Source of the DNA: Sphaerotilus sulfidivorans
Lineage (GTDB): Bacteria > Pseudomonadota > Gammaproteobacteria > Burkholderiales > Burkholderiaceae_C
Reading direction: 5' to 3'
DNA: 64,000 nt
NCBI RefSeq assembly: GCF_013426975.1
Contig: NZ_JACCPY010000003.1
Coordinates: forward strand, 124,001-188,000
In this document: piece after piece, positions 1-64,000 of the stretch
Position numbering within the stretch: the first letter of the stretch is position 1
How the letters are laid out: each line of letters starts with the position of its first letter
The notes under the pieces: model-generated
Databases searched by the model: none
Told to the model about the DNA's origin: nothing
Seen by the model: only the letters and a program-made list of their open reading frames with translations
Program-made: the position numbers and the translations under genes

Positions 1-629
1 TGGCCGTACCACCATTGCACCATCGCGTCCTGCACGCCGGCATAGGCCGAGTAGGACTTCGTCAGACCGACCGGAATCGCGGCCGAGTTGACGATGTGCA
101 GCAGCGCGACGGCCAGGATGAAGGCGCCGAAGAACCAGTTGCCCACATAGATGTGGCTGACCTTGCGGATGCCCACGGTGCCGAAGAACACGATGGCATA
201 GCTGACCCAGACGACGGCGATCAGGATGTCGATCGGCCACTCCAGCTCGGCATATTCCTTGCCTTGAGTGAAGCCCAGCGGCAGCGACACGGCTGCGGCC
301 AGGATCACCAGCTGCCAGCCCCAGAAGGTGAACTGGGCCAGCCCGGGCGCGAACAGCCGGGTCTGGCAGGTGCGCTGCACCACGTGGTAGCTGGTCGCGA
401 ACAGCGCGCAGCCGCCGAAGGCGAAGATGACCGCATTGGTGTGCAGCGGTCGCAGCCGGCCGTAGCTCAGCCAGGAAATGCCGTTGGTCAGTTCGGGAAA
501 TGCCAGCTGGGCCGCGATCACGACCCCGACGAACATCCCCACGATGCCCCACAGCACGGCGGCCACGGCAAACTGCCGTACCACCGCATCGCTGTAGACG
601 GGGCCAGCCGTCTGTGTGTTGATTGCCAT
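1..629 (-). CDS. ccoN: cbb3-type cytochrome c oxidase subunit I, N-terminal 209 residues (cut by window edge)
   Basis: Catalytic heme-copper subunit of the high-affinity cbb3 terminal oxidase in the inner membrane. The visible N-terminus ([14 protein letters not shown]...) runs through several hydrophobic helices and contains the family stretches [17 protein letters not shown] and [14 protein letters not shown], which carry histidines in the positions expected for heme ligands. The C-terminal half lies left of the window. The ATG at 627-629 has an AAGGAG ribosome site a few bases upstream. ccoS and ccoI lie immediately upstream on the same strand, and an FNR-type box sits about 73 bases before the start, so expression under low oxygen is likely. 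Family assignment is secure; only the truncation limits it. Confidence 0.95.
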
Positions 630-667
630 TGGTTGCTCCTTGGAAACTCTCTCGATCCCGGACGGGA

Positions 668-709
668 ATTCTTTGGCACCCCGTCAGTGACGAGGTTGAC
701 TCGAATCAA
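668..709 (-). promoter_or_regulatory. FNR/ANR-type promoter of ccoN
   Basis: On the minus strand, positions 709-696 read TTGATTCGAGTCAA, one mismatch from the FNR/ANR consensus TTGAT-N4-ATCAA. A candidate -10 element AAGAAT lies at 673-668. With a start site near 661 the box would be centred at about -41.5, the class II activator position. The box lies inside the 3' end of ccoS, so ccoN can have its own oxygen-controlled promoter. Confidence 0.7.
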
Positions 710-854
710 GCTCGTCCGGGTCTGCGCGCAGCATGCGCTCGCCCTCTCGCTCGATGTCGTCGAACTGGCCGGCCTTCAGGGCCCAGGCGAAGATCACGAT
801 GATCAGGAAGACCAGCACGATGGACAGCGGAATCAGCAGGAAAAGGATGTCCAT
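684..854 (-). CDS. ccoS: cbb3 oxidase maturation protein CcoS
   Basis: A 56-residue single-pass membrane protein (MDILFLLIPLSIVLVF...) with one N-terminal transmembrane helix followed by a short charged tail (FDDIEREGERML), the typical CcoS layout. CcoS is needed for inserting cofactors into the CcoN subunit. The gene starts 3 bases after the ccoI stop codon and precedes ccoN, which fits a ccoI-ccoS maturation pair next to the structural genes. Its last codons contain the FNR-like box used for ccoN. Confidence 0.93.
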   Translation of the reverse strand: MDILFLLIPLSIVLVFLIIVIFAWALKAGQFDDIEREGERMLRADPDELDSSQPRH

Positions 855-857
855 CGC

Positions 858-3284
858 TCAGCCCTTTCCCGGCAGACGCAGCCGCCAGGTCGTCAGACGC
901 AGCGCGTTGACCACCACCAGCAGCGAGCTGGCCGCCATGCCGACGCCTGCCAGCCAGGGCGGCATCCAGCCCGCCAGCGCCAGCGGCACCGACACCGCGT
1001 TGTAGATCAGCGCCCAGCGCAGGTTCTGCCGCACCACCGCCAGCGTGCGGCGCGCGGTCGTGAACACCACCGGCAGATCCTCGATGCGGTCGGACAGCAC
1101 GATCACGTCGGCACGGGCCTGGGCCAGCGCCGCCGCGGTGCCCATCGCGATCGACACGTCGGCACGGGCCAGCACAGGCGCATCATTGATCCCGTCGCCG
1201 ACCATCGCGACGACACGGCCTTGACGCTGCAGGGCCTCGACCGCTTCGAGCTTGTCCTGGGGCGTGCAGCGCGAACGCGCGTCGGCGATGCCCAGCCGCG
1301 CGGCCATCGCCGCGACGCTGCCGGGCTGGTCGCCCGACAGCAGGTGCAGCGCCAGGCCATCCGCAGCCAGGCGGGCGGTGCCGCTGACCGCATCGGCGCG
1401 CAGCACCTCGTCGAACTCGAAGCGCAGCACCGGCTGCCAGAGCGAGGCGGCATCGGCCTGACGATCGCGCAGCGCCAGCCAGACCTGGGGACGCTGCACC
1501 GCAGCCGCCGCCTCGGCTGCACCGCACCAGGCGCCGGAGCCCAGACGGACCTCGAGGCTGCAGGCCGCGATGCGCACGCTCGCCTGCACGCCCTGCCCGG
1601 CCTGCTCGAGCAGATCGGTCGGCTCGGCCGACCAGTCGGCCGGCGGCAGCGCCTGCACCAGCGCACGCGACAGCGGATGCGAGGAGCGCTCGGCCAGCTG
1701 GCGGGCCACATCCCGCAGCAGCCCGGCCGGCAATCCGGCGCAGACCGGCGCGGTCGGCTGCATCTCGACGGTGGCGGCCAGCGCCAGCCGGTCCTCGGTG
1801 ACGGTGCCGGTCTTGTCGAAGACCACGTCGCCCACCCGGGTCAGGACTTCCAGCGCATCCAGGCGCTGCACGACGATGCCGCGGCGTGCCAGCTCGCCGG
1901 CGGTGGCCAGCAGCGCCACCGGTGCGCCCAGCGACAGCGCGCACGGGCAGGTCACCACCAGCACCGCGACCGCCACCCACAGCGCCCGCGACGGATCGAT
2001 GAACATCCACGCGCCCCAGGCCAGCGCCGCCAGCACCAGCACCGCGATCAGGAAGGGGCCGGCCAGCCGGTCGGTGGCCAGGATGAAGGCGGGGCGCTCG
2101 GTCAGCGCACGCTCGACCAGCGAGACGATGCGCTGGTAGCGGGTCTGCACGCCGAGCTGCAGCACCTCCATCACCACCGGCGCGCCCAGGTTCAGGCAGC
2201 CGGCGGAGACCTCGTCGCCGACGGCCCGGTCGACCGGACGCGACTCGCCGGTCAGCATCGCCTCGTCGACCTGGGTGCGGCCCTCGAGCAGTCGGCCATC
2301 GGCGGCGAAGGCCTGGCCGGCATGCACCCGCACCCGGTCGCCGACGGCCAGCGCCGACGACGGCACCAGCTCGCCACGGTCGGCCGCATCCAGGCGCTCG
2401 ACCGCATCGGGCAGCCGGCGCATCACCGCATCGAGCGACTGCGCCGCACGCTGGCGTGCCCGCGCCTCGAGCGTGCGCGCCGCGAACAGGAAGCTGACGA
2501 ACATCGTCAGCGAGTCGAAGTAGACCTCCGAGCCGAATGGCCCGGCCGGATCGAAGGTCGCCACCGAGCTGGCGACGAAGGTGACCGCGATGCCCAGCGC
2601 GATCGGCAGGTCCATCGAGACGCGGCGTTCGCGCAGACCGTTCCAGGCGCCGCGGAAGAAGGGACCGGCCGCGAAGATGATCACCGGAATGCTCAGCACC
2701 CAGCTGGCCCAGCTCAGCAGGCCGAGCATGTCGGGCGTGATGTCGCCAGGCGCCGCCACATAGGTGGGCGTGGCGTACATCATCACCTGCATCATGCAGA
2801 AGGAGGCGACGAAGAGCCGCCACAGCGACTGGCGAGACTCCTTCGTGGCCAGTGCGACGGCCTGCGCCCCGGTGTCGGGAAACGCCCCGTAGCCGATCGA
2901 GCGCACCGCCTCGATCATCGCGGAGACCCGGGTGCGCCGCGGATCCCAGACCACCACCGCACGCTGCGCGGCACCGCTGACCTCGGCCCGGCTCACCCCG
3001 TCGACCTTCAGCAGCGCCTCCTCGATCTGGCCGGCGCAGGCCGCGCAGTACATGCCGCCGATCAGCAGGCGCGACTGGCCCAGCTCGCCGCCCTGGCCAT
3101 CGTCGATCCACTGGGTGAAGGCCTGCTGCTGGGCGCGATCGTCGACCGCGGCGGCCTGGGTGGCGGTCAGCGCAGGATCGCCGCTGAACTGGCCCGGCAC
3201 CACGGGCGTGACAGGTCCGGACGCGGCCGAAGACGGCGTCAATGGAGCATCGACACGGGCGGAGGGTGGGGTTGTGGCGGGCAT
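858..3284 (-). CDS. ccoI: Copper-transporting P1B-type ATPase for cbb3 oxidase assembly (CcoI/FixI)
   Basis: Inner-membrane copper pump that supplies copper for the CcoN CuB site. Visible in order: an N-terminal heavy-metal domain with CxxC (GGMYCAACAG), transmembrane helices, the actuator TGES motif, the CPC metal site at about residues 446-448, the phosphorylation motif DKTGT with Asp490, and the GDGINDAP hinge near the C-terminus. An in-frame GTG at 3314 would add 10 residues. I prefer the ATG at 3284 because the FNR-type promoter upstream predicts a transcript starting near 3317, but neither start has a clear ribosome site. About 808 residues, normal for the family. It is followed at once by ccoS. 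Confidence 0.93.
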   Translation of the reverse strand: MPATTPPSARVDAPLTPSSAASGPVTPVVPGQFSGDPALTATQAAAVDDRAQQQAFTQWIDDGQGGELGQSRLLIGGMYCAACAGQIEEALLKVDGVSRAEVSGAAQRAVVVWDPRRTRVSAMIEAVRSIGYGAFPDTGAQAVALATKESRQSLWRLFVASFCMMQVMMYATPTYVAAPGDITPDMLGLLSWASWVLSIPVIIFAAGPFFRGAWNGLRERRVSMDLPIALGIAVTFVASSVATFDPAGPFGSEVYFDSLTMFVSFLFAARTLEARARQRAAQSLDAVMRRLPDAVERLDAADRGELVPSSALAVGDRVRVHAGQAFAADGRLLEGRTQVDEAMLTGESRPVDRAVGDEVSAGCLNLGAPVVMEVLQLGVQTRYQRIVSLVERALTERPAFILATDRLAGPFLIAVLVLAALAWGAWMFIDPSRALWVAVAVLVVTCPCALSLGAPVALLATAGELARRGIVVQRLDALEVLTRVGDVVFDKTGTVTEDRLALAATVEMQPTAPVCAGLPAGLLRDVARQLAERSSHPLSRALVQALPPADWSAEPTDLLEQAGQGVQASVRIAACSLEVRLGSGAWCGAAEAAAAVQRPQVWLALRDRQADAASLWQPVLRFEFDEVLRADAVSGTARLAADGLALHLLSGDQPGSVAAMAARLGIADARSRCTPQDKLEAVEALQRQGRVVAMVGDGINDAPVLARADVSIAMGTAAALAQARADVIVLSDRIEDLPVVFTTARRTLAVVRQNLRWALIYNAVSVPLALAGWMPPWLAGVGMAASSLLVVVNALRLTTWRLRLPGKG

Positions 3285-3323
3285 GGGGGCATGGGACGGC
3301 CGAGCGACCGCCACGCATGCGCT

Positions 3324-3365
3324 ATTCTTTGGGGGCAGCCCCCCTCAAAACATGATCCACATCAA
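3324..3365 (-). promoter_or_regulatory. FNR/ANR-type promoter of ccoI
   Basis: On the minus strand, 3365-3352 reads TTGATGTGGATCAT, one mismatch from TTGAT-N4-ATCAA. A -10-like AAGAAT lies at 3329-3324, the same hexamer and nearly the same spacing as at the ccoN promoter. This predicts a start near 3317 with the box at about -41.5. Confidence 0.65.
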
Positions 3366-3504
3366 GTTCGATCCGGTTCAACCCGGATGTGCCGTGTTGA
3401 CGCGCCTCACCCACCTGCACCGCTGTGGGGATTCCACCACGAAAGATCGGCATCCTGATCGGCTCCGGCGCCAGAGGCCGGCCAGGCGGCCCCGGGCGGC
3501 GCTG

Positions 3505-3948
3505 ATGTCGACGCTGGGTCTGGCGCTGAGCCTGCTGCTGCCGGGTGCCGCTTTCGCCCAGGAGGGACCGCAGAAGCTGCCGGCGATCACGCTGACGGCC
3601 GGCATGCACCAGATCCGTGCCGAGGTGGCGCGCACCGACCTGCAGCGCCAGATCGGGCTGATGCACCGCAGCGCGATGCCCGCCGGCGAGGGCATGCTGT
3701 TCATCTTCGAGCAGCCCGGCGTGCAGTGCTTCTGGATGCGCAACACGCTGATCCCGCTGTCGGCCGCCTTCCTCGACGACGAGGGCCGCATCGTCAACAT
3801 CGAGGACATGAAGCCGCAGACCGAGGACTCGCACTGCTCGAAGAAGCCGGTGCGCTTCGTGCTCGAGATGAACCAGGGCTGGTTCGCGAAGAAGGGCCTG
3901 TCGGCCGGCAGCCGCATCGGCGGCGAGCCGTTCGCCCGACCGCGCTGA
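3505..3948 (+). CDS. DUF192 family secreted protein
   Basis: A 147-residue protein with an N-terminal signal peptide (LGLALSLLLPGAAFAQ) and one DUF192 domain. Diagnostic stretches are GLMHRSAMPAGEGMLFIFE, then WMRNTLIPLSAAFLDDEGRIV and the C-terminal EMNQGWFAKKGLSAGSRI. The domain is a small beta-rich fold common in bacteria and archaea. Its biochemical role is not established, so none is assigned. It is probably periplasmic. Divergent from ccoI, which shares the upstream region. The start at 3505 is the ATG directly before the signal peptide; the frame is open further upstream but that part does not look like protein. Confidence 0.88.
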   Translation: MSTLGLALSLLLPGAAFAQEGPQKLPAITLTAGMHQIRAEVARTDLQRQIGLMHRSAMPAGEGMLFIFEQPGVQCFWMRNTLIPLSAAFLDDEGRIVNIEDMKPQTEDSHCSKKPVRFVLEMNQGWFAKKGLSAGSRIGGEPFARPR

Positions 3949-4071
3949 TGCACTGCACCCACCATTTATTCACCTACAGATATAAGCATCTCATGAAAAT
4001 GTAGTTTTCACGCATGACCAGGCTCATTACAGTCGCGCACCTCACCCTGCACGACCCTGAACCTCTGCCTC

Positions 4072-4860
4072 ATGCTCGGACTCTCCATTGACTGGATCGC
4101 GATCGCCGCCGGCTTTGGCATCGGCCTGATCGTCGGCGTCACCGGCGTTGGCGGCGGTTCGCTGATGACGCCACTGCTGATCTCGGTGTTCAACCTGGAG
4201 AAGGCGGTGGCCATCGGCACCGACCTCTGGTTTGCCGGCCTGACGAAAGTGTCCGGTTCGATCGCGCACCACCGCCACGGCCATGTCGACTACCGCATCA
4301 CCGCCTGGCTGCTGGCCGGCAGCATTCCAGCCTCGATCGGGACGACCGCGTGGATGCACACGGTGGGCATCACCAAGCAGGCCGACAGCATGCTGAGCTA
4401 CGCGCTGGGCATCGCGCTGGTGCTGACAGCGGTGACGATCATCTTCCGTCCCGTGTGGCACCGCGTCGGCCTGTGGCTGGAGCAGTTCATCACGCCGCAG
4501 CGCCAGACCGGCCTGACACTGCTGTGCGGACTGATCCTGGGCGTGTTGGTGTCGCTGAGCTCCATCGGCGCCGGCGCACTGGGCGCGACGATGATCCTGC
4601 TGCTGTACCCTCGCCTGCCGACGACGCGGCTGGTCGGCACCGACATCGCCCACGCCGTGCCGCTGACGCTTGTGGCAGGCATCGGCCATGCGACGCTGGG
4701 CAATGTCGAATGGATGCTGCTGCTCGAGCTGCTCGTGGGCTCGGTGCCGGCCATCTGGATCGGCGCGCGCCTGACGAAGATGCTGCCCGATGTCTGGACG
4801 CGCCTGGCGCTGTGTGCCTCGCTGCTGCTGGCTGCCCGCAAGATCCTGATGACCGCCTGA
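4072..4860 (+). CDS. TauE/SafE family sulfite/anion exporter
   Basis: A 262-residue membrane protein of the TauE/SafE family with a duplicated transmembrane repeat. The signature GVTGVGGGSLMTPLL near the N-terminus is partly repeated in the second half (SSIGAGALGATMILLLYP). Members move sulfite, sulfonates or related sulfur anions across the inner membrane. It begins a same-strand run into cysI (35-base gap), so a role in keeping sulfite or other sulfur intermediates in balance during sulfate assimilation is a reasonable inference. The 123-base upstream region is AT-rich for this genome and has a TATAAG element near 3980, a plausible promoter and CysB-type control region, though I could not define an operator. 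Confidence 0.88.
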   Translation: MLGLSIDWIAIAAGFGIGLIVGVTGVGGGSLMTPLLISVFNLEKAVAIGTDLWFAGLTKVSGSIAHHRHGHVDYRITAWLLAGSIPASIGTTAWMHTVGITKQADSMLSYALGIALVLTAVTIIFRPVWHRVGLWLEQFITPQRQTGLTLLCGLILGVLVSLSSIGAGALGATMILLLYPRLPTTRLVGTDIAHAVPLTLVAGIGHATLGNVEWMLLLELLVGSVPAIWIGARLTKMLPDVWTRLALCASLLLAARKILMTA

Positions 4861-4895
4861 GTGCGAGAGCCTGAACGAACGACCCGAAACCCTCC

Positions 4896-6584
4896 ATGTA
4901 CAAGTACACCGACTTCGACCGCCAGTTCGTCCGCGCCCGGGCGGCCCAGTTCCGCGACCAGCTCGACCGCCACTTCGCCGGCCAGCTCGACGGCGACGAC
5001 TTCAAGGCACTGCGCCTGCAGAACGGCTGGTACATCCAGCGCCATGCGCCGATGCTGCGCGTGGCGGTGCCCTACGGCGCGATCGGCAGCGGCCAGATCC
5101 GCGCGCTGGCCGAGATCGCGCGGGTGCATGACCGCGGCTATGTGCACTTCACCACCCGCCAGAACGTCCAGTACAACTGGATCCCGCTCAAGCAGGCCGC
5201 CGACGTGATGGACAAGCTGGCGGCGGTCGACATGCACGGCATCCAGACCAGCGGCAACTGCATCCGCAACATCACCACCGACGGCCTGGCCGGCGTGGCC
5301 GCCGACGAGCTGGTCGATCCGCGCCCCTACGCCGAGGTGCTGCGCCAGTGGAGCACGCTGCATCCCGAGTTCGCCTTCCTGCCGCGCAAGTTCAAGATCG
5401 CCATCTCCGGCGCCGCGGAAGACCGTGCCGCGATCGGCTGGCATGACGTGGGCCTGCAGCTGGTGAGGAACGACGCCGGCGAGATCGGCTTCAAGGTGCT
5501 GGTCGGCGGCGGCATGGGCCGCACGCCGATCATCGGCTCGGTGATCCGCGAATTCCTGCCCTGGAACCAGATCCTGGTCTACCTGGAAGCCGTGGTGCGG
5601 GTCTACAACCGCTACGGCCGCCGCGACAACGCCTACAAGGCACGCATCAAGATCCTGGTCAAGGCCGAGGGCCAGAAGTACTTCGACCAGGTCGAGGCCG
5701 AGTTCCGCCAGATTCTCGAGAACGACCCGGACGGCGCGCTGCACCTGATCCCGCAGGCCGAGCTCGACCGCGTCGCGGCCTGCTTCACCCGCCCGGCCGG
5801 CGTCGAGCCGCTGGCCGAGCCGGCCGCGGACGCCGACGCGCCGCTGGCCTACCAGCGCTGGCTGCAGCGCAATGTGCACGCGCACCAGGTGCCGGGCTGG
5901 CGCGCGGTGACGCTGTCGGTCAAGCGTGCCGGCCAGGCGCCGGGCGACGCCACCGACGCCCAGCTCGACGCCGCGGCCGACCTGGCCGACCGCTTCTCGC
6001 TCGGCGAGCTGCGCGTCACGCACGACCAGAACCTGCTGCTGCCCTGGGTCAAGGCCAGCGACCTGCCCGAGGTCCACGCCGCCGCCAAGGCCGCCGGCTA
6101 CGCCACGCCCAACATCGGCCTGGTCACCGACATGATCGCCTGCCCGGGCGGCGACTTCTGCGATCTGGCCAACGCGCGCTCCATCCCGGTGGCCGCCGAG
6201 CTGACCGAGCGCTTCGCCGATCTGGACGAGGTGTTCGACCTGGGCGAGATCGACCTGCACATCAGCGGCTGCATCAACTCCTGCGGTCACCACCACAGCG
6301 GCCACATCGGCATTCTCGGCGTCGACAAGGACGGCAGCGAGTGGTACCAGGTGACGCTGGGCGGCTCGGACGGCTCGGCCCATGCGCCGCTGGCCGTGCC
6401 GGGCAAGGTCATCGGTCCGTCGTTCGCCGCCAGCGAGATCACCGACGCGGTCGAGGCCATTCTCGACACCTACCGCGAGCTGCGCCAGCCCGACGAGAAG
6501 TTCATCGACGCGCTGCACCGCATCGGCCTGGACCCGTTCAAGGCCGCCGCCAACGCCCAGCGCACCGCCACCGCCCGCGCCTGA
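4896..6584 (+). CDS. cysI: Assimilatory sulfite reductase hemoprotein (siroheme/4Fe-4S)
   Basis: Reduces sulfite to sulfide with six electrons. 562 residues with the two nitrite/sulfite reductase repeats. The cysteine ligands of the coupled siroheme-4Fe-4S centre are visible as CPGGDFC and SGCINSCGHH near the C-terminal half, and FTTRQNVQYNWI marks the ferredoxin-like half-domain. It is the family that Burkholderiales use together with a DUF934 protein, as here (35 bases downstream). No CysJ flavoprotein subunit lies in the window, so electrons may come from a ferredoxin; fdxA and a ferredoxin-NADP reductase lie 4.4 kb downstream. A nitrite reductase is the alternative, but the cys neighbours make sulfite the likely substrate. 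Confidence 0.93.
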   Translation: MYKYTDFDRQFVRARAAQFRDQLDRHFAGQLDGDDFKALRLQNGWYIQRHAPMLRVAVPYGAIGSGQIRALAEIARVHDRGYVHFTTRQNVQYNWIPLKQAADVMDKLAAVDMHGIQTSGNCIRNITTDGLAGVAADELVDPRPYAEVLRQWSTLHPEFAFLPRKFKIAISGAAEDRAAIGWHDVGLQLVRNDAGEIGFKVLVGGGMGRTPIIGSVIREFLPWNQILVYLEAVVRVYNRYGRRDNAYKARIKILVKAEGQKYFDQVEAEFRQILENDPDGALHLIPQAELDRVAACFTRPAGVEPLAEPAADADAPLAYQRWLQRNVHAHQVPGWRAVTLSVKRAGQAPGDATDAQLDAAADLADRFSLGELRVTHDQNLLLPWVKASDLPEVHAAAKAAGYATPNIGLVTDMIACPGGDFCDLANARSIPVAAELTERFADLDEVFDLGEIDLHISGCINSCGHHHSGHIGILGVDKDGSEWYQVTLGGSDGSAHAPLAVPGKVIGPSFAASEITDAVEAILDTYRELRQPDEKFIDALHRIGLDPFKAAANAQRTATARA

Positions 6585-6619
6585 GCCGCGGCCGACCGAC
6601 ATCCGGAACACGACACACC

Positions 6620-7147
6620 ATGAAGTTCATCGACATCGCCCATGACCCGTGGCACACCGTCGGCGGCGAGGACGGCCCGATCCCGCACCCGCAGCCCAAG
6701 GACCATCTGCTGCTGACGCTGGAGCAGTGGCACGCGGTGCGCGAGACCTGGCCGGCCGGCCTGGCCGTCGGGGTGATCCTGCCCAACAGCGTCGACGTCG
6801 AGACGCTGGCCGCCGACCTGCCGCGCCTGTCGCTCGTCGCGCTGCAGTTCCCGAAGTGGGTGGACGGCCGTGCCTACACCCAGGCCCGGCTGCTGCGGGT
6901 GCGCTACCAGTTCCAGGGCCAGATCCGCGCCACCGGCGAGGCGCTGGTCGACATGCTGCCGCTGATGCAGCGCACCGGCTTCGACGCGGTGGCGCTGCGC
7001 CGCGACCAGTCGCGCGAGGCCGCCGAGCGCGCGCTGGGCTTCTTCGCCGGCCACTACCAGGGCGCGGTCGGCGAGGCCCGCCCGGTCTTCGCCCGTCCGG
7101 CCGCGACCGGCGGCGCCGACTTCCTCAACGCCGGAGCCGCGATATGA
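6620..7147 (+). CDS. DUF934 family protein of the sulfate assimilation operon
   Basis: 175 residues, starting at the ATG at 6620 after a short spacer from cysI. Its stretches GVILPNSVDVETLA, LQFPKWVDGRAYTQARLLR and RTGFDAVALR are typical of DUF934, a family found almost only between cysI and cysH. It probably acts as an accessory to sulfite reductase, but the activity is unknown. The stop codon overlaps the cysH start (ATGA), which implies translational coupling. Confidence 0.9.
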   Translation: MKFIDIAHDPWHTVGGEDGPIPHPQPKDHLLLTLEQWHAVRETWPAGLAVGVILPNSVDVETLAADLPRLSLVALQFPKWVDGRAYTQARLLRVRYQFQGQIRATGEALVDMLPLMQRTGFDAVALRRDQSREAAERALGFFAGHYQGAVGEARPVFARPAATGGADFLNAGAAI

Positions 7148-7869
7148 GCGCGATCGCCCTGTACGGCCGCAGGAAGCCGGGCTTCGAGGACCGCCTGGAA
7201 GCGGCCCTGCAGGCGCTGAAGGATGCCGCCGCCGCCCACCCCGGCAGCATCATCCAGTCGACCAGCCTCGGCGCCGAGGACATGGTCGTCACCGACCTGA
7301 TCGCGCGCCATCAGCTGCCGATCACGCTGGCGACGCTGGAGACCGGCGCGCTGCATGCCGAGACGGTCGCGCTGATCCCGCGGATCGAGGCGCACTACGG
7401 CCTGAAGGTCGAGGTCTACCGCCCGGTGCAGGAGGCCGTGATCGAGTTCGTGCAGAAGAACGGCGAGAAGGCGATGTACGAGAGCATCGCGCTGCGCAAG
7501 GCCTGCTGCGGCGTGCGCAAGATGGAGCCGCTCTCGCGCATGCTGGCCGGGCGCACCGCCTGGGTCACCGGCCTGCGCCGCGAGCAGTCCAACGCACGCG
7601 GCGAGGTCCGCACCGTCGAGGCCGACGACCAGGGTCGTGCGAAAATCAATCCTCTGGTGGACTGGTCCTGGAACGACGTGTGGCACTACATCGCCGCCAA
7701 CGAGGTGCCCTACAACCCGCTGCACGACCAGTTCATGCCGAGCATCGGCTGCGCTCCCTGCACCCGCGCGATCGCGGTGGGTCAGGAATTCCGCGCCGGT
7801 CGCTGGTGGTGGGAAGACGAATCGGCCAAGGAATGCGGCCTGCACGTCTCCCAGAAGCCGGCGGCCTGA
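7144..7869 (+). CDS. cysH: Adenylyl-sulfate (APS/PAPS) reductase
   Basis: Thioredoxin- or glutathione-dependent reduction of activated sulfate to sulfite. 241 residues. The Cys-Cys pair at 121-122 (ACCGVRK) and C203-x2-C206 (GCAPCTR) are the four ligands of the 4Fe-4S cluster found in APS reductases and in bacterial enzymes that use APS. The catalytic Cys231 lies in ECGLH. The cluster implies APS as substrate. No APS kinase (cysC) domain is seen on CysN or nearby, which agrees. The gene overlaps the DUF934 gene by 4 bases and precedes cysDN. Confidence 0.94.
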   Translation: MSAIALYGRRKPGFEDRLEAALQALKDAAAAHPGSIIQSTSLGAEDMVVTDLIARHQLPITLATLETGALHAETVALIPRIEAHYGLKVEVYRPVQEAVIEFVQKNGEKAMYESIALRKACCGVRKMEPLSRMLAGRTAWVTGLRREQSNARGEVRTVEADDQGRAKINPLVDWSWNDVWHYIAANEVPYNPLHDQFMPSIGCAPCTRAIAVGQEFRAGRWWWEDESAKECGLHVSQKPAA

Positions 7870-7926
7870 GCGCGAGAGTCGCGCCGCCCTGCCCCCCCCG
7901 AACACACGACGACTGTCCCCGAGACC

Positions 7927-8880
7927 ATGACCCAAACGCTTCCCGACGTGGACCACCGCCACCTCGACGCGCTGGAGGAAGAGGCGATCTTCATCCTGCG
8001 CGAGGTCGCCGGCGCCTTCGAGCGTCCCGGCCTGCTGTTCTCCAGCGGCAAGGATTCCTGCGTGGTGCTGCACCTCGCCGAGAAGGCCTTCAAGCAGAAG
8101 ACCTCCCGGCCCGGCGAGCGCCCGACCTTCAGCGGCCGCCTGCCCTTCCCGCTGGTGCATGTCGACACCGGCCACAACTTCCCCGAAGTCATCCAGTTCC
8201 GCGATGAGCGCATCAAGGAGATGGGCGAGCGCCTGATCGTCGGGCATCTGGAAGACTCGATGAAGAAGGGCACGATCCGTCTGGCCCACCCGCTGGAGTC
8301 GCGCAACGGCCACCAGACGGTGACGCTGCTCGAGACCATCGAGGAGCACCGCTTCGACTGCATGATCGGCGGCGCCCGCCGGGATGAAGAGAAGGCGCGC
8401 GCCAAGGAGCGCATCTTCAGCCACCGCGACGCCTTCGGCCAGTGGCAGCCCAAGGAGCAGCGTCCGGAGCTGTGGAACCTGTTCAACACCCGCATCAAGC
8501 CGGGCGAGCACTTCCGCGCCTTCCCGATCAGCAACTGGACCGAACTCGACGTCTGGCTCTACATCGCCCGCGAGAACATCCCGCTGCCGAGCATCTACTA
8601 CACGCACAAGCGCGAGATCTACCGCCGCAAGGGCCTGCTGGTGCCGGTGACCGACGTGACGCCACCCTCGGCTGAGGACACCGTCGAGACGGTCGACGTG
8701 CGCTTCCGCACCGTCGGCGACATGACCTGCACCTGCCCGGTGGAGTCGGACGCCGCCACCACCGCCGACATCGTCGCCGAGACGCTGCAGGTGACCGTCT
8801 CCGAGCGCGGTGCCACCCGCATGGACGACCGCACCTCCGAGGCCTCGATGGAGCGCCGCAAGAAGGAAGGCTATTTCTGA
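7927..8880 (+). CDS. cysD: Sulfate adenylyltransferase subunit 2
   Basis: ATP sulfurylase small subunit, which forms APS from ATP and sulfate. 317 residues with the PP-loop nucleotide motif FSSGKDSCVVLHLA near residue 40, VDTGHNFPEVIQFRD and GGARRDEEKARAKER, all typical of CysD. The C-terminus ends in RRKKEGYF as in most members. It is coupled to cysN through a TGATG overlap of one base. The start ATG at 7927 follows a 57-base spacer from cysH. Confidence 0.96.
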   Translation: MTQTLPDVDHRHLDALEEEAIFILREVAGAFERPGLLFSSGKDSCVVLHLAEKAFKQKTSRPGERPTFSGRLPFPLVHVDTGHNFPEVIQFRDERIKEMGERLIVGHLEDSMKKGTIRLAHPLESRNGHQTVTLLETIEEHRFDCMIGGARRDEEKARAKERIFSHRDAFGQWQPKEQRPELWNLFNTRIKPGEHFRAFPISNWTELDVWLYIARENIPLPSIYYTHKREIYRRKGLLVPVTDVTPPSAEDTVETVDVRFRTVGDMTCTCPVESDAATTADIVAETLQVTVSERGATRMDDRTSEASMERRKKEGYF

Positions 8881-10181
8881 TGAGCACCGTGGAACACATC
8901 GACGCCGGCGAGGAACTGGCGCACAAGGCCCTGCGCTTCCTGACCGCGGGCAGCGTGGATGACGGCAAGAGCACCCTGATCGGCCGCCTGCTGTTCGACA
9001 GCCGCGGCATCCTGGCCGACAAGCTCGACGCGCTGGAGAAGCGCGCCGCCGGCGCCCCGATCGACCTGTCGCTGCTGACCGACGGCCTGGAGGCCGAGCG
9101 CGAGCAGGGCATCACCATCGACGTCGCCTACCAGTACTTCGCGACCAAGAGCCGCAAGTTCATCATCGCCGACGCGCCCGGCCACGAGCAGTACACCCGC
9201 AACATGGTGACGGCCGCCGCCGGCAGCGATGCCGCGGTGGTGCTGGTGGACATCACCAAGCTCGACACCTCGGTGCCTGAGGTGGTGCTGCTGCCGCAGA
9301 CCCGCCGCCACAGCCTGCTGGCGCGTCTGCTGCGCGTGCCCAGCATCGTCTTCGCGATCAACAAGCTCGACGCGATCGAGGTCGGCACGCAAGCCGCCTT
9401 TGACGCCGTGGCCAAGGCGCTGACCAAGTTCGCCGAAGAAGCCGGCATCGCCGTGCGCGGCATCGTGCCGGTCTCCGCGCTGCGCGGCGACAACGTCGCC
9501 ACCCCGTCGGCGAACTGGGACTGGTACACCGGCCCGACGCTGCTGCAGCTGCTCGAGACGCTGCCGGTCACCGACGAGGCGCATGACGGCCACCTGCTGG
9601 TGCCGGTGCAGTACGTGGCCCGCGACGAGGGCCAGGGCACCGGCCACCAGCACCGCGTGATGTGGGGCCGCATCGCCCACGGCGGCGTGAAGGCCGGCGA
9701 CACGGTGCAGATCTACCCCAGCGGCGAGACCGCGGTGGTGGCCGAGGTGCGCCACGCCGGTCTGGTGGTCGACGGCTGCGAGGCCGGCCAGTCCGCCGGC
9801 ATCGTGCTGGACCGCCAGGTCGACGTCTCGCGCGGCGACTGGATCTTCACGCCCGGCAGCGCGCCGGTGCAGCAGAACTTCGGCGGCACGCTGGCCTGGC
9901 TCGACACCGAGCCGGCGGTGCTGGGCCGCAAGTACTGGGTGCGTCACGGCAACCGCTGGGTGCAGGCGCGCATCACCGCCATCGAGCACCGCCTGGACAT
10001 CAACACGCTGGAGCAGGTCGAGGCCGAGCAGCTCTCGGTCAACGAGATCGGCCGCGTGCAGATCCAGACCCAGCAGGCGCTCCCCGTCGAGGCCTATGCC
10101 GACAACCGCGTCGGCGGCGCGCTGATCGTGGTCGATCCGACCACCAACCGCACCAGCGGCGCGCTGCTGGTCGGCGCCTGA
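8880..10181 (+). CDS. cysN: Sulfate adenylyltransferase subunit 1 (GTPase)
   Basis: GTPase subunit that drives APS formation by CysD. 433 residues with EF-Tu-like G motifs: G1 GSVDDGKST near residue 23, G3 DAPGHEQY, G4 NKLD, then two beta-barrel domains. The length is that of stand-alone CysN. The extra C-terminal APS kinase domain found in NodQ/CysNC fusions is missing. This fits the APS-type CysH upstream. Confidence 0.95.
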   Translation: MSTVEHIDAGEELAHKALRFLTAGSVDDGKSTLIGRLLFDSRGILADKLDALEKRAAGAPIDLSLLTDGLEAEREQGITIDVAYQYFATKSRKFIIADAPGHEQYTRNMVTAAAGSDAAVVLVDITKLDTSVPEVVLLPQTRRHSLLARLLRVPSIVFAINKLDAIEVGTQAAFDAVAKALTKFAEEAGIAVRGIVPVSALRGDNVATPSANWDWYTGPTLLQLLETLPVTDEAHDGHLLVPVQYVARDEGQGTGHQHRVMWGRIAHGGVKAGDTVQIYPSGETAVVAEVRHAGLVVDGCEAGQSAGIVLDRQVDVSRGDWIFTPGSAPVQQNFGGTLAWLDTEPAVLGRKYWVRHGNRWVQARITAIEHRLDINTLEQVEAEQLSVNEIGRVQIQTQQALPVEAYADNRVGGALIVVDPTTNRTSGALLVGA

Positions 10182-10198
10182 GCCAGGACGGCCGAGCC

Positions 10199-10963
10199 AT
10201 GAGCGAGGTGCGTGTCGTCTTCGTCGGCGCCGGCCCCGGCTCGGCCGACCTGATCACGCTGCGCGGGCTGCAGCGCCTGCGTCAGGCCGAGATCGTGCTG
10301 GCCGACGCGCTGACCGACCCGGCACTGCGCCAGGAAGCGCCCGACGCCGAGTGGATCGACGTCGGCAAGCGCGGCTTCAGCGCCGAGAGCACCGGCCAGG
10401 CACGCATCAACCTGCTGCTGGTCGAGTCGGCACGCCGCTCGGCGCGGGTGGTGCGCCTGAAAGGCGGCGACCCGAGCATGTTCGGCCGCCTCGAGGAGGA
10501 GCTGCACGCGCTCGGCCAGGCCGGCATCGCCAGCGAGGTGGTGCCCGGCATCACCTCGGCGCTGGCCGCGGCCGCCGCCACGCAGCAGCCGCTGACGCGT
10601 CGCGGCATCGGCCGCAGCGTCGCCTTCAGCACCGCGATGACCCGCACCGGCGACCTCGAGGCCCGGCGCAGCGCCGACACCGAGGTCTTCTACATGGCCG
10701 GGCGCCAGCTGCCCTCGCTGGCCGAGCGCCTGGCCGAGGTCGGCTGGCCGGCGGACACGCCGGTGGTGGCGATCTCGCGCGCTGGCTGGCCCGACGAGCG
10801 CTTCAGCCGCCACACGGTGGCGACGCTGGCCGAGGCCGACGCGCTGCATCACGGCCGCCCGACCCTGGTCACCGTCGGCGCCGGCGCCCGTCCGGTGCTG
10901 CCGGACGATGCGCACGGCGCGCATGACCCCGATCAAGCCCCTGCCCCGGCCTCCGTGGCCTGA
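10199..10963 (+). CDS. cobA: Uroporphyrinogen-III C-methyltransferase (siroheme synthesis)
   Basis: SAM-dependent methylation of uroporphyrinogen III to precorrin-2, the first step to siroheme, the cofactor of CysI. 254 residues with the SUMT motifs VFVGAGPGSADLITLRG, RLKGGDPSMFGR and PGITSALAAAA. It lacks the N-terminal dehydrogenase/ferrochelatase part of CysG, so those steps must be encoded elsewhere. The start ATG at 10199 is 17 bases after the cysN stop, so it is probably the last gene of the sulfate operon. Confidence 0.93.
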   Translation: MSEVRVVFVGAGPGSADLITLRGLQRLRQAEIVLADALTDPALRQEAPDAEWIDVGKRGFSAESTGQARINLLLVESARRSARVVRLKGGDPSMFGRLEEELHALGQAGIASEVVPGITSALAAAAATQQPLTRRGIGRSVAFSTAMTRTGDLEARRSADTEVFYMAGRQLPSLAERLAEVGWPADTPVVAISRAGWPDERFSRHTVATLAEADALHHGRPTLVTVGAGARPVLPDDAHGAHDPDQAPAPASVA

Positions 10964-11008
10964 GCCCGTAGAATCCCGCCCTTCAACCCTGAACCGAATT
11001 CCCCCGTC

Positions 11009-11332
11009 ATGACCCACGTCGTCACCGAAGCCTGCATCCGCTGCAAGTACACCGACTGCGTCGATGTCTGCCCCGTCGACTGCTTCCGCGAAGGCCCGAA
11101 CTTCCTGGTGATCGATCCGGACGAATGCATCGACTGCGCGGTCTGCATTCCCGAGTGCCCGGTCAGCGCCATCCTCCCCGAGGAGGACGTGCCGGCCGAC
11201 CAGCAGGTCTACATCAAGCTCAACGCCGAGCTGTCGCCGAAATGGCCCAGCATCACCAAGCGCAAGGACCCGCTGCCCGATCACGCCGACTGGAAGGACG
11301 TGACCGGCAAGCTCGACCAGCTGATCCGCTGA
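11009..11332 (+). CDS. fdxA: 7Fe ferredoxin FdxA ([3Fe-4S][4Fe-4S])
   Basis: Small soluble electron carrier of 107 residues. The first cluster motif has Cys9, Cys12, Cys17 and Cys21 (C-x2-C-x4-C-x3-CP), the second reads [13 protein letters not shown] conserved C-terminal extension ([20 protein letters not shown]) is typical of the FdxA subfamily. It is followed at 17 bases by a ferredoxin-NADP reductase gene, giving an NADPH-ferredoxin pair. Confidence 0.95.
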
Positions 11333-11349
11333 TCCCGGCCGCACCGATC

Positions 11350-12390
11350 GTGCAGACCGATGCGCTGGTGATCGGCGCGGGCCCGGTCGGCCTGTTCCAG
11401 GCCTTCCAGCTCGGCCTGCTCGGCCTGTCGGTGCAGATCGTCGACGCGCTGCCGCAGGCCGGCGGTCAATGCATCGAGCTCTATGCCGACAAGCCGATCC
11501 TCGACATTCCCGGCATCCTGGAGTGCAGCGGCCGCGAGCTGACCGAGCGTCTGCTGGCGCAGCTCGCACCCCTGGCGCCAGGCTGGCACCTCGGCCATGA
11601 AGTCACGCGGCTGGCCCGCCGTGACGATGGCCGCTTCGATGCGGCCTGCGCCGATGGCACCGCCTTCGACGCCGGTGCCGTCTTCATCTGCGCCGGCGTC
11701 GGCGCCTTCCAGCCGCGTCGCCTCAAGGCGCCGGGCCTGGAAGGTCTCGAGGGCCGCCATCTCCACTACCACCCCGCGACCGATCCGGCCGCGCTGGACT
11801 GCTTTGCAGGCCAGCGCGTGCTGGTCATCGGCGGCGACGAGGCGGCGCTGGTCCGCGCCGCCGCGCTGGCCGAGCGGCCCGGTCAGCCGCCCGTGCAGCT
11901 GATGCACCGCCGCGACGTGCTGCAGGCCGACGCGACCCTGCTGACGCGCATCGACGCGCTGCGCCAGGCCGGGCACCTTGTCTTCCATGCGGCGCAGCTC
12001 GCCTCAGCACGCCAGGACGAGGCCGGCCGGCTGCTGCAGGTCGACATCACGCTGTCCGACGGCGGCCTGCGCACGCTGGATCTCGACACGCTGATCGTCT
12101 GCCAGGGCCTGAGCCCGCGCCTGGGCCCGATCGCCGACTGGGGCCTGGCGATGGACCGCAAGCTGCTGGTGGCGGACCCGGCCACCTTCGAGACCAGCGC
12201 GCCCGGCATTCATGCCGCCGGCGACATCGTCAGCTATCCCGGCAAGAAGAAGCTGATCCTGTGCGGCTTCCATGAGGCCACGCTGGCCGCACATGCCGCG
12301 CACGAGCGCCTGCGCCCGCACGAGCGCGGCCCGCTGCTCTACACCAGCAGCAGCACGCTGCTGCAGCAGCGCCTCGGCCGACACGGATGA
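11350..12390 (+). CDS. Ferredoxin-NADP reductase, thioredoxin-reductase-like type
   Basis: 346-residue FAD protein with an N-terminal FAD Rossmann motif (VIGAGPVGLF), GGQCIELYADKPILDIPG, a second nucleotide-binding fold (VLVIGGDEAAL) and the C-terminal FAD contact GIHAAGDI. The GGQ...LY..K.I.DIPG stretch is diagnostic of the TrxR-like ferredoxin-NADP reductases, which lack the CxxC of true thioredoxin reductases, as here. I chose the GTG at 11350; no ATG fits and the frame is open back into fdxA. It probably exchanges electrons with FdxA encoded just upstream. Confidence 0.85.
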   Translation: MQTDALVIGAGPVGLFQAFQLGLLGLSVQIVDALPQAGGQCIELYADKPILDIPGILECSGRELTERLLAQLAPLAPGWHLGHEVTRLARRDDGRFDAACADGTAFDAGAVFICAGVGAFQPRRLKAPGLEGLEGRHLHYHPATDPAALDCFAGQRVLVIGGDEAALVRAAALAERPGQPPVQLMHRRDVLQADATLLTRIDALRQAGHLVFHAAQLASARQDEAGRLLQVDITLSDGGLRTLDLDTLIVCQGLSPRLGPIADWGLAMDRKLLVADPATFETSAPGIHAAGDIVSYPGKKKLILCGFHEATLAAHAAHERLRPHERGPLLYTSSSTLLQQRLGRHG

Positions 12391-12395
12391 GGCTT

Positions 12396-12420
12396 GAGCG
12401 CGAGACATCGCCTCGCGCTC
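12396..12420 (+). terminator. Hairpin after the fdxA-reductase pair
   Basis: A perfect 9-base inverted repeat, GAGCGCGAG and CTCGCGCTC with a 7-base loop, lies 5 bases after the reductase stop codon. The following bases (GCGCTGCTTATTT) are only weakly T-rich, so intrinsic termination is plausible rather than certain. Confidence 0.5.
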
Positions 12421-12556
12421 GCGCTGCTTATTTCCGTAAAATCCGGCACGCGCAATATCGGCAAAAGCTCCGCAGCGCATCCCTCTCTTGTCCGAACCCG
12501 GACCCCTGCCGTCACACTTCTGATTCGTCGCATCGGTGGCGGACACCTCGAACAGG

Positions 12557-13405
12557 ATGAAGAAGAAGGTTCTAAGCACGCGCCTGCTGCGGATGATGAG
12601 GCCGCTGCTGCTCTGCCTGTCCGGCGCCCTGCTGCTGCTGCCGACGGCGCAGGCCGCTGGCACTGGTGCCGACACGCTCAAGCAGATCCAGCGCCGGGGC
12701 GAGCTGCGGGTGTGCATCTGGCCGGACTACTACGGCATCAGCTACCGCAATCCCAAGACCCGCCAGCTCAGCGGGCTCGACATCGACCTGTCGGCCGAGC
12801 TGGCGCGCGAGCTGGGCGTGCGGCTGCAGCATGTCGACTCCTCGTTCGCGACCCTGATCGATGACCTGCGCGAGGTCCGCTGCGACATCGCGATGTTCGC
12901 GGTCGCCGCACTGCCGCAGCGCCGCCAGCACCTGGCCTTCAGCCAGCCCTACCTGAGCAGCGGCATTCATGCGATCACCACCCGCAGCAACCGGGTGGTG
13001 CGCCGCTGGGAGGACATCGACCGGCCGGGCGTGCTGGTCGGCGTGCAGGCCGGCACCTTCATGGCGACCGTCATGCGCGACGAGCTGCGCCATGCCACGC
13101 TGGTGGTGGTCAAGGCGCCCGACACCCGCGAACAGGAGCTCGAGTCCGGTCGCATCGATGTCTTCATGACCGACTATCCCTACAGCCGTCGCCTGCTCGA
13201 CAGCGCCGACTGGGCGCGGCTGCTGAGCCCGCCGCAGCCGCTGCATGTGCTGCCCTACGCCTATGCGCTGCGGCAGGGCGACGCGGCCTGGCTGGCCCGG
13301 GTGGACCAGTTCGTCGCGCACATCCGCCAGGACGGCCGGCTCGCGGCCGCCGCGCGCCGGCACGGCCTGTCCGAGATCGTCCAGCGCACCGGGAACAAGC
13401 CATGA
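12557..13405 (+). CDS. Periplasmic solute-binding protein, family 3
   Basis: 282 residues. A signal peptide (LLLCLSGALLLLPTAQAAG) is followed by a family-3 solute-binding fold: LKQIQRRGELRVCIWPDYYG, SGLDIDLSAELARELG, CDIAMFAVAALPQRRQHLAFSQPYL and the later lobe LESGRIDVFMTDYPYSRRLL. No ABC permease or ATPase lies next to it. Instead its last 4 bases overlap the start of a membrane histidine kinase, so it may act as a sensor input for that kinase rather than as a transporter part. The ligand is unknown; an amino-acid-like compound is usual for this family. Confidence 0.85.
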   Translation: MKKKVLSTRLLRMMRPLLLCLSGALLLLPTAQAAGTGADTLKQIQRRGELRVCIWPDYYGISYRNPKTRQLSGLDIDLSAELARELGVRLQHVDSSFATLIDDLREVRCDIAMFAVAALPQRRQHLAFSQPYLSSGIHAITTRSNRVVRRWEDIDRPGVLVGVQAGTFMATVMRDELRHATLVVVKAPDTREQELESGRIDVFMTDYPYSRRLLDSADWARLLSPPQPLHVLPYAYALRQGDAAWLARVDQFVAHIRQDGRLAAAARRHGLSEIVQRTGNKP

Positions 13406-15579
13406 AGCCGGCCGAGGCCCCGCAAGCCCGCACGCTGATCGACAGCAGCCGGCTGCTCTGGCTCGGCATGACTCTGCTGGTCGGGGTGGCGCTGCTGACC
13501 GCCGCCTATGCCGCACGGCAGCGCCAGACGGTCATCGCCGACGAGACACGGCGCATGGACACGCTGGTGCGGGTGCTGCAGGGCGAGACGCAGCGCCTGC
13601 TCGACACCAGCGCGCTGATGCTGCAGACCCTGGCCAGCCGGATCGACCGTCAGCCTGCGGGCGAGACCGACGCGTTGCGCGAGAGCATGCTCGCGACCCT
13701 GCGCATCGCACCGCAGATGCGCAGCCTGTGGCTGATCGACACCGAAGGCCGGATCCTGGCGGCCACCCACGCGCCGCAGGATTTGCGCCCGCTCGACACC
13801 GGCCGGCTGACGCTGGCCAGCGAGGCCGGGGAGATCCGGCTGGGCGGCTGGCTGCCCGGTCGAGATCTGCGCCAGAGCGGCGTGCCGCCCGCTGGCGTGG
13901 GCGTGATGACCCTGTCGACCCGGATCGCGGCGGCTGAGGCCGGTCCGGCACGCCCACCCGTGCGCCATCTGATCGCCACCCTCAACCCCGACGCGCTGGC
14001 CTCGCAGCAGCAGCGCCTGCTGGGACACGGCACGCTGTCGGCCGCGCTGCTGGACTTCCAGGGCCAGATTCTCGGCGGCACCGATCAGCTCGTCGCCAGT
14101 CCGGGAGAATCCCGCCCGACCCTGCCCGCGCTGCAGGACTTCCTGCCGGAGCGCGAGCACGGCCACTACGACAGCCCTGGCATCGACGGCACGCAGACGC
14201 TCAGCAGCTTCGATGCCAGCGGGCGCTGGCCGGTGTTCACGCTGCTGGAGCAGCCGGTCGACGCGGTCGAGACCATCGTGCGCGACAAGCTGCTGTGGTC
14301 GGTGATGATGATGTGCGCCTCGATGGGACTGATCGGCCTGGGCACGCTGCTGGCCTGGCGGGCCCTGAGAACGCAGGAGCAGCTGATGCTCACGCTGCAG
14401 CAGACCCGCAGCCAGCTCGTCGACAGCGAGGGCCATCTGCGCACCCTGATCGAGGCCGCGCCGGCCGCGATGTTCGTGCTCGATCCGCTCGGACGCTACG
14501 CGATGGTCAACCAGGCCTTCGAGGATCTGCTCGACGTGCGCCGCGAGCAGCTGCTGGGCCAGCGCGGTGAAAGCCATGAGCGGCTGCGCCAGCTCGCCTA
14601 CCACCAGGCGCTCGACCATGCCCTCTGGAGCAGCAGCGGCAGCGGGCGCAGCCACTATGTCGAGGAGTTCGTGCTCCAGGGCGGCGAGCGCCGGCAGATG
14701 CTGGTCACCAAGGTCACGCTGCGCCGCCCGGGCGAGCGCGCCGGCGGCATCATCGGCAGCCTGACCGACGTCACCAGCTTCCACGAGGCCGAGCAGCGCG
14801 CGGCCGAGGCCCGCCAGACCATCGAGGCTGCCTACCGAGCCGAGTCGGAATTCATCGGCAACCTCAGCCATGCGCTGCGCACGCCGCTGCAGTCGATCAT
14901 CGGCTTCTCCGAGCTGGGCCGACTGCGCACCCGGCGCGATGCGGCGCTGCAGGAACTGTTCGGCCATGTGCATCAGGCCGGTCTGCGCATGCTCGGCGTG
15001 GTCGATGACCTGCTGGATCTGTCGCGGCTCAAGAGCTCGGCCGGCACGCTGCACTGCACGCCCAACGACACCCTGGCGCTGGTGCGCGAGGTGGTCGGAC
15101 ATGCGCGCGAGGCCCCCGCGGGCCTGGGCCGCTCGATCCGGATCGAGCACGCCAGCGATCTTGCCGCCTGGGCCTGCGTCGATCCGCTGCGCTTCCAGCA
15201 GGTGGTGCGGCTGCTGGTCGAGCGTGCGCTGGCGCTGACGCCCACCTCCGAGCCGGTCACGCTCAGCGCCGAGATCGACTTGCAGGAGCGGCTGCACTGG
15301 CGCGTTCGCGAGACCGGTGCAGCGCTGCCCGACAACGAGCACGAGACGGTGTTCGACGCCTTCTTCCAGTCCCGCCGCAACGGCGCCGCCCCGAATGCCA
15401 GCCAGGGCAGCGGCCTCGAGCTGGCCATCTGCCGCCAGATCATGCGAGAGCTCGGCGGTGACCTGATCTACCAGCCGCACCCGCAAGGCGGCGGGGTCTT
15501 CGACTTCTGGCTGCCGCACACCACCCCGGAACGCTCGGATCCACGTCCATTCGAGGCATCGCAAAAAAAAGCGGCCTGA
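13402..15579 (+). CDS. Membrane PAS histidine kinase with degenerate catalytic domain
   Basis: 725 residues. A transmembrane helix near residues 20-38, a periplasmic region to about 295, a second transmembrane helix near 297-317, a PAS domain (LRTLIEAAPAAMFVLDPLGRYAMV), and a HisKA helix with phospho-acceptor His490 in GNLSHALRTPLQS. The ATP-binding domain is unusual: the N box has no clear Asn (RFQQVVRLLVERALALTP), and the G1 box DxGxG is replaced by ETGAA. The G2-like GSGLELAICRQIM is kept. It may be a weak kinase, a phosphatase or a non-catalytic partner. Translationally coupled to the upstream binding protein (ATGA overlap). No response regulator is adjacent. Confidence 0.85.
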   Translation: MKPAEAPQARTLIDSSRLLWLGMTLLVGVALLTAAYAARQRQTVIADETRRMDTLVRVLQGETQRLLDTSALMLQTLASRIDRQPAGETDALRESMLATLRIAPQMRSLWLIDTEGRILAATHAPQDLRPLDTGRLTLASEAGEIRLGGWLPGRDLRQSGVPPAGVGVMTLSTRIAAAEAGPARPPVRHLIATLNPDALASQQQRLLGHGTLSAALLDFQGQILGGTDQLVASPGESRPTLPALQDFLPEREHGHYDSPGIDGTQTLSSFDASGRWPVFTLLEQPVDAVETIVRDKLLWSVMMMCASMGLIGLGTLLAWRALRTQEQLMLTLQQTRSQLVDSEGHLRTLIEAAPAAMFVLDPLGRYAMVNQAFEDLLDVRREQLLGQRGESHERLRQLAYHQALDHALWSSSGSGRSHYVEEFVLQGGERRQMLVTKVTLRRPGERAGGIIGSLTDVTSFHEAEQRAAEARQTIEAAYRAESEFIGNLSHALRTPLQSIIGFSELGRLRTRRDAALQELFGHVHQAGLRMLGVVDDLLDLSRLKSSAGTLHCTPNDTLALVREVVGHAREAPAGLGRSIRIEHASDLAAWACVDPLRFQQVVRLLVERALALTPTSEPVTLSAEIDLQERLHWRVRETGAALPDNEHETVFDAFFQSRRNGAAPNASQGSGLELAICRQIMRELGGDLIYQPHPQGGGVFDFWLPHTTPERSDPRPFEASQKKAA

Positions 15580-15646
15580 CCTCTTGCAGACCATCAAAGT
15601 TTCACAATAGAATTCAATTCTTGTCAGCTGACGCAGACAAATCTGA

Positions 15647-15722
15647 TCCCTGATAGCTCAGTCGGTAGAGCGACGGACTGTTAATCCGCAGGTCCCTGGT
15701 TCGAGTCCAGGTCGGGGAGCCA
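15647..15722 (+). tRNA. tRNA-Asn (GTT), copy 1
   Basis: 76 bases including an encoded CCA. The acceptor arms TCCCTGA/TCGGGGA pair with one T-G, the D arm GCTCAGTCGGTAGAGC, the anticodon loop CTGTTAA (anticodon GTT), and the T arm GGTTCGAGTCC are all clear. It is identical to the second copy 35 bases downstream, and both probably lie on one transcript. Confidence 0.97.
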
Positions 15723-15757
15723 AGCATCAGATTCATCCGCATCATCAGCCAGACTGT

Positions 15758-15833
15758 TCCCTGATAGCTCAGTCGGTAGAGCGACGGACTGTTAATCCGC
15801 AGGTCCCTGGTTCGAGTCCAGGTCGGGGAGCCA
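15758..15833 (+). tRNA. tRNA-Asn (GTT), copy 2
   Basis: Exact repeat of the 76-base tRNA-Asn upstream, again with encoded CCA and anticodon GTT. A terminator-like hairpin follows 17 bases later. No integrase or att-like duplicate is visible downstream. Confidence 0.97.
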
Positions 15834-15849
15834 AAAATTCAATCAGATC

Positions 15850-15883
15850 AACGCCCTCGCGCCGCAAGCGCTGGGGCGTTTTT
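15850..15883 (+). terminator. Intrinsic terminator of the tRNA-Asn pair
   Basis: Stem ACGCCCTCGCGC with GCGCTGGGGCGT around a short CGCAA loop, with one mismatch and one G-T pair, followed by a run of T (GTTTTTCC). Confidence 0.8.
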
Positions 15884-15992
15884 CCTTGTCGGCTGCCGCG
15901 TTGACGCTTTTGTCCGTCTGTCCGTCAGCTCCGCGCTTTCCATCGCGCCGCACGGTCCGCAGGCCTGCGGCGCTTTGCATTTCAGGCGCCGA

Positions 15993-16304
15993 TCATCCCT
16001 CCCCGACCGCGCGGCGCAGCTCGTCGACGGTGTAGCCCTCGCGGATCAGGGCCTCGCGCAGCCAGGCAGGCTGAGGACCCAGGCCGTCCCAGGTGGCACC
16101 GGACACCGGATGGCGATAGCGCACCTCGGCCGGCGCCGCCGGTGCGGCACGCGTGAGCGGTCCGCGCAGCTCATGGGGCTCGATGCGCCAGAACGCCATC
16201 AGGCGGTGGATCTTGCGCAGGGCGATCTGCCGTTCTGCCTGACCTTCATTCGCGCCCTCTGCGGCGCCATCCGTGTCAGACCGCGATTCGATGTTCTTCT
16301 TCAT
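15993..16304 (-). CDS. H-NS family nucleoid-associated DNA-binding protein
   Basis: 103 residues. The C-terminal half carries the H-NS DNA-binding signature: YRHPVSGATWDGLGPQPAWL, matching the family pattern Y-x-P-x-x-G-x-TW-x-G-x-G-x-x-P-x-WL. The N-terminal half is short and charged and could form the oligomerisation helix. Proteins like this bind AT-rich DNA and silence foreign genes. It stands alone between the tRNA pair and ffs, on the opposite strand. Confidence 0.85.
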   Translation of the reverse strand: MKKNIESRSDTDGAAEGANEGQAERQIALRKIHRLMAFWRIEPHELRGPLTRAAPAAPAEVRYRHPVSGATWDGLGPQPAWLREALIREGYTVDELRRAVGEG

Positions 16305-16395
16305 CCGTCGATTGTCTCGGGTGCGTGGGGATCATGCGCATGGTGGCACAGGCCGCATGACGCGGCAGGGCGGGAAGCGTGTGGAAAATATCAGC

Positions 16396-16401
16396 TACAA
16401 T
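16396..16401 (+). promoter_or_regulatory. -10 element of the SRP RNA gene
   Basis: TACAAT at 16396-16401 lies 7 bases before the predicted 5' end of the SRP RNA. A matching -35 is not obvious. Confidence 0.55.
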
Positions 16402-16408
16402 CTTGGTT

Positions 16409-16504
16409 GACGGGCCTCCCTGCATGGGGGCGCGGCCAACCGGGTCAGGTCGGGAACGAAGCAGCCCTAACCGTTAGCACTCAGTGCCAGGGTCAAGGCT
16501 CGTC
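16409..16504 (+). ncRNA. ffs: Signal recognition particle RNA (4.5S RNA, small bacterial type)
   Basis: About 96 bases folding into one long hairpin, with the end strands GACGGGCC and GGCTCGTC pairing. The SRP core is clear: GGTCAGGTCGGGAACGAAGCAGCC, reported here in part as GGTCAGG and the tetraloop region GGAA followed by GAAGCAGCC. It binds Ffh for co-translational membrane targeting. The ends are set from the terminal pairing. Confidence 0.93.
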
Positions 16505-16639
16505 ACCCTCCCCCGCTCCGCGCGATCTCTCCACTCCTCCCTACCGTCTTTCTCGAGATTCCTTGTGCCATTCGACCTGCATGCGCAGGCGAGCGGGACT
16601 ACGATGAGCCCTGTCCATCGTCCCCAAGGAGAACCTCTG

Positions 16640-17131
16640 ATGATCCGCATCCTGCTGCCCTTTGATGGAAGCGAACATGCGCTCGACGCCGTGCGTCACG
16701 TGATCGGGATGAGGCAGGCGGGCCTCGAGATCGAGGCGGTGCTGCTGAACGTGCAGGATCCGCCGCACCTTTACGAGGTGGTTCTCGCGCCCGATGCCGA
16801 CCTGATCGACAGTGCCAGCCATGAGGCCGGAGAGCATGTGCTCGCCCCGGCCGCGGCGCTGCTGCAGACCGCGGACCTCGCGTTCGAGACGGCGGTCGTC
16901 ACCGGCGACGCCGCCCATGAGATCGCCGAGCAGGCGCTGCTGCTGGGCTGCGATCAGATCGTCATGACCACGCTGAGCCACGGCGCACTGCTCGGGCGGC
17001 TGCAGGACGCCGTCTCGCACGAGGTGGTGCGCCGTGCCCGGGTGCCGGTCACGCTGGTGCCGCCGCCGCTGCGCGAGGTCGAGGCCGACGACCTCGCCGC
17101 GCTGGGTGCCGAGGACGACGGCACCTCCTGA
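16640..17131 (+). CDS. Universal stress protein (UspA family)
   Basis: 163-residue single-domain Usp. The N-terminal beta strand IRILLPFDGSEHALDAV and the C-terminal region CDQIVMTTLSHGALLGRL then VPVTLVPP fit the fold. The nucleotide-binding G-x2-G-x9-G[S/T] motif is not preserved in its usual form, so ATP binding is uncertain. The start ATG at 16640 has an AAGGAG ribosome site 8-13 bases upstream. The frame continues upstream into the ffs region but that part is not protein-like. Confidence 0.88.
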   Translation: MIRILLPFDGSEHALDAVRHVIGMRQAGLEIEAVLLNVQDPPHLYEVVLAPDADLIDSASHEAGEHVLAPAAALLQTADLAFETAVVTGDAAHEIAEQALLLGCDQIVMTTLSHGALLGRLQDAVSHEVVRRARVPVTLVPPPLREVEADDLAALGAEDDGTS

Positions 17132-17157
17132 CCGCCCCCGCACCCGCGCCGGGGGCC

Positions 17158-18903
17158 TCAGCGCCCCAGCCGGTTCGGGTGCCAATACAGGAACTTGGCG
17201 TAGATGTCGACGTCCTTGGTCTCCCGGATGAAGGCCAGGCCGACCGCGAAGGTCAGACCGGCCACCGCGATCGGGAACCACAGACCGTGGTACATGCTGC
17301 CGTCCTGAGCCGACATGCCGAAGGCGATCGACGGCAGCAGACCGCCGAACCAGCCATTGCCCAGGTGGTAGGGCAGCGACATCGCGGTGTAGCGGATGCG
17401 GGTCGGGAACATCTCGACCAAGGCCGCGCCCAGCGGGCCGTAGACCATCGCGACCAGCACCATCAGCGCCGCCAGCACCAGCACCACGCCGACCCGGTTC
17501 ATCCGGTCCGGATCCGCCTTGACCGGATAGCCGGCCGCGGCCAGCGCATCCGGCAGCACCTCCTTGCGGAAGTGCGAGACCTCCAGCAGGCTGTCCTGGT
17601 CGAAGCGGCTGCCGTCGTCGGTCAGCACGCCCTCGGGCGGCTGCAGCACCGTCTCGCCGATGCGCACCTCGGTGGGCGTGCCCGGCGCCACCGCCTCGTT
17701 GTGATAGCTGGCCGACAGCTGGGCCAGCGTGCGCTTGGCGATGTCGCAGGCCGACGAGAAGCTGAGATCGGTCGCCAGCGGATTGGCCTGGAAGGAGCAG
17801 GTCGCCGGGTCGGCGCGCACCACGATGCGCACCTTCTGCTGCGCCTCGGCCAGCGCCGGATTGGCGAAGTGGGTCAGCGCATGGTAGAGCGGCTGCAGTC
17901 CCAGGCAGGCCAGCAGCAGCCCGGTCATGATGACCGGCTTGCGGCCGATGCGGTCCGACAGCATCCCGAAGCCGACGAACAGCGGCAGCGTGATCAGCAG
18001 CGCCACCGTCATCAGCCAGGTCGCGGTGCTCGCCTCCACCTTCAGCACGCCGGTCAGGAAGAACAGCGCGTAGAACTGGCCGGTGTACCAGATCACCGCC
18101 TGTCCGGCGACCAGGCCGAACAGCGCCAGCACGATCACCCGCAGGTTCTTCCACTGGCCGAAGCACTCGGCCAGCGGCGCCTTCGAGCCACGCCCCTCCT
18201 GCTGCATGCGCCGGAAGGCCGGCGACTCGGTCAGCGACAGGCGCAGCCACAGCGACAGCGACAGCATCAGCGCCGACAGGCCGAACGGCACCCGCCAGCC
18301 CCAGTCGGCGAAGGCGGCCTCGCCCAGCAGCGTGCGCACGCCCAGCACCACCAGCAGCGACAGCAGCAGGCCGATGGTGGCGGTGGTCTGGATCCAGCCG
18401 GTGTAGGCGCCGCGCTGGTGCTGCGGCGCGTGCTCGGCGACATAGATCACCGCGCCGCCGTACTCGCCGCCCAGCGCCAGGCCCTGCAGCATGCGCAGCG
18501 CCACCAGCGCGATCGGCGCGAACACGCCGGCGGTGCTGTAGGTCGGCAGCAGCGCCACCAGCACCGTCGAGATGCCCATCAGCAGCACGGTGGCCAGGAA
18601 GGTCTGCTTGCGGCCGATGCGGTCGCCGAGATGGCCGAAGATCACCGCGCCGATCGGACGCACCACGAAGCCGGCCGCAAAGGCCAGCAGTGTCAGGATG
18701 AAGGCCGCACCCGGCTCGAGCGAGGTGAAGAACTGCCGGGCGATGACCGAGGCCATCGCGCCATACAGGAAGAAGTCGTACCACTGGAAGATCGTGCCGA
18801 TCGAGGAGGTCAGCACCAGGCGACGCTCCTGCGTCGTCATCGGCAGGCGTTCGTCGCGTTCGATCTCGTCGGACAGGTCAGGGGAATCCGGCAGGCGGGA
18901 CAT
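17158..18903 (-). CDS. MFS transporter of the metabolite:H+ symporter (MHS) family with a large loop insertion
   Basis: 581-residue inner-membrane carrier. The MHS signatures are clear: GTIFQWYDFFLYG in helix 1, FGHLGDRIGRKQTFL in loop 2-3, and RMLQGLALGGEYGGAV in helix 4. Relatives (KgtP, ShiA, ProP) take up organic acids, shikimate or betaine with protons; the substrate here is unknown. Most members have about 430-450 residues. The extra length is a hydrophilic stretch of roughly 110-120 residues between the seventh/eighth-helix region (HFANPALAEAQQKV) and the next helix (MNRVGVVLVLAALMVL). The gene is followed on the other strand by the Usp gene. Confidence 0.9.
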   Translation of the reverse strand: MSRLPDSPDLSDEIERDERLPMTTQERRLVLTSSIGTIFQWYDFFLYGAMASVIARQFFTSLEPGAAFILTLLAFAAGFVVRPIGAVIFGHLGDRIGRKQTFLATVLLMGISTVLVALLPTYSTAGVFAPIALVALRMLQGLALGGEYGGAVIYVAEHAPQHQRGAYTGWIQTTATIGLLLSLLVVLGVRTLLGEAAFADWGWRVPFGLSALMLSLSLWLRLSLTESPAFRRMQQEGRGSKAPLAECFGQWKNLRVIVLALFGLVAGQAVIWYTGQFYALFFLTGVLKVEASTATWLMTVALLITLPLFVGFGMLSDRIGRKPVIMTGLLLACLGLQPLYHALTHFANPALAEAQQKVRIVVRADPATCSFQANPLATDLSFSSACDIAKRTLAQLSASYHNEAVAPGTPTEVRIGETVLQPPEGVLTDDGSRFDQDSLLEVSHFRKEVLPDALAAAGYPVKADPDRMNRVGVVLVLAALMVLVAMVYGPLGAALVEMFPTRIRYTAMSLPYHLGNGWFGGLLPSIAFGMSAQDGSMYHGLWFPIAVAGLTFAVGLAFIRETKDVDIYAKFLYWHPNRLGR

Positions 18904-18941
18904 CGATCATCACTCCAGGACGGAAGACAGGACAGCGGACA

Positions 18942-19766
18942 TCACAGGCGCAGCCCCGCGATCGTCTCGAGCAGCTGGCGCGGCGCGAAGTGCGCCGCCT
19001 CGGGATGCGCCTCGGCGGTGCGCAGCGCACGGCCAAGGATCTGCTCGGCACCATTGCGGCCGAAGGCATCGACCAGCGCCACATGCAGCACCCGCACCAG
19101 ATCGGCCAGATCGCCAGCCGCGCCGGGCAGGCGCCAGTCGCTGTCGAGCGGCCGGCTCCAGGCGGCGCGGAAGGCCAGGCGCAGCGAAGGCGACGCCGCG
19201 GCGGTGTCGGCACGGCGCAGCACGTCGCGACGCACCTCGTCGAGCGCCTCGACATGGAAGCGCTGCACCTCGGCCACCACCGAGCCGACCAGCACGCCGA
19301 ACAGCACCGCGGCCGGCTCGCTCTCCGGCGCCCGGGGCGGCGTGGCCGCAGGGGCCGGCGGCACCCGGCCCTCGTCGCGCGCAGCCTGCAAGGCGCGCTC
19401 GACCGGATTGATGACCGGTGCAGCCGGCGCGATGGGTGCAGCCACCGGCGCAGGCGGCATGACCGGCGCCGGCGGCTGGGCTGCGGCGCGGGCCGCCTGC
19501 ATCTGCGGCCAGGGATCGGCCGGCAGCCGGTCCTCGCGTTCGCGCAGGGCCTTGTAGAAGTCGCTGTAGAGCCGCTTGACGGTGGCCGCATCGAAGAGAT
19601 GCTGCGCCGCCAGGCGATCGACGAAGGCGATGATGTCGGAGACCTGATCGGCCCGCATGGTGTCGTGCTGGAGCCACAGTGCTTCATGCAGGGCCGCCTC
19701 ATGGAGCAGCGGCTGAAGCACCAATGCCGCGGCGCGGCGACGCAGAGAACGCGGATCAGAGGGCAT
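18942..19766 (-). CDS. Uncharacterised protein
   Basis: 274 residues, soluble, with no signal peptide or membrane segment. The N-terminal half is helical (DIIAFVDRLAAQHLFDAATVKRLY), then comes a Pro/Ala-rich linker (residues about 90-140), and a second helical domain (EVQRFHVEALDEVRRDVLRRAD...). I do not recognise a family. It lies 38 bases upstream of the MHS transporter on the same strand and may be co-transcribed. The start is the ATG at 19766; a GTG one codon earlier is possible. Confidence 0.65.
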   Translation of the reverse strand: MPSDPRSLRRRAAALVLQPLLHEAALHEALWLQHDTMRADQVSDIIAFVDRLAAQHLFDAATVKRLYSDFYKALREREDRLPADPWPQMQAARAAAQPPAPVMPPAPVAAPIAPAAPVINPVERALQAARDEGRVPPAPAATPPRAPESEPAAVLFGVLVGSVVAEVQRFHVEALDEVRRDVLRRADTAAASPSLRLAFRAAWSRPLDSDWRLPGAAGDLADLVRVLHVALVDAFGRNGAEQILGRALRTAEAHPEAAHFAPRQLLETIAGLRL

Positions 19767-20085
19767 CACGGACCTCGACGCACCTGCCGAGGCAGAAAAG
19801 GGGAACAGATTTCATGGGGATCGTGGGCAGCCGTCATGCGGGCAAACCCTGTTCTTGGAGTCGGAAGTCAAGGCCAATGGTCAAGAAACCATCAGCCAGC
19901 CCTGATCAGATCACACTTCGGCGATTGCAGCGTTCCGGCCTGACCCGGTGTTGACAGAGGTACCGGAAGGTTTTTCATGCCTGACCCCGGGCAATCCGCG
20001 AAAGATCACCGGGCATCCATGCGAGACTGCCGCCAGACTCGCGTTCTGCGACATCTTTCATCTTTTCGACTCGATTCCGGTTTTC
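19767..20085. other. Divergent intergenic region, no gene seen
   Basis: 319 bases between the uncharacterised minus-strand gene and the kinase gene. A TTGACA -35-like element is at 19951-19956 on the plus strand, but the -10 position 17 bases later (TTCATG) is poor. I see no RNA gene or repeat. Confidence 0.5.
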
Positions 20086-22029
20086 ATGTCCGCCACCGTG
20101 CCCCCTGACCTGCTGGCTGCGCTCGTGCCCGATGCCGCCGTCCTGGTGGACGACGGCGACGGCCTGGTGCGCGGCTTCAACACCGCGGCGGCACGGCTGT
20201 TCGGCCCCGGGCTGCAGCCGGGGCGGGCGATGTGCACGCTGATCGGCCCGGAACATCGGAAGGCGCTTCAGGCCCTGCTGGCCGAACCGCCTGCGGATGA
20301 GCAGACGCAGACGGTGACGCGACGGCTGCCGCTGCGCCTGGAGACCGGTGCGCCTGCCGGCCTGTCGCCTCGGGCGATGCTGCGCGTCGGCCTGCGCCAC
20401 GCCGGCCTGCGCCTGTGGCAGTTCGAGGAGCTCGGCCGCCCGGAGCGCCACGATCCACTGCACCTGCGCATCTTCGACGCGATGCCGCATGCGATGCTGG
20501 TGGTCGACCACGAGGCACGGGTGCTGGCAGGCAATGCCGCAGCGCTGGAGCTGTTCGGACTCGACCCCCAGGCGCTGCGGGGCAGGCGCATCGACCAGCT
20601 CGGCTGGATCCATCTCGACGATCACGGGCATCCGCGCGCCTTCGACGCCGGCATGCTGCACGAAATGCTGGCGGCCGAGCCCGCCCCAGGCCAGCCACGA
20701 GGCAGCCGACAACTCTGCCTGCCAGCACAGGACGGCCGTCTCGAGCGCTGGCTCGATCTGTCGGCCACCTCGGTGGCGCTGCTGCCGGGATTGCCGACGA
20801 CCAGTCATGTCTGCGCCATCGTCGACATCAGCGAGCGGGTTCGCGCAGAGCGCCAGCGCCAGCAGGCCGACCAGCTGCTGGCGCGCTTCATGCAGCTGTC
20901 GCCGGGCGCGCCGTTCGCGCTGGAGCTCGACGGCGCACCGGCGCGGCTGCGCTTCACCATCATCTCGCCCGGCCTGTGCCGGGCCTTCGGCCGCGACGAG
21001 CACGAGCTGGCCGCGCCGGACTTCCGGGTGCTGCCGCATGTGCACGCTCAGGATCGCGATGCCATGGCGCAGGCGATGCGCGAGGCCGCACTTCATCTGA
21101 CCGACTTCCATCACGAGTTCCGCCTGCTGCACCCCTTGCGGGGCCCGGTCTGGCATGAAGCCCGGGCCACGGTGGAGATCGACGCGACCGGGCGGCCCGG
21201 CGCCTACGGCTATCTGCTGGACATCAGCGCGCGCAAGCGGGCGGAACAGCAGCTCGAGGCGATGCATGCCGGCCTGGAGCAGCGGGTTCGCGAGCGCACC
21301 GAGGAACTCGAGGCCAAGCACCGCGAGATGGAGCGCTTCACCTATTCGGTCTCGCATGACCTGAAGGCGCCGCTGCGCGGGCTCGACGGCTACAGCCGGC
21401 TCCTGCTGGCCGAGAAGCGCGACCAGCTCGACGACGAGGGCCGGCTCTTCGTCGACAACATCCGCCAGGCGGCCCGCCAGATGAGCCAGCTGATCGAGGA
21501 TCTGCTGGCCTACTCGCGTGTCGAGCGGCTGCGTCCGACCCTGGTGGCGCTGCCGCTGCGCGGCCTGATCGACGAGGCGCTGGCGGAGCTGGACGACAAC
21601 CTGCGCCGCCAGGCGTCCGAGATCCGCATCGACACCGGCACGCTGTCGGTGCGCGGCGAGCGGCGCGGCCTGCTGCTGGTGCTGCGCAACCTGCTCGACA
21701 ACGCGATCAAGTTCCGACGCCCGGACCGGCCCTGCCAGATCACGATCACCGCGCGACCGCTCGAGGCGCCTGGCGGCGGCACCGAGCTGACGATCGCCGA
21801 CAACGGCATCGGCTTCGACATGCGCTATCACGACCGCATCTTCGAGATCTTCCAGCGCCTGCATCGGGTCGAGGACTATCCCGGCACCGGCATCGGCCTG
21901 GCGATCGTGCGCAAGGCGATGGAGCGCATGAACGGCCGCATTCACGCCCGCGCCGAACCCGGACGCGGCGCCACCTTCGTGCTCGAATTTCCCCCTGCCG
22001 CCGGCAGCATCGGCGGCCAAGACCCATGA
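20086..22029 (+). CDS. PAS-domain histidine kinase, bacteriophytochrome-kinase-like output
   Basis: 647 residues, soluble. Three PAS-like modules cover about residues 1-400, with PAS linker stretches CAIVDISERVRAERQRQ and GYLLDISARKRAEQQ. A coiled coil (LEQRVRERTEELEAKHREMERF) leads to HisKA with His424 in YSVSHDLKAPLRGLDGYS and a full HATPase (NLLDNAIKF, ADNGIGFD, GTGIGLAIVRK). The HDLKAPLRGL type of HisKA is common in cyanobacterial and bacterial phytochromes, but I see no chromophore-binding GAF domain. The gene overlaps the next one by 4 bases, so it is probably the cognate kinase of that REC-containing c-di-GMP protein. The start ATG at 20086 is chosen because upstream codons do not look like protein. 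Confidence 0.88.
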   Translation: MSATVPPDLLAALVPDAAVLVDDGDGLVRGFNTAAARLFGPGLQPGRAMCTLIGPEHRKALQALLAEPPADEQTQTVTRRLPLRLETGAPAGLSPRAMLRVGLRHAGLRLWQFEELGRPERHDPLHLRIFDAMPHAMLVVDHEARVLAGNAAALELFGLDPQALRGRRIDQLGWIHLDDHGHPRAFDAGMLHEMLAAEPAPGQPRGSRQLCLPAQDGRLERWLDLSATSVALLPGLPTTSHVCAIVDISERVRAERQRQQADQLLARFMQLSPGAPFALELDGAPARLRFTIISPGLCRAFGRDEHELAAPDFRVLPHVHAQDRDAMAQAMREAALHLTDFHHEFRLLHPLRGPVWHEARATVEIDATGRPGAYGYLLDISARKRAEQQLEAMHAGLEQRVRERTEELEAKHREMERFTYSVSHDLKAPLRGLDGYSRLLLAEKRDQLDDEGRLFVDNIRQAARQMSQLIEDLLAYSRVERLRPTLVALPLRGLIDEALAELDDNLRRQASEIRIDTGTLSVRGERRGLLLVLRNLLDNAIKFRRPDRPCQITITARPLEAPGGGTELTIADNGIGFDMRYHDRIFEIFQRLHRVEDYPGTGIGLAIVRKAMERMNGRIHARAEPGRGATFVLEFPPAAGSIGGQDP

Positions 22030-24566
22030 ACCTGATCTACGTCGAGGACAACCCGCTCGATGCCGACCTGACCCGCCGGATGCTGGCGCAGCAGGCCCCG
22101 CAGATGCAGCTGCGGCTGGCCGGCACGCTCGAGCAGGCGCGCGCGCTGCTGGCCGATGCCGCCCGCCCCTGCGACGTGCTGCTGATCGACATGAACCTGC
22201 CCGATGGCAACGGCATCGAGCTGGTGGCGCAGGTCCGTCACAGTCGGCCCGGCACCACGGTGCTGCTGCTGACTGGCTGCGGCGACGAGGAGGCAGCGGT
22301 GCGCGCGCTGCGCAGCGGCGCCGACGACTACATCGTCAAGGACACCCGCTATCTCGACACGCTGACCCAGACCATCGCCGCGGCCCGCCAGCGCCGGCTC
22401 GAGCGGCCCGACCATGCGCCGGCCCAGGTGCTGCATGTGCTCTATGCCGAGCGCACCGCCAGCGATGTCGACCTGCTGCGCCGCCGCCTGCGCCAGCAGG
22501 CGCCGCACATCCTGCTCGATGTGGTCGGCAGCGGCGAGGCGGTGCTGGCCGCGCTCGAGCACGGCAGCCCCGACGGGCTCGGCCCGGTCGACGCGCTGCT
22601 GCTCGACTATCTGCTGCCGGGCATGAACGCGCTCGAGCTGATCCGCGAGATCCGCGAGGTGCGCGGCCTGGACCTGCCGATCGTCGTCATCACCGGCCAG
22701 GGCGACGAGGAGGCCGCCGCGCAGGCCATCCGCCTCGGTGCGCACGACTACCTGGTCAAGCGCGACCTGGCGATGCCGCGCCTGCACATCGCGCTGGAGT
22801 CCGCCTGCCTGCAGGTCCAGCTCGAGCGCGAGCGCCGCGCGCTGGCCGAAAGCGAGCGCCGGCTGCGCGAGCTGGCCGACGCCATCGACGATGTGGTCTG
22901 GCTCAGCGACCCGGTCGCGGGGCGGCTGCTTTACATCAGCCCGGCGATCGAGCGGATCTGGGGTCTGCCCGCAGCCGGCCTGCTGGACGACTGGCATGCA
23001 TGGACCGCGCACATTCATCCCGAGGACCGCGAGCGCGTGCTGCGCGAGATCCGCGCCGGCGCCGCCGACCGGGACAACTACGACACCCGCTTCCGAGTCA
23101 TCAAGCCCTCCGGCGAGGTGCGCTATGTGCATCTGCGCAGCTTCGCGGTGCAGGACGAGCGCAGCCGCACCGTGCGCCGCGCCGGCATCGCGCAGGACGT
23201 GACCGAGCAGCATCTGCAGGAGCTGCGCATCCAGCACATGGCCTATCACGATGCGCTGACCGGCCTGCCCAACCGCTCGCTGGTGCTCGACCGGCTCGAG
23301 CAGGGGCTGCGCATGGCGCGCCACCGCGGCCGCATGCTCGCGGTGATCTTCATCGACCTGGACCGCTTCAAGAACATCAACGACACGCTCGGCCATCTGG
23401 TCGGCGACGAGCTGCTGTGCCAGGTGGCACTGCGGCTGCGCCAGCAGCTGCCGCCGGAGGTCACGCTGGCGCGACTCGGCGGCGACGAGTTCCTGGTGCT
23501 GATCGAGGATCTGACCGAGGCAGCCCAGGTCGCGCAGACCGCCGAGGAACTGGTCCGCGCGTTCGAAGAGGCCTTCCTGATCGATGGCCACGATCTGCAT
23601 GTGAGCGCCAGTCTCGGCGTGAGCCTGTATCCGCGCGACGGCAATGACGAGCATCTGCTGCTGAAGTACGCCGACACCGCGCTCTACCGCGCCAAGGCGG
23701 CCGGCCGCAGCACCTACTGCTTCTTCAGCCCGGAAATGGACCGGCAGGCGCATGCCCGGCTGCGCCTGGAGAACGACCTGCGCCATGCGATCGACCGCAA
23801 CGAGCTGTGCCTGCACTACCAGCCGCAGTTCGATGCCTGCGGCCGGCTCGTCGGCGTCGAGGCGCTGCTGCGCTGGCCCCATCCGCAGCGCGGCATGATC
23901 AGCCCGGCCGAGTTCATCCCGATCGCAGAGGAAAGCGGCCTGATCCACCCGCTGGGCGACTGGGTGCTCGGCGAGGCCTGCCGGCAGGTGCGGCAGTGGC
24001 AGCGGCAGGGCCATCCGGAGATGCGGGTGGCGGTCAACCTGTCGGTGCGCCAGCTGCAGCGCCGGGGTCTGGACCAGACGGTGCGCTCGGAGCTGCGCCG
24101 CAGCGGCCTGGAGGCCGCGTACCTCGAGCTGGAGATCACCGAGTCCAGCATGATGGAGGATCCGGCCGGCACGATGACGCTGCTGCATGCGCTGCGCGGC
24201 ATCGGCGTGCAGCTCTCGGTCGACGACTTCGGCACCGGCTACTCCAGCCTGGCCTACCTGAAGCGCTTCCCGCTGCAGCGGCTCAAGATCGACCGCTCCT
24301 TCGTCGACGGCATCCCGGACGACAGCGACGACATCGCCATCGTCGAGGCCATCGTCGCGATGGCACGCAAGATGAACCTGCGCATCGTCGCCGAGGGCGT
24401 CGAGACCGGCGCGCAGCACGAGATGCTGACCCGCCTGGGCTGCGACGAGATGCAGGGCTATCTGCTCGGCCGGCCGATGGCCGCCACCGAGCTGGAGGCG
24501 CTGCTGGTGCGCGGCCGTGCCAGTGCAGGCGCCAGCGCCGGAGTCGGCCTCAGCCTCGGCGCCTGA
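22026..24566 (+). CDS. Tandem-receiver c-di-GMP protein: REC-REC-PAS-GGDEF-EAL
   Basis: 846 residues. Two receiver domains carry phospho-acceptors Asp55 (LLIDMNLPDG) and Asp194 (LLLDYLLPGM) and the conserved Lys (DYIVKD, DYLVKR). A PAS domain (ELADAIDDVVWLSDPVAGR) follows, then GGDEF at 485-489 and EAL at 612-614. The cyclase signature RLGGDEF is intact but the RxxD inhibitory site is absent (PPEV in its place). The phosphodiesterase motifs EALLRW, ITESSMM, DDFGTGYSS, KIDRSF and EGVET are all present. It could therefore make and degrade c-di-GMP. It overlaps the upstream kinase by 4 bases and its 3' end overlaps the convergent peptidase gene by 17 bases. Confidence 0.93.
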   Translation: MNLIYVEDNPLDADLTRRMLAQQAPQMQLRLAGTLEQARALLADAARPCDVLLIDMNLPDGNGIELVAQVRHSRPGTTVLLLTGCGDEEAAVRALRSGADDYIVKDTRYLDTLTQTIAAARQRRLERPDHAPAQVLHVLYAERTASDVDLLRRRLRQQAPHILLDVVGSGEAVLAALEHGSPDGLGPVDALLLDYLLPGMNALELIREIREVRGLDLPIVVITGQGDEEAAAQAIRLGAHDYLVKRDLAMPRLHIALESACLQVQLERERRALAESERRLRELADAIDDVVWLSDPVAGRLLYISPAIERIWGLPAAGLLDDWHAWTAHIHPEDRERVLREIRAGAADRDNYDTRFRVIKPSGEVRYVHLRSFAVQDERSRTVRRAGIAQDVTEQHLQELRIQHMAYHDALTGLPNRSLVLDRLEQGLRMARHRGRMLAVIFIDLDRFKNINDTLGHLVGDELLCQVALRLRQQLPPEVTLARLGGDEFLVLIEDLTEAAQVAQTAEELVRAFEEAFLIDGHDLHVSASLGVSLYPRDGNDEHLLLKYADTALYRAKAAGRSTYCFFSPEMDRQAHARLRLENDLRHAIDRNELCLHYQPQFDACGRLVGVEALLRWPHPQRGMISPAEFIPIAEESGLIHPLGDWVLGEACRQVRQWQRQGHPEMRVAVNLSVRQLQRRGLDQTVRSELRRSGLEAAYLELEITESSMMEDPAGTMTLLHALRGIGVQLSVDDFGTGYSSLAYLKRFPLQRLKIDRSFVDGIPDDSDDIAIVEAIVAMARKMNLRIVAEGVETGAQHEMLTRLGCDEMQGYLLGRPMAATELEALLVRGRASAGASAGVGLSLGA

Positions 24567-25347
24567 GGCAGGCGGCCAGGAACTCCTCGAGGATCGGCCG
24601 GCCGTCGAGCTGCGACGGGTGATGCTGGTCCTGGGCCATGAACTCCGGATGCCATTGCATGCCGAAGACCAGGCTGGGGCCGCGCCAGCGGATCGCCTCG
24701 ACCAGTCCGTCGGGCACCGAGCGTGCCTCGACCACCAGATCGCGCCCCAGGTCCTTCACCGCCTGATGGTGGATCGAGTTGATCGTCGTGCGCTGCACAC
24801 CCGGATAGAGCCGCGCCAGCCCGGAGCCGGGCAGGATCTCGGCATCATGGAACTGGCGGTCGTACTGCTGCACATGCAGGTGCTGCACCTCGGAGGGCCG
24901 CTGGCTCGGGATGTCCTGGTAGAGCGTGCCGCCCAGCGCCACATTGATCAGCTGGCAGCCGCGGCAGATGCCCACCACCGGCTTGCCCGCGCTGACGAAG
25001 GCGTCGAACAGGTCGATCTCGTAGCGGTCGCGCACCCGGTCGCCGCTCCACTCCGGGCGCAGCGGCGTCTCGCCATAGCTCTCGGGCGCGATGTCGTTGC
25101 CGCCCTGCAGCACCAGGCCGTCGAGCTGGCTGGCGTATTCGGCCAGGCTCATCTCGCTGCGCGCGAGCATGCCCTGGCTCTCGATGGCGGGAATCATCAC
25201 CGCCAGCGCCCGCCCGCCCAGGATCCAGTGCGCCACCGACTGCTCCAGATAGTGCAGCGTGCGGGTGAAGACGCCGCCGATGTCGGCCACCGGCGCGGCC
25301 GGAAAATAGATGCGGGCGGAAATGCCGATCAGCGGCGGACGAGACAT
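24550..25347 (-). CDS. Class I glutamine amidotransferase-like gamma-glutamyl hydrolase (peptidase C26)
   Basis: 265 residues. The nucleophile Cys128 lies in VVGICRGCQLINVALGG, and the catalytic His-Glu pair in FGMQWHPEF. GNDIAPESYGE and the INSIHHQAV stretch are typical of the PuuD/peptidase C26 group, which cleaves gamma-glutamyl amides such as gamma-glutamyl-GABA. The substrate is not determined by the sequence, and no putrescine genes adjoin it. The ATG at 25347 (MSRPPLIGISARIYF) is the family start. The 3' end overlaps the convergent GGDEF-EAL gene. Confidence 0.88.
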   Translation of the reverse strand: MSRPPLIGISARIYFPAAPVADIGGVFTRTLHYLEQSVAHWILGGRALAVMIPAIESQGMLARSEMSLAEYASQLDGLVLQGGNDIAPESYGETPLRPEWSGDRVRDRYEIDLFDAFVSAGKPVVGICRGCQLINVALGGTLYQDIPSQRPSEVQHLHVQQYDRQFHDAEILPGSGLARLYPGVQRTTINSIHHQAVKDLGRDLVVEARSVPDGLVEAIRWRGPSLVFGMQWHPEFMAQDQHHPSQLDGRPILEEFLAACLRRRG

Positions 25348-25492
25348 GGGCAGGACATCCTTTGCGGGTCGATTCTCGCAAACCCGGAGTCTCTTGCCCG
25401 CACCGAAGTGTGGTTTTGTGTTCGACCGACCGCTCGCCATGCGGGGGGATGACCTCGCTGCTAGCATGGCGACCGAGACCTGAAAGACAGAC

Positions 25493-26245
25493 GTGCAAGA
25501 CAACGACGACTCCCGCCGCGCCATGAGCCTTCCGACCCCGCCGCAGGACCGACCGGATGACGAGGGCCGGCCGATCTCGACGGTGATCCGCGAGCGCATC
25601 CGCGCCTCCGGCCGACGCTTCCACGCCAACGACAACATCGCCGACTTCATCCGCCCGGGCGAACTCGATGCGCTGCTCGACGAGGTCGCGGGCCAGATGT
25701 CGGGCGTGCTGCGCAGCCTGGTGATCGACACCGAGAGCGATCACAACACCCAGGACACCGCGCGCCGCGTCGCCAAGATGTACCTGAAGGAGGTCTTCCG
25801 CGGCCGCTACGAGCCGCAGCCGCCGGTCACCGAGTTCCCCAACGCCGAGCGTCTGGGCGAGCTGATGATCGTCGGGCCCATCACCGTGCGCAGCGCCTGC
25901 TCGCACCACCTGTGCCCGATCATCGGCAAGCTGTGGATCGGCATCCTGCCCAACGAGCACTCGGCGCTGATCGGCCTGTCGAAGTACGCCCGCCTGGCCG
26001 AATGGGTGATGAGCCGCCCGCAGATCCAGGAAGAGGCGATCATCCAGGTCGCCGACCTGCTGGCCGACAAGATGCAGCCCGACGGCCTGGCGCTGGTCAT
26101 GGAGGCCGACCATTTCTGCATGGGCTGGCGCGGCGTGCGCGATCTGGACTCGAAGATGATCAACAGCGTGATGCGCGGCGCCTTCCTGAAGGATCCGAAC
26201 CTGCGCCGCGAGTTCCTGTCGCTGCTGGGCCAGCGCAAGGGCTGA
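25493..26245 (+). CDS. folE: GTP cyclohydrolase I
   Basis: Converts GTP to dihydroneopterin triphosphate, the entry to folate and tetrahydropterins. The zinc ligands are visible: Cys and His in SACSHHLCPIIGKLWIG and the later Cys in ADHFCMGWRGV. DTARRVAKMYLKEVF and VIGLSKYARL-like LIGLSKYARLAEW are family stretches. Most members have CEHH; here it is CSHH. The GTG at 25493 follows a weak GAAAG site. The ATG at 25523 is a possible alternative start; it would give 240 residues instead of 250. Upstream is a divergent peptidase gene, downstream a BLUF gene at 65 bases. Confidence 0.93.
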   Translation: MQDNDDSRRAMSLPTPPQDRPDDEGRPISTVIRERIRASGRRFHANDNIADFIRPGELDALLDEVAGQMSGVLRSLVIDTESDHNTQDTARRVAKMYLKEVFRGRYEPQPPVTEFPNAERLGELMIVGPITVRSACSHHLCPIIGKLWIGILPNEHSALIGLSKYARLAEWVMSRPQIQEEAIIQVADLLADKMQPDGLALVMEADHFCMGWRGVRDLDSKMINSVMRGAFLKDPNLRREFLSLLGQRKG

Positions 26246-26310
26246 GCCCGGCCGCACCGCAGCCCCCCAACCGCCTGCCACTGCCCTTCCCGGGCGAAGA
26301 GGAATTCCCG

Positions 26311-26739
26311 ATGATGGTCCGTCTTCTGTATGCCAGCCGCGCCACCGCGGTCAGCCCCGAGACGATCGACGCGATCCTGGCGCAGTCGCGCACCCGCAAT
26401 CCGACGCAGGGCATCACCGGCATCCTGTGCCACGGCGGCGATGTCTTCATGCAGGTGCTCGAGGGCGGGCGCGACGCGGTCAACCGGCTCTATGGCTCGA
26501 TCGTGCGCGACAGCCGCCACCATGACGTGACGCTGCTGCATTTCGAGGAGATCGCCGAGCGGCGCTTCTCCGGCTGGACGATGGGCGTGGTCAATCTGAC
26601 GCGGGTCAATCCGTCGATCGTGCTGAAGTACAGCGCCCGCCCGGTGCTCGATCCCTTCACCGTGCCGGGCCGGGCCTCGATGGCGATGCTCGAGGAGCTG
26701 ATCGCCACCGCCTCGATCGTCGGGCGTGCCGGCGGCTGA
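26311..26739 (+). CDS. BLUF-domain blue-light photoreceptor (short, no output domain)
   Basis: 142 residues, almost all BLUF domain. The flavin-binding residues are in place: Tyr7 (LLYASRA), Asn30 in RNPTQGITGILC, Gln48 in FMQVLEG, and the RRFSGWTMG strand with Trp and Met near the flavin. Short BLUF proteins signal by protein contact. The start ATG at 26311 has GAAGAGGAA as ribosome site. Its 3' end overlaps the DUF429 gene by 14 bases, so the two are probably co-translated, and folE lies upstream. The target of the light signal is unknown; nearby c-di-GMP proteins are candidates only. Confidence 0.92.
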   Translation: MMVRLLYASRATAVSPETIDAILAQSRTRNPTQGITGILCHGGDVFMQVLEGGRDAVNRLYGSIVRDSRHHDVTLLHFEEIAERRFSGWTMGVVNLTRVNPSIVLKYSARPVLDPFTVPGRASMAMLEELIATASIVGRAGG

Positions 26740-27595
26740 GCCTTCGCCGCGCCTGCGCCTGCTGGGCGTCGACTTCAGCAGCCGGCCCGACCGGCGCAAG
26801 CCGATCGTCGTGGCCGAGGGCCACCGGTGCGATGCGTCGGGCCGGCTGCGTCTGGACCGGCTGCGCGAGCTGTCCGATCCGGCCGACTTCTCCTGCCTGC
26901 TGACCGAGCCCGGCCCCTGGCTGGGCGCCTTCGACCTGCCCTTCGGCCTGCCGCGCGAACTGGTCGAGACGCTGGGCTGGCCAAGCGGCAGCTGGGCGGC
27001 GCTGATCGACCATTACCGGCGCCTGTCACGCCAGGAGATCCGCGCCGCCTTTGCCGCCTTCTGCGCCGCCCGGCCGGCGGGCGCGAAGTTCGCGCACCGG
27101 GCCTGCGACCGGCCGGCCGGCGCCTCGCCGTCGATGAAATGGGTCAACCCGCCGGTGGCCTTCATGCTGCATGCGGGCGCGCCGGCCCTGCTCGATGCCG
27201 GCTGCCATCTGCCCGGCCTGCATGAGGGCGACCGCAGCCGCATCGCGCTGGAGGGCTATCCCGGGCGCAGCGCCCGCGCGGTGCTGGGCCGACGCAGCTA
27301 CAAGAGCGACGACCCGGCCCGCCAGGACGAGGGCCGGCGCCAGGCGCGCCAGACGCTGGTGCAGGCGCTGGAGCAGGACGAAGGCCTGCAGATCGATGCC
27401 GAGCAGCGCACCGCGCTGCTCGAGGACGCCCGTGGCGACCGGCTGGATGCGGTGCTGTGCCTGCTGCAGGCCGCGCAGGCCAGCCAGGCGCCCGGCTTCG
27501 GCCTGCCGGCGGCGGTCGATCCGCTCGAGGGCTGGATCACCGGCGTGGCCACGACCGGCCCCGACCTTCAGACCGCCAGGCCCGAGGCCGCGTGA
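26726..27595 (+). CDS. DUF429 family protein
   Basis: 289 residues from a GTG start. The N-terminal LLGVDFSSRPDRRKPIVVAEG and AFDLPFGLPRELV, the middle EGYPGRSARAVLGRRSYKSDD and the C-terminal DRLDAVLCLLQAA are typical of DUF429, an RNase H-like fold of unknown function. It overlaps the BLUF gene by 14 bases and its 3' end overlaps the convergent GGDEF-EAL gene by 28 bases. Confidence 0.82.
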   Translation: MPAAEPSPRLRLLGVDFSSRPDRRKPIVVAEGHRCDASGRLRLDRLRELSDPADFSCLLTEPGPWLGAFDLPFGLPRELVETLGWPSGSWAALIDHYRRLSRQEIRAAFAAFCAARPAGAKFAHRACDRPAGASPSMKWVNPPVAFMLHAGAPALLDAGCHLPGLHEGDRSRIALEGYPGRSARAVLGRRSYKSDDPARQDEGRRQARQTLVQALEQDEGLQIDAEQRTALLEDARGDRLDAVLCLLQAAQASQAPGFGLPAAVDPLEGWITGVATTGPDLQTARPEAA

Positions 27596-29619
27596 CGCGC
27601 CAGGAAGGGCTCGACCTGCTCGACCGGCAGCGGCGGCGCCACCAGATAGCCCTGCACCAGCGTGCAGCCCTCGGCACGCAGCGCCTCGAGCTCGTCGGGC
27701 GTCTCCACGCCCTCGGCCAGGGTGGCCATGCGCAGGCCGGTGGCCATGTCGATGATCGCGCGCACGATCACCCGGGCCTGAGGATCGCGGGTCAGCGCCT
27801 GGACGAAGCAGCGGTCGATCTTCAGCTTGTCGAAGGGGAAGCGGCGCAGATAGGCCATCGACGAGTAGCCGGTGCCGAAGTCGTCGAGCGCGATGCGCAC
27901 GCCCAGCCGGTTCAGGCCGTGCAGCTGCGCCAGCGTCGCCTCGGTCTCGTTGAGCAGCACCGACTCGGTGATCTCGACCTCCAGCCGCGCCGCCGGCAGG
28001 CCCGACTGGCGCAGCGCCCGCTCCACCAGCGCCGGCAGATCCTGGGTCATCACCTGCACCGCCGAGAGATTGACCGCCACCGACAGCGGCCGTGACCACT
28101 GCGCGGCGATGCGGCAGGACTGCAGCAGCACCCACTCGCCGATCTCGTTGATCAGGCCGGCATCCTCGGCCACCGCGATGAATTCGGCCGGCGAGACCTG
28201 GCCCAGATCGGGATGGCGCCAGCGCACCAGCGCCTCGAAGCCGACCACCCGGTCCCCGTCCAGATCGAGCTGCGGCTGGAACACCACCGAGAGCTGGCGC
28301 AGCGCGATGGCATTGCGCAGCGCCCGCTCGAGCTGCAGGCGACGGACCACGCCGGTGCTCATGTGGGGCGAGTAGAAGCTGGCACGCCCGCGCCCGCCGG
28401 CCTTCGAGGCATAGAGCGCCAGGTCGGCGTTCTTCAGCAGCTGATCGGGCAGGCGGCCGTCGGCCGGCGCCAGCGCGATGCCCACGCTCACGCCCATCGG
28501 CACCGTGAGCCCGTCGATGTCGACCGGCTGGCACAGCGCGGCCAGCACCCGCGCGGCGAAGCCGGCCGCCTCCTCGGGCGAGCGCACATCGCGCAGCACC
28601 ACCGCGAACTCGTCGCCGCCGAGCCGCGCCACCGGGTCGCCCGCGCGGGCCAGGGCGCGCAGGCGCTCGCCCACGCAGCTCAGCAGCCGGTCGCCGACAT
28701 CATGGCCCAGTGCATCGTTGACCATCTTGAAGCGGTCCAGGTCCAGGCACAGCACCGCAAACCCGCGGGCATCGACCGCCGCCAGCGCCTCGTCGAGCAG
28801 CAGCCGGAAATGGTGCCGATTGCTCAGCCCGGTGACCGCATCGACATGCGCCAGCGTGAACAGGCGCTGCTGCTGCTTCTTCAGCATCGCCTCGCGCACC
28901 TCCAGCTCCTCGAGCAGGCGGTTGAAGCCGGCGTAGAGCTGACCGACCTCGTCGTCACGGTCGGTGCTGACCCGGGTGGCGTAGGCATGGGTGTGGGAGA
29001 CGGTGCGCATCACGTCGGCCAGGGCCACGATCGGCCGCACCACACCGTCCTGGCCGGCGATCGCCGCGGCCGCGGCCAGCCCGCCGATCAGCGTCGCGCC
29101 CAGCAGCACCAGCAGCGCGCGCAACGCGGTGGCGCTGAAGGTCGGCGTCGCATCGATGCACAGCAGCAGCCGGCCCAGCGGCGCGCCGTCGAGCTCGATC
29201 GACGCCACCGCATGGGCACGAGCCGCGTCGGTGATGCCCGCCTGCAGCGCCAGCATGTGGGCGGCGTCCGGCATCTGCTCGCCCGGCGCCAGGTAGTGCG
29301 CGACCACGATGCCGCGCGCATCGCCCAGCACCGCCCAGCGCACCTCGGCCACCTGGCCGAGCGCCTCGAGCACCCGCTGCGCGGCGGCCGCGTCGGCAAA
29401 GGCCAGCGCCGCACGGGTGTTCTGCGCCAGCACCTGGGCCAGCGCCTGGCCGCGCTCCTCGACCCGCTGGCGCGAAGTCTGGTACTCCATCACCGTGACG
29501 ACCACGAACAGCAGCAGCGAGGCCAGCAGCGTCGAGCCGACCACCAGCAGGCCGAGCTTGCTGCGCAGCGGCAGCAGCGCGAAGCGGCGGCGGATGCGGA
29601 ACGGCAGCGTGCCGATCAT
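27568..29619 (-). CDS. Membrane GGDEF-EAL c-di-GMP protein with CHASE8-like sensor and HAMP
   Basis: 683 residues. The N-terminal helix (SKLGLLVVGSTLLASLLLFVVV) is followed by a periplasmic domain of about 120 residues resembling the YfiN-type CHASE8 sensor (TRAALAFADAAAAQRVLEAL), then a second helix and a HAMP segment (DRDDEVGQLYAGFNRLLEEL). GGDEF is at 334-338 with an intact RxxD inhibitory site (RAGD). EAL is at 462-464 with EITES, DDFGTGYSS, KIDRCF and EGVET all present. The gene overlaps the yfiR-like gene by 4 bases. By analogy to YfiN, the periplasmic YfiR-like protein probably inhibits it. YfiN itself has only GGDEF activity, so the full EAL domain is a difference. Confidence 0.92.
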   Translation of the reverse strand: MIGTLPFRIRRRFALLPLRSKLGLLVVGSTLLASLLLFVVVTVMEYQTSRQRVEERGQALAQVLAQNTRAALAFADAAAAQRVLEALGQVAEVRWAVLGDARGIVVAHYLAPGEQMPDAAHMLALQAGITDAARAHAVASIELDGAPLGRLLLCIDATPTFSATALRALLVLLGATLIGGLAAAAAIAGQDGVVRPIVALADVMRTVSHTHAYATRVSTDRDDEVGQLYAGFNRLLEELEVREAMLKKQQQRLFTLAHVDAVTGLSNRHHFRLLLDEALAAVDARGFAVLCLDLDRFKMVNDALGHDVGDRLLSCVGERLRALARAGDPVARLGGDEFAVVLRDVRSPEEAAGFAARVLAALCQPVDIDGLTVPMGVSVGIALAPADGRLPDQLLKNADLALYASKAGGRGRASFYSPHMSTGVVRRLQLERALRNAIALRQLSVVFQPQLDLDGDRVVGFEALVRWRHPDLGQVSPAEFIAVAEDAGLINEIGEWVLLQSCRIAAQWSRPLSVAVNLSAVQVMTQDLPALVERALRQSGLPAARLEVEITESVLLNETEATLAQLHGLNRLGVRIALDDFGTGYSSMAYLRRFPFDKLKIDRCFVQALTRDPQARVIVRAIIDMATGLRMATLAEGVETPDELEALRAEGCTLVQGYLVAPPLPVEQVEPFLARHAASGLAV

Positions 29620-30167
29620 GGCGCGCCCTCGCGCCGCAGCGGCGCCTCGATCACGCCGACCGCCAGCGACAGCAGATCGGAGGACAGCTTCAGCCCCGCC
29701 TGGCTGGCCGCACCCAGATGGATCTCGAAGCGCAGCCGGCCGCCGTGGCGCAGCAGCCCGATCATGCCGCCGCGCTGCACGAAGCCGGGCTGGTCGCTGA
29801 CGGTCAGCACCGGCTGGCCGGTCAGCGCCACCAGCGCCAGACCGGGCTCGGAGACGAACAGCAGATGGCAGCCGCGCGCCTCCTCGGCCCGCTGGATCTG
29901 GCGCCACTGCACGCTCGCGCCCTGCAGCGGCCGGCCCTGCAGCGCACGCAGCGCCTGCTCCAGATCCTCGCGCTGACCGTACTGGCACAGCTGCATCACG
30001 CCCTGGCGCTGGGGCAAGACGGCCGCAGGCCACTGGGTGAAGCGCGCGAAATTGGCGACGAAGGCCGCCTGCACCATCGCCTCGTCCGAGCCGGCCTGTG
30101 CGCTGCGCAGCGGCGCCAGCACCGCGACGGCCAGCGCGGTCACGAGCGGGAACAGGACAGCTCTCAT
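29616..30167 (-). CDS. YfiR-like (DUF4154) periplasmic protein
   Basis: 183 residues with a signal peptide (FPLVTALAVAVLAPLRSAQAG). The mature start AMVQAAFVANFARFTQWP is the hallmark of YfiR/DUF4154, followed by LCQYGQ, GCHLLFVSE, PVLTVSDQPGFVQRGGMIG and FEIHLGAASQAGLKLSSDLL. In Pseudomonas YfiR holds the diguanylate cyclase YfiN off in the periplasm. Two cysteines remain in the mature part, one in LCQYG and one in RGCHL. The gene sits between a TonB receptor and a GGDEF-EAL gene on the same strand, so its partner is probably the downstream protein. Confidence 0.9.
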   Translation of the reverse strand: MRAVLFPLVTALAVAVLAPLRSAQAGSDEAMVQAAFVANFARFTQWPAAVLPQRQGVMQLCQYGQREDLEQALRALQGRPLQGASVQWRQIQRAEEARGCHLLFVSEPGLALVALTGQPVLTVSDQPGFVQRGGMIGLLRHGGRLRFEIHLGAASQAGLKLSSDLLSLAVGVIEAPLRREGAP

Positions 30168-30196
30168 CGCGGTGCGCGTGATGCAGCGGCCCCGGC

Positions 30197-32287
30197 TCAG
30201 AAGATCATCTCGGCGCGCAGGCCGACGCCCGGACGGCTGATGACGGCCTGCGAGTAACCCAGATCCGGATGGATTTCCACCGCTTTCGCGGTGCCCAGGT
30301 TCCAGGCCCGCAGGCTCAGCGTGACATCGCGGCTGACCGCCCATCGGGTGCTGAGGTCGAGCACGGTGCGCGCATCCACCCGGGTGCCGGTGCTGGCGCT
30401 GCCGCGTGCGGCGGTGTGACGCACCCAGACATCCAGGCCGAGATGCGGCGTGAGATCGATCGAGGTGCGCCAGGACAGCAGGCGCGCGGGCAGACGCTCG
30501 CGCAGCCGCGCGCTGTCGCCGGCAGCAGCCGGGAACTCCTCGCCACGGCTCCAGGCGCCGCTGAACTGCTGGCGCAGCGAGGGCAGCGGATGCCAGTCGA
30601 GCGACAGCTCCAGGCCGCTGACCCGGGCCCGGCCAGGCACCCGCCGCAGCGAGGCGTCGAGGTGCGGCTGCGGGAACATCGACAGCTCGGCCCCGGTCAG
30701 TCCGGCCGCGTTGAAGCTCAGCGGATCGTAGTCGTGGCGGAAAAGCACCGCATCGAGCGCAAGCTGCTCGCCCCAGCGGCGCCGTACCCCGAGCTGCAAG
30801 GCACGCACCGACTCCACCACCTGACCGCTGGCGCTGCTGGCCAGCACCCGCACCGGCAGCGGATTGCCCATCTGTCCGGGCGGAATCACCGCCACCGCCA
30901 CATTCGCATCGTTCTCGCCGCGCGAGGGCACCCGCACCGCACGCGACACCGAGGACCAGAGCGTCAGGTTCTCGTCGCTCGGCCGCCAGGACAGCGCCAG
31001 GCTCGGCTGCGTGCGGGTGCCGCCGAAGAAGGTGTGGTCGATGCGCAGTCCGCCCACCGCCACCAGCCGCCCGCTGTCGGAGGTCCAGCGATCCTGCGCG
31101 AACAGGCGCCAGTCGTTCATCTCGCGCCGCGCCGGCGTGAAGCTGCCATCGCCCAGGGATTCGTTGTGGTCGCGGTGATGTCGCAGCCCGCCGCCCCAGG
31201 TGAGCTGGTGGCCGGAGCCCTCGGGCCGCCAGGACTGCTCGACCTCCAGGTCGGCGGTGCGGCTGCGCATCTGCACGAAGCCGGCCTCGCCGCCCTGCTC
31301 GGCCATCAGCAGCCCGGTCAGCTTCAGCGAGGAGCCGCCGTTCAGCCGGTGCTCCAGCGCACCGCTCAGGTAGGCGCGGTCATAGTCCTGATGGGTCGGG
31401 ACCTCCTGCCGGTAGGGCGGACGCACGATCTGGCGCAGCCGGGTGTCCTCGACCCGGGACTGCTCGACCTGGGCCTGCAGGTCCAGCCGGGTGCGCGCAT
31501 CGATGCGGCGCTCCAGGCGCAGCCCGGCGGTGGCGGCGCGGGTGGCGTCATGCGCCTGGCCGCCCGCCTGAGCCTCGGAGGCGGACTGGCGCTCGACCTG
31601 CGCATGGGCACGCCATCCGCCGGCATCGTCGTCGAGCCTCTGGCCGGCACGCAGGCCCAGCCGCAGCGAGCCGTCATCGACCGCCTCGATCCGGGCGGCA
31701 CGCCCGCCGCCGTCCGCCGGCCGGGTGATGATGTTGATCACGCCGTTGACCGCATTGGCCCCCCAGACCGCACCGGCCGGGCCGCGAATGATCTCGATGC
31801 GCTCGATCTCGCCCAGCGGCACCTGATGCGTCTCCCACAGCACGCCGGAGAACAAGGGCGAATAGATGCTGCGCCCGTCGACCAGCACCTGCAGCTTGTT
31901 CGAGAAGCGGCCGGTGTCGCCCCGCACCCCGACCGCCCAGCGCCCGGCCGACAGGCGCGCCACATCCACGCCGGGCGCCAGCCGCAGGATTTCCGGCAGC
32001 GAGCGCACCCCGGTGCGGGCGATGTCGTCGCGGGTGATGACAAAGACCGGTGCGGCCACATCGGCCAGGCGCTCGGCCTCGCGCCCGGCGCTGACCACCT
32101 CGACACGCATCAGGTCCTCGAGCGAGAGCTCGGCCAGCGCCTTGACTCCGGTGCCGGACTGCGCACCCGCCTGCAGCGGCAGACCGCCCCCCAGCAGCAG
32201 CGCCAGCATCGCCAGCGGCAGCCGGGGCCTCGGCAGCGACCGGGCAGCAGGGCGCAGGCAGAGTCGGTCTTGGAGAGCAGGCTTCAT
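30197..32287 (-). CDS. TonB-dependent outer-membrane receptor in a YfiR/c-di-GMP operon
   Basis: 696 residues with signal peptide, plug domain and 22-strand-type barrel. The TonB-box region is LEDLMRVEVVSAGREAERL. The plug has VFVITRDDIARTGVRSLPEILRLAPGVDV, then VLVDGRSIYSPLFSGVLW and ERIEIIRGPAGAVWGANAVNGVINIIT. The end of the barrel is the usual aromatic terminus (GLRAEMIF). The LSLEDLM... start and this operon are typical of receptors that pair with YfiR and GGDEF proteins, possibly transducing signals rather than only importing. The ligand is unknown. The downstream yfiR-like gene begins 29 bases after the stop. Confidence 0.92.
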   Translation of the reverse strand: MKPALQDRLCLRPAARSLPRPRLPLAMLALLLGGGLPLQAGAQSGTGVKALAELSLEDLMRVEVVSAGREAERLADVAAPVFVITRDDIARTGVRSLPEILRLAPGVDVARLSAGRWAVGVRGDTGRFSNKLQVLVDGRSIYSPLFSGVLWETHQVPLGEIERIEIIRGPAGAVWGANAVNGVINIITRPADGGGRAARIEAVDDGSLRLGLRAGQRLDDDAGGWRAHAQVERQSASEAQAGGQAHDATRAATAGLRLERRIDARTRLDLQAQVEQSRVEDTRLRQIVRPPYRQEVPTHQDYDRAYLSGALEHRLNGGSSLKLTGLLMAEQGGEAGFVQMRSRTADLEVEQSWRPEGSGHQLTWGGGLRHHRDHNESLGDGSFTPARREMNDWRLFAQDRWTSDSGRLVAVGGLRIDHTFFGGTRTQPSLALSWRPSDENLTLWSSVSRAVRVPSRGENDANVAVAVIPPGQMGNPLPVRVLASSASGQVVESVRALQLGVRRRWGEQLALDAVLFRHDYDPLSFNAAGLTGAELSMFPQPHLDASLRRVPGRARVSGLELSLDWHPLPSLRQQFSGAWSRGEEFPAAAGDSARLRERLPARLLSWRTSIDLTPHLGLDVWVRHTAARGSASTGTRVDARTVLDLSTRWAVSRDVTLSLRAWNLGTAKAVEIHPDLGYSQAVISRPGVGLRAEMIF

Positions 32288-32367
32288 GGTGGCAAGAGCG
32301 CAGGGCAGCGTCCGGTGCAGGCAGTGCTGTCGATATCGGAGACCCTCCGGTGGTCTTGACCCTTCCG

Positions 32368-32415
32368 CCCGTGAACACGCCCGTGAACACGCCCATGAAC
32401 ACGCCCATGAACACG
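32368..32415. repeat. Tandem 12-base repeat, four copies
   Basis: Four head-to-tail units of CCCRTGAACACG (two with GTG, two with ATG) in the intergenic region between two divergent TonB receptor genes. On the minus strand the repeat would code a GVF-M/T periodic peptide, but no gene is supported there. Confidence 0.85.
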
Positions 32416-32546
32416 ACTGTCACTTTCTGGCGCACCCGCGCGGCACAGATCGGAGGCGACGACACGGCACCGGGTAAATGCCGACTGGCCGCGCGGGTCA
32501 CGGATCCGGACCATGCCCTGGATTCCAGAATGACCTGTCCCGCCTC

Positions 32547-34736
32547 ATGATCCGCCCGAGCCCCCTTCGCCGCCTCGCCTCGCCGGCGCGGCTGTCCCCG
32601 CTGATGCTGGCCCTGCTGGGCGCCCTGCCCTGCACGGTCGCCGCCCAGCCGGCCGCCACCGTCCCGACCACGGCCGCCGCCGACCTGGAGCCGGTGGTCG
32701 TCACCGGCACGACCCGCGAGCGCCGCCTCGCCGAGCTGCCCTATGCGATCAGCGCGGTCGGCGAAGGCGCGCTGCGCGACAGCGGCCCGATGATCAACCT
32801 GTCGGAGTCGATGGCGCGCGTGCCCGGCCTGGTGGTGGCCAATCGCCACAACCACGCCCAGGATCTGCAGATCAGCAGCCGCGGCTTCGGCGCCCGTGCC
32901 GGCTTCGGCGTGCGCGGCCTGCGCCTGTATGCCGACGGCATTCCGGCCACCATGCCCGACGGCCAGGGCCAGGTGGCGCATTTCGACCTCGCCGGCGCCG
33001 AGCGCGTCGAGGTGCTGCGCGGGCCGTTCTCGGCGCTGTACGGCAATGCCTCCGGCGGCGTGATCGCGCTGTTCTCCAAGCCGGTGCGCGAGCGCCAGCT
33101 CGAGATCGGGCTGGATGCCGGCAGCGCCGGCCTGCGCCAGGGCCGGGTCGGCTTCGCCGCGCCGCTGGGCGAGGGTCTGGACCTGTCAGGCAACCTCTCG
33201 GACATGTCGATCGACGGTTTCCGGCCGCAGAGCGGCGCCGAGCGCCGTCTGGCCAACCTGCGGCTGAACTGGAAGGGCGAGCGCGACCGCATCACCCTGG
33301 CCCTCAGCGACCAGAACCAGACCGCCGATGATCCGCTCGGCCTGACCCGCGCCCAGTTCGAGGCCGATCCGGACCAGACCGCCGCGGTGGCCACCCAGTA
33401 CGACACCCGCAAGACCATCCGCCAGACCCAGGCCGGCGCGAGCTGGACCCGCCAGTTCGACGCGGCCGGCGCGCTCTCGAGCACCCGGGTGTCGGCCTAT
33501 GCCGGCTCGCGCGGGGTCAGCCAGTTCCTGGCGATCGCGCCGGCCACCCAGGCCAATGCCCGCCACGGCGGCGGCCTGGTCGACTTCGACCGCCATTACG
33601 ACGGCCTCGATGCACGTGCGCTGTGGCACTGGGACCGGGTCGACCTGACCACCGGCCTGAGCCTGGAGCGCCAGAAGGACGATCGCCAGGGCCACGAGAA
33701 CTACACCGGCACCGGTGCCAGCCAGGTGCTGGGCGTGCAGGGCCGGCTGCGCCGCGACGAGACCAACCGCGCCGACACCCGCGAGGCCTATGCCCAGGCC
33801 GACTGGGCCCTGGCCGACGCCTGGCAGGCCAGCGCGGGCGTGCGCAGCGGCCGGGTGCGCATGCAGGTGGCGGACCGCTACCTGGCCAATGGCGACGATT
33901 CGGGCGAGCTGAGCTACCGCTACACCAATCCGGTGGCCGGCCTGCGCTGGCGGGCCAGCCCGGCCTGGACGCTGCATGCGGCCGCCGCGCTCGGCCATGA
34001 ATCGCCGACGCTGGGCGAGCTGGCCTACCGGCCCGACGGGGCCAGCGGCTTCAACACCGACCTGAAGGCGCAGACCAGCCGCCAGATCGAGCTGGGCGCC
34101 AAGTGGCGCGAGGGCGCGCTCTCGCTGGACGCCACCGTGTTCCACATCGCCACCGACGACGAGATCGGCGTGGCGACCAATGCGGGCGGCCGCTCCTCCT
34201 TCCGCAATGTCGGCGCCACCCGGCGCTGGGGCCTGGAGCTGGGCGGCGCCTGGCGGATGCAACCGGGCCTGCGCGCGCAGATGGCGCTGTCGCTGCTGCA
34301 TGCGTCCTACCAGAACGGCTTTCGCACCTGCACCGGCGTGCCCTGCACGCTGAGTTCGGCCACCAACACCGCTGCCGTTGCGGCCGGCAATCGCATCGCC
34401 GGCACCCAGCCGGCCTCGGGCTTCGTCGAGCTGGCCGGCGTCGCGCCCTGGAGCGTCGACGGCGAGTGGGGCCTGGAGGCGCTGGCACGCGGCCGCACCG
34501 CGGTGAACGACCTCAACAGCGACTTCGCCGCCGGACATGCGCTGTTCAGCCTGCGCTACCGCCACCGCTGGACGCTGGATGCCGAGGGTGCGCTGGAGCT
34601 GCTGGCGCGCATCGACAACCTGGCCGACCGCCGCGTCGTCGGCAGCGTGATCGTCAACGACGCCAACGGCCGCCACTTCGAGCCGGCGGCCGGGCGCAGC
34701 GCGCTGGTGTCGCTGCGCTATTCGCGCCGGTTCTGA
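32547..34736 (+). CDS. TonB-dependent outer-membrane receptor, first gene of a quinoprotein relay operon
   Basis: 729 residues. A signal peptide (LMLALLGALPCTVAAQP) precedes a TonB-box-like DLEPVVVTGTTRERRLAELP, a plug (LQISSRGFGARAGFGVRGLRL, DGQGQVAHFDLAGAERVEVLRGP, LYGNASGGVIALFSKP) and a barrel ending in SLRYSRRF. It resembles the siderophore/cofactor receptor group. The SoxYZ-like gene follows 39 bases later, then the metallo-beta-lactamase gene, so it probably belongs with alcohol oxidation by PQQ enzymes. Uptake of PQQ or of a lanthanide chelate would fit, but the sequence does not prove either. Confidence 0.9.
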   Translation: MIRPSPLRRLASPARLSPLMLALLGALPCTVAAQPAATVPTTAAADLEPVVVTGTTRERRLAELPYAISAVGEGALRDSGPMINLSESMARVPGLVVANRHNHAQDLQISSRGFGARAGFGVRGLRLYADGIPATMPDGQGQVAHFDLAGAERVEVLRGPFSALYGNASGGVIALFSKPVRERQLEIGLDAGSAGLRQGRVGFAAPLGEGLDLSGNLSDMSIDGFRPQSGAERRLANLRLNWKGERDRITLALSDQNQTADDPLGLTRAQFEADPDQTAAVATQYDTRKTIRQTQAGASWTRQFDAAGALSSTRVSAYAGSRGVSQFLAIAPATQANARHGGGLVDFDRHYDGLDARALWHWDRVDLTTGLSLERQKDDRQGHENYTGTGASQVLGVQGRLRRDETNRADTREAYAQADWALADAWQASAGVRSGRVRMQVADRYLANGDDSGELSYRYTNPVAGLRWRASPAWTLHAAAALGHESPTLGELAYRPDGASGFNTDLKAQTSRQIELGAKWREGALSLDATVFHIATDDEIGVATNAGGRSSFRNVGATRRWGLELGGAWRMQPGLRAQMALSLLHASYQNGFRTCTGVPCTLSSATNTAAVAAGNRIAGTQPASGFVELAGVAPWSVDGEWGLEALARGRTAVNDLNSDFAAGHALFSLRYRHRWTLDAEGALELLARIDNLADRRVVGSVIVNDANGRHFEPAAGRSALVSLRYSRRF

Positions 34737-34775
34737 GGCGCCTCGCCACCTCGTCAGCCGCAACGGAGATCCTCG

Positions 34776-35597
34776 ATGTTCCTCTCCTCGCGTCATCCTG
34801 TGCTCGCCTCGGCGGTGCTGGCCATCGCGCTGGCGGCGCTGTCGGCGGTGGCCGGCACCACCGTGGCCGACCTGTTCGAGGGCGATCCCTACCAGTCGCA
34901 TCCCTGGCCGGACATGCGCCGCGAGTTCCTTGGCCGCGATGCGCGCACCGTCTTCGACGAGCGGGTGCAGGTCAAGGGCCCGGCCTTCGCCGAGGATCCG
35001 ATGAACGTGCCGATCACCGTGTCGGTGCGCGACCTGCCCGGCATCGAGCGCATCGTCGTGCTGGTCGACCGCAACCCGATCCGCAAGGTGCTCGAGTACC
35101 AGCCGGTCAGCGCGCTGCCCAGCGTGTCCTTCCGCTTCAAGCTCGAGCAGGCCAGCCCGGTGCGCGCCGCGGTGCGCACCGCCGACGGCGTCTGGCACAT
35201 CGGCGGCACCTGGGTCGACTCGGCCGGCGGCGGCTGCACCGTACCCGGCAGCACCCGCAAGGACGGCAGCTGGTCGCAGACGCTCGGCCTGGTCAGCGGC
35301 CGGGTCTTCGAGGCCACGCCGGTGCCCGGCACCGAGGAGATCGCCACCGGCAGCCGGCTGCGGCTGAAGATCATGCACCCGATGGACACCGGCCTGGTCG
35401 GCGGCATTCCGGCCTTCTATGTCAACCGGCTGAGCGTGCGCGACAGCGGCGACCGCGAACTGCTGCGCCTGCAGACCTACGAGCCGGTCAGCGAGAACCC
35501 GGTGTTCTCGTTCGACTTTCCCTCGAAGCCGGCCGGCACGCTGCGCATCGTCGGCACCGACAACAACGGCAACCGCATCGATGCGCGGCTGGAGTGA
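34776..35597 (+). CDS. Quinoprotein dehydrogenase-associated SoxYZ-like carrier
   Basis: 273 residues with signal peptide (ASAVLAIALAALSAVAG). The N-terminal half is SoxY-like and contains the single Cys in AGGGCTVPGS; the C-terminal half is SoxZ-like (RLRLKIMHPMDTGLVGGIPAFYVNRLSV, FSFDFPSKPAGTLRIVGTDNNGN). This SoxY-SoxZ fusion occurs with PQQ-dependent alcohol dehydrogenases (the quinoprotein relay group). A PQQ dehydrogenase of the right family is encoded 11 kb downstream. The exact reaction of the relay is not known. Confidence 0.88.
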   Translation: MFLSSRHPVLASAVLAIALAALSAVAGTTVADLFEGDPYQSHPWPDMRREFLGRDARTVFDERVQVKGPAFAEDPMNVPITVSVRDLPGIERIVVLVDRNPIRKVLEYQPVSALPSVSFRFKLEQASPVRAAVRTADGVWHIGGTWVDSAGGGCTVPGSTRKDGSWSQTLGLVSGRVFEATPVPGTEEIATGSRLRLKIMHPMDTGLVGGIPAFYVNRLSVRDSGDRELLRLQTYEPVSENPVFSFDFPSKPAGTLRIVGTDNNGNRIDARLE

Positions 35598-35607
35598 GGA
35601 GAGCGCG

Positions 35608-36657
35608 ATGCCTGAGCTGTTTTCTGCCCTGCGCCCTGCTCTGCGGCCGGTCCTGCTGGGCGTGGCGGCGCTGCTGACCACCGCCACGCCGCCGGTCGCG
35701 GCACAGGCGCCGGCACCCGCACCTCGTGTCGATGTCGCCCGGCTCGACTACGGCCTGCAGGCGCGCTCGCTGGCCGACGGCGTCTGGGTGGTCGAGGGCG
35801 CCAACGACGACTTCTCGGTCGCCAATGGCTGCAACATCATCAATCTCGGCCTGATCGCCACCGCCGAGGGCACGGTGGTGGTCAACACCGGCACCAGCCG
35901 GCTGCACGGCCAGCAGCTGCGCGCGCTGGCCGAGCGCACCACCGGCCAGCGCGTCGCGCGGGTCGTTCACCTGAACCTGCATCCGGACTACTTTCTCGGC
36001 AACCAGGCCTTCGCCGACGTGCCACGCCTGGCCACGCCGGTCACGCGCGCCGGCATCGCCCGCGAGGCCTCGGCCTACGAGACCAATCTGTACCGGCTGT
36101 GCGGCGACTGGATGCGCGGCACCGAGACCCTGGCGCCGGATGCCGACCTGGCGGTGCCGACAGGCGGCCTCGGCGCGCTCACGGTCGGTGGGCGCACCTT
36201 CGACCTGATCGAGCTGGGCGGTCACACCGACTCGGATCTGGTGCTGATCGACCGGGCCAGCGGCGTGGCCTTCGTCGGCGGGCTGGTGTTCGTGCAGCGG
36301 GTGCCGACGACGCCGCATGCCCGGGTCGAGCGCTGGCTCCAGAGCCTGGACCGGCTGCAGACGCTGGGGCTGCGCACGCTGGTGCCCAGCCATGGCCCGG
36401 TGCAGATCGGCCCCGAGCGCGCGGCCGAGGGCATCGCGCAGACCCGGCGCTTCCTGCAGTGGATCGACCGCAGCTTCAGCGCCTGGGCGGCGCAGGGCTG
36501 GGACATGAACGAGGTGCTGCGTGCACCGGTGCCCGAGGAATTCCGCCAGTGGGCCGCCTTCCGCACCGAGTACGTGCGCAATGTCGCGCACCTCTACCCG
36601 ATCTACGAGCAGAAGGTGCTGAATCAGGCCCGGTCTCAGGCGCGCGGCCTGCGGTAG
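35608..36657 (+). CDS. Quinoprotein-relay metallo-beta-lactamase-fold hydrolase
   Basis: 349 residues with a signal peptide. MBL-fold stretches are present: GLIATAEGTVVVNTGTS, VHLNLHPDYFLGNQAF and LIELGGHTDSDLVLID, ending in TLVPSHGPVQ. The usual HxHxDH metal motif reads NLHPDY here, so one His ligand is replaced by Asn and the last His by Tyr; metal binding or hydrolysis may differ. It lies 10 bases after the SoxYZ-like gene with a GAGGAG ribosome site, so it belongs to the same operon. Its 3' end overlaps the convergent regulator gene by 22 bases. Confidence 0.85.
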   Translation: MPELFSALRPALRPVLLGVAALLTTATPPVAAQAPAPAPRVDVARLDYGLQARSLADGVWVVEGANDDFSVANGCNIINLGLIATAEGTVVVNTGTSRLHGQQLRALAERTTGQRVARVVHLNLHPDYFLGNQAFADVPRLATPVTRAGIAREASAYETNLYRLCGDWMRGTETLAPDADLAVPTGGLGALTVGGRTFDLIELGGHTDSDLVLIDRASGVAFVGGLVFVQRVPTTPHARVERWLQSLDRLQTLGLRTLVPSHGPVQIGPERAAEGIAQTRRFLQWIDRSFSAWAAQGWDMNEVLRAPVPEEFRQWAAFRTEYVRNVAHLYPIYEQKVLNQARSQARGLR

Positions 36658-37745
36658 TGCCACCAGGGCAGCGCGCGGGTCAGCGACAGCACCTCGCCGA
36701 TGCGCTCGGCCGCGTGATAGCCGGGCAGACGCTCGAGCTGCTCGCGCCAGCGCGGCCCCTGCAGCACCTGGCCCAGGCGCTGCACCGCCGGGTGGTCGAG
36801 CGTTTCCTTCAGGCCGACCAGAAAATAGTCCTCCTCGACCAGCGGCACGAAGTCCAGCCCGAAGGCCTGCGCCGCAGCCTCGATGCCGAGACCCGCATCG
36901 CCCTGGCCCGAGGCCACCGCGGCGGCCACCGCCAGATGGCTGTCCTCCGCGCCCTCGTTCCAGCCGGCGAGCGTGGCCGCATCCAGCCCGGCGCGCTCCA
37001 GCAGGTGATCGGCCAGCAGCCGGGTCGCCGATCCCGGCTGGCGGTTCACATAGCGCAGGTCCCGGCCGGCCAGATCGCTCAGCTCGCGCACGCCGCGCGG
37101 GTTGCCGGGCGCGACCATCAGGCCCTGCATCCGGCGCGTGCAGCCGATCAGCTTGTGACGGCCGGGCTTGAGCAGCGGCTTGAGCGCCTGCGAGAACAGC
37201 GGCACCGCCTGACCGAGCGCCGGCACATGAAAGCCGGCGACCTGGCAGCGTCCCTCGGCCAGCGAGCGCAGCGCGTCCAGGCTGCCGGAGAACTTCAGCT
37301 CGATGTGCAGCCGCTCGTCCTGGCTGGCCAGCTCGCGCAGCCGCGCCAGCGCGAGGTCGTGGCTGGCATGAATGGTCAGCACCTGCTGGGTGCCGTCGAA
37401 GGCGTCGGCCAGCACATGCTCGAGTTCGGCGCGCAGCGCCTCGATGTGCGGGGTCAGCCGGGTGCGGGCCTGGCGCTCGGCCCACAGCAGTCGGTCGGCG
37501 AAGGGCGTCAGCCGCGCCGGCTGGCCCTGGGCCCAGGTGACCAGCGGCTCGCCCAGCGCCTCCTCCCACTGTTTCAGCGCGCCCCAGACATGACGGTAGG
37601 AGGCGCCCAGCGAGCGTGCCGCATGCTGGATCGAGCCGCACTCGTGCACCGCGCTGAGCAGATCGAACAGCGGATTGCCGATGTCGGCGCCGCGCTGGTC
37701 CGGCGGGCCGAAGGTGTACTGGAGATGGATGCCGCGGGTCTTCAT
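36636..37745 (-). CDS. ModE-like winged-helix regulator with periplasmic-binding-protein-like sensor domain
   Basis: 369 residues. The N-terminal winged helix (FDLLSAVHECGSIQHAARSLGASYRHVWGALKQWEE, positions about 27-62) is of the LysR/ModE type. The rest is a substrate-binding-protein-like fold (LTIHASHDLALARLREL, HKLIGCTRRMQGLMVAPGNPRG, VNRQPGSATRLL, LAVAAAVASGQGDAGLGIE). This architecture is shared by regulators of molybdate and tungstate genes. It is the last gene of the aor run, 40 bases after the 100-aa gene, and I infer that it senses tungstate, molybdate or the aldehyde status and controls the aor and tup genes. Confidence 0.85.
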   Translation of the reverse strand: MKTRGIHLQYTFGPPDQRGADIGNPLFDLLSAVHECGSIQHAARSLGASYRHVWGALKQWEEALGEPLVTWAQGQPARLTPFADRLLWAERQARTRLTPHIEALRAELEHVLADAFDGTQQVLTIHASHDLALARLRELASQDERLHIELKFSGSLDALRSLAEGRCQVAGFHVPALGQAVPLFSQALKPLLKPGRHKLIGCTRRMQGLMVAPGNPRGVRELSDLAGRDLRYVNRQPGSATRLLADHLLERAGLDAATLAGWNEGAEDSHLAVAAAVASGQGDAGLGIEAAAQAFGLDFVPLVEEDYFLVGLKETLDHPAVQRLGQVLQGPRWREQLERLPGYHAAERIGEVLSLTRALPWWHYRRPRA

Positions 37746-37785
37746 GGGCCGCGACGATAGCGGAAAGCGCGACGCGCTCCGCGTC

Positions 37786-38088
37786 TCAGCCGCCGCCGCG
37801 CTGCATCCAGAGATCGAAGCGACGCATGAAGCGCTGGCGCTCGCAGGCCTCGACGTCCGCGTCGAAGCGGAAGTCCACCGCCAGGCGGGGCAGGCTGATC
37901 AGCGCGATGCGGCGTGGCTCGAGCGCACGCCAGAGAATCGTCAGACCACCCGAGCCGATGGGCTCGATGCGCGCCTGGCCGGACTGCAGCGCCAGCGCGC
38001 GGCCGTCGACCGCGCCGGGCAGCCAGCCCAGCCACTCGGCCTCGGTGCAGCCCTGCTCGCGCGAGAAGGTGGCGGGAACGTCGTTCAT
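37786..38088 (-). CDS. Small uncharacterised protein of the aor operon
   Basis: 100 residues, soluble, with no known family that I recognise. Key stretches are WLGWLPGAVDGRALALQSGQARIEPIGSG and a C-terminal DVEACERQRFMRRFDLWMQ. It lies between the MoaD-like gene (28 bases) and the regulator (40 bases), in one direction with AorABC. The position suggests a maturation or assembly factor for the tungsten enzyme, which is inference only. Confidence 0.75.
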   Translation of the reverse strand: MNDVPATFSREQGCTEAEWLGWLPGAVDGRALALQSGQARIEPIGSGGLTILWRALEPRRIALISLPRLAVDFRFDADVEACERQRFMRRFDLWMQRGGG

Positions 38089-38116
38089 CCGGGACCGGGC
38101 TGCAGCATCGGCCGCG

Positions 38117-38371
38117 TCAGCCACCGGCGATCGGCGGCCAGATCGCCAGCGCGTCGCCGTCGGCCAGCACGCGCGCGGCGCGCTGGTCGGCCGCGACATA
38201 GCTGCCGTTGACCAGCACCAGATGCACCAGCGCGGGCGGCAGCTGGAAGCGGTCGATGACCGCAGCCACCGTCGAGCCGTCCGGCACCTCCAGATCGACG
38301 GCATTGCCCGGCGGGCGGTCGGCCGGCAGGTGCTCGGCCAGCATCGCGAACAGCTTGAAGGTGATCCTCAT
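38117..38371 (-). CDS. MoaD/ThiS-like sulfur-carrier protein
   Basis: 84 residues with the beta-grasp start MRITFKLFAMLAEHLP and the terminal diglycine (WPPIAGG) that is adenylated and thiocarboxylated in MoaD. NGSYVAADQRAARVLADGDALAIWPP is the usual final portion. It begins 19 bases after aorC and probably provides dithiolene sulfur for the pyranopterin of AorB, a dedicated copy rather than the housekeeping MoaD; no moaE lies beside it. Confidence 0.9.
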   Translation of the reverse strand: MRITFKLFAMLAEHLPADRPPGNAVDLEVPDGSTVAAVIDRFQLPPALVHLVLVNGSYVAADQRAARVLADGDALAIWPPIAGG

Positions 38372-38390
38372 GCCAGCATCATGCCCTGCA

Positions 38391-39719
38391 TCACGCCTTG
38401 GCGCGAACCCATCCGAAGTCGCCCTGGGCCTGCGCACAGGCCAGATAAGCCTCCATCAGCAGCGTCGGATCCTCGAGCAGCCGGTCCTTCCAGTCGCCCA
38501 GACGGACCTGCCCCTCGACCAGGCCGCGCATCACGCCGACATGCTCGGTCCAGCCGATCGAGTTGCAGCCGACCAGGATGTCACCGTCGAACTGCAGGCT
38601 CAGGTGCCGACCTTCGTCGCGGTCGGTCAGCTCCACATGCTGGCCGCCGGGCACGCCGTCCCACTTGCCGAAGGACGCCGAGATCATGCCCAGCGTGTCG
38701 AGCACGTTGATCTGCGTGACGCCCTTGAGCGTGGCGTCGCGCCCGATCATGTTCATCGCGGCCACGCGCGCCTGCTCGGCCGCGTTGGGCTGGATCGCGC
38801 TGACGATGGTCCGGCCGCTGACCTTGTCGAAGGCCTCGGCGCAGTCGCCTGCGGCGTAGATGCCCTCGACATTGGTCTGCAGCCGCTCGTCGGTCAGCAC
38901 GCCGACCAGGCAGGTGATGCCGGAGTTCTCGAGAAAGCCGATGTTCGGGCGCACGCCGGTGGCGCTGATGACCAGGTCGGCGGGCAGATGCTCGCCGCTC
39001 GACAGGCGCACCGTCATCGGCGTGGCCGGCACATGGTCCTCGATGCCGCCGGCCTCGGCCAGGCGGTCCATCAGGTCCGGCGCGCGGCGCTCGATCGCCT
39101 CGACGCGGGTGCTGGTGAACACCCGCACGCCCTTCTTCTCGCACCACTCGCGGATCATGGTGCCGGCGGTCGGCCCCATCATGCGCGGCACCATCCGGTC
39201 GCCCATCTCGACCACGGTCAGCTCGACGCCGCGCTGCTGCAGCGCCTCCATGATGATGCAGCCGATGAAGCCGGCGCCCATCTGGATGACCTTGGCGCCC
39301 GGGCGCGCCAGCGCGGCGATCGCGCGGGCGTCCTTCAGCGTCCAGCACGGATGCACGCCGCGGCCGTGAATGCCGGGAATCGGCGGCGAGGCCGGCGACG
39401 AGCCGGTGGCAATCAGCAGCCGGTCGAAGGCCAGCGTACTGCCGTCGTCGAGCTCGACGCTGCGCGCCTGCACGTCGACGCGCTTGGCGCGACCGCGACG
39501 CAGCGAGATGCCCTGCCGCTCGTAGTGGCCCTCGCCGTGGCGCAGGTGCGTGCCCTCCTCGCCGACCTTGCCGATCAGCAGGTAGGGAATCGCCATGCGC
39601 GAGTACGGCGCCTCCGGCTCGTCGCCGATGACGATGACCTCGTCATGCGGCGCGTGCTTTCGGATCGTCTCGGCCGCGATGACGCCGGACGGACCGGCCC
39701 CCAGGATCACGTGCCTCAT
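38391..39719 (-). CDS. aorC: FAD/NAD(P)-dependent subunit of aldehyde oxidoreductase (AorC-like)
   Basis: 442 residues, disulfide-reductase-like flavoprotein without the redox CxxC pair. FAD motif HVILGAGPSGVIAAETI at the N-terminus, NAD motif VIQMGAGFIGCIIMEAL in the middle, and GIYAAGDCAEAFDK contacting the flavin. It lies 19 bases after aorB. In the tungsten AOR of Aromatoleum the third subunit is such a flavoprotein and lets the enzyme use NAD as electron acceptor; the size matches that subunit. Confidence 0.88.
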   Translation of the reverse strand: MRHVILGAGPSGVIAAETIRKHAPHDEVIVIGDEPEAPYSRMAIPYLLIGKVGEEGTHLRHGEGHYERQGISLRRGRAKRVDVQARSVELDDGSTLAFDRLLIATGSSPASPPIPGIHGRGVHPCWTLKDARAIAALARPGAKVIQMGAGFIGCIIMEALQQRGVELTVVEMGDRMVPRMMGPTAGTMIREWCEKKGVRVFTSTRVEAIERRAPDLMDRLAEAGGIEDHVPATPMTVRLSSGEHLPADLVISATGVRPNIGFLENSGITCLVGVLTDERLQTNVEGIYAAGDCAEAFDKVSGRTIVSAIQPNAAEQARVAAMNMIGRDATLKGVTQINVLDTLGMISASFGKWDGVPGGQHVELTDRDEGRHLSLQFDGDILVGCNSIGWTEHVGVMRGLVEGQVRLGDWKDRLLEDPTLLMEAYLACAQAQGDFGWVRAKA

Positions 39720-39738
39720 CGTGTTGTGCCTCTTGTGC

Positions 39739-41586
39739 TCAGAGACCCAGGCGCTCGCGCGTCTCGGGCTTCAGGCGGCCTTCGGTGTCCCAGCCACGGA
39801 TCTCGTAGTACTTGGGCAGCATTTCCGGCAGCTTGTTGACCAGGCCCTTGGCCGGACCGGTCTGCGCAGGCTCTTCCAGCAGGCGCTTGGGCAGCGTGTC
39901 GTCCTTGGCGGTGAAGCCGGCGCGGTTGTTGAAGTCGCGCTCCATGTTCCAGATCCGCTCGCCGATCTGGTTCAGGTTCTCGAGCGTGAACTCCTCGCCG
40001 CAGGCGGCGGCCACCTGCGGCTGCACGTCGGCCAGCGTCCAGGCGAAGCTGGTGAAGATGCAGATGCCGGCGGCGTCGAAGGCGGCGGTCGCGTCCTGGA
40101 AGGCCATGACCAGTTCCGGCTTGCCGTCGGCGGTCAGCGGATCGGTCTTGACCGGAATGCCCAGCACTTCGGAGGCGATGGTGTAGGAGCGCAGGTGGCA
40201 GGCACCGCGGTTCGAGGTCGCGTAGGTCAGGCCCATGCCCTGCACGCCGCGCGAGTCGTAGGCCGGGAATTCCTGGCCCTTGACGCTCATCGACAGCTCC
40301 GGGTGGCCGTACTTCCTGCACAGGCGGGCCGAGCCCTGGCCGATCTCGACGCCGAAGCCCTCGCCCCGGGCGGTGATCTCGGCGAAGTGGGCCAGCGCGC
40401 GTGCATCGCCGAACTTGGCGTCGATGCCCAGCTGCTCCTTCGTCAGCACGCCCATCTCGTAGAGCTCCATCACCGCGCCGATGGTCGCGCCGAAGGAGAT
40501 CGGGTCCATGCCCTGCTCGTTGCACAGCACGTTGGCGTACTGCAGCGCCTCCAGGTCGTTGACGCCGTTGGCCGCACCCAGCGCCCAGGCCGCCTCGTAC
40601 TCCAGGCCGCCCGAGGCGCCCCAGTACTTCGGCTTGTTCTCGACCGTGAAGTGGGTCTTGTCGATCTTGGAGATGCGGCCGCACGCGATGGTGCAGCCGA
40701 AGCAGGCCTGGTTGGTCACCAGGTGCTTCTTGCCGTCGGTCGCGCGCGGGGTGGCCATCGCCTCGGCGCCGATGTCCTTGGCGCCCTCGAACTGCACGTC
40801 GCGGTGGTTGCGGGTCGGCAGCGCGCCGATCTCGTTGATGACGCTCATCAGCACCTGGGTGCCGTAGGTCGGCAGGCCCGCGCCGGTGACGGCGTTGTCA
40901 TGCAGGATCTTCTTCTTCTCGAAGGTGACCTTCATGAACTCCTTGGGGTTGGCGATGTTGCCGACGCCCTTGGTGCCGCGCACCGCGACCGCCTTCAGGT
41001 TCTTCGAGCCCATCACCGCGCCCACGCCCGAGCGGCCGGCCGCGCGGTGCAGATCGTTGACGATGGCCGAGAACAGCACCTTGTTCTCGCCGGCCAGACC
41101 GATGGTGGAGATGCGCAGCAGCGGATCCTGATGCGACTTCTTCAGCGACTCCTCGGTCTCCCAGACGCTCTTGCCCCACAGGTGGGAGGCATCGCGCAGC
41201 TCGGCGACATCGTCGTTGATGTAGAGGTAGACCGGCCTGGCCGAGGCGCCTTCGACGATCACCATGTCCCAGCCGGCAGCCTTCAGCTCCGAGCCCCAGT
41301 AGCCGCCCGAGTTCGAGCAGGCGATGGCGCCGGTCAGCGGGCCCTTGGTGATGACGGTGTAGCGCCCGCCGGTGGAGGCCATGGTGCCGGTCAGCGGACC
41401 GGTGCACCAGATCATCTTGTTGTCGGGCGACAGCGGGTCGACGGTGGCATCCATCTCCTCGACCAGATACTTGGTGCCCAGGCCGCGCGAGCCCAGGTAC
41501 TGCCTGGCCCAGTCCATGCGCAGCGGTTCGCTGGCGACGGTGCCGTTCGTGAGGTTGACGCGGAGGATCTTTCCTGCCCAAGACAT
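39739..41586 (-). CDS. aorB: Tungsten-containing aldehyde ferredoxin oxidoreductase, catalytic subunit
   Basis: 615 residues, full length. The AOR family oxidises aldehydes to acids with a bis-pyranopterin tungsten cofactor and one 4Fe-4S cluster. The cluster ligands are C295-x2-C298-x3-C302 (ACFGCTIACGR) and Cys509 (GICIFTSF). The N-terminal MSWAGKILRVNLTNGTV and SRGLGTKYL, and GSKNLKAVAVRG, are highly typical, as is WALGAANGVNDLEAL. Neighbours AorA and AorC give the three-subunit form known from Aromatoleum, and a tungstate transporter lies beside it, so tungsten rather than molybdenum is likely. The physiological aldehyde is not known. Confidence 0.95.
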   Translation of the reverse strand: MSWAGKILRVNLTNGTVASEPLRMDWARQYLGSRGLGTKYLVEEMDATVDPLSPDNKMIWCTGPLTGTMASTGGRYTVITKGPLTGAIACSNSGGYWGSELKAAGWDMVIVEGASARPVYLYINDDVAELRDASHLWGKSVWETEESLKKSHQDPLLRISTIGLAGENKVLFSAIVNDLHRAAGRSGVGAVMGSKNLKAVAVRGTKGVGNIANPKEFMKVTFEKKKILHDNAVTGAGLPTYGTQVLMSVINEIGALPTRNHRDVQFEGAKDIGAEAMATPRATDGKKHLVTNQACFGCTIACGRISKIDKTHFTVENKPKYWGASGGLEYEAAWALGAANGVNDLEALQYANVLCNEQGMDPISFGATIGAVMELYEMGVLTKEQLGIDAKFGDARALAHFAEITARGEGFGVEIGQGSARLCRKYGHPELSMSVKGQEFPAYDSRGVQGMGLTYATSNRGACHLRSYTIASEVLGIPVKTDPLTADGKPELVMAFQDATAAFDAAGICIFTSFAWTLADVQPQVAAACGEEFTLENLNQIGERIWNMERDFNNRAGFTAKDDTLPKRLLEEPAQTGPAKGLVNKLPEMLPKYYEIRGWDTEGRLKPETRERLGL

Positions 41587-41631
41587 GTGTGTGCTCCTAG
41601 TGCCGGGTGAGGCGGATGTTTCTGGACAGGA

Positions 41632-42105
41632 TCAGGCGGAGGCCTGGTTGCCGAGCTTGTCGGCCCAGGCCTTCATCTTGTCGATGCCGGTCCAGTTCGC
41701 GTCGATGAAGGTGATGGCACCGGTCGGGCAGGCCTCGGCGCAGGCGGGCTCGCCGCCGCAGAGGTCGCACTTCTGGACCTTGCCGGTTTCCTGGACATAG
41801 TTGATGGTGCCGAAGGGGCAGGAAATCGTGCAGACCTTGCAGCCCACGCAGGTGGTCTCGGCGACGACCTTCGCGCCGGTGGTCTTGTCGATGGTGATCG
41901 CCTCCACCGGACAGGCGTGCAGGCACCAGGCCTCGTCGCACTGGGTGCAGGTGTAGGGCACCTTGCGGCCGGTCTCGTGGAAGTCGAAGACCTTGATGCG
42001 GGACTTCGCCGGCGCAAACACGCCGTAGTTCTCGTACGAGCAGGCCATCTCGCACTGCAGGCACCCTGTGCACTTGTCCGGGTTCAGGTGGAGGCTTTTC
42101 TGCAT
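41632..42105 (-). CDS. aorA: Four-cluster ferredoxin-like subunit of aldehyde oxidoreductase (AorA-like)
   Basis: 157 residues with sixteen cysteines arranged for four 4Fe-4S clusters: CTGCLQCEMAC, CTQCDEAWCLHACP, CVGCKVCTISCP and CDLCGGEPACAEACP. It resembles HycB/DmsB-type electron-transfer subunits. In three-subunit AORs this protein carries electrons between AorB and the flavin in AorC. It is the first gene of the operon; an inverted repeat lies 29-46 bases upstream of the start codon. Confidence 0.93.
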   Translation of the reverse strand: MQKSLHLNPDKCTGCLQCEMACSYENYGVFAPAKSRIKVFDFHETGRKVPYTCTQCDEAWCLHACPVEAITIDKTTGAKVVAETTCVGCKVCTISCPFGTINYVQETGKVQKCDLCGGEPACAEACPTGAITFIDANWTGIDKMKAWADKLGNQASA

Positions 42106-42133
42106 GGTCGGTTCTCCGTGATCGGCAGATGTC

Positions 42134-42151
42134 TATGCAATCATCTGCATA
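42134..42151. promoter_or_regulatory. Putative operator in front of the aor operon (TATGCA-N6-TGCATA)
   Basis: Perfect 6-base inverted repeat TATGCA-ATCATC-TGCATA, 29-46 bases before the aorA start codon. A second inverted repeat, GCAGATG with CATCTGC (42125-42148), overlaps it. A near copy lies in the tup/moeA divergent region at 44688-44705. The ModE-like/PBP regulator of the same locus is the natural candidate to bind here. Confidence 0.6.
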
Positions 42152-42169
42152 TCGACCGATGCGAGGAAC

Positions 42170-42185
42170 CTAGGCCTAACCCTAG
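42170..42185. promoter_or_regulatory. Second inverted repeat upstream of aorA
   Basis: CTAGG-CCTAAC-CCTAG, a 5-base inverted repeat with 6-base spacer that also contains the palindrome TAGGCCTA (42171-42178). It lies 19 bases upstream of the TATGCA repeat relative to aorA. Function unknown. Confidence 0.35.
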
Positions 42186-42266
42186 AAACCGAAGGGGAAC
42201 CGATCCGCCCCGCGGTTTTTTCGGGGGCGGGCTGATGTCCGAAGTTGCAAATGCTCCAGACTGAGA

Positions 42267-42288
42267 CAGGCCCCGGAGCCGGGGCCTG
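42267..42288 (-). terminator. Hairpin after tupA
   Basis: Strong GC stem CAGGCCCCG with CGGGGCCTG around a 4-base loop, six bases past the tupA stop codon in the direction of transcription. There is no T run behind it, so it may be a factor-dependent or weak terminator. Confidence 0.5.
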
Positions 42289-42294
42289 GCGCGC

Positions 42295-43170
42295 TCAGCG
42301 CGGCGCGTTCGGGAAGAAGAGCTGCTCGCCGCCGACCTTGTAGGACGCGATCGAAGCCTGTCCGGCCGGCGAGGTCACCCAGTCGGCGAAGGCCTGCGCG
42401 GCGGCCTGCTTGACATGTGGGTGCTTGGCCGGATTGACCACCATCACGCCGTACTGGTTGAACAGCGCCTTGTCGCCCTCGACCAGCACGGCCAGATCGG
42501 CGCGGTTCTTGAAGCTCAGCCAGGTGCCGCGGTCGGTGAAGACATAGGCACCGGTGGAGGCGGCCATGTTCAGCGCCGGACCCATGCCGCAGCCGCATTC
42601 CTTGTAGCCGGAGGGCTTGGTCGCGCCGGGCGCGGCCAGATCACTGCCGGCCTGGCGCCACAGGCGCAGCTCGGCCGCGTGCGTGCCGCTCTTGTCGCCG
42701 CGCGAGATGAAGGCGGCGCCGGAGGCGCCCACCTTGCGCAGCGCCTCGGCGATGGTCGCGCCCTTGACCCTGGCCGGATCGGCGGCCGGGCCGACCAGCA
42801 CGAAGTCGTTGTACATGACCGGCACGCGCTTGAGTCCCCAGCCCTCGGCGACGAACTTCTCCTCGGCCACCTGGTCGTGCACGAAGACGACGTCGGCGTC
42901 ACCGCGGCGCGCCATGTCCAGCGCCTGGCCGGTGCCGACGGCCACGACACGCACCTCGATGCCGCTGGCGGCCTTGAAGCTCGGCAGCAGATGCGCGAAC
43001 AGGCCCGACTGCTCGGTCGAGGTGGTCGAGGCCATGACGATCGACTTCGCCGCGTCCTGCGCGGCCGCGAGGCCCGGCAGCACCGCGGCCACGCACAGCA
43101 CCACGGCCGCCACCAGGCGGCGGCGCAGCGGCTTCATGCTCGGGCTCGGGTTGGAATTCAGGGGGTCCAT
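42295..43170 (-). CDS. tupA: Tungstate ABC transporter substrate-binding protein
   Basis: 291 residues with a signal peptide (VAAVVLCVAAVLPGLAAAQ). The oxyanion-binding signature of TupA, TTSTEQSGLF, is present in ASTTSTEQSGLFAHLLPSF. VVFVHDQVAEEKFVAEGWG, YNDFVLVGP and FISRGDKSGTHAAELRLW are also typical of the TupA/WtpA-like group, not of ModA. The ATG at 43170 has AAGGAGAG upstream. The gene overlaps tupC by 13 bases. It supplies periplasmic tungstate capture for the adjacent tungsten enzyme. Confidence 0.92.
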   Translation of the reverse strand: MDPLNSNPSPSMKPLRRRLVAAVVLCVAAVLPGLAAAQDAAKSIVMASTTSTEQSGLFAHLLPSFKAASGIEVRVVAVGTGQALDMARRGDADVVFVHDQVAEEKFVAEGWGLKRVPVMYNDFVLVGPAADPARVKGATIAEALRKVGASGAAFISRGDKSGTHAAELRLWRQAGSDLAAPGATKPSGYKECGCGMGPALNMAASTGAYVFTDRGTWLSFKNRADLAVLVEGDKALFNQYGVMVVNPAKHPHVKQAAAQAFADWVTSPAGQASIASYKVGGEQLFFPNAPR

Positions 43171-43904
43171 GGCAACTCTCCTTTGAGGAACTGGACGGCT
43201 TCGGGCGGCAGCGGGTCGTCGGCCGGCGCCTCGAAGAAACGGCCGGTCGGCCGGTCGGCGACCAGGCGGCCGCCTTCGAGATAGAGCACCCGGGTGGCCA
43301 GGCGCTTGACCTGGCCGAGGTTGTGCGTGCTCATCACCAGCGTCAGGCCGGCCTGGGCGAACTCGGCGATCAGCGCCTCGACCTCGCGCCGGGCGCTGGG
43401 GTCGAGGCTGGCGGTGGGCTCGTCGAGAAAGAGGATGTCGGGCTGCAGCGCCCAGGCCCGTGCCAGCGCCAGCCGCTGCTGCTGGCCGCCCGAGAGCGCA
43501 CGCGCCGGCCGGTCGGCGCAGGACTGCAGGCCGACCCGCGCCAGCGCATCGAGCGCGCGTGCGCGCCGCTCGTCGCGCGGCACCCGCCCGAGCCACAGCG
43601 CCAGCATCAGGTTGCGCCAGACCGACAGGTGCAGCAGGAAGGGCCGCTGGAACAGCATCGCCGCGCGCGGCAGCCGGTCGTCGGCGGGCAGGCGATGCAG
43701 CTCGCGGCGGCCGCGCGCCGGCAGGATCAGCCCGTGCAGCAGCCGCAGCAGCGTCGTCTTGCCCGAGCCGTTGGCGCCGACCAGCGCGATGCGCTCGCCG
43801 CGGTGGATCTGCAGGTCGAGCGGCTGCAGCGCCTGCTGCGCGCCGAAATGCACCTGCGCGCCCTCGAGCGACAGCAGCAGCGGTGCCGGTGGCAGCGTGG
43901 TCAT
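43158..43904 (-). CDS. tupC: Tungstate ABC transporter ATP-binding protein
   Basis: 248-residue ABC ATPase. Walker A GANGSGKTT, signature LSGGQQQR, Walker B ILFLDEP, and the H-loop STHNLG are all visible. No C-terminal TOBE/MOP domain like that of ModC is seen; the last 25 residues are short and end in LKGELPWTP. It overlaps tupB by 4 bases (ATGA) and tupA by 13 bases, so the three are tightly coupled. Confidence 0.92.
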   Translation of the reverse strand: MTTLPPAPLLLSLEGAQVHFGAQQALQPLDLQIHRGERIALVGANGSGKTTLLRLLHGLILPARGRRELHRLPADDRLPRAAMLFQRPFLLHLSVWRNLMLALWLGRVPRDERRARALDALARVGLQSCADRPARALSGGQQQRLALARAWALQPDILFLDEPTASLDPSARREVEALIAEFAQAGLTLVMSTHNLGQVKRLATRVLYLEGGRLVADRPTGRFFEAPADDPLPPEAVQFLKGELPWTP

Positions 43905-44632
43905 GCCCAGGCCTCCTGAGTGCCGCGGCCGGCGCCCGCCTCGGCTGCGCGCCAGCGCACCAGCGCGATCAGCAGATGCAGGCTGCCGACCACGCCCAGC
44001 AGCACCAGGCCCAGCGCCAGCGCCAGCGGCAGATCGCCCTTGCTGGTCTCCAGCGCGATGGCGGTGGTCATCACCCGGGTCGAGCCGGCGATGTTGCCGC
44101 CGACGATCATCACCGCGCCGACCTCGGCCACCGCCCGGCCGAAGGCGGTCAGCAGGATGGTCAGCGCCGCCACCCGCTGGTTCAGCAGCAGCAGCGCGGC
44201 CGATGTCATCGGCCCGGCCCCGAGCGAGGCGAGCTGGTCGCCGCCTTCCTGCAGGCCTTCGCTGACCAGGCGGTGCGTCAGCGCGGCGATCAGCGGCACC
44301 ACCAGGATGCTCTGCGCGATCACCATCGCGGTCGGCGTGAACAGCAGGCCGAACGCGCCCAGCGGCCCGGAGCGCGACAGCAGCAGGTAGACCGCCAGAC
44401 CCACCACCACCGAGGGCAGCGCCAGCAGCGTGTTGAGCAGCCCCAGCACCGCGCCCCGGCCGGGAAAGCAGGCCACCGCCAGCCAGGCGCCCAGCAGCCC
44501 GCCGGCCAGCGCGCCCAGCAGACAGGCGCTGGCGCTCACCCGCAGCGACAGCGCGACGATGTCGAGAAGCACGGGGTCGAGCGAGGAAATCAGGCGCCAG
44601 GCCAGGCTCAGGCTGTCGGAGAAGGTGTTCAT
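43901..44632 (-). CDS. tupB: Tungstate ABC transporter permease
   Basis: 243-residue inner-membrane permease with about five to six helices and the EAA-loop region HRLVSEGLQEGGDQLASLGAGP. AEVGAVMIVGGNIAGSTRVMTTAIALETSKGDLPLALALG is the typical conserved portion of TupB-type permeases. It is the first gene of the tup operon; the operator-like repeat lies 56-73 bases upstream. Confidence 0.92.
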   Translation of the reverse strand: MNTFSDSLSLAWRLISSLDPVLLDIVALSLRVSASACLLGALAGGLLGAWLAVACFPGRGAVLGLLNTLLALPSVVVGLAVYLLLSRSGPLGAFGLLFTPTAMVIAQSILVVPLIAALTHRLVSEGLQEGGDQLASLGAGPMTSAALLLLNQRVAALTILLTAFGRAVAEVGAVMIVGGNIAGSTRVMTTAIALETSKGDLPLALALGLVLLGVVGSLHLLIALVRWRAAEAGAGRGTQEAWA

Positions 44633-44687
44633 CGGGCGGCGGCATCGGAACGGACGCGATTCTTGCCGCAGCGCCCGCCGCTGACCA

Positions 44688-44705
44688 TATGTCGCCGACT
44701 GCATA
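44688..44705. promoter_or_regulatory. Putative operator in the tup/moeA divergent promoter (TATGTC-N6-TGCATA)
   Basis: TATGTC-GCCGAC-TGCATA. One arm is identical to the aor repeat and the other keeps four of six bases, with the same 6-base spacer. It lies between the divergent tupB and moeA genes and could control both. Confidence 0.5.
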
Positions 44706-44788
44706 GCCGGCGCGGGCGGGCATCGCCCTATCATCGGCCGATCGATCCTCTGACCGGCGTGCGCCTGCCCGGCCGCGCCCCACCGACC

Positions 44789-46063
44789 ATGCCCGAACTC
44801 GGCCCCTCCCCCCTGATGACCGGCGGCGACTCGCTCGACGTCGCCGCTGCCCGTGCCGCCATCGCCGCGGCGATCCGCCCGATCGACGGCCGCGAGACGC
44901 TGCCGCTGCGCCAGGCGCTCGGCCGCGTGCTGGCCGAGGACGTGATCTCGCCGATCGACGTGCCGGCCCATGACAATTCGGCGATGGACGGCTATGCCTT
45001 CGCCGGCAGCGCGCTGGCCGACGGCGCCGAGACGGTGCTGCGGGTGGCCGCCACCGTGCATGCCGGCGATGTGCCGACGATGACGACCGCGCCCGGCGAC
45101 TGCGTGCGCATCATGACCGGCGCGGTGATGCCGCCGGGCCTCGACACCGTGGTGCCGCAGGAGCTGTGCCGGCTGGAAGGCGGCCGCATCCGCATCGCGC
45201 CCGGCACGCTGCGCGCCGGCGACAACCGCCGCCTGCGCGGCGAGGACCTGAGCCGCGGCCGCCCGGCGGTGGCCGCCGGGCGGCGCCTGCGCCCGGCCGA
45301 CCTGGGCCTGATCGCCTCGCTGGGCATCGCCGAGGTCGCGGTGGTGCGCCGGCTGCGGGTGGCGCTGTTCTCGACCGGCAACGAGCTGCGCACGCTCGGC
45401 CAGACGCTGGACGCCGGCTGCATCTACGACAGCAACCGCTACAGCCTGATGGGCGCGCTCGAGCGTCTGGATGTCGAGGTGATCGATCTCGGGCTGGTGC
45501 GCGACGACCCCGAAGCCCTGGCGGCCACGCTGGACGAGGCCATCGCGCGTGCCGACGTGGTGCTGACCAGCGGCGGCGTCAGCGTCGGCGACGCCGACTT
45601 CACCAAGGACCTGCTGGCCCGCCGTGGCGAGATCGCGTTCTGGAAGGTCGCGATGCGGCCCGGGCGGCCCTTCGCCTTCGGGCCGCTGCGCCGCGCCGAG
45701 CAGGCCGATGCGGCCTGGCTGTTCGCGCTGCCGGGCAATCCGGTGGCCGCGCTGGTGACCTTCTACGCCTTCGTGCGCGACGCGCTGCTGACGCTGGGCG
45801 GCGCCACGCCGCAGCCGCTGCCGGTGCTGCGCGCGCGCTGCACGACGCCCGTGCGCAAGCGCCCGGGCCGCACCGAGTTCCAGCGCGGCATCGTCTCGCC
45901 CGGCGCGGACGGCCGCTGGGAAGTGCGCCTGACCGGCACCCAGGGCGCCGGCGTGCTGCGCAGCATGAGCGAGGCCAACGCGCTGGTGGTGCTCGGCCAT
46001 GCGCAGGGCTCGGTGGCCGCCGGCGACGAGGTCGAGGTCTGGCTGTTCGACGGTCTGGTCTGA
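44789..46063 (+). CDS. moeA: Molybdopterin molybdenum/tungsten insertase (MoeA family)
   Basis: 424 residues, full-length MoeA. Typical stretches are [93 protein letters not shown] and [14 protein letters not shown]. MoeA inserts the metal into adenylated molybdopterin. Its position, divergent from the tungstate transporter and next to the aor genes, suggests a copy used for tungsten, as proposed for second MoeA paralogues in tungsten users; whether this genome has another MoeA cannot be told here. Confidence 0.93.
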
Positions 46064-46076
46064 GCGGAGTCCGAGA

Positions 46077-46097
46077 CGGGGCCCTCAGGCGGCCCCG
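46077..46097 (+). terminator. Hairpin after moeA
   Basis: Stem CGGGGCC and GGCCCCG with a 7-base loop, starting 13 bases after the moeA stop. No T run follows. Confidence 0.4.
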
Positions 46098-46156
46098 CGG
46101 CGTACCGTGACACGGATGTGCGAGGCTGGAACAGCCCTCCGCATTTACCCTGGATC

Positions 46157-46183
46157 GGGAAGCGTTCCCGAGGCCCGGGAAGC
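46157..46183. promoter_or_regulatory. Palindromic upstream site plus half-site (possible activator site)
   Basis: CGGGAAGCGTTCCCGA at 46156-46171 contains the palindrome GGGAA-N3-TTCCC. A half-site CGGGAAGC follows at 46176-46183. The palindrome is centred about 124 bases upstream of the start site predicted from the sigma-54 promoter, the usual range for enhancer-type activators. Confidence 0.5.
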
Positions 46184-46260
46184 ATCAAAAGCGACCGCAA
46201 GGGCGGCTGCACGCGGGCTGGAGCTAGTAGGTTCCCCAGGGTTCGCCGGTCTTCTGCCAG

Positions 46261-46275
46261 TGGCACATTTGTTGC
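46261..46275 (+). promoter_or_regulatory. Sigma-54 (RpoN)-type promoter of the PQQ dehydrogenase gene
   Basis: TGGCAC-ATTTG-TTGC matches the -24/-12 consensus TGGCAC-N5-TTGC in every core position, with the invariant GG at 46262-46263 and GC at 46274-46275 at the right spacing. The predicted start is near 46287, leaving a leader of about 57 bases. Confidence 0.65.
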
Positions 46276-46277
46276 CC

Positions 46278-46290
46278 GGGAAACGTTCCC
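46278..46290. promoter_or_regulatory. Second copy of the palindrome, over the predicted start site
   Basis: GGGAAACGTTCCC, flanked as CGGGAAACGTTCCCGA, differs from the upstream copy at one base in 16. It would overlap the start of transcription from the sigma-54 promoter, a position suited to repression or looping. Confidence 0.5.
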
Positions 46291-46343
46291 GAACGGCACC
46301 CTCGCCGTTCCGTGACACAGCCACCTCTCCGAGGAGACCGACC

Positions 46344-48080
46344 ATGCAGAAGAAACTTCTGAGCCTGCTGGTGTGCGCCGGACTTTCGTCCATCGCCCAC
46401 GCCACCGTGACCGACAAGATGATCGAGAACGACGCCGCGACCCCCGGCGACGTGCTCAGCTGGGGCATCGGCCAGGAAGGCCAGCGCTATTCCCCGCTGA
46501 AGAAGATCAACACCAGCACCGTGTCCAAGCTGGTGCCGGCCTGGTCCTTCTCCTTCGGCGGCGAGAAGCAGCGCGGCCAGCAGAGCCAGCCGCTGATCCA
46601 CAACGGCAAGATGTTCGTGACGGGTTCGTACTCGCGCATCTTCGCGCTGGACGCCAAGACCGGCGCCAAGCTGTGGAAGTACGAGCATCGCCTGCCCGAC
46701 GGCATCATGCCCTGCTGCGACGTGATCAACCGCGGCGCCGCCCTCTATGACAACCTGGTGATCTTCGCCACGCTGGACGCCCAGCTGGTCGCGCTGAACC
46801 AGGACACCGGCGAGGTGGTCTGGAAGGAGAAGATCGACAACTACGCCGACGGCTACTCCGCATCGGCCGCGCCGCTGATCGCCGAGGGCCTGCTGCTGAC
46901 CGGCGTGTCGGGCGGCGAGTTCGGCATCGTCGGCCGCGTCGAGGCGCGCAACCCGAAGACCGGCGAGCTGGTCTGGGTGCGCCCGACCGTCGAAGGCCAC
47001 ATGGGCTACAAGTTCGACAAGGACGGCAACAAGATCGAGAACGGCATTTCCGGCGAGCGCGGCAAGACCTGGCCGGGCGACCTGTGGAAGACCGGCGGCG
47101 CGGCCACCTGGCTGGGCGGCAGCTACAACAAGAAGACCGGTCTGGCCTACTTCGGCACCGGCAACCCGGCGCCGTGGAACAGCCACCTGCGCAAGGGCGA
47201 CAACCTGTACTCGACCTCGACCGTCGCGATCGATGTCAAGACCGGCCAGATCAAGTGGCACTACCAGAGCACTCCGAACGACGGCTGGGACTATGACGGC
47301 GTCAACGAGTTCGTGACCTACGAGGAAGGTGGCCAGGTGCTGGGCGGCAAGGCCGACCGCAACGGCTTCTTCTACGTCAACGACGCCAAGACCGGCAAGC
47401 TGGTCAACGCCTTCCCCTTCGTCAAGAAGATCACCTGGGCCACCGGCATCGACCTGAAGACCGGCCGCCCGAACTTCGTGCCGGAGAACCGCCCGGGCGA
47501 CCCGACCGCCTCGGCCGACGGCAAGAAGGGCGGCTCGGTGTTCACCGCCCCGTCCTTCCTGGGCGGCAAGAACCAGATGCCGATGGCGTACTCGCCGGAG
47601 ACCAAGCTGTTCTACGTGCCGGCCAACGAGTGGGGCATGGAGATCTGGAACGAGCCGATCACCTACAAGAAGGGTGCCGCCTACCTGGGCGCCGGCTTCA
47701 CCATCAAGACGCTGGGCGACGGCCCGATCGGCGCGCTGCGCGCGGTCGATCCGAAGTCCGGCAAGATCGTCTGGGAAGTGCCCAACAACGCCCCGCTGTG
47801 GGGTGGCGTGCTGACCACCGGCGGCAACCTGGTGTTCTGGGGCACGCCGGAAGGCTATCTGCAGGCCGCCGACGCCAAGACCGGCAAGGTGGTCTGGAAG
47901 TTCCAGACCGGCTCGGGCATCGTGGCGCCCCCGGTCACCTGGGAAGACAAGGGCGAGCAGTACATCGCCGTGGCTTCGGGCTGGGGCGGCGCCGTGCCGC
48001 TGTGGGGTGGCGACGTGGCCAAGAAGGTCAGCTTCCTCGAGCAGGGCGGCTCGGTCTGGGTGTTCAAGCTGGTCAAGTGA
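46344..48080 (+). CDS. PQQ-dependent alcohol dehydrogenase, lanthanide-type
   Basis: 578 residues with signal peptide, a quinoprotein propeller that oxidises alcohols in the periplasm. The adjacent Cys124-Cys125 (MPCCDV) form the ring disulfide beside PQQ. Metal and active-site residues are Glu192 (SGGEFGI), Asn274 (GTGNPAPWN), catalytic Asp316 and Asp318 (WDYDGVNE). The Asp two residues after the catalytic Asp marks lanthanide-dependent enzymes (XoxF, PedH); calcium enzymes have Ala or Ser there. Tryptophan-docking repeats such as [11 protein letters not shown] recur. Start ATG 46344 has GAGGAG upstream. No cytochrome c gene adjoins it. A sigma-54-type promoter precedes it. XoxF versus PedH subclass cannot be settled here. 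Confidence 0.93.
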
Positions 48081-48156
48081 GATCGCCCGAGCCAGTGAAC
48101 ACGGCCCGTGCGGGTGAGGTGATTCCTTGACCCGCTGATCCGTGACCGCACGGTCC

Positions 48157-48187
48157 AGGCCCCGCTTCGGCGGGGCCTTGTCGTTTG
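48157..48187 (+). terminator. Intrinsic terminator after the PQQ dehydrogenase gene
   Basis: Stem AGGCCCCGC with GCGGGGCCT around a TTCG tetraloop, followed by TGTCGTTTGT. Confidence 0.75.
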
Positions 48188-48336
48188 TGCGCCTCAGTGC
48201 GCATCGACGGCGAGACCGCAGGCCGGATCCACCCGGCCGAGACACGGAGCATTACCGTTTTTTCCACAACAGGGCACGATCTCCACAAAGGGCAACACCG
48301 AGAATCGGGCACTTCACCCCCGGACTGGCTCGCCTG

Positions 48337-49031
48337 ATGACCCGCCTTCTCTCGCCCTCCCGCTGCCGCGCCCTGGGCGCCTGCCTCGCCACCGCCTTGC
48401 TCGCCGGCTGCGGCGGCGGCCATGACGACGATCGCTTCGACGTGCGCGCCGGCCTGCGCAACCTGATGACCCAGCCGCGTGCGCTGACGCTGACCGGCAG
48501 CAGCGGCACCGTCAGCTACACGCTGACGCTGACCAACACCCCGCAGCAGGCCGGCACCTATCCGCGCACGGCCCAGGTCGGCGCCCGCAGCGAGCTGGTC
48601 AGCCGGCTGTGGGTGAGCGCCGCCACGGTCGACACGGTCAGCGCCCTGAACCATCTGGACAGCGACGGCCTGGCCTTCGGCTCGACCGACGGCAGCGGCC
48701 GCTGCACCGACATCAGCTCGACGCCGACCGCCGCACTGCCGACCGCCGCGCTGCGCACCCAGAGCGGCCCGCAGGCGGTCCACGAGGAATACGACAGCTG
48801 CAGCGCCAGCGCCACCCGCCTGGGCAAGGCTGCCTCCAGCTGGCGCCTGGTCGGCGAGGACAATGACCGCTGGACGATGCTGTGCGTGCAGTCGGTGCGC
48901 ATCAGCTCGGTCAGCATGGTGGTGGGCGCGCTCACCGAGCACTGCCACGAGATCGCCTCCGACGGCACGATCGGCGCCCGTGCACGCGCCACCGTCACGC
49001 TGAGCAGCGGCACCGCGCTGACGATGAAGAA

Positions 49032-49038
<7 letters not shown>
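48337..49038 (+). CDS. Putative lipoprotein, function unknown
   Basis: 233 residues with a lipoprotein signal ([12 protein letters not shown]), so lipidation at Cys is expected. The mature protein is rich in Ser, Thr and Ala with beta-type repeats ([24 protein letters not shown]) and four or more cysteines (GRCTDIS, YDSCSAS, MLCVQS, EHCHEI) that could form disulfides. I do not recognise a family. Its 3' end overlaps the convergent lolD gene by 7 bases. Confidence 0.7.
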
Positions 49039-49737
<699 letters not shown>

Positions 49738-49745
<8 letters not shown>

Positions 49746-50994
49746 AGCGCAGCGCCTCGGCAGGGTTGACGCGGCTGGCGCGCCAGCTCGGATACAGGGT
49801 GGCCACGAAGGCGAGCGCCAGCGAGATCAGCCCGATCGGCACGATGTCGGCCGCCTGCGGATCGCTGGGCATGCTCGAGATCAGGTAGATGCTGCCCGGC
49901 AGGAAGGAGGCGTTGAACAGGCGCTCCAGCGCCGGCACGATCACGTCGACGTTGAAGGCCACCGCCAGACCCAGCGCCAGGCCGCCCAGCGTGCCGATCA
50001 CGCCCGAGGTCGCGCCCTGCACCATGAAGATCGCCATGATCGAGCGGGGGCTGGCGCCCAGCGTGCGCAGGATCGCGATGTCGGACTGCTTGTCGGTCAC
50101 CGTCATCACCAGGGTCGAGACCAGATTGAAGGCCGCCACCGCCACGATCAGCGTCAGGATGATGAACATCATGCGCTTCTCGATCTGCACCGCGTCATAC
50201 CAGGCGGCATTGGTGCGGGTCCAGTCGCGCACCAGGAAGGCGGGGCCGAGCTGGCCGCCCAGCCGCGCCGAGACCTCGCGCGCGGCCTGCTGATCGGCTA
50301 GGCGCAGCTGGATGCCCTGCGGGCCGCCGGTGCGGAACAGCCGCGCCGCATCGTCGATGTGCATCAGCACCAGGCCGCTGTCGTATTCATAGTGGCCGGC
50401 CTCGAAGACGCCGGAGACGGTGACCTGCTTGAGCCGCGGCACCACCCCGGCCGGCGTGGTCTGCCCGCCCGGGGTGACCAGCGCGATCGTGTCGCCCGGC
50501 GCCACGCCGAGCGAACGCGCCATCTGCAGGCCGATCAGCACATTCCACTGGCCGGGCTGCAGCGTCGCCAGCTCGCCGTCGCGCAGCCTGGCGGCCAGCG
50601 GCGTGACGCCCGGCTCGTCGGCGGGCGAGATGCCGCGGATCATCGTGCCGCGCATGTCCTCGCCGCGCGCCACCAGCGCCTGCGCGGCGACGAAGGGCGC
50701 GGCCGCCTTCACCTGCGGATCCTGCGCGGCACGCCGGGCCAGCGCCTGCCAGTCCTCGATCGGCTGGCCGTCGGCGGCATGGATCTCGACATGCGCGATC
50801 ACGCCGAGCATGCGGTCGCGCACCTCCTTCTGGAAGCCGTTCATCACGCTCAGCACGATGATCAGCGCCGCCACGCCCAGCGAGATGCCCAGCATCGACA
50901 CGCCCGAGATGAAGGAGATGAAGCCGTTGCGGCGACCGGCGCGACCGGCGCGCGTGTAGCGCCAGCCGATGCGGATTTCGTAGGGCCAGTTCAT
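49738..50994 (-). CDS. lolC: Lipoprotein-releasing ABC transporter permease LolC/E
   Basis: 418 residues with one N-terminal helix, a large periplasmic domain and three C-terminal helices. [44 protein letters not shown] is partly typical of LolC/LolE (the FISFIS and VMNGFQ stretches), and the end is [18 protein letters not shown]. Only one permease is seen, as in bacteria with a single LolF-like subunit forming a homodimer. The start ATG is at 50994. Confidence 0.93.
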
Positions 50995-51077
50995 GGGGAG
51001 GCGATGCTACCCGAGTCGGGCGACGGATAATCCCGCCGCCCGCCCTGCTGTCCGTCGTGCCCGCCGACCTCGCCCCG

Positions 51078-52067
51078 ATGCCCACCTCCGCTGCCGCCCC
51101 TTTCGACCACCTGCTGATCCCCCACGCCAGCGCCGCCTCCGAGGCCGGCGCGGCCGCGCTGAAGGTGGTGAAGCTGCCGAATCTGGCGGCGCTGCTGGCG
51201 CGACTGCAGCCACTGGCAGACGCCACGCCCGAGGCGGACGCCGACGAATACAGCCTGAGCGCGCCGCACGAGCGCGCGCTGGCCGCGCTGCACGGCTGGT
51301 CGGGCGAGGACGGCCGCCTGCCCTGGGCCGCGGCCGACGCGGCCGACGACGGCCTGCGCGCGGACGCCGACACCACGGGCGCGCCCTGGGGCCGGCTGAC
51401 GCCGGTGCACTGGCATGTCGGCAGCGATTCGGTCACGCTGGTCGATCCGGCCGCGCTCGCGCTGGACGAAGCCGAGTCGCGCGCGCTGTTCGAGGCGGTC
51501 AAGCCCTCCTTCGACGCCGAGGGCTGGACGCTGCTGTGGGGCGCGCCGCTGCGCTGGCATGTGCGCCACGAGGCGCTGGGCGGGCTGGCCTGCGCCTCGC
51601 TGGACCGCGCGGTCGGCCGCAACCTCGACCTGTGGATGAGCGACGCGCCCGAGGCCCGCCGGCTGCGCCGGCTGCAGGTCGAGGCGCAGATGATCTGGCA
51701 CGAGCACCCGGTCAACGCCGCACGCGAGGAGGCGCGCGCGCTGACGGTCAACTCCTTCTGGCTCGACGGCTGCGGCGCCGCGCAGCCGCGCCGGCCGCTG
51801 GCCGAGGCGGGCGTACAGGTCGACGATCGGCTGCGTGCGCCGCTGCTGGCCGGCGACTGGGCCGCCTGGGTCGCTGCCTGGCAGGCGCTCGACGCCGGTC
51901 CGGTGGCGGCGCTGCGCGCCCGCGCCGAGGCCGGCGAGCCGGTCACGCTCACCCTCTGCGGCGAGCGCCACGCGCGCCGCTTCGACCTGAAGCCGCGCGG
52001 CTGGCTCTCCCGGCTGATGGGCGCGCCGCGCCCGGCCGACGCCTCCGCCCTGCTCGCCTCGCTCTGA
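51078..52067 (+). CDS. RpfE-like conserved protein upstream of recJ
   Basis: 329 residues, soluble. Stretches such as HLLIPHASA, LTPVHWHVGSDSVTL, EGWTLLWGAPLRWHVRHE and VNSFWLDGCG match proteins named regulatory protein RpfE, found next to recJ in beta- and gammaproteobacteria. Molecular function is unproven. A GTG at 51057 would add seven residues; I chose the ATG at 51078. recJ begins 8 bases after the stop, so both are in one operon, divergent from lolC. Confidence 0.75.
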   Translation: MPTSAAAPFDHLLIPHASAASEAGAAALKVVKLPNLAALLARLQPLADATPEADADEYSLSAPHERALAALHGWSGEDGRLPWAAADAADDGLRADADTTGAPWGRLTPVHWHVGSDSVTLVDPAALALDEAESRALFEAVKPSFDAEGWTLLWGAPLRWHVRHEALGGLACASLDRAVGRNLDLWMSDAPEARRLRRLQVEAQMIWHEHPVNAAREEARALTVNSFWLDGCGAAQPRRPLAEAGVQVDDRLRAPLLAGDWAAWVAAWQALDAGPVAALRARAEAGEPVTLTLCGERHARRFDLKPRGWLSRLMGAPRPADASALLASL

Positions 52068-52075
52068 ATCCGACC

Positions 52076-53806
52076 ATGACCCCGCAACTCGAACTCCGCG
52101 ATGTTCCGCCCCGCGCCGCCTGGGCGCTCGAGCAGGCCGGCGTGCATCCGCTGCTGGCGCGGCTCTTCGCCGCCCGGGGCGTGAGCCGCGCCGACGAGCT
52201 CGACGACGGCCTGGCCCGGCTGCTGCCGCCCGACACGATGAAGGGCACGCCGGAGGCCGCGCAGTTGCTGGCCGACACGATCGACGCCGGCCGGAACATC
52301 GTCGTCGTCGCCGACTACGACTGCGACGGCGCGACCGCCTGCGCGGTGGCGCTGCGCGGGCTGGCGATGCTGGGCGCGCGCCCCGGCACGCTGCACCATG
52401 TCGTGCCCGACCGCGCGGTGCACGGCTACGGCCTGACGCCGCCGATCGTCGATCTGGCGCGTGTCTTCGACCCGGCGCTGCTGGTCACCGTCGACAACGG
52501 CATCGCCGGCCATGCCGGCATCGACCACGCGCACGCGCTCGGCATCCAGGTGCTGGTGACCGACCACCACCTGCCGGCGGTCGATGCCGAAGGCCGTCCC
52601 GACCTGCCCGGCGCCGACGTCATCGTCGACCCGAGCCAGCCGGGCTGCGCCTTCGAGAGCAAGGCCATCGCCGGCGTCGGCGTGATGTTCTATGTGCTGC
52701 TGGCGCTGCGCGCCGAGCTGCGCCGGCGCGGCCGCTTCGACGCCGCCAGCCAGCCGCGGCTGGACGCGCTGCTCGACCTGGTCGCGCTGGGCACGGTCGC
52801 CGATGTGGTGAAGCTCGATGCCAACAACCGCCGGCTGGTCTCGCAGGGGCTCAGGCGCATCCGCGCCGGGCGCATGCAGCCCGGGGTGGCGGCGCTGTTC
52901 GCTGCGGCCGGGCGCGATCCGCAGCGCGCCGGCTCGACCGACTTCGGCTTCGCGCTGGGCCCGCGCCTGAACGCGGCCGGACGGCTGGCCGACATGTCGA
53001 TCGGCATCGCCTGCCTGCTGTGCGACGACCCGGCGCAGGCGGCAGAGCTGGCGCGCACGCTCGACGCGATCAACCGCGAGCGCCGCGATGTCGAGGCCGG
53101 CATGCGCGAACAGGCCGCGCTGCTGCTGGAGTCGCTGATGCCCGCAGGCACGCCGCCGCCGGCGATCGTGCTGCACGACGAGGCCTTCCACGAGGGCGTG
53201 GTGGGCATCGTCGCCGGGCGGCTGAAGGAGCGGCTGCACCGGCCGACCTTCGTGTTCGCGCTGGGCGGCGACGGGCTGCTGAAGGGCTCGGGCAGGTCGA
53301 TTCCGAACTTTCATCTGCGCGACGCGCTCGACCGGGTCAGCAAGCGCCACCCCGCGCTGCTGCGCCGCTTCGGCGGCCATGCGATGGCGGCGGGCTGCAC
53401 CATCGCGCCGCAAGACTTCGACGCCTTCGCGCAGGCGCTGCAGGACATCGCCCGCGAGGAGCTGGACGAAGCCACGCTGCAGCGGCGCCTGGCCACCGAC
53501 GGACCGCTGGAGCTGCGCTGGTTCGAGGCCGACACCGTCTCGCTGCTGGAGGCGCAGGTCTGGGGCCAGGCCTTCGACGCGCCGGTCTTCGTCGACGAGG
53601 TCGAGGTGGTCAAGCAGCGCCTGATCGGCGGCGACAAGCACCTGAAGCTGTCGGTGCGCCATGCCGGCCAGCTGCGCGACGCGGTCTGGTTCCACCACGC
53701 CGAGCCGGTGCCCGAGCGGGTGCGGCTGGCCTACCGGCTCGCGCTCGACACCTGGCAGGGCCAGTCGCGGGTGCAGATGATGGTCGAGGCGGCCGAGCCG
53801 CTCTGA
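52076..53806 (+). CDS. recJ: Single-stranded-DNA-specific 5'-3' exonuclease RecJ
   Basis: 576 residues. DHH-phosphoesterase motifs ADYDCDGATA, VDNGIAGHAG, VTDHHLP and GTVADVVKL, the DHHA1 region EGVVGIVAGRLKERLHRP and GGHAMAAGCTI, then the OB-fold C-terminus. RecJ degrades single-stranded DNA in recombination and mismatch repair. The length is standard. The start ATG at 52076 begins MTPQLELRDVPPRAAW. Confidence 0.96.
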   Translation: MTPQLELRDVPPRAAWALEQAGVHPLLARLFAARGVSRADELDDGLARLLPPDTMKGTPEAAQLLADTIDAGRNIVVVADYDCDGATACAVALRGLAMLGARPGTLHHVVPDRAVHGYGLTPPIVDLARVFDPALLVTVDNGIAGHAGIDHAHALGIQVLVTDHHLPAVDAEGRPDLPGADVIVDPSQPGCAFESKAIAGVGVMFYVLLALRAELRRRGRFDAASQPRLDALLDLVALGTVADVVKLDANNRRLVSQGLRRIRAGRMQPGVAALFAAAGRDPQRAGSTDFGFALGPRLNAAGRLADMSIGIACLLCDDPAQAAELARTLDAINRERRDVEAGMREQAALLLESLMPAGTPPPAIVLHDEAFHEGVVGIVAGRLKERLHRPTFVFALGGDGLLKGSGRSIPNFHLRDALDRVSKRHPALLRRFGGHAMAAGCTIAPQDFDAFAQALQDIAREELDEATLQRRLATDGPLELRWFEADTVSLLEAQVWGQAFDAPVFVDEVEVVKQRLIGGDKHLKLSVRHAGQLRDAVWFHHAEPVPERVRLAYRLALDTWQGQSRVQMMVEAAEPL

Positions 53807-53824
53807 CCCGCGCCGAGATCGGGA

Positions 53825-55222
53825 TCAGACCTCGATCAGGAAGCGGAAGCCCGCGTCGTCCAGGCGCTGGCTGCGCGGCGCCTCGAAGCGGCAGGAGGCC
53901 CGCGCCCAGCGCGCCGGCCCGGCCCAGGAGCCGCCGCGCAGCGCCCGGCCGATGTCGACCGGATCGCCCTGCGGGTCGAGCGCCGGCTCGCTGTCATAGC
54001 GGCGCTTGGCGTCCTGGCACCACTCCCAGACATTGCCATGCATCTGGTGCAGGCCCCAGGCGCTGGACGGCAGCGCCTGCACCGGCAGCGGGCCGTCGGC
54101 CTCGCCGCCGACATGCATCCATGCCGCGGAGGCCACCTCGCCGAAGTGGAAGCTGCCCCGCTGACCGGCACGGCAGGCGTATTCCCATTCGGCTTCGGTG
54201 GGCAGGCGCACCCGCGCGCCGTAGCCGATCTCGTGCGCCAGCGCAGGCAGGAAGAGCGCCTGGATGTCGTTCCAGCTGACCGAGTCGACCGGCAGATCCG
54301 GCCGCGCACGGTGCAGCGCCGGATCATCGCCCAGCAGCGCCGACCACAGCGCCCGGCTGCAGGCGGTGTCGGCCAGCCAGAAGGCGCGGGTCAGCGTGAC
54401 CGGGTGGCGCGGCAGTTCGTCGGCGAAGCGCTCAGGCGTGCTCGGCCCGGCACCCATCAGGAACATGCCCGGCTCGATGCGGCGCAGGCGCTGGCGCACT
54501 CCATCCACGCCGATCTCGGCCCAGGCACCGATCTCGTCGCGCCCGCAGGCCAGCGCCCAGGCCGGCCAGCCGCCGTGCTCGAGCGGCTCGGCCGCGCTGC
54601 GGGCCGGCGCCCTCGCTGGCAGCGGCGGCGCCGGCGTGACCCGACTGCCATCGGCACGCCGCAGTGGCAGCACCTCGGCACTGCCGGCGACCGAAATCGC
54701 TTCGGGCATCGGTGCCGGCATCGGCGCGGGGGCGGTGACCAGCGCCAGCAGTTCGTCGGCCTCGCCGAGCTGACGCCGGATGGCCTCCACCAGACCCGTC
54801 AGCGCCGCGGACCGGCCGGCCCCATCGTCCAGGCGCTGCGGCTGCAGGTCGAGCAGGCTGTGCAGCTCCGACGGCAGATCGTGCTCGTCGGGCATCGGCG
54901 TCGAGCCCAGCAGCACCGGCAGGATCGGCACCCCGCGCTGCAGCCCTGTGGCGATCTCCAGCCGGACCCAGTCGCGCCGGTCCTGCAGGCGCGGCCGGCC
55001 ACGGTCATCGGCGATGTGCGACCAGTCCGGGCCGATCAGCACCAGCAGCAGCCGGCAGTCCTGCATCTGCTGCTCGGCCTTCAGGCGCAGGTTCTCCCCG
55101 GGCAGCAGCCCTTCCAGGCCCATCACCACCCGGCCGGGAAAGTAGTGCAGAAGCCGCTCGAGCAGCATCCGGGCCGCATCGCGGCTGTCCTGTCGGCGGT
55201 AACTGATGACGATGGTGTTCAT
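53825..55222 (-). CDS. TIR domain fused to an FGE-sulfatase-like domain
   Basis: 465 residues. The N-terminal TIR fold (residues 1-150) begins VISYRRQDSRDAARMLLERL and has LVLIGPDWSH, and a Glu at 89 in DWVRLEIATGL in the place of the TIR NADase Glu. A Pro/Ala linker follows (160-215), then a formylglycine-generating-enzyme-like domain (about 240-465) with LPTEAEWEYACRAG, MHGNVWEWCQDA and LRGGSWAGPARW. The catalytic Cys pair of true FGE is missing (only RASCRFEAP), so this part is probably a binding module. It stands alone between recJ and the chemotaxis genes. A defence or stress role is possible, not shown. Confidence 0.88.
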   Translation of the reverse strand: MNTIVISYRRQDSRDAARMLLERLLHYFPGRVVMGLEGLLPGENLRLKAEQQMQDCRLLLVLIGPDWSHIADDRGRPRLQDRRDWVRLEIATGLQRGVPILPVLLGSTPMPDEHDLPSELHSLLDLQPQRLDDGAGRSAALTGLVEAIRRQLGEADELLALVTAPAPMPAPMPEAISVAGSAEVLPLRRADGSRVTPAPPLPARAPARSAAEPLEHGGWPAWALACGRDEIGAWAEIGVDGVRQRLRRIEPGMFLMGAGPSTPERFADELPRHPVTLTRAFWLADTACSRALWSALLGDDPALHRARPDLPVDSVSWNDIQALFLPALAHEIGYGARVRLPTEAEWEYACRAGQRGSFHFGEVASAAWMHVGGEADGPLPVQALPSSAWGLHQMHGNVWEWCQDAKRRYDSEPALDPQGDPVDIGRALRGGSWAGPARWARASCRFEAPRSQRLDDAGFRFLIEV

Positions 55223-55301
55223 GATCGGGGCGAGCAGCGTCAGCCCTGATTTTCACACCACTCACGCCGTCCACATCACGCACATCCCACCCGGGCCAGG
55301 C

Positions 55302-57704
55302 TCAGGCAATCTCGAGCTCCGGCGCCGGCACCCGGGCCGGCGCCTGGGCACCGAAGGCATCCACGCCCTCGCGGCTGACGCCGCAGCCCAGGAAGAGCTC
55401 CTCGTCACGCAGCGCGATGACATAGGCGCTCTTGCGGATCGAGCCGCCGCTGACCGGGTCCAGCCCGAGATAGTCGATCCAGCCGCGTCCCTGGCGCGCC
55501 GCCTCGCGGCCGGCGCGGATCAGCGCATCGGCCGCATCGGCGCTCATCGACGGCGTCTCGTCGACCCGCTGCCCGGCCAGCTCCGGCCGGGCGGCATGGG
55601 CAGCGAAGCGGTCAGCGCCATCGATGACAAAGACGAACATGCCGCGCTGCGACCAGGGACCATCAGGCAGGTTGAACTCGACGAGCGCAGGATCCAGCCC
55701 CAGCTCGTCGATGCGGGCCACCGCCTGCTCGGCCAGTTCGCGCGCCTCCTCGACCGTGGCATCGCGCAGCCGGATGGTGGCCACCGAGCGGCGCAGCACC
55801 GTGGCCTGGGTCGACAGCACCCCGGCCGAGCGGCTCGACTGCACCGCAATCTCGGCGTTGTGGCGGGTCAGCGCGTCCAGACTCTCGATGGTGGCTGCCA
55901 CGCCCGCCAGCGAATCGCGCTGGCTGGAGCTGCCCTCGGCCAGCGTCAGCAGCCGGGCGGAAATCTGGTCGATGCCGCTCGACAGGGCCTCGATGCGCTG
56001 GCCCGCCTCGTCGATGGCGCCGCGCGACTGCCCGGCCTGCAGCGCGGTGGCCTCGATCAGCGCATGCACCTCCGCTGCGGCCTGGCTGCAGCGTGCAGCC
56101 AGACCACGGATCTCGCCCGCCACCACCGCAAAGCCGCGTCCGGCCTCGCCGGCCCGGGAGGCCTCGATCGAGGCATTGAGCGCCAGCATGTTGGTCTGGA
56201 AGGCGATGTCGTCGATCACCGCATTGATCTCGGCCACCCGGCGCACGCTGTCCTGCAGCGCGGACATCGCGCCGATGGCGGCCTGCATCGCCTCGCTGCC
56301 GGTGGAGGCGTCGCCATGCAGCCCGGCCGCCAGATGCTGCAGCGCATCGGCCGCCCGGCTGCTGGCGCCGACCAGGCTGTCGAGCTGCTGCACGCTGCCG
56401 ACGGTGCGGTGCAGCTCGGCCGACTGCTCCTCGGTGCGCTGGCGCAGCATGTCCCCCCCGCCGGACACCTGACCGCCCGCCTGGTCGATGCGCACCGCGC
56501 TGCTGCGGATCTCGCCCACCAGCGCCGACAGCCGCGCGCTCATCGCCTCGAGCGATCGCCCCACCTCGGCCATCTCGTCGGCACCTTCGATGCGGACCGC
56601 CCGGGTCAGGTCGCCGGCCGCCACCGCGCCGACCGCCGCGCTCACCTCGCCGAGCGCCTCCACGAAGCCGCGGTAGAAGCAGATCGCCAGATAGAGCGTC
56701 AGCAGCACGCCGGCCAGATTGAGCGCCAGCAGACCGGCCAGATGCACGCGCTGGGCCTGGGCCCGCTGCATGAGCCGCTCGTCCAGCCGGCCCCAGCTCT
56801 CCTGCTCGAGCTGTCCGAGCAGCTGCAGCACCTCGGCGGTCTCGCGCTGGAAGGGCAGCACCTCGGCCTCGATCGCCTCGCGGTCGAAGATCCCGCGAAT
56901 CGTGCCGGCCAGGTGCTGCAGGCGCTCACGTGCGGCCGGGGCTCCCGGCAGCACGCCGGCGCCCGCCCGATCGAGCGCCTGCAGCCGCGGCAACATCGTG
57001 CCGGCAGCCCGCTCCAGATCGTCCGCCAACGCCAGCATCATCGCGGCCTCGCGCGGCATCACGTCGCGCTGCAGCAGCTCGATGCCGCGCGAGCCGGCCA
57101 GCGCCGTCGTCTCCAGCCAGGGCGGCAGCCGCTCGACCGAAAGATCGGCCAGCAGCGTGGCAGCCGGATCGGCATCGAAGAGCACGCCGGCGCGCTCGCT
57201 GCTCAGCCAGGCCAGCTGGCTCAGGCGAGCGGCCCGCGCACCATGCTCGGCCAGCATCTCGGCCCGCCTTTCCGGCAGGCGCCCCTGGGCCAGCGCCTGC
57301 AGACGCTCGCGCTCGGCCGGCCAGACATCCTCGAGCCGCAGCGCCTCCGGCATCTCGGCGCGGCGCGTCTCGACATGCTCGAGCGCCCGGGTGATCTGGC
57401 GCCGCACGCCATCGCGCGCACTGATCATTTCCGCCGACTGGGTGCCGGCCACCTGCAGGCTCAGGGTGCGGTGCAGTTGCACCAGCACCGCCATGTCGCC
57501 CAGATCGCGCGCCAGCGCAGCACCGGCGCGGGCCCGGTCGGCCGCGGCCAGCGTCCTCAGTCCGTCGCTCAGCGACAGGCCCAGCATCAGCAGCAGCGGC
57601 GGCAGCAGCAGCAGCGCCATCAGCATCATCTTGCGCGGCAGCGGCAGCCGGCGCATCAGGCGCATGCCGGGCTGCAGCAGCCGGCGGCCTCGGATCTGTT
57701 CCAT
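55302..57704 (-). CDS. Methyl-accepting chemotaxis protein with extra C-terminal Cache-like domain
   Basis: 800 residues. A transmembrane helix near 20-45 is followed by a long periplasmic helical region, a second helix ([20 protein letters not shown]), HAMP ([22 protein letters not shown]) and the signalling domain with the tip [19 protein letters not shown] and [15 protein letters not shown]. After the coiled coil, a Cache-like domain ([50 protein letters not shown]) lies in the cytoplasm at about residues 655-780. This end sensor is unusual. Start 57704 is chosen for its GGAGGGG site; an ATG at 57737 is possible. Confidence 0.92.
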
Positions 57705-57746
57705 CCTGCCCCCTCCCACTTGTAGGTCCTTGTGCATCCTCGATGC

Positions 57747-59786
57747 TCAGCGCACCACGAAGTGCCCGACCGAGCGCTTGAGCGCATCACCCTGGTGGCG
57801 CAAGCCCCCCGAGGCCTCCGACAGCTGCGCCACCAGCGCGACATTGCCCTGCACCGAGGCATCCACCTGATGCACGATGTCGAGCACCTGCTGCGACTGC
57901 TCGCGGCTGTCGAGCGTGACCTGCACCAGGCTGCCCATGATCCGGTCGACCGCCTGGATCTCGTCGCCGGTGCGGCCCACCGCACGGCTGGCGCGATCGG
58001 TCATCACGCTGCCCTGCTCGATCTCGGCGGCCGACACCTCGACGATGGCGCGGATCTTGGCCGCCGCATCCTCGCTGCGCTGCGCCAGCGAGCGCACCTC
58101 CTGCGCCACCACCGAGAAACCGCGGCTGGCGCTGCCGGCACGCGCCGCCTCGACCGAGGCATTGAGCGACAGCAGCTTGGTCTGGAAGGCCACCGCCTCC
58201 ACCAGCCCGACGATGTGGACGATCTCGCGGCTCTTGACCTGCAGCGACTGCATGCTCTCGCGCAGGCCCTCCATCGCCTTGCGGCTGCGCTGAGCCTCGG
58301 TGCGCATCGTGCGCACATGCTCGGCCGCCTCGTCGACCTGGTGCGCGCACGCATCCATCGCGCCGGAGAAGCGCTGCGCCCGCTCGACCACCTTGGACAG
58401 CGCATCGCGCACCTCGCCGGTGCGCCCCGACAGACCGGTGTTGCCGACCGCCACCTCGCGCGAGGCATGGGTCACTGCGGCCACACCGTGCTGGACCGCC
58501 TCGAACAGCGACGAGATGCTGGCGTTCGCCCGGCCCAGCGTGTTGAGCGCATGGCCGATCTCGTCGCGCCCCCAGCCACGCGGACGTGCGCTCAGATCCC
58601 CCTGGCCGATGCGGTCGAGATGACGGCACAGCGTGTTCAGCCCGCCCGACATCACCCGGTACAGGCAGACCAGCAGATAGAGGCCCACCAGCGCCAGCAC
58701 GCCCAGCAGCGCCAGCCGCACGCCGAGCCGATCGACCAGCACCGCCTCCCGCGCCTTCATTCGCGTGCCGATGCGCTCCAGCGCCATGTGCTGCAGCCGG
58801 GCGCTGGCCTCGATGGCGGTCACCGCCAACCGGGTATAGGCCGCGACATCCACCGCGGACCGGTCCTGTCCGGTCAGCCGCAGGGTCATGGCCAGCAGAT
58901 CGCGGATCGAGCCCAGATCGCGCTGCACCGCATCCACATCCAGCAGCTGCATCAGCAGGGCCTGGGATACCGCCGGCCGGGCCTGGTCCGACAGCATCTC
59001 CACCCGCCCCTGCAGCAGCAGCATCTCGTTCTGACGCACCTCGGTGGCGGCGTTCATCTGCAGAAAGCCTTTTCCGGCCAGGCGCTGCATCTGCATCAGC
59101 ATCTGGAACTGCGGATCCACCAGGCCTGTGCGCAGCATCTTGCTGCCGACATCGGTGTCGACCGCATGGGACCAGTCGGTGACCAGCACACCGCGCAGCA
59201 CCTCGAGCTCGGCCACGCAGTCGAACAGGGCCTGCCAGCGCTGGGCGGGATCGGTGCTGTCGAGTCGGGCCAGCATCAGCTCATGGCGAGCCAGCAGGCG
59301 CTTGCGAGCGGCCGACAGCGCGCTGACCCGATCCGGTGCCGCCTCGGGCAGCCGGTCGAGCTGCTGCTGCAGGCGGGCAAAGGCCTCGGCCTCCTGGCGA
59401 CGCAGGGCCGCCAGGTCGCCATGCGGCATCGACTGCTCGCGCCAGAAGGTCTCGCGGGCCAGCCGGCCGATCAGCAGATTCAGATCGACCACCGCCTGGT
59501 AGCGCGTCTGCCCCTCGACGGCACGACGCACCTCGGCGAGATGGCCGCGCCAGAGCTGCACTGCATCCTGCATCAGCATCACACCCGGCAGCAGCAGCAG
59601 CGTGCCCACCAGCACGGTCTTGCGGGCCAGGCTCAGGTTGCGCAGCAGGCGGATGCCGGGACCCCACAGGCCAGCGGGCTGCTCGGCCAGCCAGCGATGC
59701 ACGCGCGCGACAAGCTCGGCAAGTGCGCCGACGCGGCCGGCGGCGGCCTTCTCGACTCGGGCGGGAGATTCTGCGGCGGTGGTCAT
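57747..59786 (-). CDS. Methyl-accepting chemotaxis protein
   Basis: 679 residues. Helix near 55-75 (KTVLVGTLLLLPGVMLM), a long helical periplasmic domain of roughly 300 residues with features shared with the neighbouring receptor, a second helix (LALLGVLALVGLYLLVCLY), HAMP (RIGQGDLSARPRGWGRDEIG) and a signalling domain with tip AFQTKLLSLNASVEAARAG and SRGFSVVAQEVRSLA. No C-terminal Cache domain and no pentapeptide for CheR binding are seen. It precedes the Cache-tailed receptor by 42 bases on the same strand, probably a duplication. Confidence 0.93.
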   Translation of the reverse strand: MTTAAESPARVEKAAAGRVGALAELVARVHRWLAEQPAGLWGPGIRLLRNLSLARKTVLVGTLLLLPGVMLMQDAVQLWRGHLAEVRRAVEGQTRYQAVVDLNLLIGRLARETFWREQSMPHGDLAALRRQEAEAFARLQQQLDRLPEAAPDRVSALSAARKRLLARHELMLARLDSTDPAQRWQALFDCVAELEVLRGVLVTDWSHAVDTDVGSKMLRTGLVDPQFQMLMQMQRLAGKGFLQMNAATEVRQNEMLLLQGRVEMLSDQARPAVSQALLMQLLDVDAVQRDLGSIRDLLAMTLRLTGQDRSAVDVAAYTRLAVTAIEASARLQHMALERIGTRMKAREAVLVDRLGVRLALLGVLALVGLYLLVCLYRVMSGGLNTLCRHLDRIGQGDLSARPRGWGRDEIGHALNTLGRANASISSLFEAVQHGVAAVTHASREVAVGNTGLSGRTGEVRDALSKVVERAQRFSGAMDACAHQVDEAAEHVRTMRTEAQRSRKAMEGLRESMQSLQVKSREIVHIVGLVEAVAFQTKLLSLNASVEAARAGSASRGFSVVAQEVRSLAQRSEDAAAKIRAIVEVSAAEIEQGSVMTDRASRAVGRTGDEIQAVDRIMGSLVQVTLDSREQSQQVLDIVHQVDASVQGNVALVAQLSEASGGLRHQGDALKRSVGHFVVR

Positions 59787-60045
59787 GTCGTTCCTCGTCG
59801 GGCACGGGCACGGGGCCGGGCTGCCGCGCTATCGGCCCGGGCCGCGCGAGGCTGAAGCGCCCGTCGCGCCCGGGTGTCCCCGTCGTCCGGCACTGTGCCC
59901 GCTGCCTCTGACGCGAACGGAAGGAACAGCGCCGGGGCGCCGGGGCTTATCCGGCCGTCGGGGACGCGGCGAATGCGGACACTGCGCTGCGACAAGCCGT
60001 GCTGCGCCCTCGGCCCGCGGCCCCGAGCACTTCCATGGAACAGGG

Positions 60046-61215
60046 ATGTCCGAGACCTCGACGATCAGCGCCCCCGTCGCACCCGCCGCCCGCAGCTCCG
60101 CCCTGCGTCGGGCGGCTGCAGCCGCTCTGCTCGTCGCGGCGGGCAGCGCAGGTGCAGCGCTCTCGCCCTGGCCGGCGGCCACCTGCGCCGCGCTGGCCTT
60201 GGCCGCCGCGCTGCTGGCCATGCGTGCGGGCACGGGCAGCGGCCTGCCCGGCGGCTCGGCCAGCCCGCCGCTGTCGATGGCGGTCGACAGCGGTCCGCAG
60301 TCGGTGCCCATCCTGCTGCCGCGCCAGGTGCTGCCGGTCTGGAAGCGCAGCATCGAGGCGGCCCGAACACAATCCGAGCAGAGCAGCAACGAACTGGTCG
60401 AGCGCTTCGCCAGCATCAGCCAGCAGCTCGACACCACGCTGGGCGCCAGCGCCGGCGTGACCCGGCTGGATCCGGGCACCAGCGACCGGCTGCTCGAGCA
60501 GCACCAGCCCGAGATCGATGCGCTGCTGCAGAGCAGCCGTGCGGCGCTGCGGCTGCGCGACGACACGCTGACGACGCTGGAGGCCCTGGCCGCGCCGGTG
60601 GGCGAACTCGGCCGGCTGGCGCGCGAGGTGCAGTCGATCGCACGCTCGACCCAGATGCTCGCGCTCAACGCCTCGGTCGAGGCCACCCGCGCCGGCGAGC
60701 GCGGCACCGGCTTTGCGGTGGTCGCGCACGAGGTGCGCCAGCTCGCCGGACAGTCGCGCCAGGTGGGGGCCAGCATCGCCGCGCATGTCGGGCGGCTGCA
60801 GGAATCGGTCAGCGATCTGCGCTCGCGCGCCCGCGCCGAATCGGTCGACGACGAGGAGCTCGCGCTGCAGGCCGAGGAGCGCGCACGCCAGATCGTGCGC
60901 GGGCTGCTGGGCAGCCTGGGCGAAGTCGGCCGCGCCTCGCGCGAGCTGCACGACACCGGCCGCCAGGTCCAGGGCGACATCGACCAGATCCTGATGAGCC
61001 TGCAGTCGCACGACCGCTTCACCCAGATGCTGGGCTCGATCAGCGAGGACATCGAGCGGCTGACCCGCTGGATCGGCGGCGAGCAGGATCCGCAGGCCGA
61101 CAACCCGGCACGCTGGCTCGAGCGCCTCGAGCAGAGCTACACGATGGAGGAGATGCGCTCGGCGCATCACGGCGTGACCTCGGTCGACCGCCAGGCCGGC
61201 GTCGAGTTCTTCTGA
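60046..61215 (+). CDS. Short methyl-accepting chemotaxis receptor-like protein
   Basis: 389 residues. Two short hydrophobic N-terminal helices (AAAALLVAAGSAGAAL and AATCAALALAAALLAM) without a periplasmic domain, then a helical signalling domain with tip STQMLALNASVEATRAGERGTGFAVVAHEVRQLAG, and a C-terminal stretch SHDRFTQMLGSISEDIERL. This pattern with the SHDRFTQ-like motif is common in receptor genes directly next to cheA in Burkholderiales clusters. It runs in the same direction as cheA, 77 bases upstream. Confidence 0.87.
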   Translation: MSETSTISAPVAPAARSSALRRAAAAALLVAAGSAGAALSPWPAATCAALALAAALLAMRAGTGSGLPGGSASPPLSMAVDSGPQSVPILLPRQVLPVWKRSIEAARTQSEQSSNELVERFASISQQLDTTLGASAGVTRLDPGTSDRLLEQHQPEIDALLQSSRAALRLRDDTLTTLEALAAPVGELGRLAREVQSIARSTQMLALNASVEATRAGERGTGFAVVAHEVRQLAGQSRQVGASIAAHVGRLQESVSDLRSRARAESVDDEELALQAEERARQIVRGLLGSLGEVGRASRELHDTGRQVQGDIDQILMSLQSHDRFTQMLGSISEDIERLTRWIGGEQDPQADNPARWLERLEQSYTMEEMRSAHHGVTSVDRQAGVEFF

Positions 61216-61292
61216 ACCCGAGGTCGCCCCCTCCTGCCCCGCCAGCCGCACCGCCCCCCTTTCACCCCACGACCATCCAGACAGACGCCGCG

Positions 61293-63515
61293 ATGAGCAA
61301 GCATTCCCCCGGAGACGACGACGACATCATCGCGGCCGCCCGCGAGGGCTTTCTCGAGGAGGCCCAGGACAATCTGCGCCAGTTCGAGCAGGGCCTGCTG
61401 GCGATGGAGCAGGACCCCGGCGACGCCGAGGCGGTCAACAGCGCCTTTCGCGCCGCGCACACCATCAAGGGCGGCGCCGGGCTGTTCGGCTTCCAGGCGG
61501 TGGTCGGCTTCACCCACGAGGTCGAGAGCGTGCTCGACCGCATGCGCGACGGCCTGCTGGCGGTGACCGAGCCCGGCATGGCGCTGCTGCTGCAGGGCCG
61601 CGACCAGATGGAGCGGCTGGTGCACGCGGTGCGCGACGGCACCGAGGGCAGCGCCGAGCTGGAGGCGATCAGCCAGCGCCTGGGCGAGCAGCTGCGCCAG
61701 CTGCGCGGCGGGTCCGCAGGCGCAGCCGCACCGCACCCCGCAGCCGTGACGGCCACGCCCGGGGACAGCCCGGCCAGCGACGACGAGGGATCGGGCGTCT
61801 GGCACCTGTCGCTGCGACTGGGCGTGGACGCGCTGCGCAACGGCCTCGACCCGATGTCCTTCATCCGCTACCTCGACACGCTGGGCGAGGTCGAGGGCAT
61901 CCGCACGCTGACCGAGGCGGTGCCGGAGCTGCTGCTGCTCGATCCGGAGGGCTGCTGCCTGGGCTTCGAGATCCGCCTGCGCAGCCCGGCCGACCGGCAG
62001 ACCATCGTCGACGTGTTCGAGTTCCTGCAGGACGACTGCGAGCTGGAGGTGCTGGCGCCGGATGCCGGCGCGGCGGACTACCAGCGGCTGCTGGCGCAGC
62101 GCGCCGCCGACGAGCCGGCACGCGAGGCGCTGCTGGCGCACTGGCAGGCGCTGGGCCTGGCCCGGCTGCTCGAGACGGCCGAGTCGGAGGACAGCGGCCA
62201 GCCCGCCGTCGCCGACAGCCCCGCGCCGGCCGCCGCCAGCGTGGCGCCCCGCCCGCCGGCGACCGCAGCGCGGGCCGAGGAGCGTCGCGGCGGCGCACGC
62301 GACCGGCGCGCCGGCAGCGAGGAAAGCCGCTTCATCCGGGTGCGCGCCGACAAGCTCGACCACCTGATCGACCTGATCGGCGAGCTGGTCATCGCCAGCT
62401 CCGGCGCGCAGGTCGCGGCGCAGCAGGAACGCTCGACCCGCTTCGGCGAGGCCGCGCAGCGCATCCATGACCTGGTGCAGGAGGCGCGCGACGGCGCCCT
62501 GGGCCTGCGCATGGTGCCGATCGGCGAGACCTTCAGCCGCTTCCAGCGCGTGGTGCGCGACGTCAGCAAGGAACTCGGCAAGGACGTCGCGCTGCAGATC
62601 ACCGGCGGCGACACCGAGCTGGACAAGTCGATGGTCGAGACCATCGCCGACCCGCTGATGCACCTGGTGCGCAACAGCCTCGACCACGGCCTGGAGACCG
62701 CCGAGGACCGCGAAGCCGCCGGCAAGCCCGGCCAGGGCACGCTGGCGCTGCACGCCTATCACGAGTCCGGCAACGTGATCATCGAGGTCAGCGACGACGG
62801 CCGCGGCCTGAACCGCGACCGCATCCTGGCGAAGGCGGTCGAGCGCGAGCTGGTCTCGCCCGACAGCGTGCTCGACGACGAGCAGGTCTACCGGCTGATC
62901 TTCGAGCCCGGCTTCTCGACCGCCGCACAGGTGACCAACCTGTCGGGCCGGGGCGTCGGCATGGACGTGGTCAAGCGCAACGTCGAGTCGCTGCGCGGCC
63001 AGATCAAGGTCGCCAGCACGCCCGGTCGCGGCGCGACGATGCAGATCCGCCTGCCGCTGACGCTGGCCATCATCGACGGCTTCCTGACCCAGGTCGCGGG
63101 CGTGAGCTATGTGCTGCCGCTGGAGATCGTCGCCGAATGCATCGAGACGCCGCCGGGCTTCGCGCTGGGCGAGTGCGGCGCCTGCGGCTGCTTCGACCTG
63201 CGCGGCGAGGTGGTGCCCTACATCGACCTGCGACGCTGCTTCGGCCATGACGGCCCGCGCCCGACACGCCAGAGCCTGATCGTGGTGCACAGCACCGACA
63301 GCCGCATCGGCCTGCTGGTCGACCGGCTGCTGGGCGAGTACCAGACCGTCATCAAGCCGCTGGGCAGCATCTTCCAGCATCTGGAGGGCATTGCCGGCTC
63401 GACCATCCTGGGCAGCGGCGAGGTCGCGCTGATCCTGGATGTGGCCTCGCTCGAGCGCTACCAGATCCGCCAGTCGGCGCCGCCGCGCCTGACCCGCAGC
63501 ACGGTGGCGACCTGA
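61293..63515 (+). CDS. cheA: Chemotaxis histidine kinase CheA
   Basis: 740 residues. P1 domain with phospho-acceptor His56 (FRAAHTIKGGAG), a receptor-specific middle region (HLSLRLGVDALRNGLDPMSFIRYLDTL), P3 dimer helices (DHLIDLIGELVIASSGAQV), P4 ATPase (HLVRNSLDHGLE, SDDGRGLNRD, SGRGVGMDVVK) and the P5 CheW-like domain at the end. Acidic linkers of 140-160 and 290-325 join the parts. It phosphorylates a CheY elsewhere. It lies between the receptor and cheR genes. Confidence 0.96.
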   Translation: MSKHSPGDDDDIIAAAREGFLEEAQDNLRQFEQGLLAMEQDPGDAEAVNSAFRAAHTIKGGAGLFGFQAVVGFTHEVESVLDRMRDGLLAVTEPGMALLLQGRDQMERLVHAVRDGTEGSAELEAISQRLGEQLRQLRGGSAGAAAPHPAAVTATPGDSPASDDEGSGVWHLSLRLGVDALRNGLDPMSFIRYLDTLGEVEGIRTLTEAVPELLLLDPEGCCLGFEIRLRSPADRQTIVDVFEFLQDDCELEVLAPDAGAADYQRLLAQRAADEPAREALLAHWQALGLARLLETAESEDSGQPAVADSPAPAAASVAPRPPATAARAEERRGGARDRRAGSEESRFIRVRADKLDHLIDLIGELVIASSGAQVAAQQERSTRFGEAAQRIHDLVQEARDGALGLRMVPIGETFSRFQRVVRDVSKELGKDVALQITGGDTELDKSMVETIADPLMHLVRNSLDHGLETAEDREAAGKPGQGTLALHAYHESGNVIIEVSDDGRGLNRDRILAKAVERELVSPDSVLDDEQVYRLIFEPGFSTAAQVTNLSGRGVGMDVVKRNVESLRGQIKVASTPGRGATMQIRLPLTLAIIDGFLTQVAGVSYVLPLEIVAECIETPPGFALGECGACGCFDLRGEVVPYIDLRRCFGHDGPRPTRQSLIVVHSTDSRIGLLVDRLLGEYQTVIKPLGSIFQHLEGIAGSTILGSGEVALILDVASLERYQIRQSAPPRLTRSTVAT

Positions 63516-63586
63516 GCCACCCGCCGGTCGTCGCCGCCCCTCCCTCGTTCAATCCCCCTCAACTCATCGTCCCGCCGGAAGCCGCC

Positions 63587-64000
63587 ATGCTGTCCCAGAA
63601 ATCCTTTGAAGCCGTCACCTCGATGTTCCACAAGGTCTCGGGCATCCAGCTGACCGATGCCAAGCGCGCGCTGGTGGCCGGCCGGCTGCAGAAGCTCGCG
63701 CAGGCACGCGGCCTGAGCTCGGTCGACCAGTACGTCGAGCAGCTCATGCGCGACAACGACACCGAGGAAATGGTCCGCCTGGTCGACAAGCTGACCACCA
63801 ACGAGACCTACTTCTTCCGCGAGCCGCAGCATTTCGAGCGCATGAAGAGCGTCATCGAGAAGCGCCCGGCCTCGGCCGGCGAGTTCCGCGTCTGGAGCGC
63901 GGCCAGCTCCTCCGGCGAGGAGGCCTACAGCATCGCGATGGTGCTGGGCAACCACTACGGCACCCGCGGCTGGAAGATCGTCGGCACCGACCTGTCGACC
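63587..64000 (+). CDS. cheR: Chemotaxis methyltransferase CheR, N-terminal 138 residues (cut by window edge)
   Basis: Methylates receptor glutamates using SAM. The N-terminal helical domain (HKVSGIQLTDAKRALVAGRLQKLAQARGL) and the start of the SAM fold (TTNETYFFREPQHFE, WSAASSSGEEAYSIAMVL) are clear family motifs. The gene runs beyond the right edge of the window. Start ATG at 63587, 71 bases after cheA. Confidence 0.94.
   Translation, partial: MLSQKSFEAVTSMFHKVSGIQLTDAKRALVAGRLQKLAQARGLSSVDQYVEQLMRDNDTEEMVRLVDKLTTNETYFFREPQHFERMKSVIEKRPASAGEFRVWSAASSSGEEAYSIAMVLGNHYGTRGWKIVGTDLST

Follow-up and report, generated by a model that had tools for sequence, protein, structure and literature searches.

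A conserved candidate operator before aldehyde oxidoreductase and tungstate uptake genes of Sphaerotilus sulfidivorans and its likely regulator

Introduction

In Desulfovibrio, TaoR/TupR (the system of Rajeev et al. 2019) regulates both a tungsten aldehyde oxidoreductase and tungstate uptake, as described in passages of two reports (PMC11980592, PMC10102598). Sections of the first assign TaoR a PBP-like domain and a DNA-binding domain named HTH_17, and describe ModE as a repressor of modABCD and an activator of moa (PMC11980592). The ModE operator consensus, as given in an excerpt of a third report, is ATCGNTATATA-N6-TATATANCGAT, with the core TATATA-N6-TATATA (PMC545781).

We analyzed a stretch of 64,000 nt of Sphaerotilus sulfidivorans DNA (the window) carrying aor and tup genes, for which TaoR is the closest known system, albeit with a different DNA-binding domain. 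As in TaoR, the regulator encoded here joins an HTH to a PBP-like sensor and has aor and tup as its targets, a regulation predicted from operators before both; the HTH is of the ModE/LysR type here, whereas TaoR carries HTH_17, which is excisionase-like. TaoR/TupR reportedly activates aor and represses tup when tungsten is plentiful. Escherichia coli ModE shares with the present regulator an HTH family signal, the control (predicted here) of an oxyanion ABC transporter, and an operator with two 6-bp arms, a 6-nt spacer and outer TAT/ATA. It differs in its arms (TATATA rather than TATGCA) and in that the operator here has a strict distal and a loose proximal arm. LysR-type regulators are likewise often divergent from a target with the operator in between, but the usual LysR-type operator is a T-N11-A box and the one described here is an even-length 18-bp dyad. 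No paper describing such an operator or regulator was found in the open-access collection searched, subscription papers being mostly outside its coverage.

Results

The aor cluster lies on the minus strand and consists of aorA (41632..42105; 4Fe-4S protein), aorB (39739..41586; aldehyde oxidoreductase large subunit, AFOR_N and AFOR_C), aorC (38391..39719; pyridine-nucleotide oxidoreductase) and aorD (38117..38371; ThiS/MoaD-like, start chosen by us), all assigned with Pfam, followed by a small aorE-like ORF (37786..38088; start also chosen by us) that has no family match and is found at the corresponding position in several relatives. The candidate regulator (36636..37745, minus strand) is the product of the final gene in the cluster. 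Also on the minus strand are tupB (43901..44632; ABC permease of the tungstate type, matching NF041773 below its cut-off), tupC (43158..43904; ABC ATPase, assigned by position and sequence) and tupA (42295..43170; substrate-binding protein, start uncertain, matching NF041772 below its cut-off). The moeA gene (44789..46063, plus strand; molybdopterin molybdotransferase by family profiles) is divergent from tupB.

Two inverted repeats had been noted at this locus, a perfect TATGCA-N6-TGCATA at 42134..42151 and TATGTC-N6-TGCATA at 44688..44705; both are present, the latter matching the perfect dyad at 10/12 positions. Read on the minus strand towards aorA and tupB, and supported by same-genus alignment, they are TATGCA-GATGAT-TGCATA (O-aor) and TATGCA-GTCGGC-GACATA (O-tup). 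Their matrix scores (26.0 and 15.7 bits) are not independent of the window's consensus, since the position matrix was built from sites preselected for at least 9/12 matches to it; in Markov windows the matrix was applied only to those 18-mers that start or end with TA. O-aor lies 28 nt from the start of aorA (ATG 42105, minus strand). O-tup sits inside the divergent tupB/moeA intergenic region, 55 nt from the tupB ATG (44632, minus strand) and 83 nt from the moeA ATG (44789, plus strand). A second conserved element, CTAGGGTTAGGCCTAGG, is found upstream of O-aor (42169..42185, minus strand).

Judged within the window by itself, the pair stands out only slightly: two matches with at most two mismatches were observed where 0.38 were expected, and 8 of 100 shuffles gave at least two. 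In the whole host genome (4.39 Mb) 17 places had at most two mismatches, one of them perfect, and the sole place with one mismatch (C79:206357) was ruled out as a third operator, being inside a tRNA-Cys gene. Thus the original statement that there is no third copy is true of good matches, although weaker places exist. The looser pattern TATGHA-N6-TDCATA, with one mismatch allowed, added three places (C3:23058, C47:81694, C97:12052), and among mechanically called ORFs no clear gene start was seen behind the first two.

Conservation before orthologous aor and tup genes, the lack of which had been named as grounds for rejecting the motif, was then seen in related genomes, the named ones being mostly Burkholderiales. 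Giving each upstream region the highest score that any of its positions reached over the 12 specified bases, with thresholds (at least 9 and at least 10) chosen after the spread of scores was known, we found the motif at 10/12 or better before aorA in 77/113 loci and before tupB in 91/95, these counts being of loci, with some genomes counted twice. Shuffled regions reached a score of 10 in 2/565 (aorA) and 2/475 (tupB) draws, and 34/565 aorA draws reached at least 9. De novo enumeration of dyads in regions from outside the window's genus ranked TATGC-N8-GCATA first for tupB (57/66) and CTATG-N10-CATAG, which is the same operator site in a register shifted by one base, first for aorA (49/89); TATGC-N8-GCATA itself was counted in 44/89 aorA regions. 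In 10 Markov sets the highest counts for any dyad were 14 and 11. This comparative evidence, together with the co-occurrence described below, puts the pair far beyond chance. A different dyad, TCTCA-N3-TGAGA, ranked second in the aorA enumeration (46/89).

The commonest form among the collected sites was TATGCA-N6-TTCATA, oriented towards the gene. Most sites were asymmetric, with a strict distal and a loose proximal arm, and the loose proximal arm of O-tup is therefore usual. When both window sites were compared with TATATA-N6-TATATA, the spacer was equal and 8/12 arm positions agreed; the arms do differ from those of ModE, as originally noted, but they are less foreign than that suggested.

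The motif also followed the regulator across genomes. The exact pattern TATGHA-N6-TGCATA, which misses variants such as TAGGCA, occurred in 133/163 family genomes with a regulator orthologue (thus not in 30/163) versus 45/236 without one (p=6e-37), counts that still include a separate palindrome, TATGCAAC-(C/T)(A/G)-GTTGCATA; the reversed control pattern gave 15/163 and 16/236 (p=0.24). The separate palindrome was seen in genomes both with and without the regulator and is probably another factor's site. The comparison of aor promoters covered 106 upstream regions, since 107 of the 112 aor-positive genomes had been retrieved and one of these yielded no aorA match; a genome counted as regulator-negative if it had no match at E<=1e-85. 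A site scoring at least 9/12 was present in 81/90 regulator-positive promoters and absent from nine, as opposed to 3/16 regulator-negative promoters with a site and 13 without (p=1.3e-8). The three exceptions (G437, G550, G552) are assemblies 74, 90 and 70% complete, respectively, so that the regulator may appear absent simply because the sequence is incomplete. When eleven regulator-negative genomes were searched again at 1e-15, nine remained negative, G429 had a 39% homologue, and G434 carried just a fragment of the regulator, interrupted by an in-frame stop. A natural loss was apparent in G498, which lacks the regulator and scores 7/12 at both aor and tup, while G591 and G664 of the same genus reach 10/12 before aor and 12/12 before tup; G434 and G550 retain 11/12 at tup despite a fragmentary or undetected regulator. 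The regulator gene was divergent from tupB in 79/139 genomes, 76 of which carry a site of at least 10/12, and not so within the fetched piece in the other 60/139. Being conserved in relatives and tending to vanish without the regulator, the motif is very probably the landing site of this protein.

The regulator has a ModE/LysR-type HTH at about residues 23-86 and a PF12727 PBP_like sensor domain at 137-329 (Pfam, 7.3e-55). Its HTH matched HTH_1 (Pfam, 1.1e-10) and scored 43.8 bits against TIGR00637 ModE_repress, below the cut-off of 98.5; HTH_17 was not found, HTH_1 and sub-threshold ModE_repress and LysR-type matches being the only ones. Unlike in ModE, no TOBE/mop domain matched, and unlike in LysR-type proteins the effector domain was not LysR_substrate (PF03466), in each case among Pfam matches at E<=0.001. 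The best solved-structure match of the HTH was the molybdenum-binding repressor 2ijl (E=0.0016). The predicted structure (mean pLDDT 84.9) has a helix at 81-117, and the 50 Foldseek matches listed for it were all LysR-type proteins (TM ~0.33-0.53), with full-length members (BenM, CbnR and OxyR structures) among them. Pfam, the model and Foldseek together thus agree with the LysR-type plan of HTH_1, linker helix and periplasmic-binding-type fold. The protein had been proposed as a ModE-like binder: conservation, co-occurrence, co-loss and its frequent divergence from tupB make it the likely reader, but its sub-threshold ModE score, PF12727 sensor and missing TOBE/mop match show that it is not ModE.

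Promoter geometry was derived from -10-like hexamers rather than from mapped starts. Before tup, such a hexamer followed the operator by 23 nt in 58% of 73 non-redundant sites; among all 91 tup sites it lay only at 23 nt in 49, only at 38 nt in 24, at both in five and at neither in 13. The tup operator is upstream of the -35 region, which it abuts in the 23-nt class, and by eye the promoter has no good -35. In the window, the putative tupB promoter has AAGAAT (44659..44664, minus strand) at 23 nt, the commoner offset in relatives. A putative moeA promoter has TATCAT (44729..44734, plus strand), which is separated from the opposite edge of O-tup by 23 nt, and in the same-genus alignment this spacing is similar only in the nearest relatives. 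Before aor, a -10-like hexamer started 9 nt before the operator in 45% of 64 non-redundant sites; in many relatives the operator is directly downstream of a conserved -10-like AACAAT, a hexamer that the window's own genus lacks.

Further sites were sought in 40 hand-picked stretches, mostly around listed matches with no obvious aor, tup or regulator neighbor, plus same-genus loci. These held 41 sites: seven before aor, five before tup genes (one, in L323, before a tupA adjoining a regulator copy), three before formate dehydrogenase, two belonging to another class of palindrome, and 24 to which no plausible gene could be assigned from mechanical ORFs. Pfam analysis of ten ORFs close by suggested, as further candidates, a chemoreceptor in L340 and, in L330, a sigma-54 activator. 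Among 16 fdsG-type loci, the operator scored at least 11/12 in three (G534, G412, G400), and four others had a best score of 9.

Discussion

The operator described here is conserved and oriented before aor and tup genes, and it co-occurs with, and is lost with, the gene of one regulator. As originally predicted, the two repeats are candidate shared operators of a small regulon, a proposal now supported by conservation, co-occurrence and site loss, and it is likely that both are read by the 36636-37745 protein. This protein, presumably as a dimer, would bind TATGCA-N6-T(T/G)CATA directly. Its PBP_like domain is of the kind used for oxyanions and its effector may be tungstate, so that it would couple tungstate uptake (tupBCA) to the tungsten enzyme AOR. 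The regulon may also include moeA, across the operator from tupB, in the host lineage, and the regulator would control itself, given its frequent divergence from tupB and its place at the end of the aor cluster here.

The operator positions suggest that one DNA-bound form, perhaps the tungstate-free one, may turn tup on and aor off. The tungstate-free regulator would help RNA polymerase at tup, from an operator just upstream of a promoter with no good -35, and would block aor transcription at its start; tungstate would release it, and aor would therefore be on, and uptake fall, when the metal is present. From geometry, we hold this reading tentatively, at not quite even chances. The fuller proposal of an inverted-logic tungsten switch, in which the apo-form acts on one asymmetric operator whose position sets the sign, with formate dehydrogenase added in some genera, is slightly less probable. 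Running counter to an active apo-form, TaoR, the nearest studied system, is said to act in the tungsten-replete state.

The same regulator and operator could instead follow ModE/TaoR logic, the tungstate-bound form repressing tup by hindering the -35 and activating or tuning aor. Metal-bound ModE and TaoR are said to work in this way, and a tup site abutting the -35 region in the 23-nt class also suits a repressor. On the other hand, the aor operator just 3′ of AACAAT in many relatives is placed for blocking and not for activation, repression of a tungsten enzyme while tungsten is present makes little sense, and in the 38-nt tup class (24/91 sites) the upstream distance is large for a simple repressor. 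We consider this logic a serious possibility but a doubtful one. A reading in which the sites belong to the host's classical ModE and the local regulator is incidental is strongly disfavored and very improbable. A closer ModE-type HTH is indeed encoded elsewhere in the host genome (G000:C91; 97.7 bits), and the operator has ModE-like spacing and arm matches; yet 18/36 regulator-positive genomes examined have no ModE (E<=1e-14) and all 18 carry an aor site of at least 9/12, and G498, G540 and G690 have ModE and aor with neither a detected regulator nor an aor site. Classical ModE is thus not the usual reader. Still less probable is a leader hairpin acting as an attenuator or in a riboswitch-like manner: the arms could pair and the aor site probably falls within the 5′ leader, but the tup site is upstream of its -10-like hexamer, the proximal TTCATA of most collected sites breaks the stem, the motif co-occurs with a DNA-binding protein, and an Rfam scan of 36000-46500 found no family reaching its gathering score. 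Chance resemblance, for which the weak window-only statistics might speak, is refuted by cross-genus conservation, by the dyads recovered de novo and by the way the motif co-occurs with the regulator, and its probability is negligible.

Comparison with TaoR suggests that a PBP_like sensor may have been joined to different DNA-binding domains, building the same aor/tup regulon. The motif can also serve as a guide to additional linked genes, such as formate dehydrogenase in three genomes, and together the operator and regulator provide a concrete, testable candidate for tungsten control in a large betaproteobacterial family.

Conservation of the aor and tup Operator

On the minus strand, tupB, tupC and tupA are followed in this order by aorA, aorB, aorC, aorD, a small aorE-like ORF and the gene of the candidate regulator (36636-37745), and moeA is divergent from tupB. 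The genes at 35581-36657 and 46341-48080, which we take to encode a metallo-beta-lactamase-fold protein and a PQQ-type alcohol dehydrogenase, respectively, flank this cluster and remain close to it in close relatives. Sphaerotilus natans ATCC 13338 was the nearest named relative among the matches listed (regulator identity 99%), from which records of the window's own genome were possibly omitted. Both inverted repeats of the original prediction are present, at 42134-42151 (TATGCA-GATGAT-TGCATA in the reading direction towards aorA) and at 44688-44705 (TATGCA-GTCGGC-GACATA towards tupB). Taken from the window alone, the pair is statistically unconvincing, because two matches at no more than two mismatches were also reached in 8 of 100 shuffles of the window and the whole genome holds 17 such places, the aor and tup sites included. 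With a matrix of 142 unique sites from other genera, the two sites scored 26.0 and 15.7 bits and the next-best place in the window 4.8, while 20 Markov windows gave a top score of 15.8 and a highest second-best of 9.2; as the matrix sites were picked for agreeing with the window's consensus, these scores are supporting evidence and not an independent test.

Of 399 genomes of the order, 114 had a match to the regulator (E<=1e-40); in the family, a match at E<=1e-85 was present in 163 of 399. AorB was matched in 112 of 399 genomes. The operator proved to be conserved before orthologous genes, with at least 10 of the 12 arm bases matching before aorA in 77 of 113 fetched upstream regions (2 of 565 shuffled) and before tupB in 91 of 95 (2 of 475 shuffled). 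When all 5-mer dyads with spacers of 0-16 were enumerated de novo, the window's genus being excluded, TATGC-N8-GCATA ranked first in the tupB set (57/66); in the aorA set the top dyad was CTATG-N10-CATAG (49/89), the operator in a register one base off, and TATGC-N8-GCATA occurred in 44/89. The most frequent form is TATGCA-N6-TTCATA, with a strict distal arm, a loose proximal arm and identical orientation at aor and tup; in same-genus alignments the arms of the tup operator are constant and its spacer varies. A description of this operator was not found in the open-access literature searched. A moeA1-mobB-tupBCA cluster appears in an excerpt of PMC13197769; term searches found neither "regulator" nor "promoter" in PMC6365974 (on the Aromatoleum AOR), and no "regulator" and a single, unrelated "promoter" in PMC13328260 (on WOR classes).

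The Regulator as Probable Reader of the Operator

The protein at 36636-37745 had been called ModE-like and the likely binder. In a family scan its N-terminus matched HTH_1 and, below threshold, ModE_repress, and residues 137 to 329 matched PF12727 PBP_like; unlike ModE it lacks TOBE domains. It also lacks HTH_17, in contrast to TaoR, the regulator of Desulfovibrio aor/tup (PMC11980592, in part; as tupR in part of PMC10102598). Its AlphaFold2 model (mean pLDDT 84.9, pTM 0.70, 15 sequences) predicts a protein resembling full-length LysR-type proteins. From domain and gene context alone, we infer that tungstate is the ligand.

The proposed role as binder is supported by co-occurrence, as exact TATGHA-N6-TGCATA was present in 133 of 163 regulator-positive versus 45 of 236 regulator-negative genomes (p=6e-37); the reversed pattern was unlinked to the regulator (15/163 with vs. 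16/236 without, p=0.24). A site of at least 9/12 occurred in 81 of 90 regulator-positive aor promoters and in 3 of 16 regulator-negative ones, these three belonging to assemblies 74, 90, and 70% complete. At aor of the regulator-less genomes G690, G540, G421, G750, G498, and G460 the operator was absent (7 or 8 of 12), and TCTCA-N3-TGAGA remained at >=8/10 in all six promoters and AGGGTT-NN-CCCT at >=8/10 in the last four. Because at least one of these two other dyads remains while the operator is gone, some regulator-less aor promoters look like natural operator deletions. At tup, the best operator score was 7 in regulator-less G498, G421, G750, and G540 and 9 in G460, and 12, 12, and 10 in the regulator-bearing relatives G591, G664, and G621. 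As counter-evidence, no intact regulator was detected in G434 and G550, yet both retain 11/12 at tup. Only a regulator fragment with an in-frame stop was found in G434 (L380:1501-1731), where the tup operator persists; this is perhaps a recent loss. Of 139 genomes, 79 have the regulator gene divergent from tupB, and 76 of these show a site of at least 10/12. In genome G522, a perfect operator (L323:2980) precedes a tupA adjoining a regulator copy, and a further operator precedes tupB elsewhere.

ModE as the usual reader is strongly disfavoured by ModE-less genomes that keep the aor site: ModE was not found (E<=1e-14) in 18 of 36 regulator-positive genomes tested, all 18 of which keep it, and the site is absent from three genomes that have ModE and aor but no detected regulator. 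The window's genome encodes a second, closer ModE-type HTH protein outside the window (G000:C91:3424-3672, L302; 97.7 bits against a cut-off of 98.5). The ModE operator consensus is given in part of PMC545781; a term search of PMC5343134 found no ModE regulator.

Other Promoter Elements

Among 16 fdsG loci (from 13 of 79 genomes with a match), three, in G534, G412, and G400, have an operator of at least 11/12 ahead of the formate dehydrogenase gene, which is of fdsG type; NF004638 fell just under cut-off for the two scanned. These copies lie at L325:1752, L324:1725, and L326:1721, in genomes that carry aor and tup sites as well. No operator precedes the fdsG-like gene of the window's genome (best 6/12). 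Upstream of the aor operator, a conserved CTAGGGTT-NN-CCCTAGG-like dyad occurs at 42169-42185 and in relatives' aor promoters (L112-L218). TCTCA-N3-TGAGA, the second-ranked dyad of the aorA set (46/89), lies ~85 nt before the operator in many relatives and is not in this window's aor promoter. The two extra aor promoter dyads look like activator sites. A separate full palindrome, TATGCAAC-(C/T)(A/G)-GTTGCATA, recurs in L348, L349, and other genomes, whether or not the regulator is present, and is probably the site of another factor. In an Rfam scan of 36000-46500, no family reached its gathering score.

Promoter Geometry and Proposed Mechanism

Of 73 non-redundant tup sites, 58% have a -10-like hexamer 23 nt after the operator, as the window does (AAGAAT); among all 91 tup sites, 49 have it at 23 nt only and 24 at 38 nt only, while 5 have it at both distances and 13 at neither distance. 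Given the usual promoter spacer of 17 nt, the operator centre would lie upstream of -35, at about -45 or -60; a good tup -35 was not seen by eye. On the opposite side, towards moeA, TATCAT also lies 23 nt from the window's operator. At aor, 45% of 64 sites have an AACAAT-like hexamer that begins 9 nt ahead of the operator, which would place the operator on the transcription start. This step is weaker in the window's genus than in relatives, since AACAAT was not seen there and the upstream sequence is CTAGGGTTAGGCCTAGG or a variant of it. With the operator upstream of -35 at tup and on the start at aor, a single bound form could have opposite effects at the two promoters, and the assignment that would make physiological sense is that the tungstate-free regulator is the binder.
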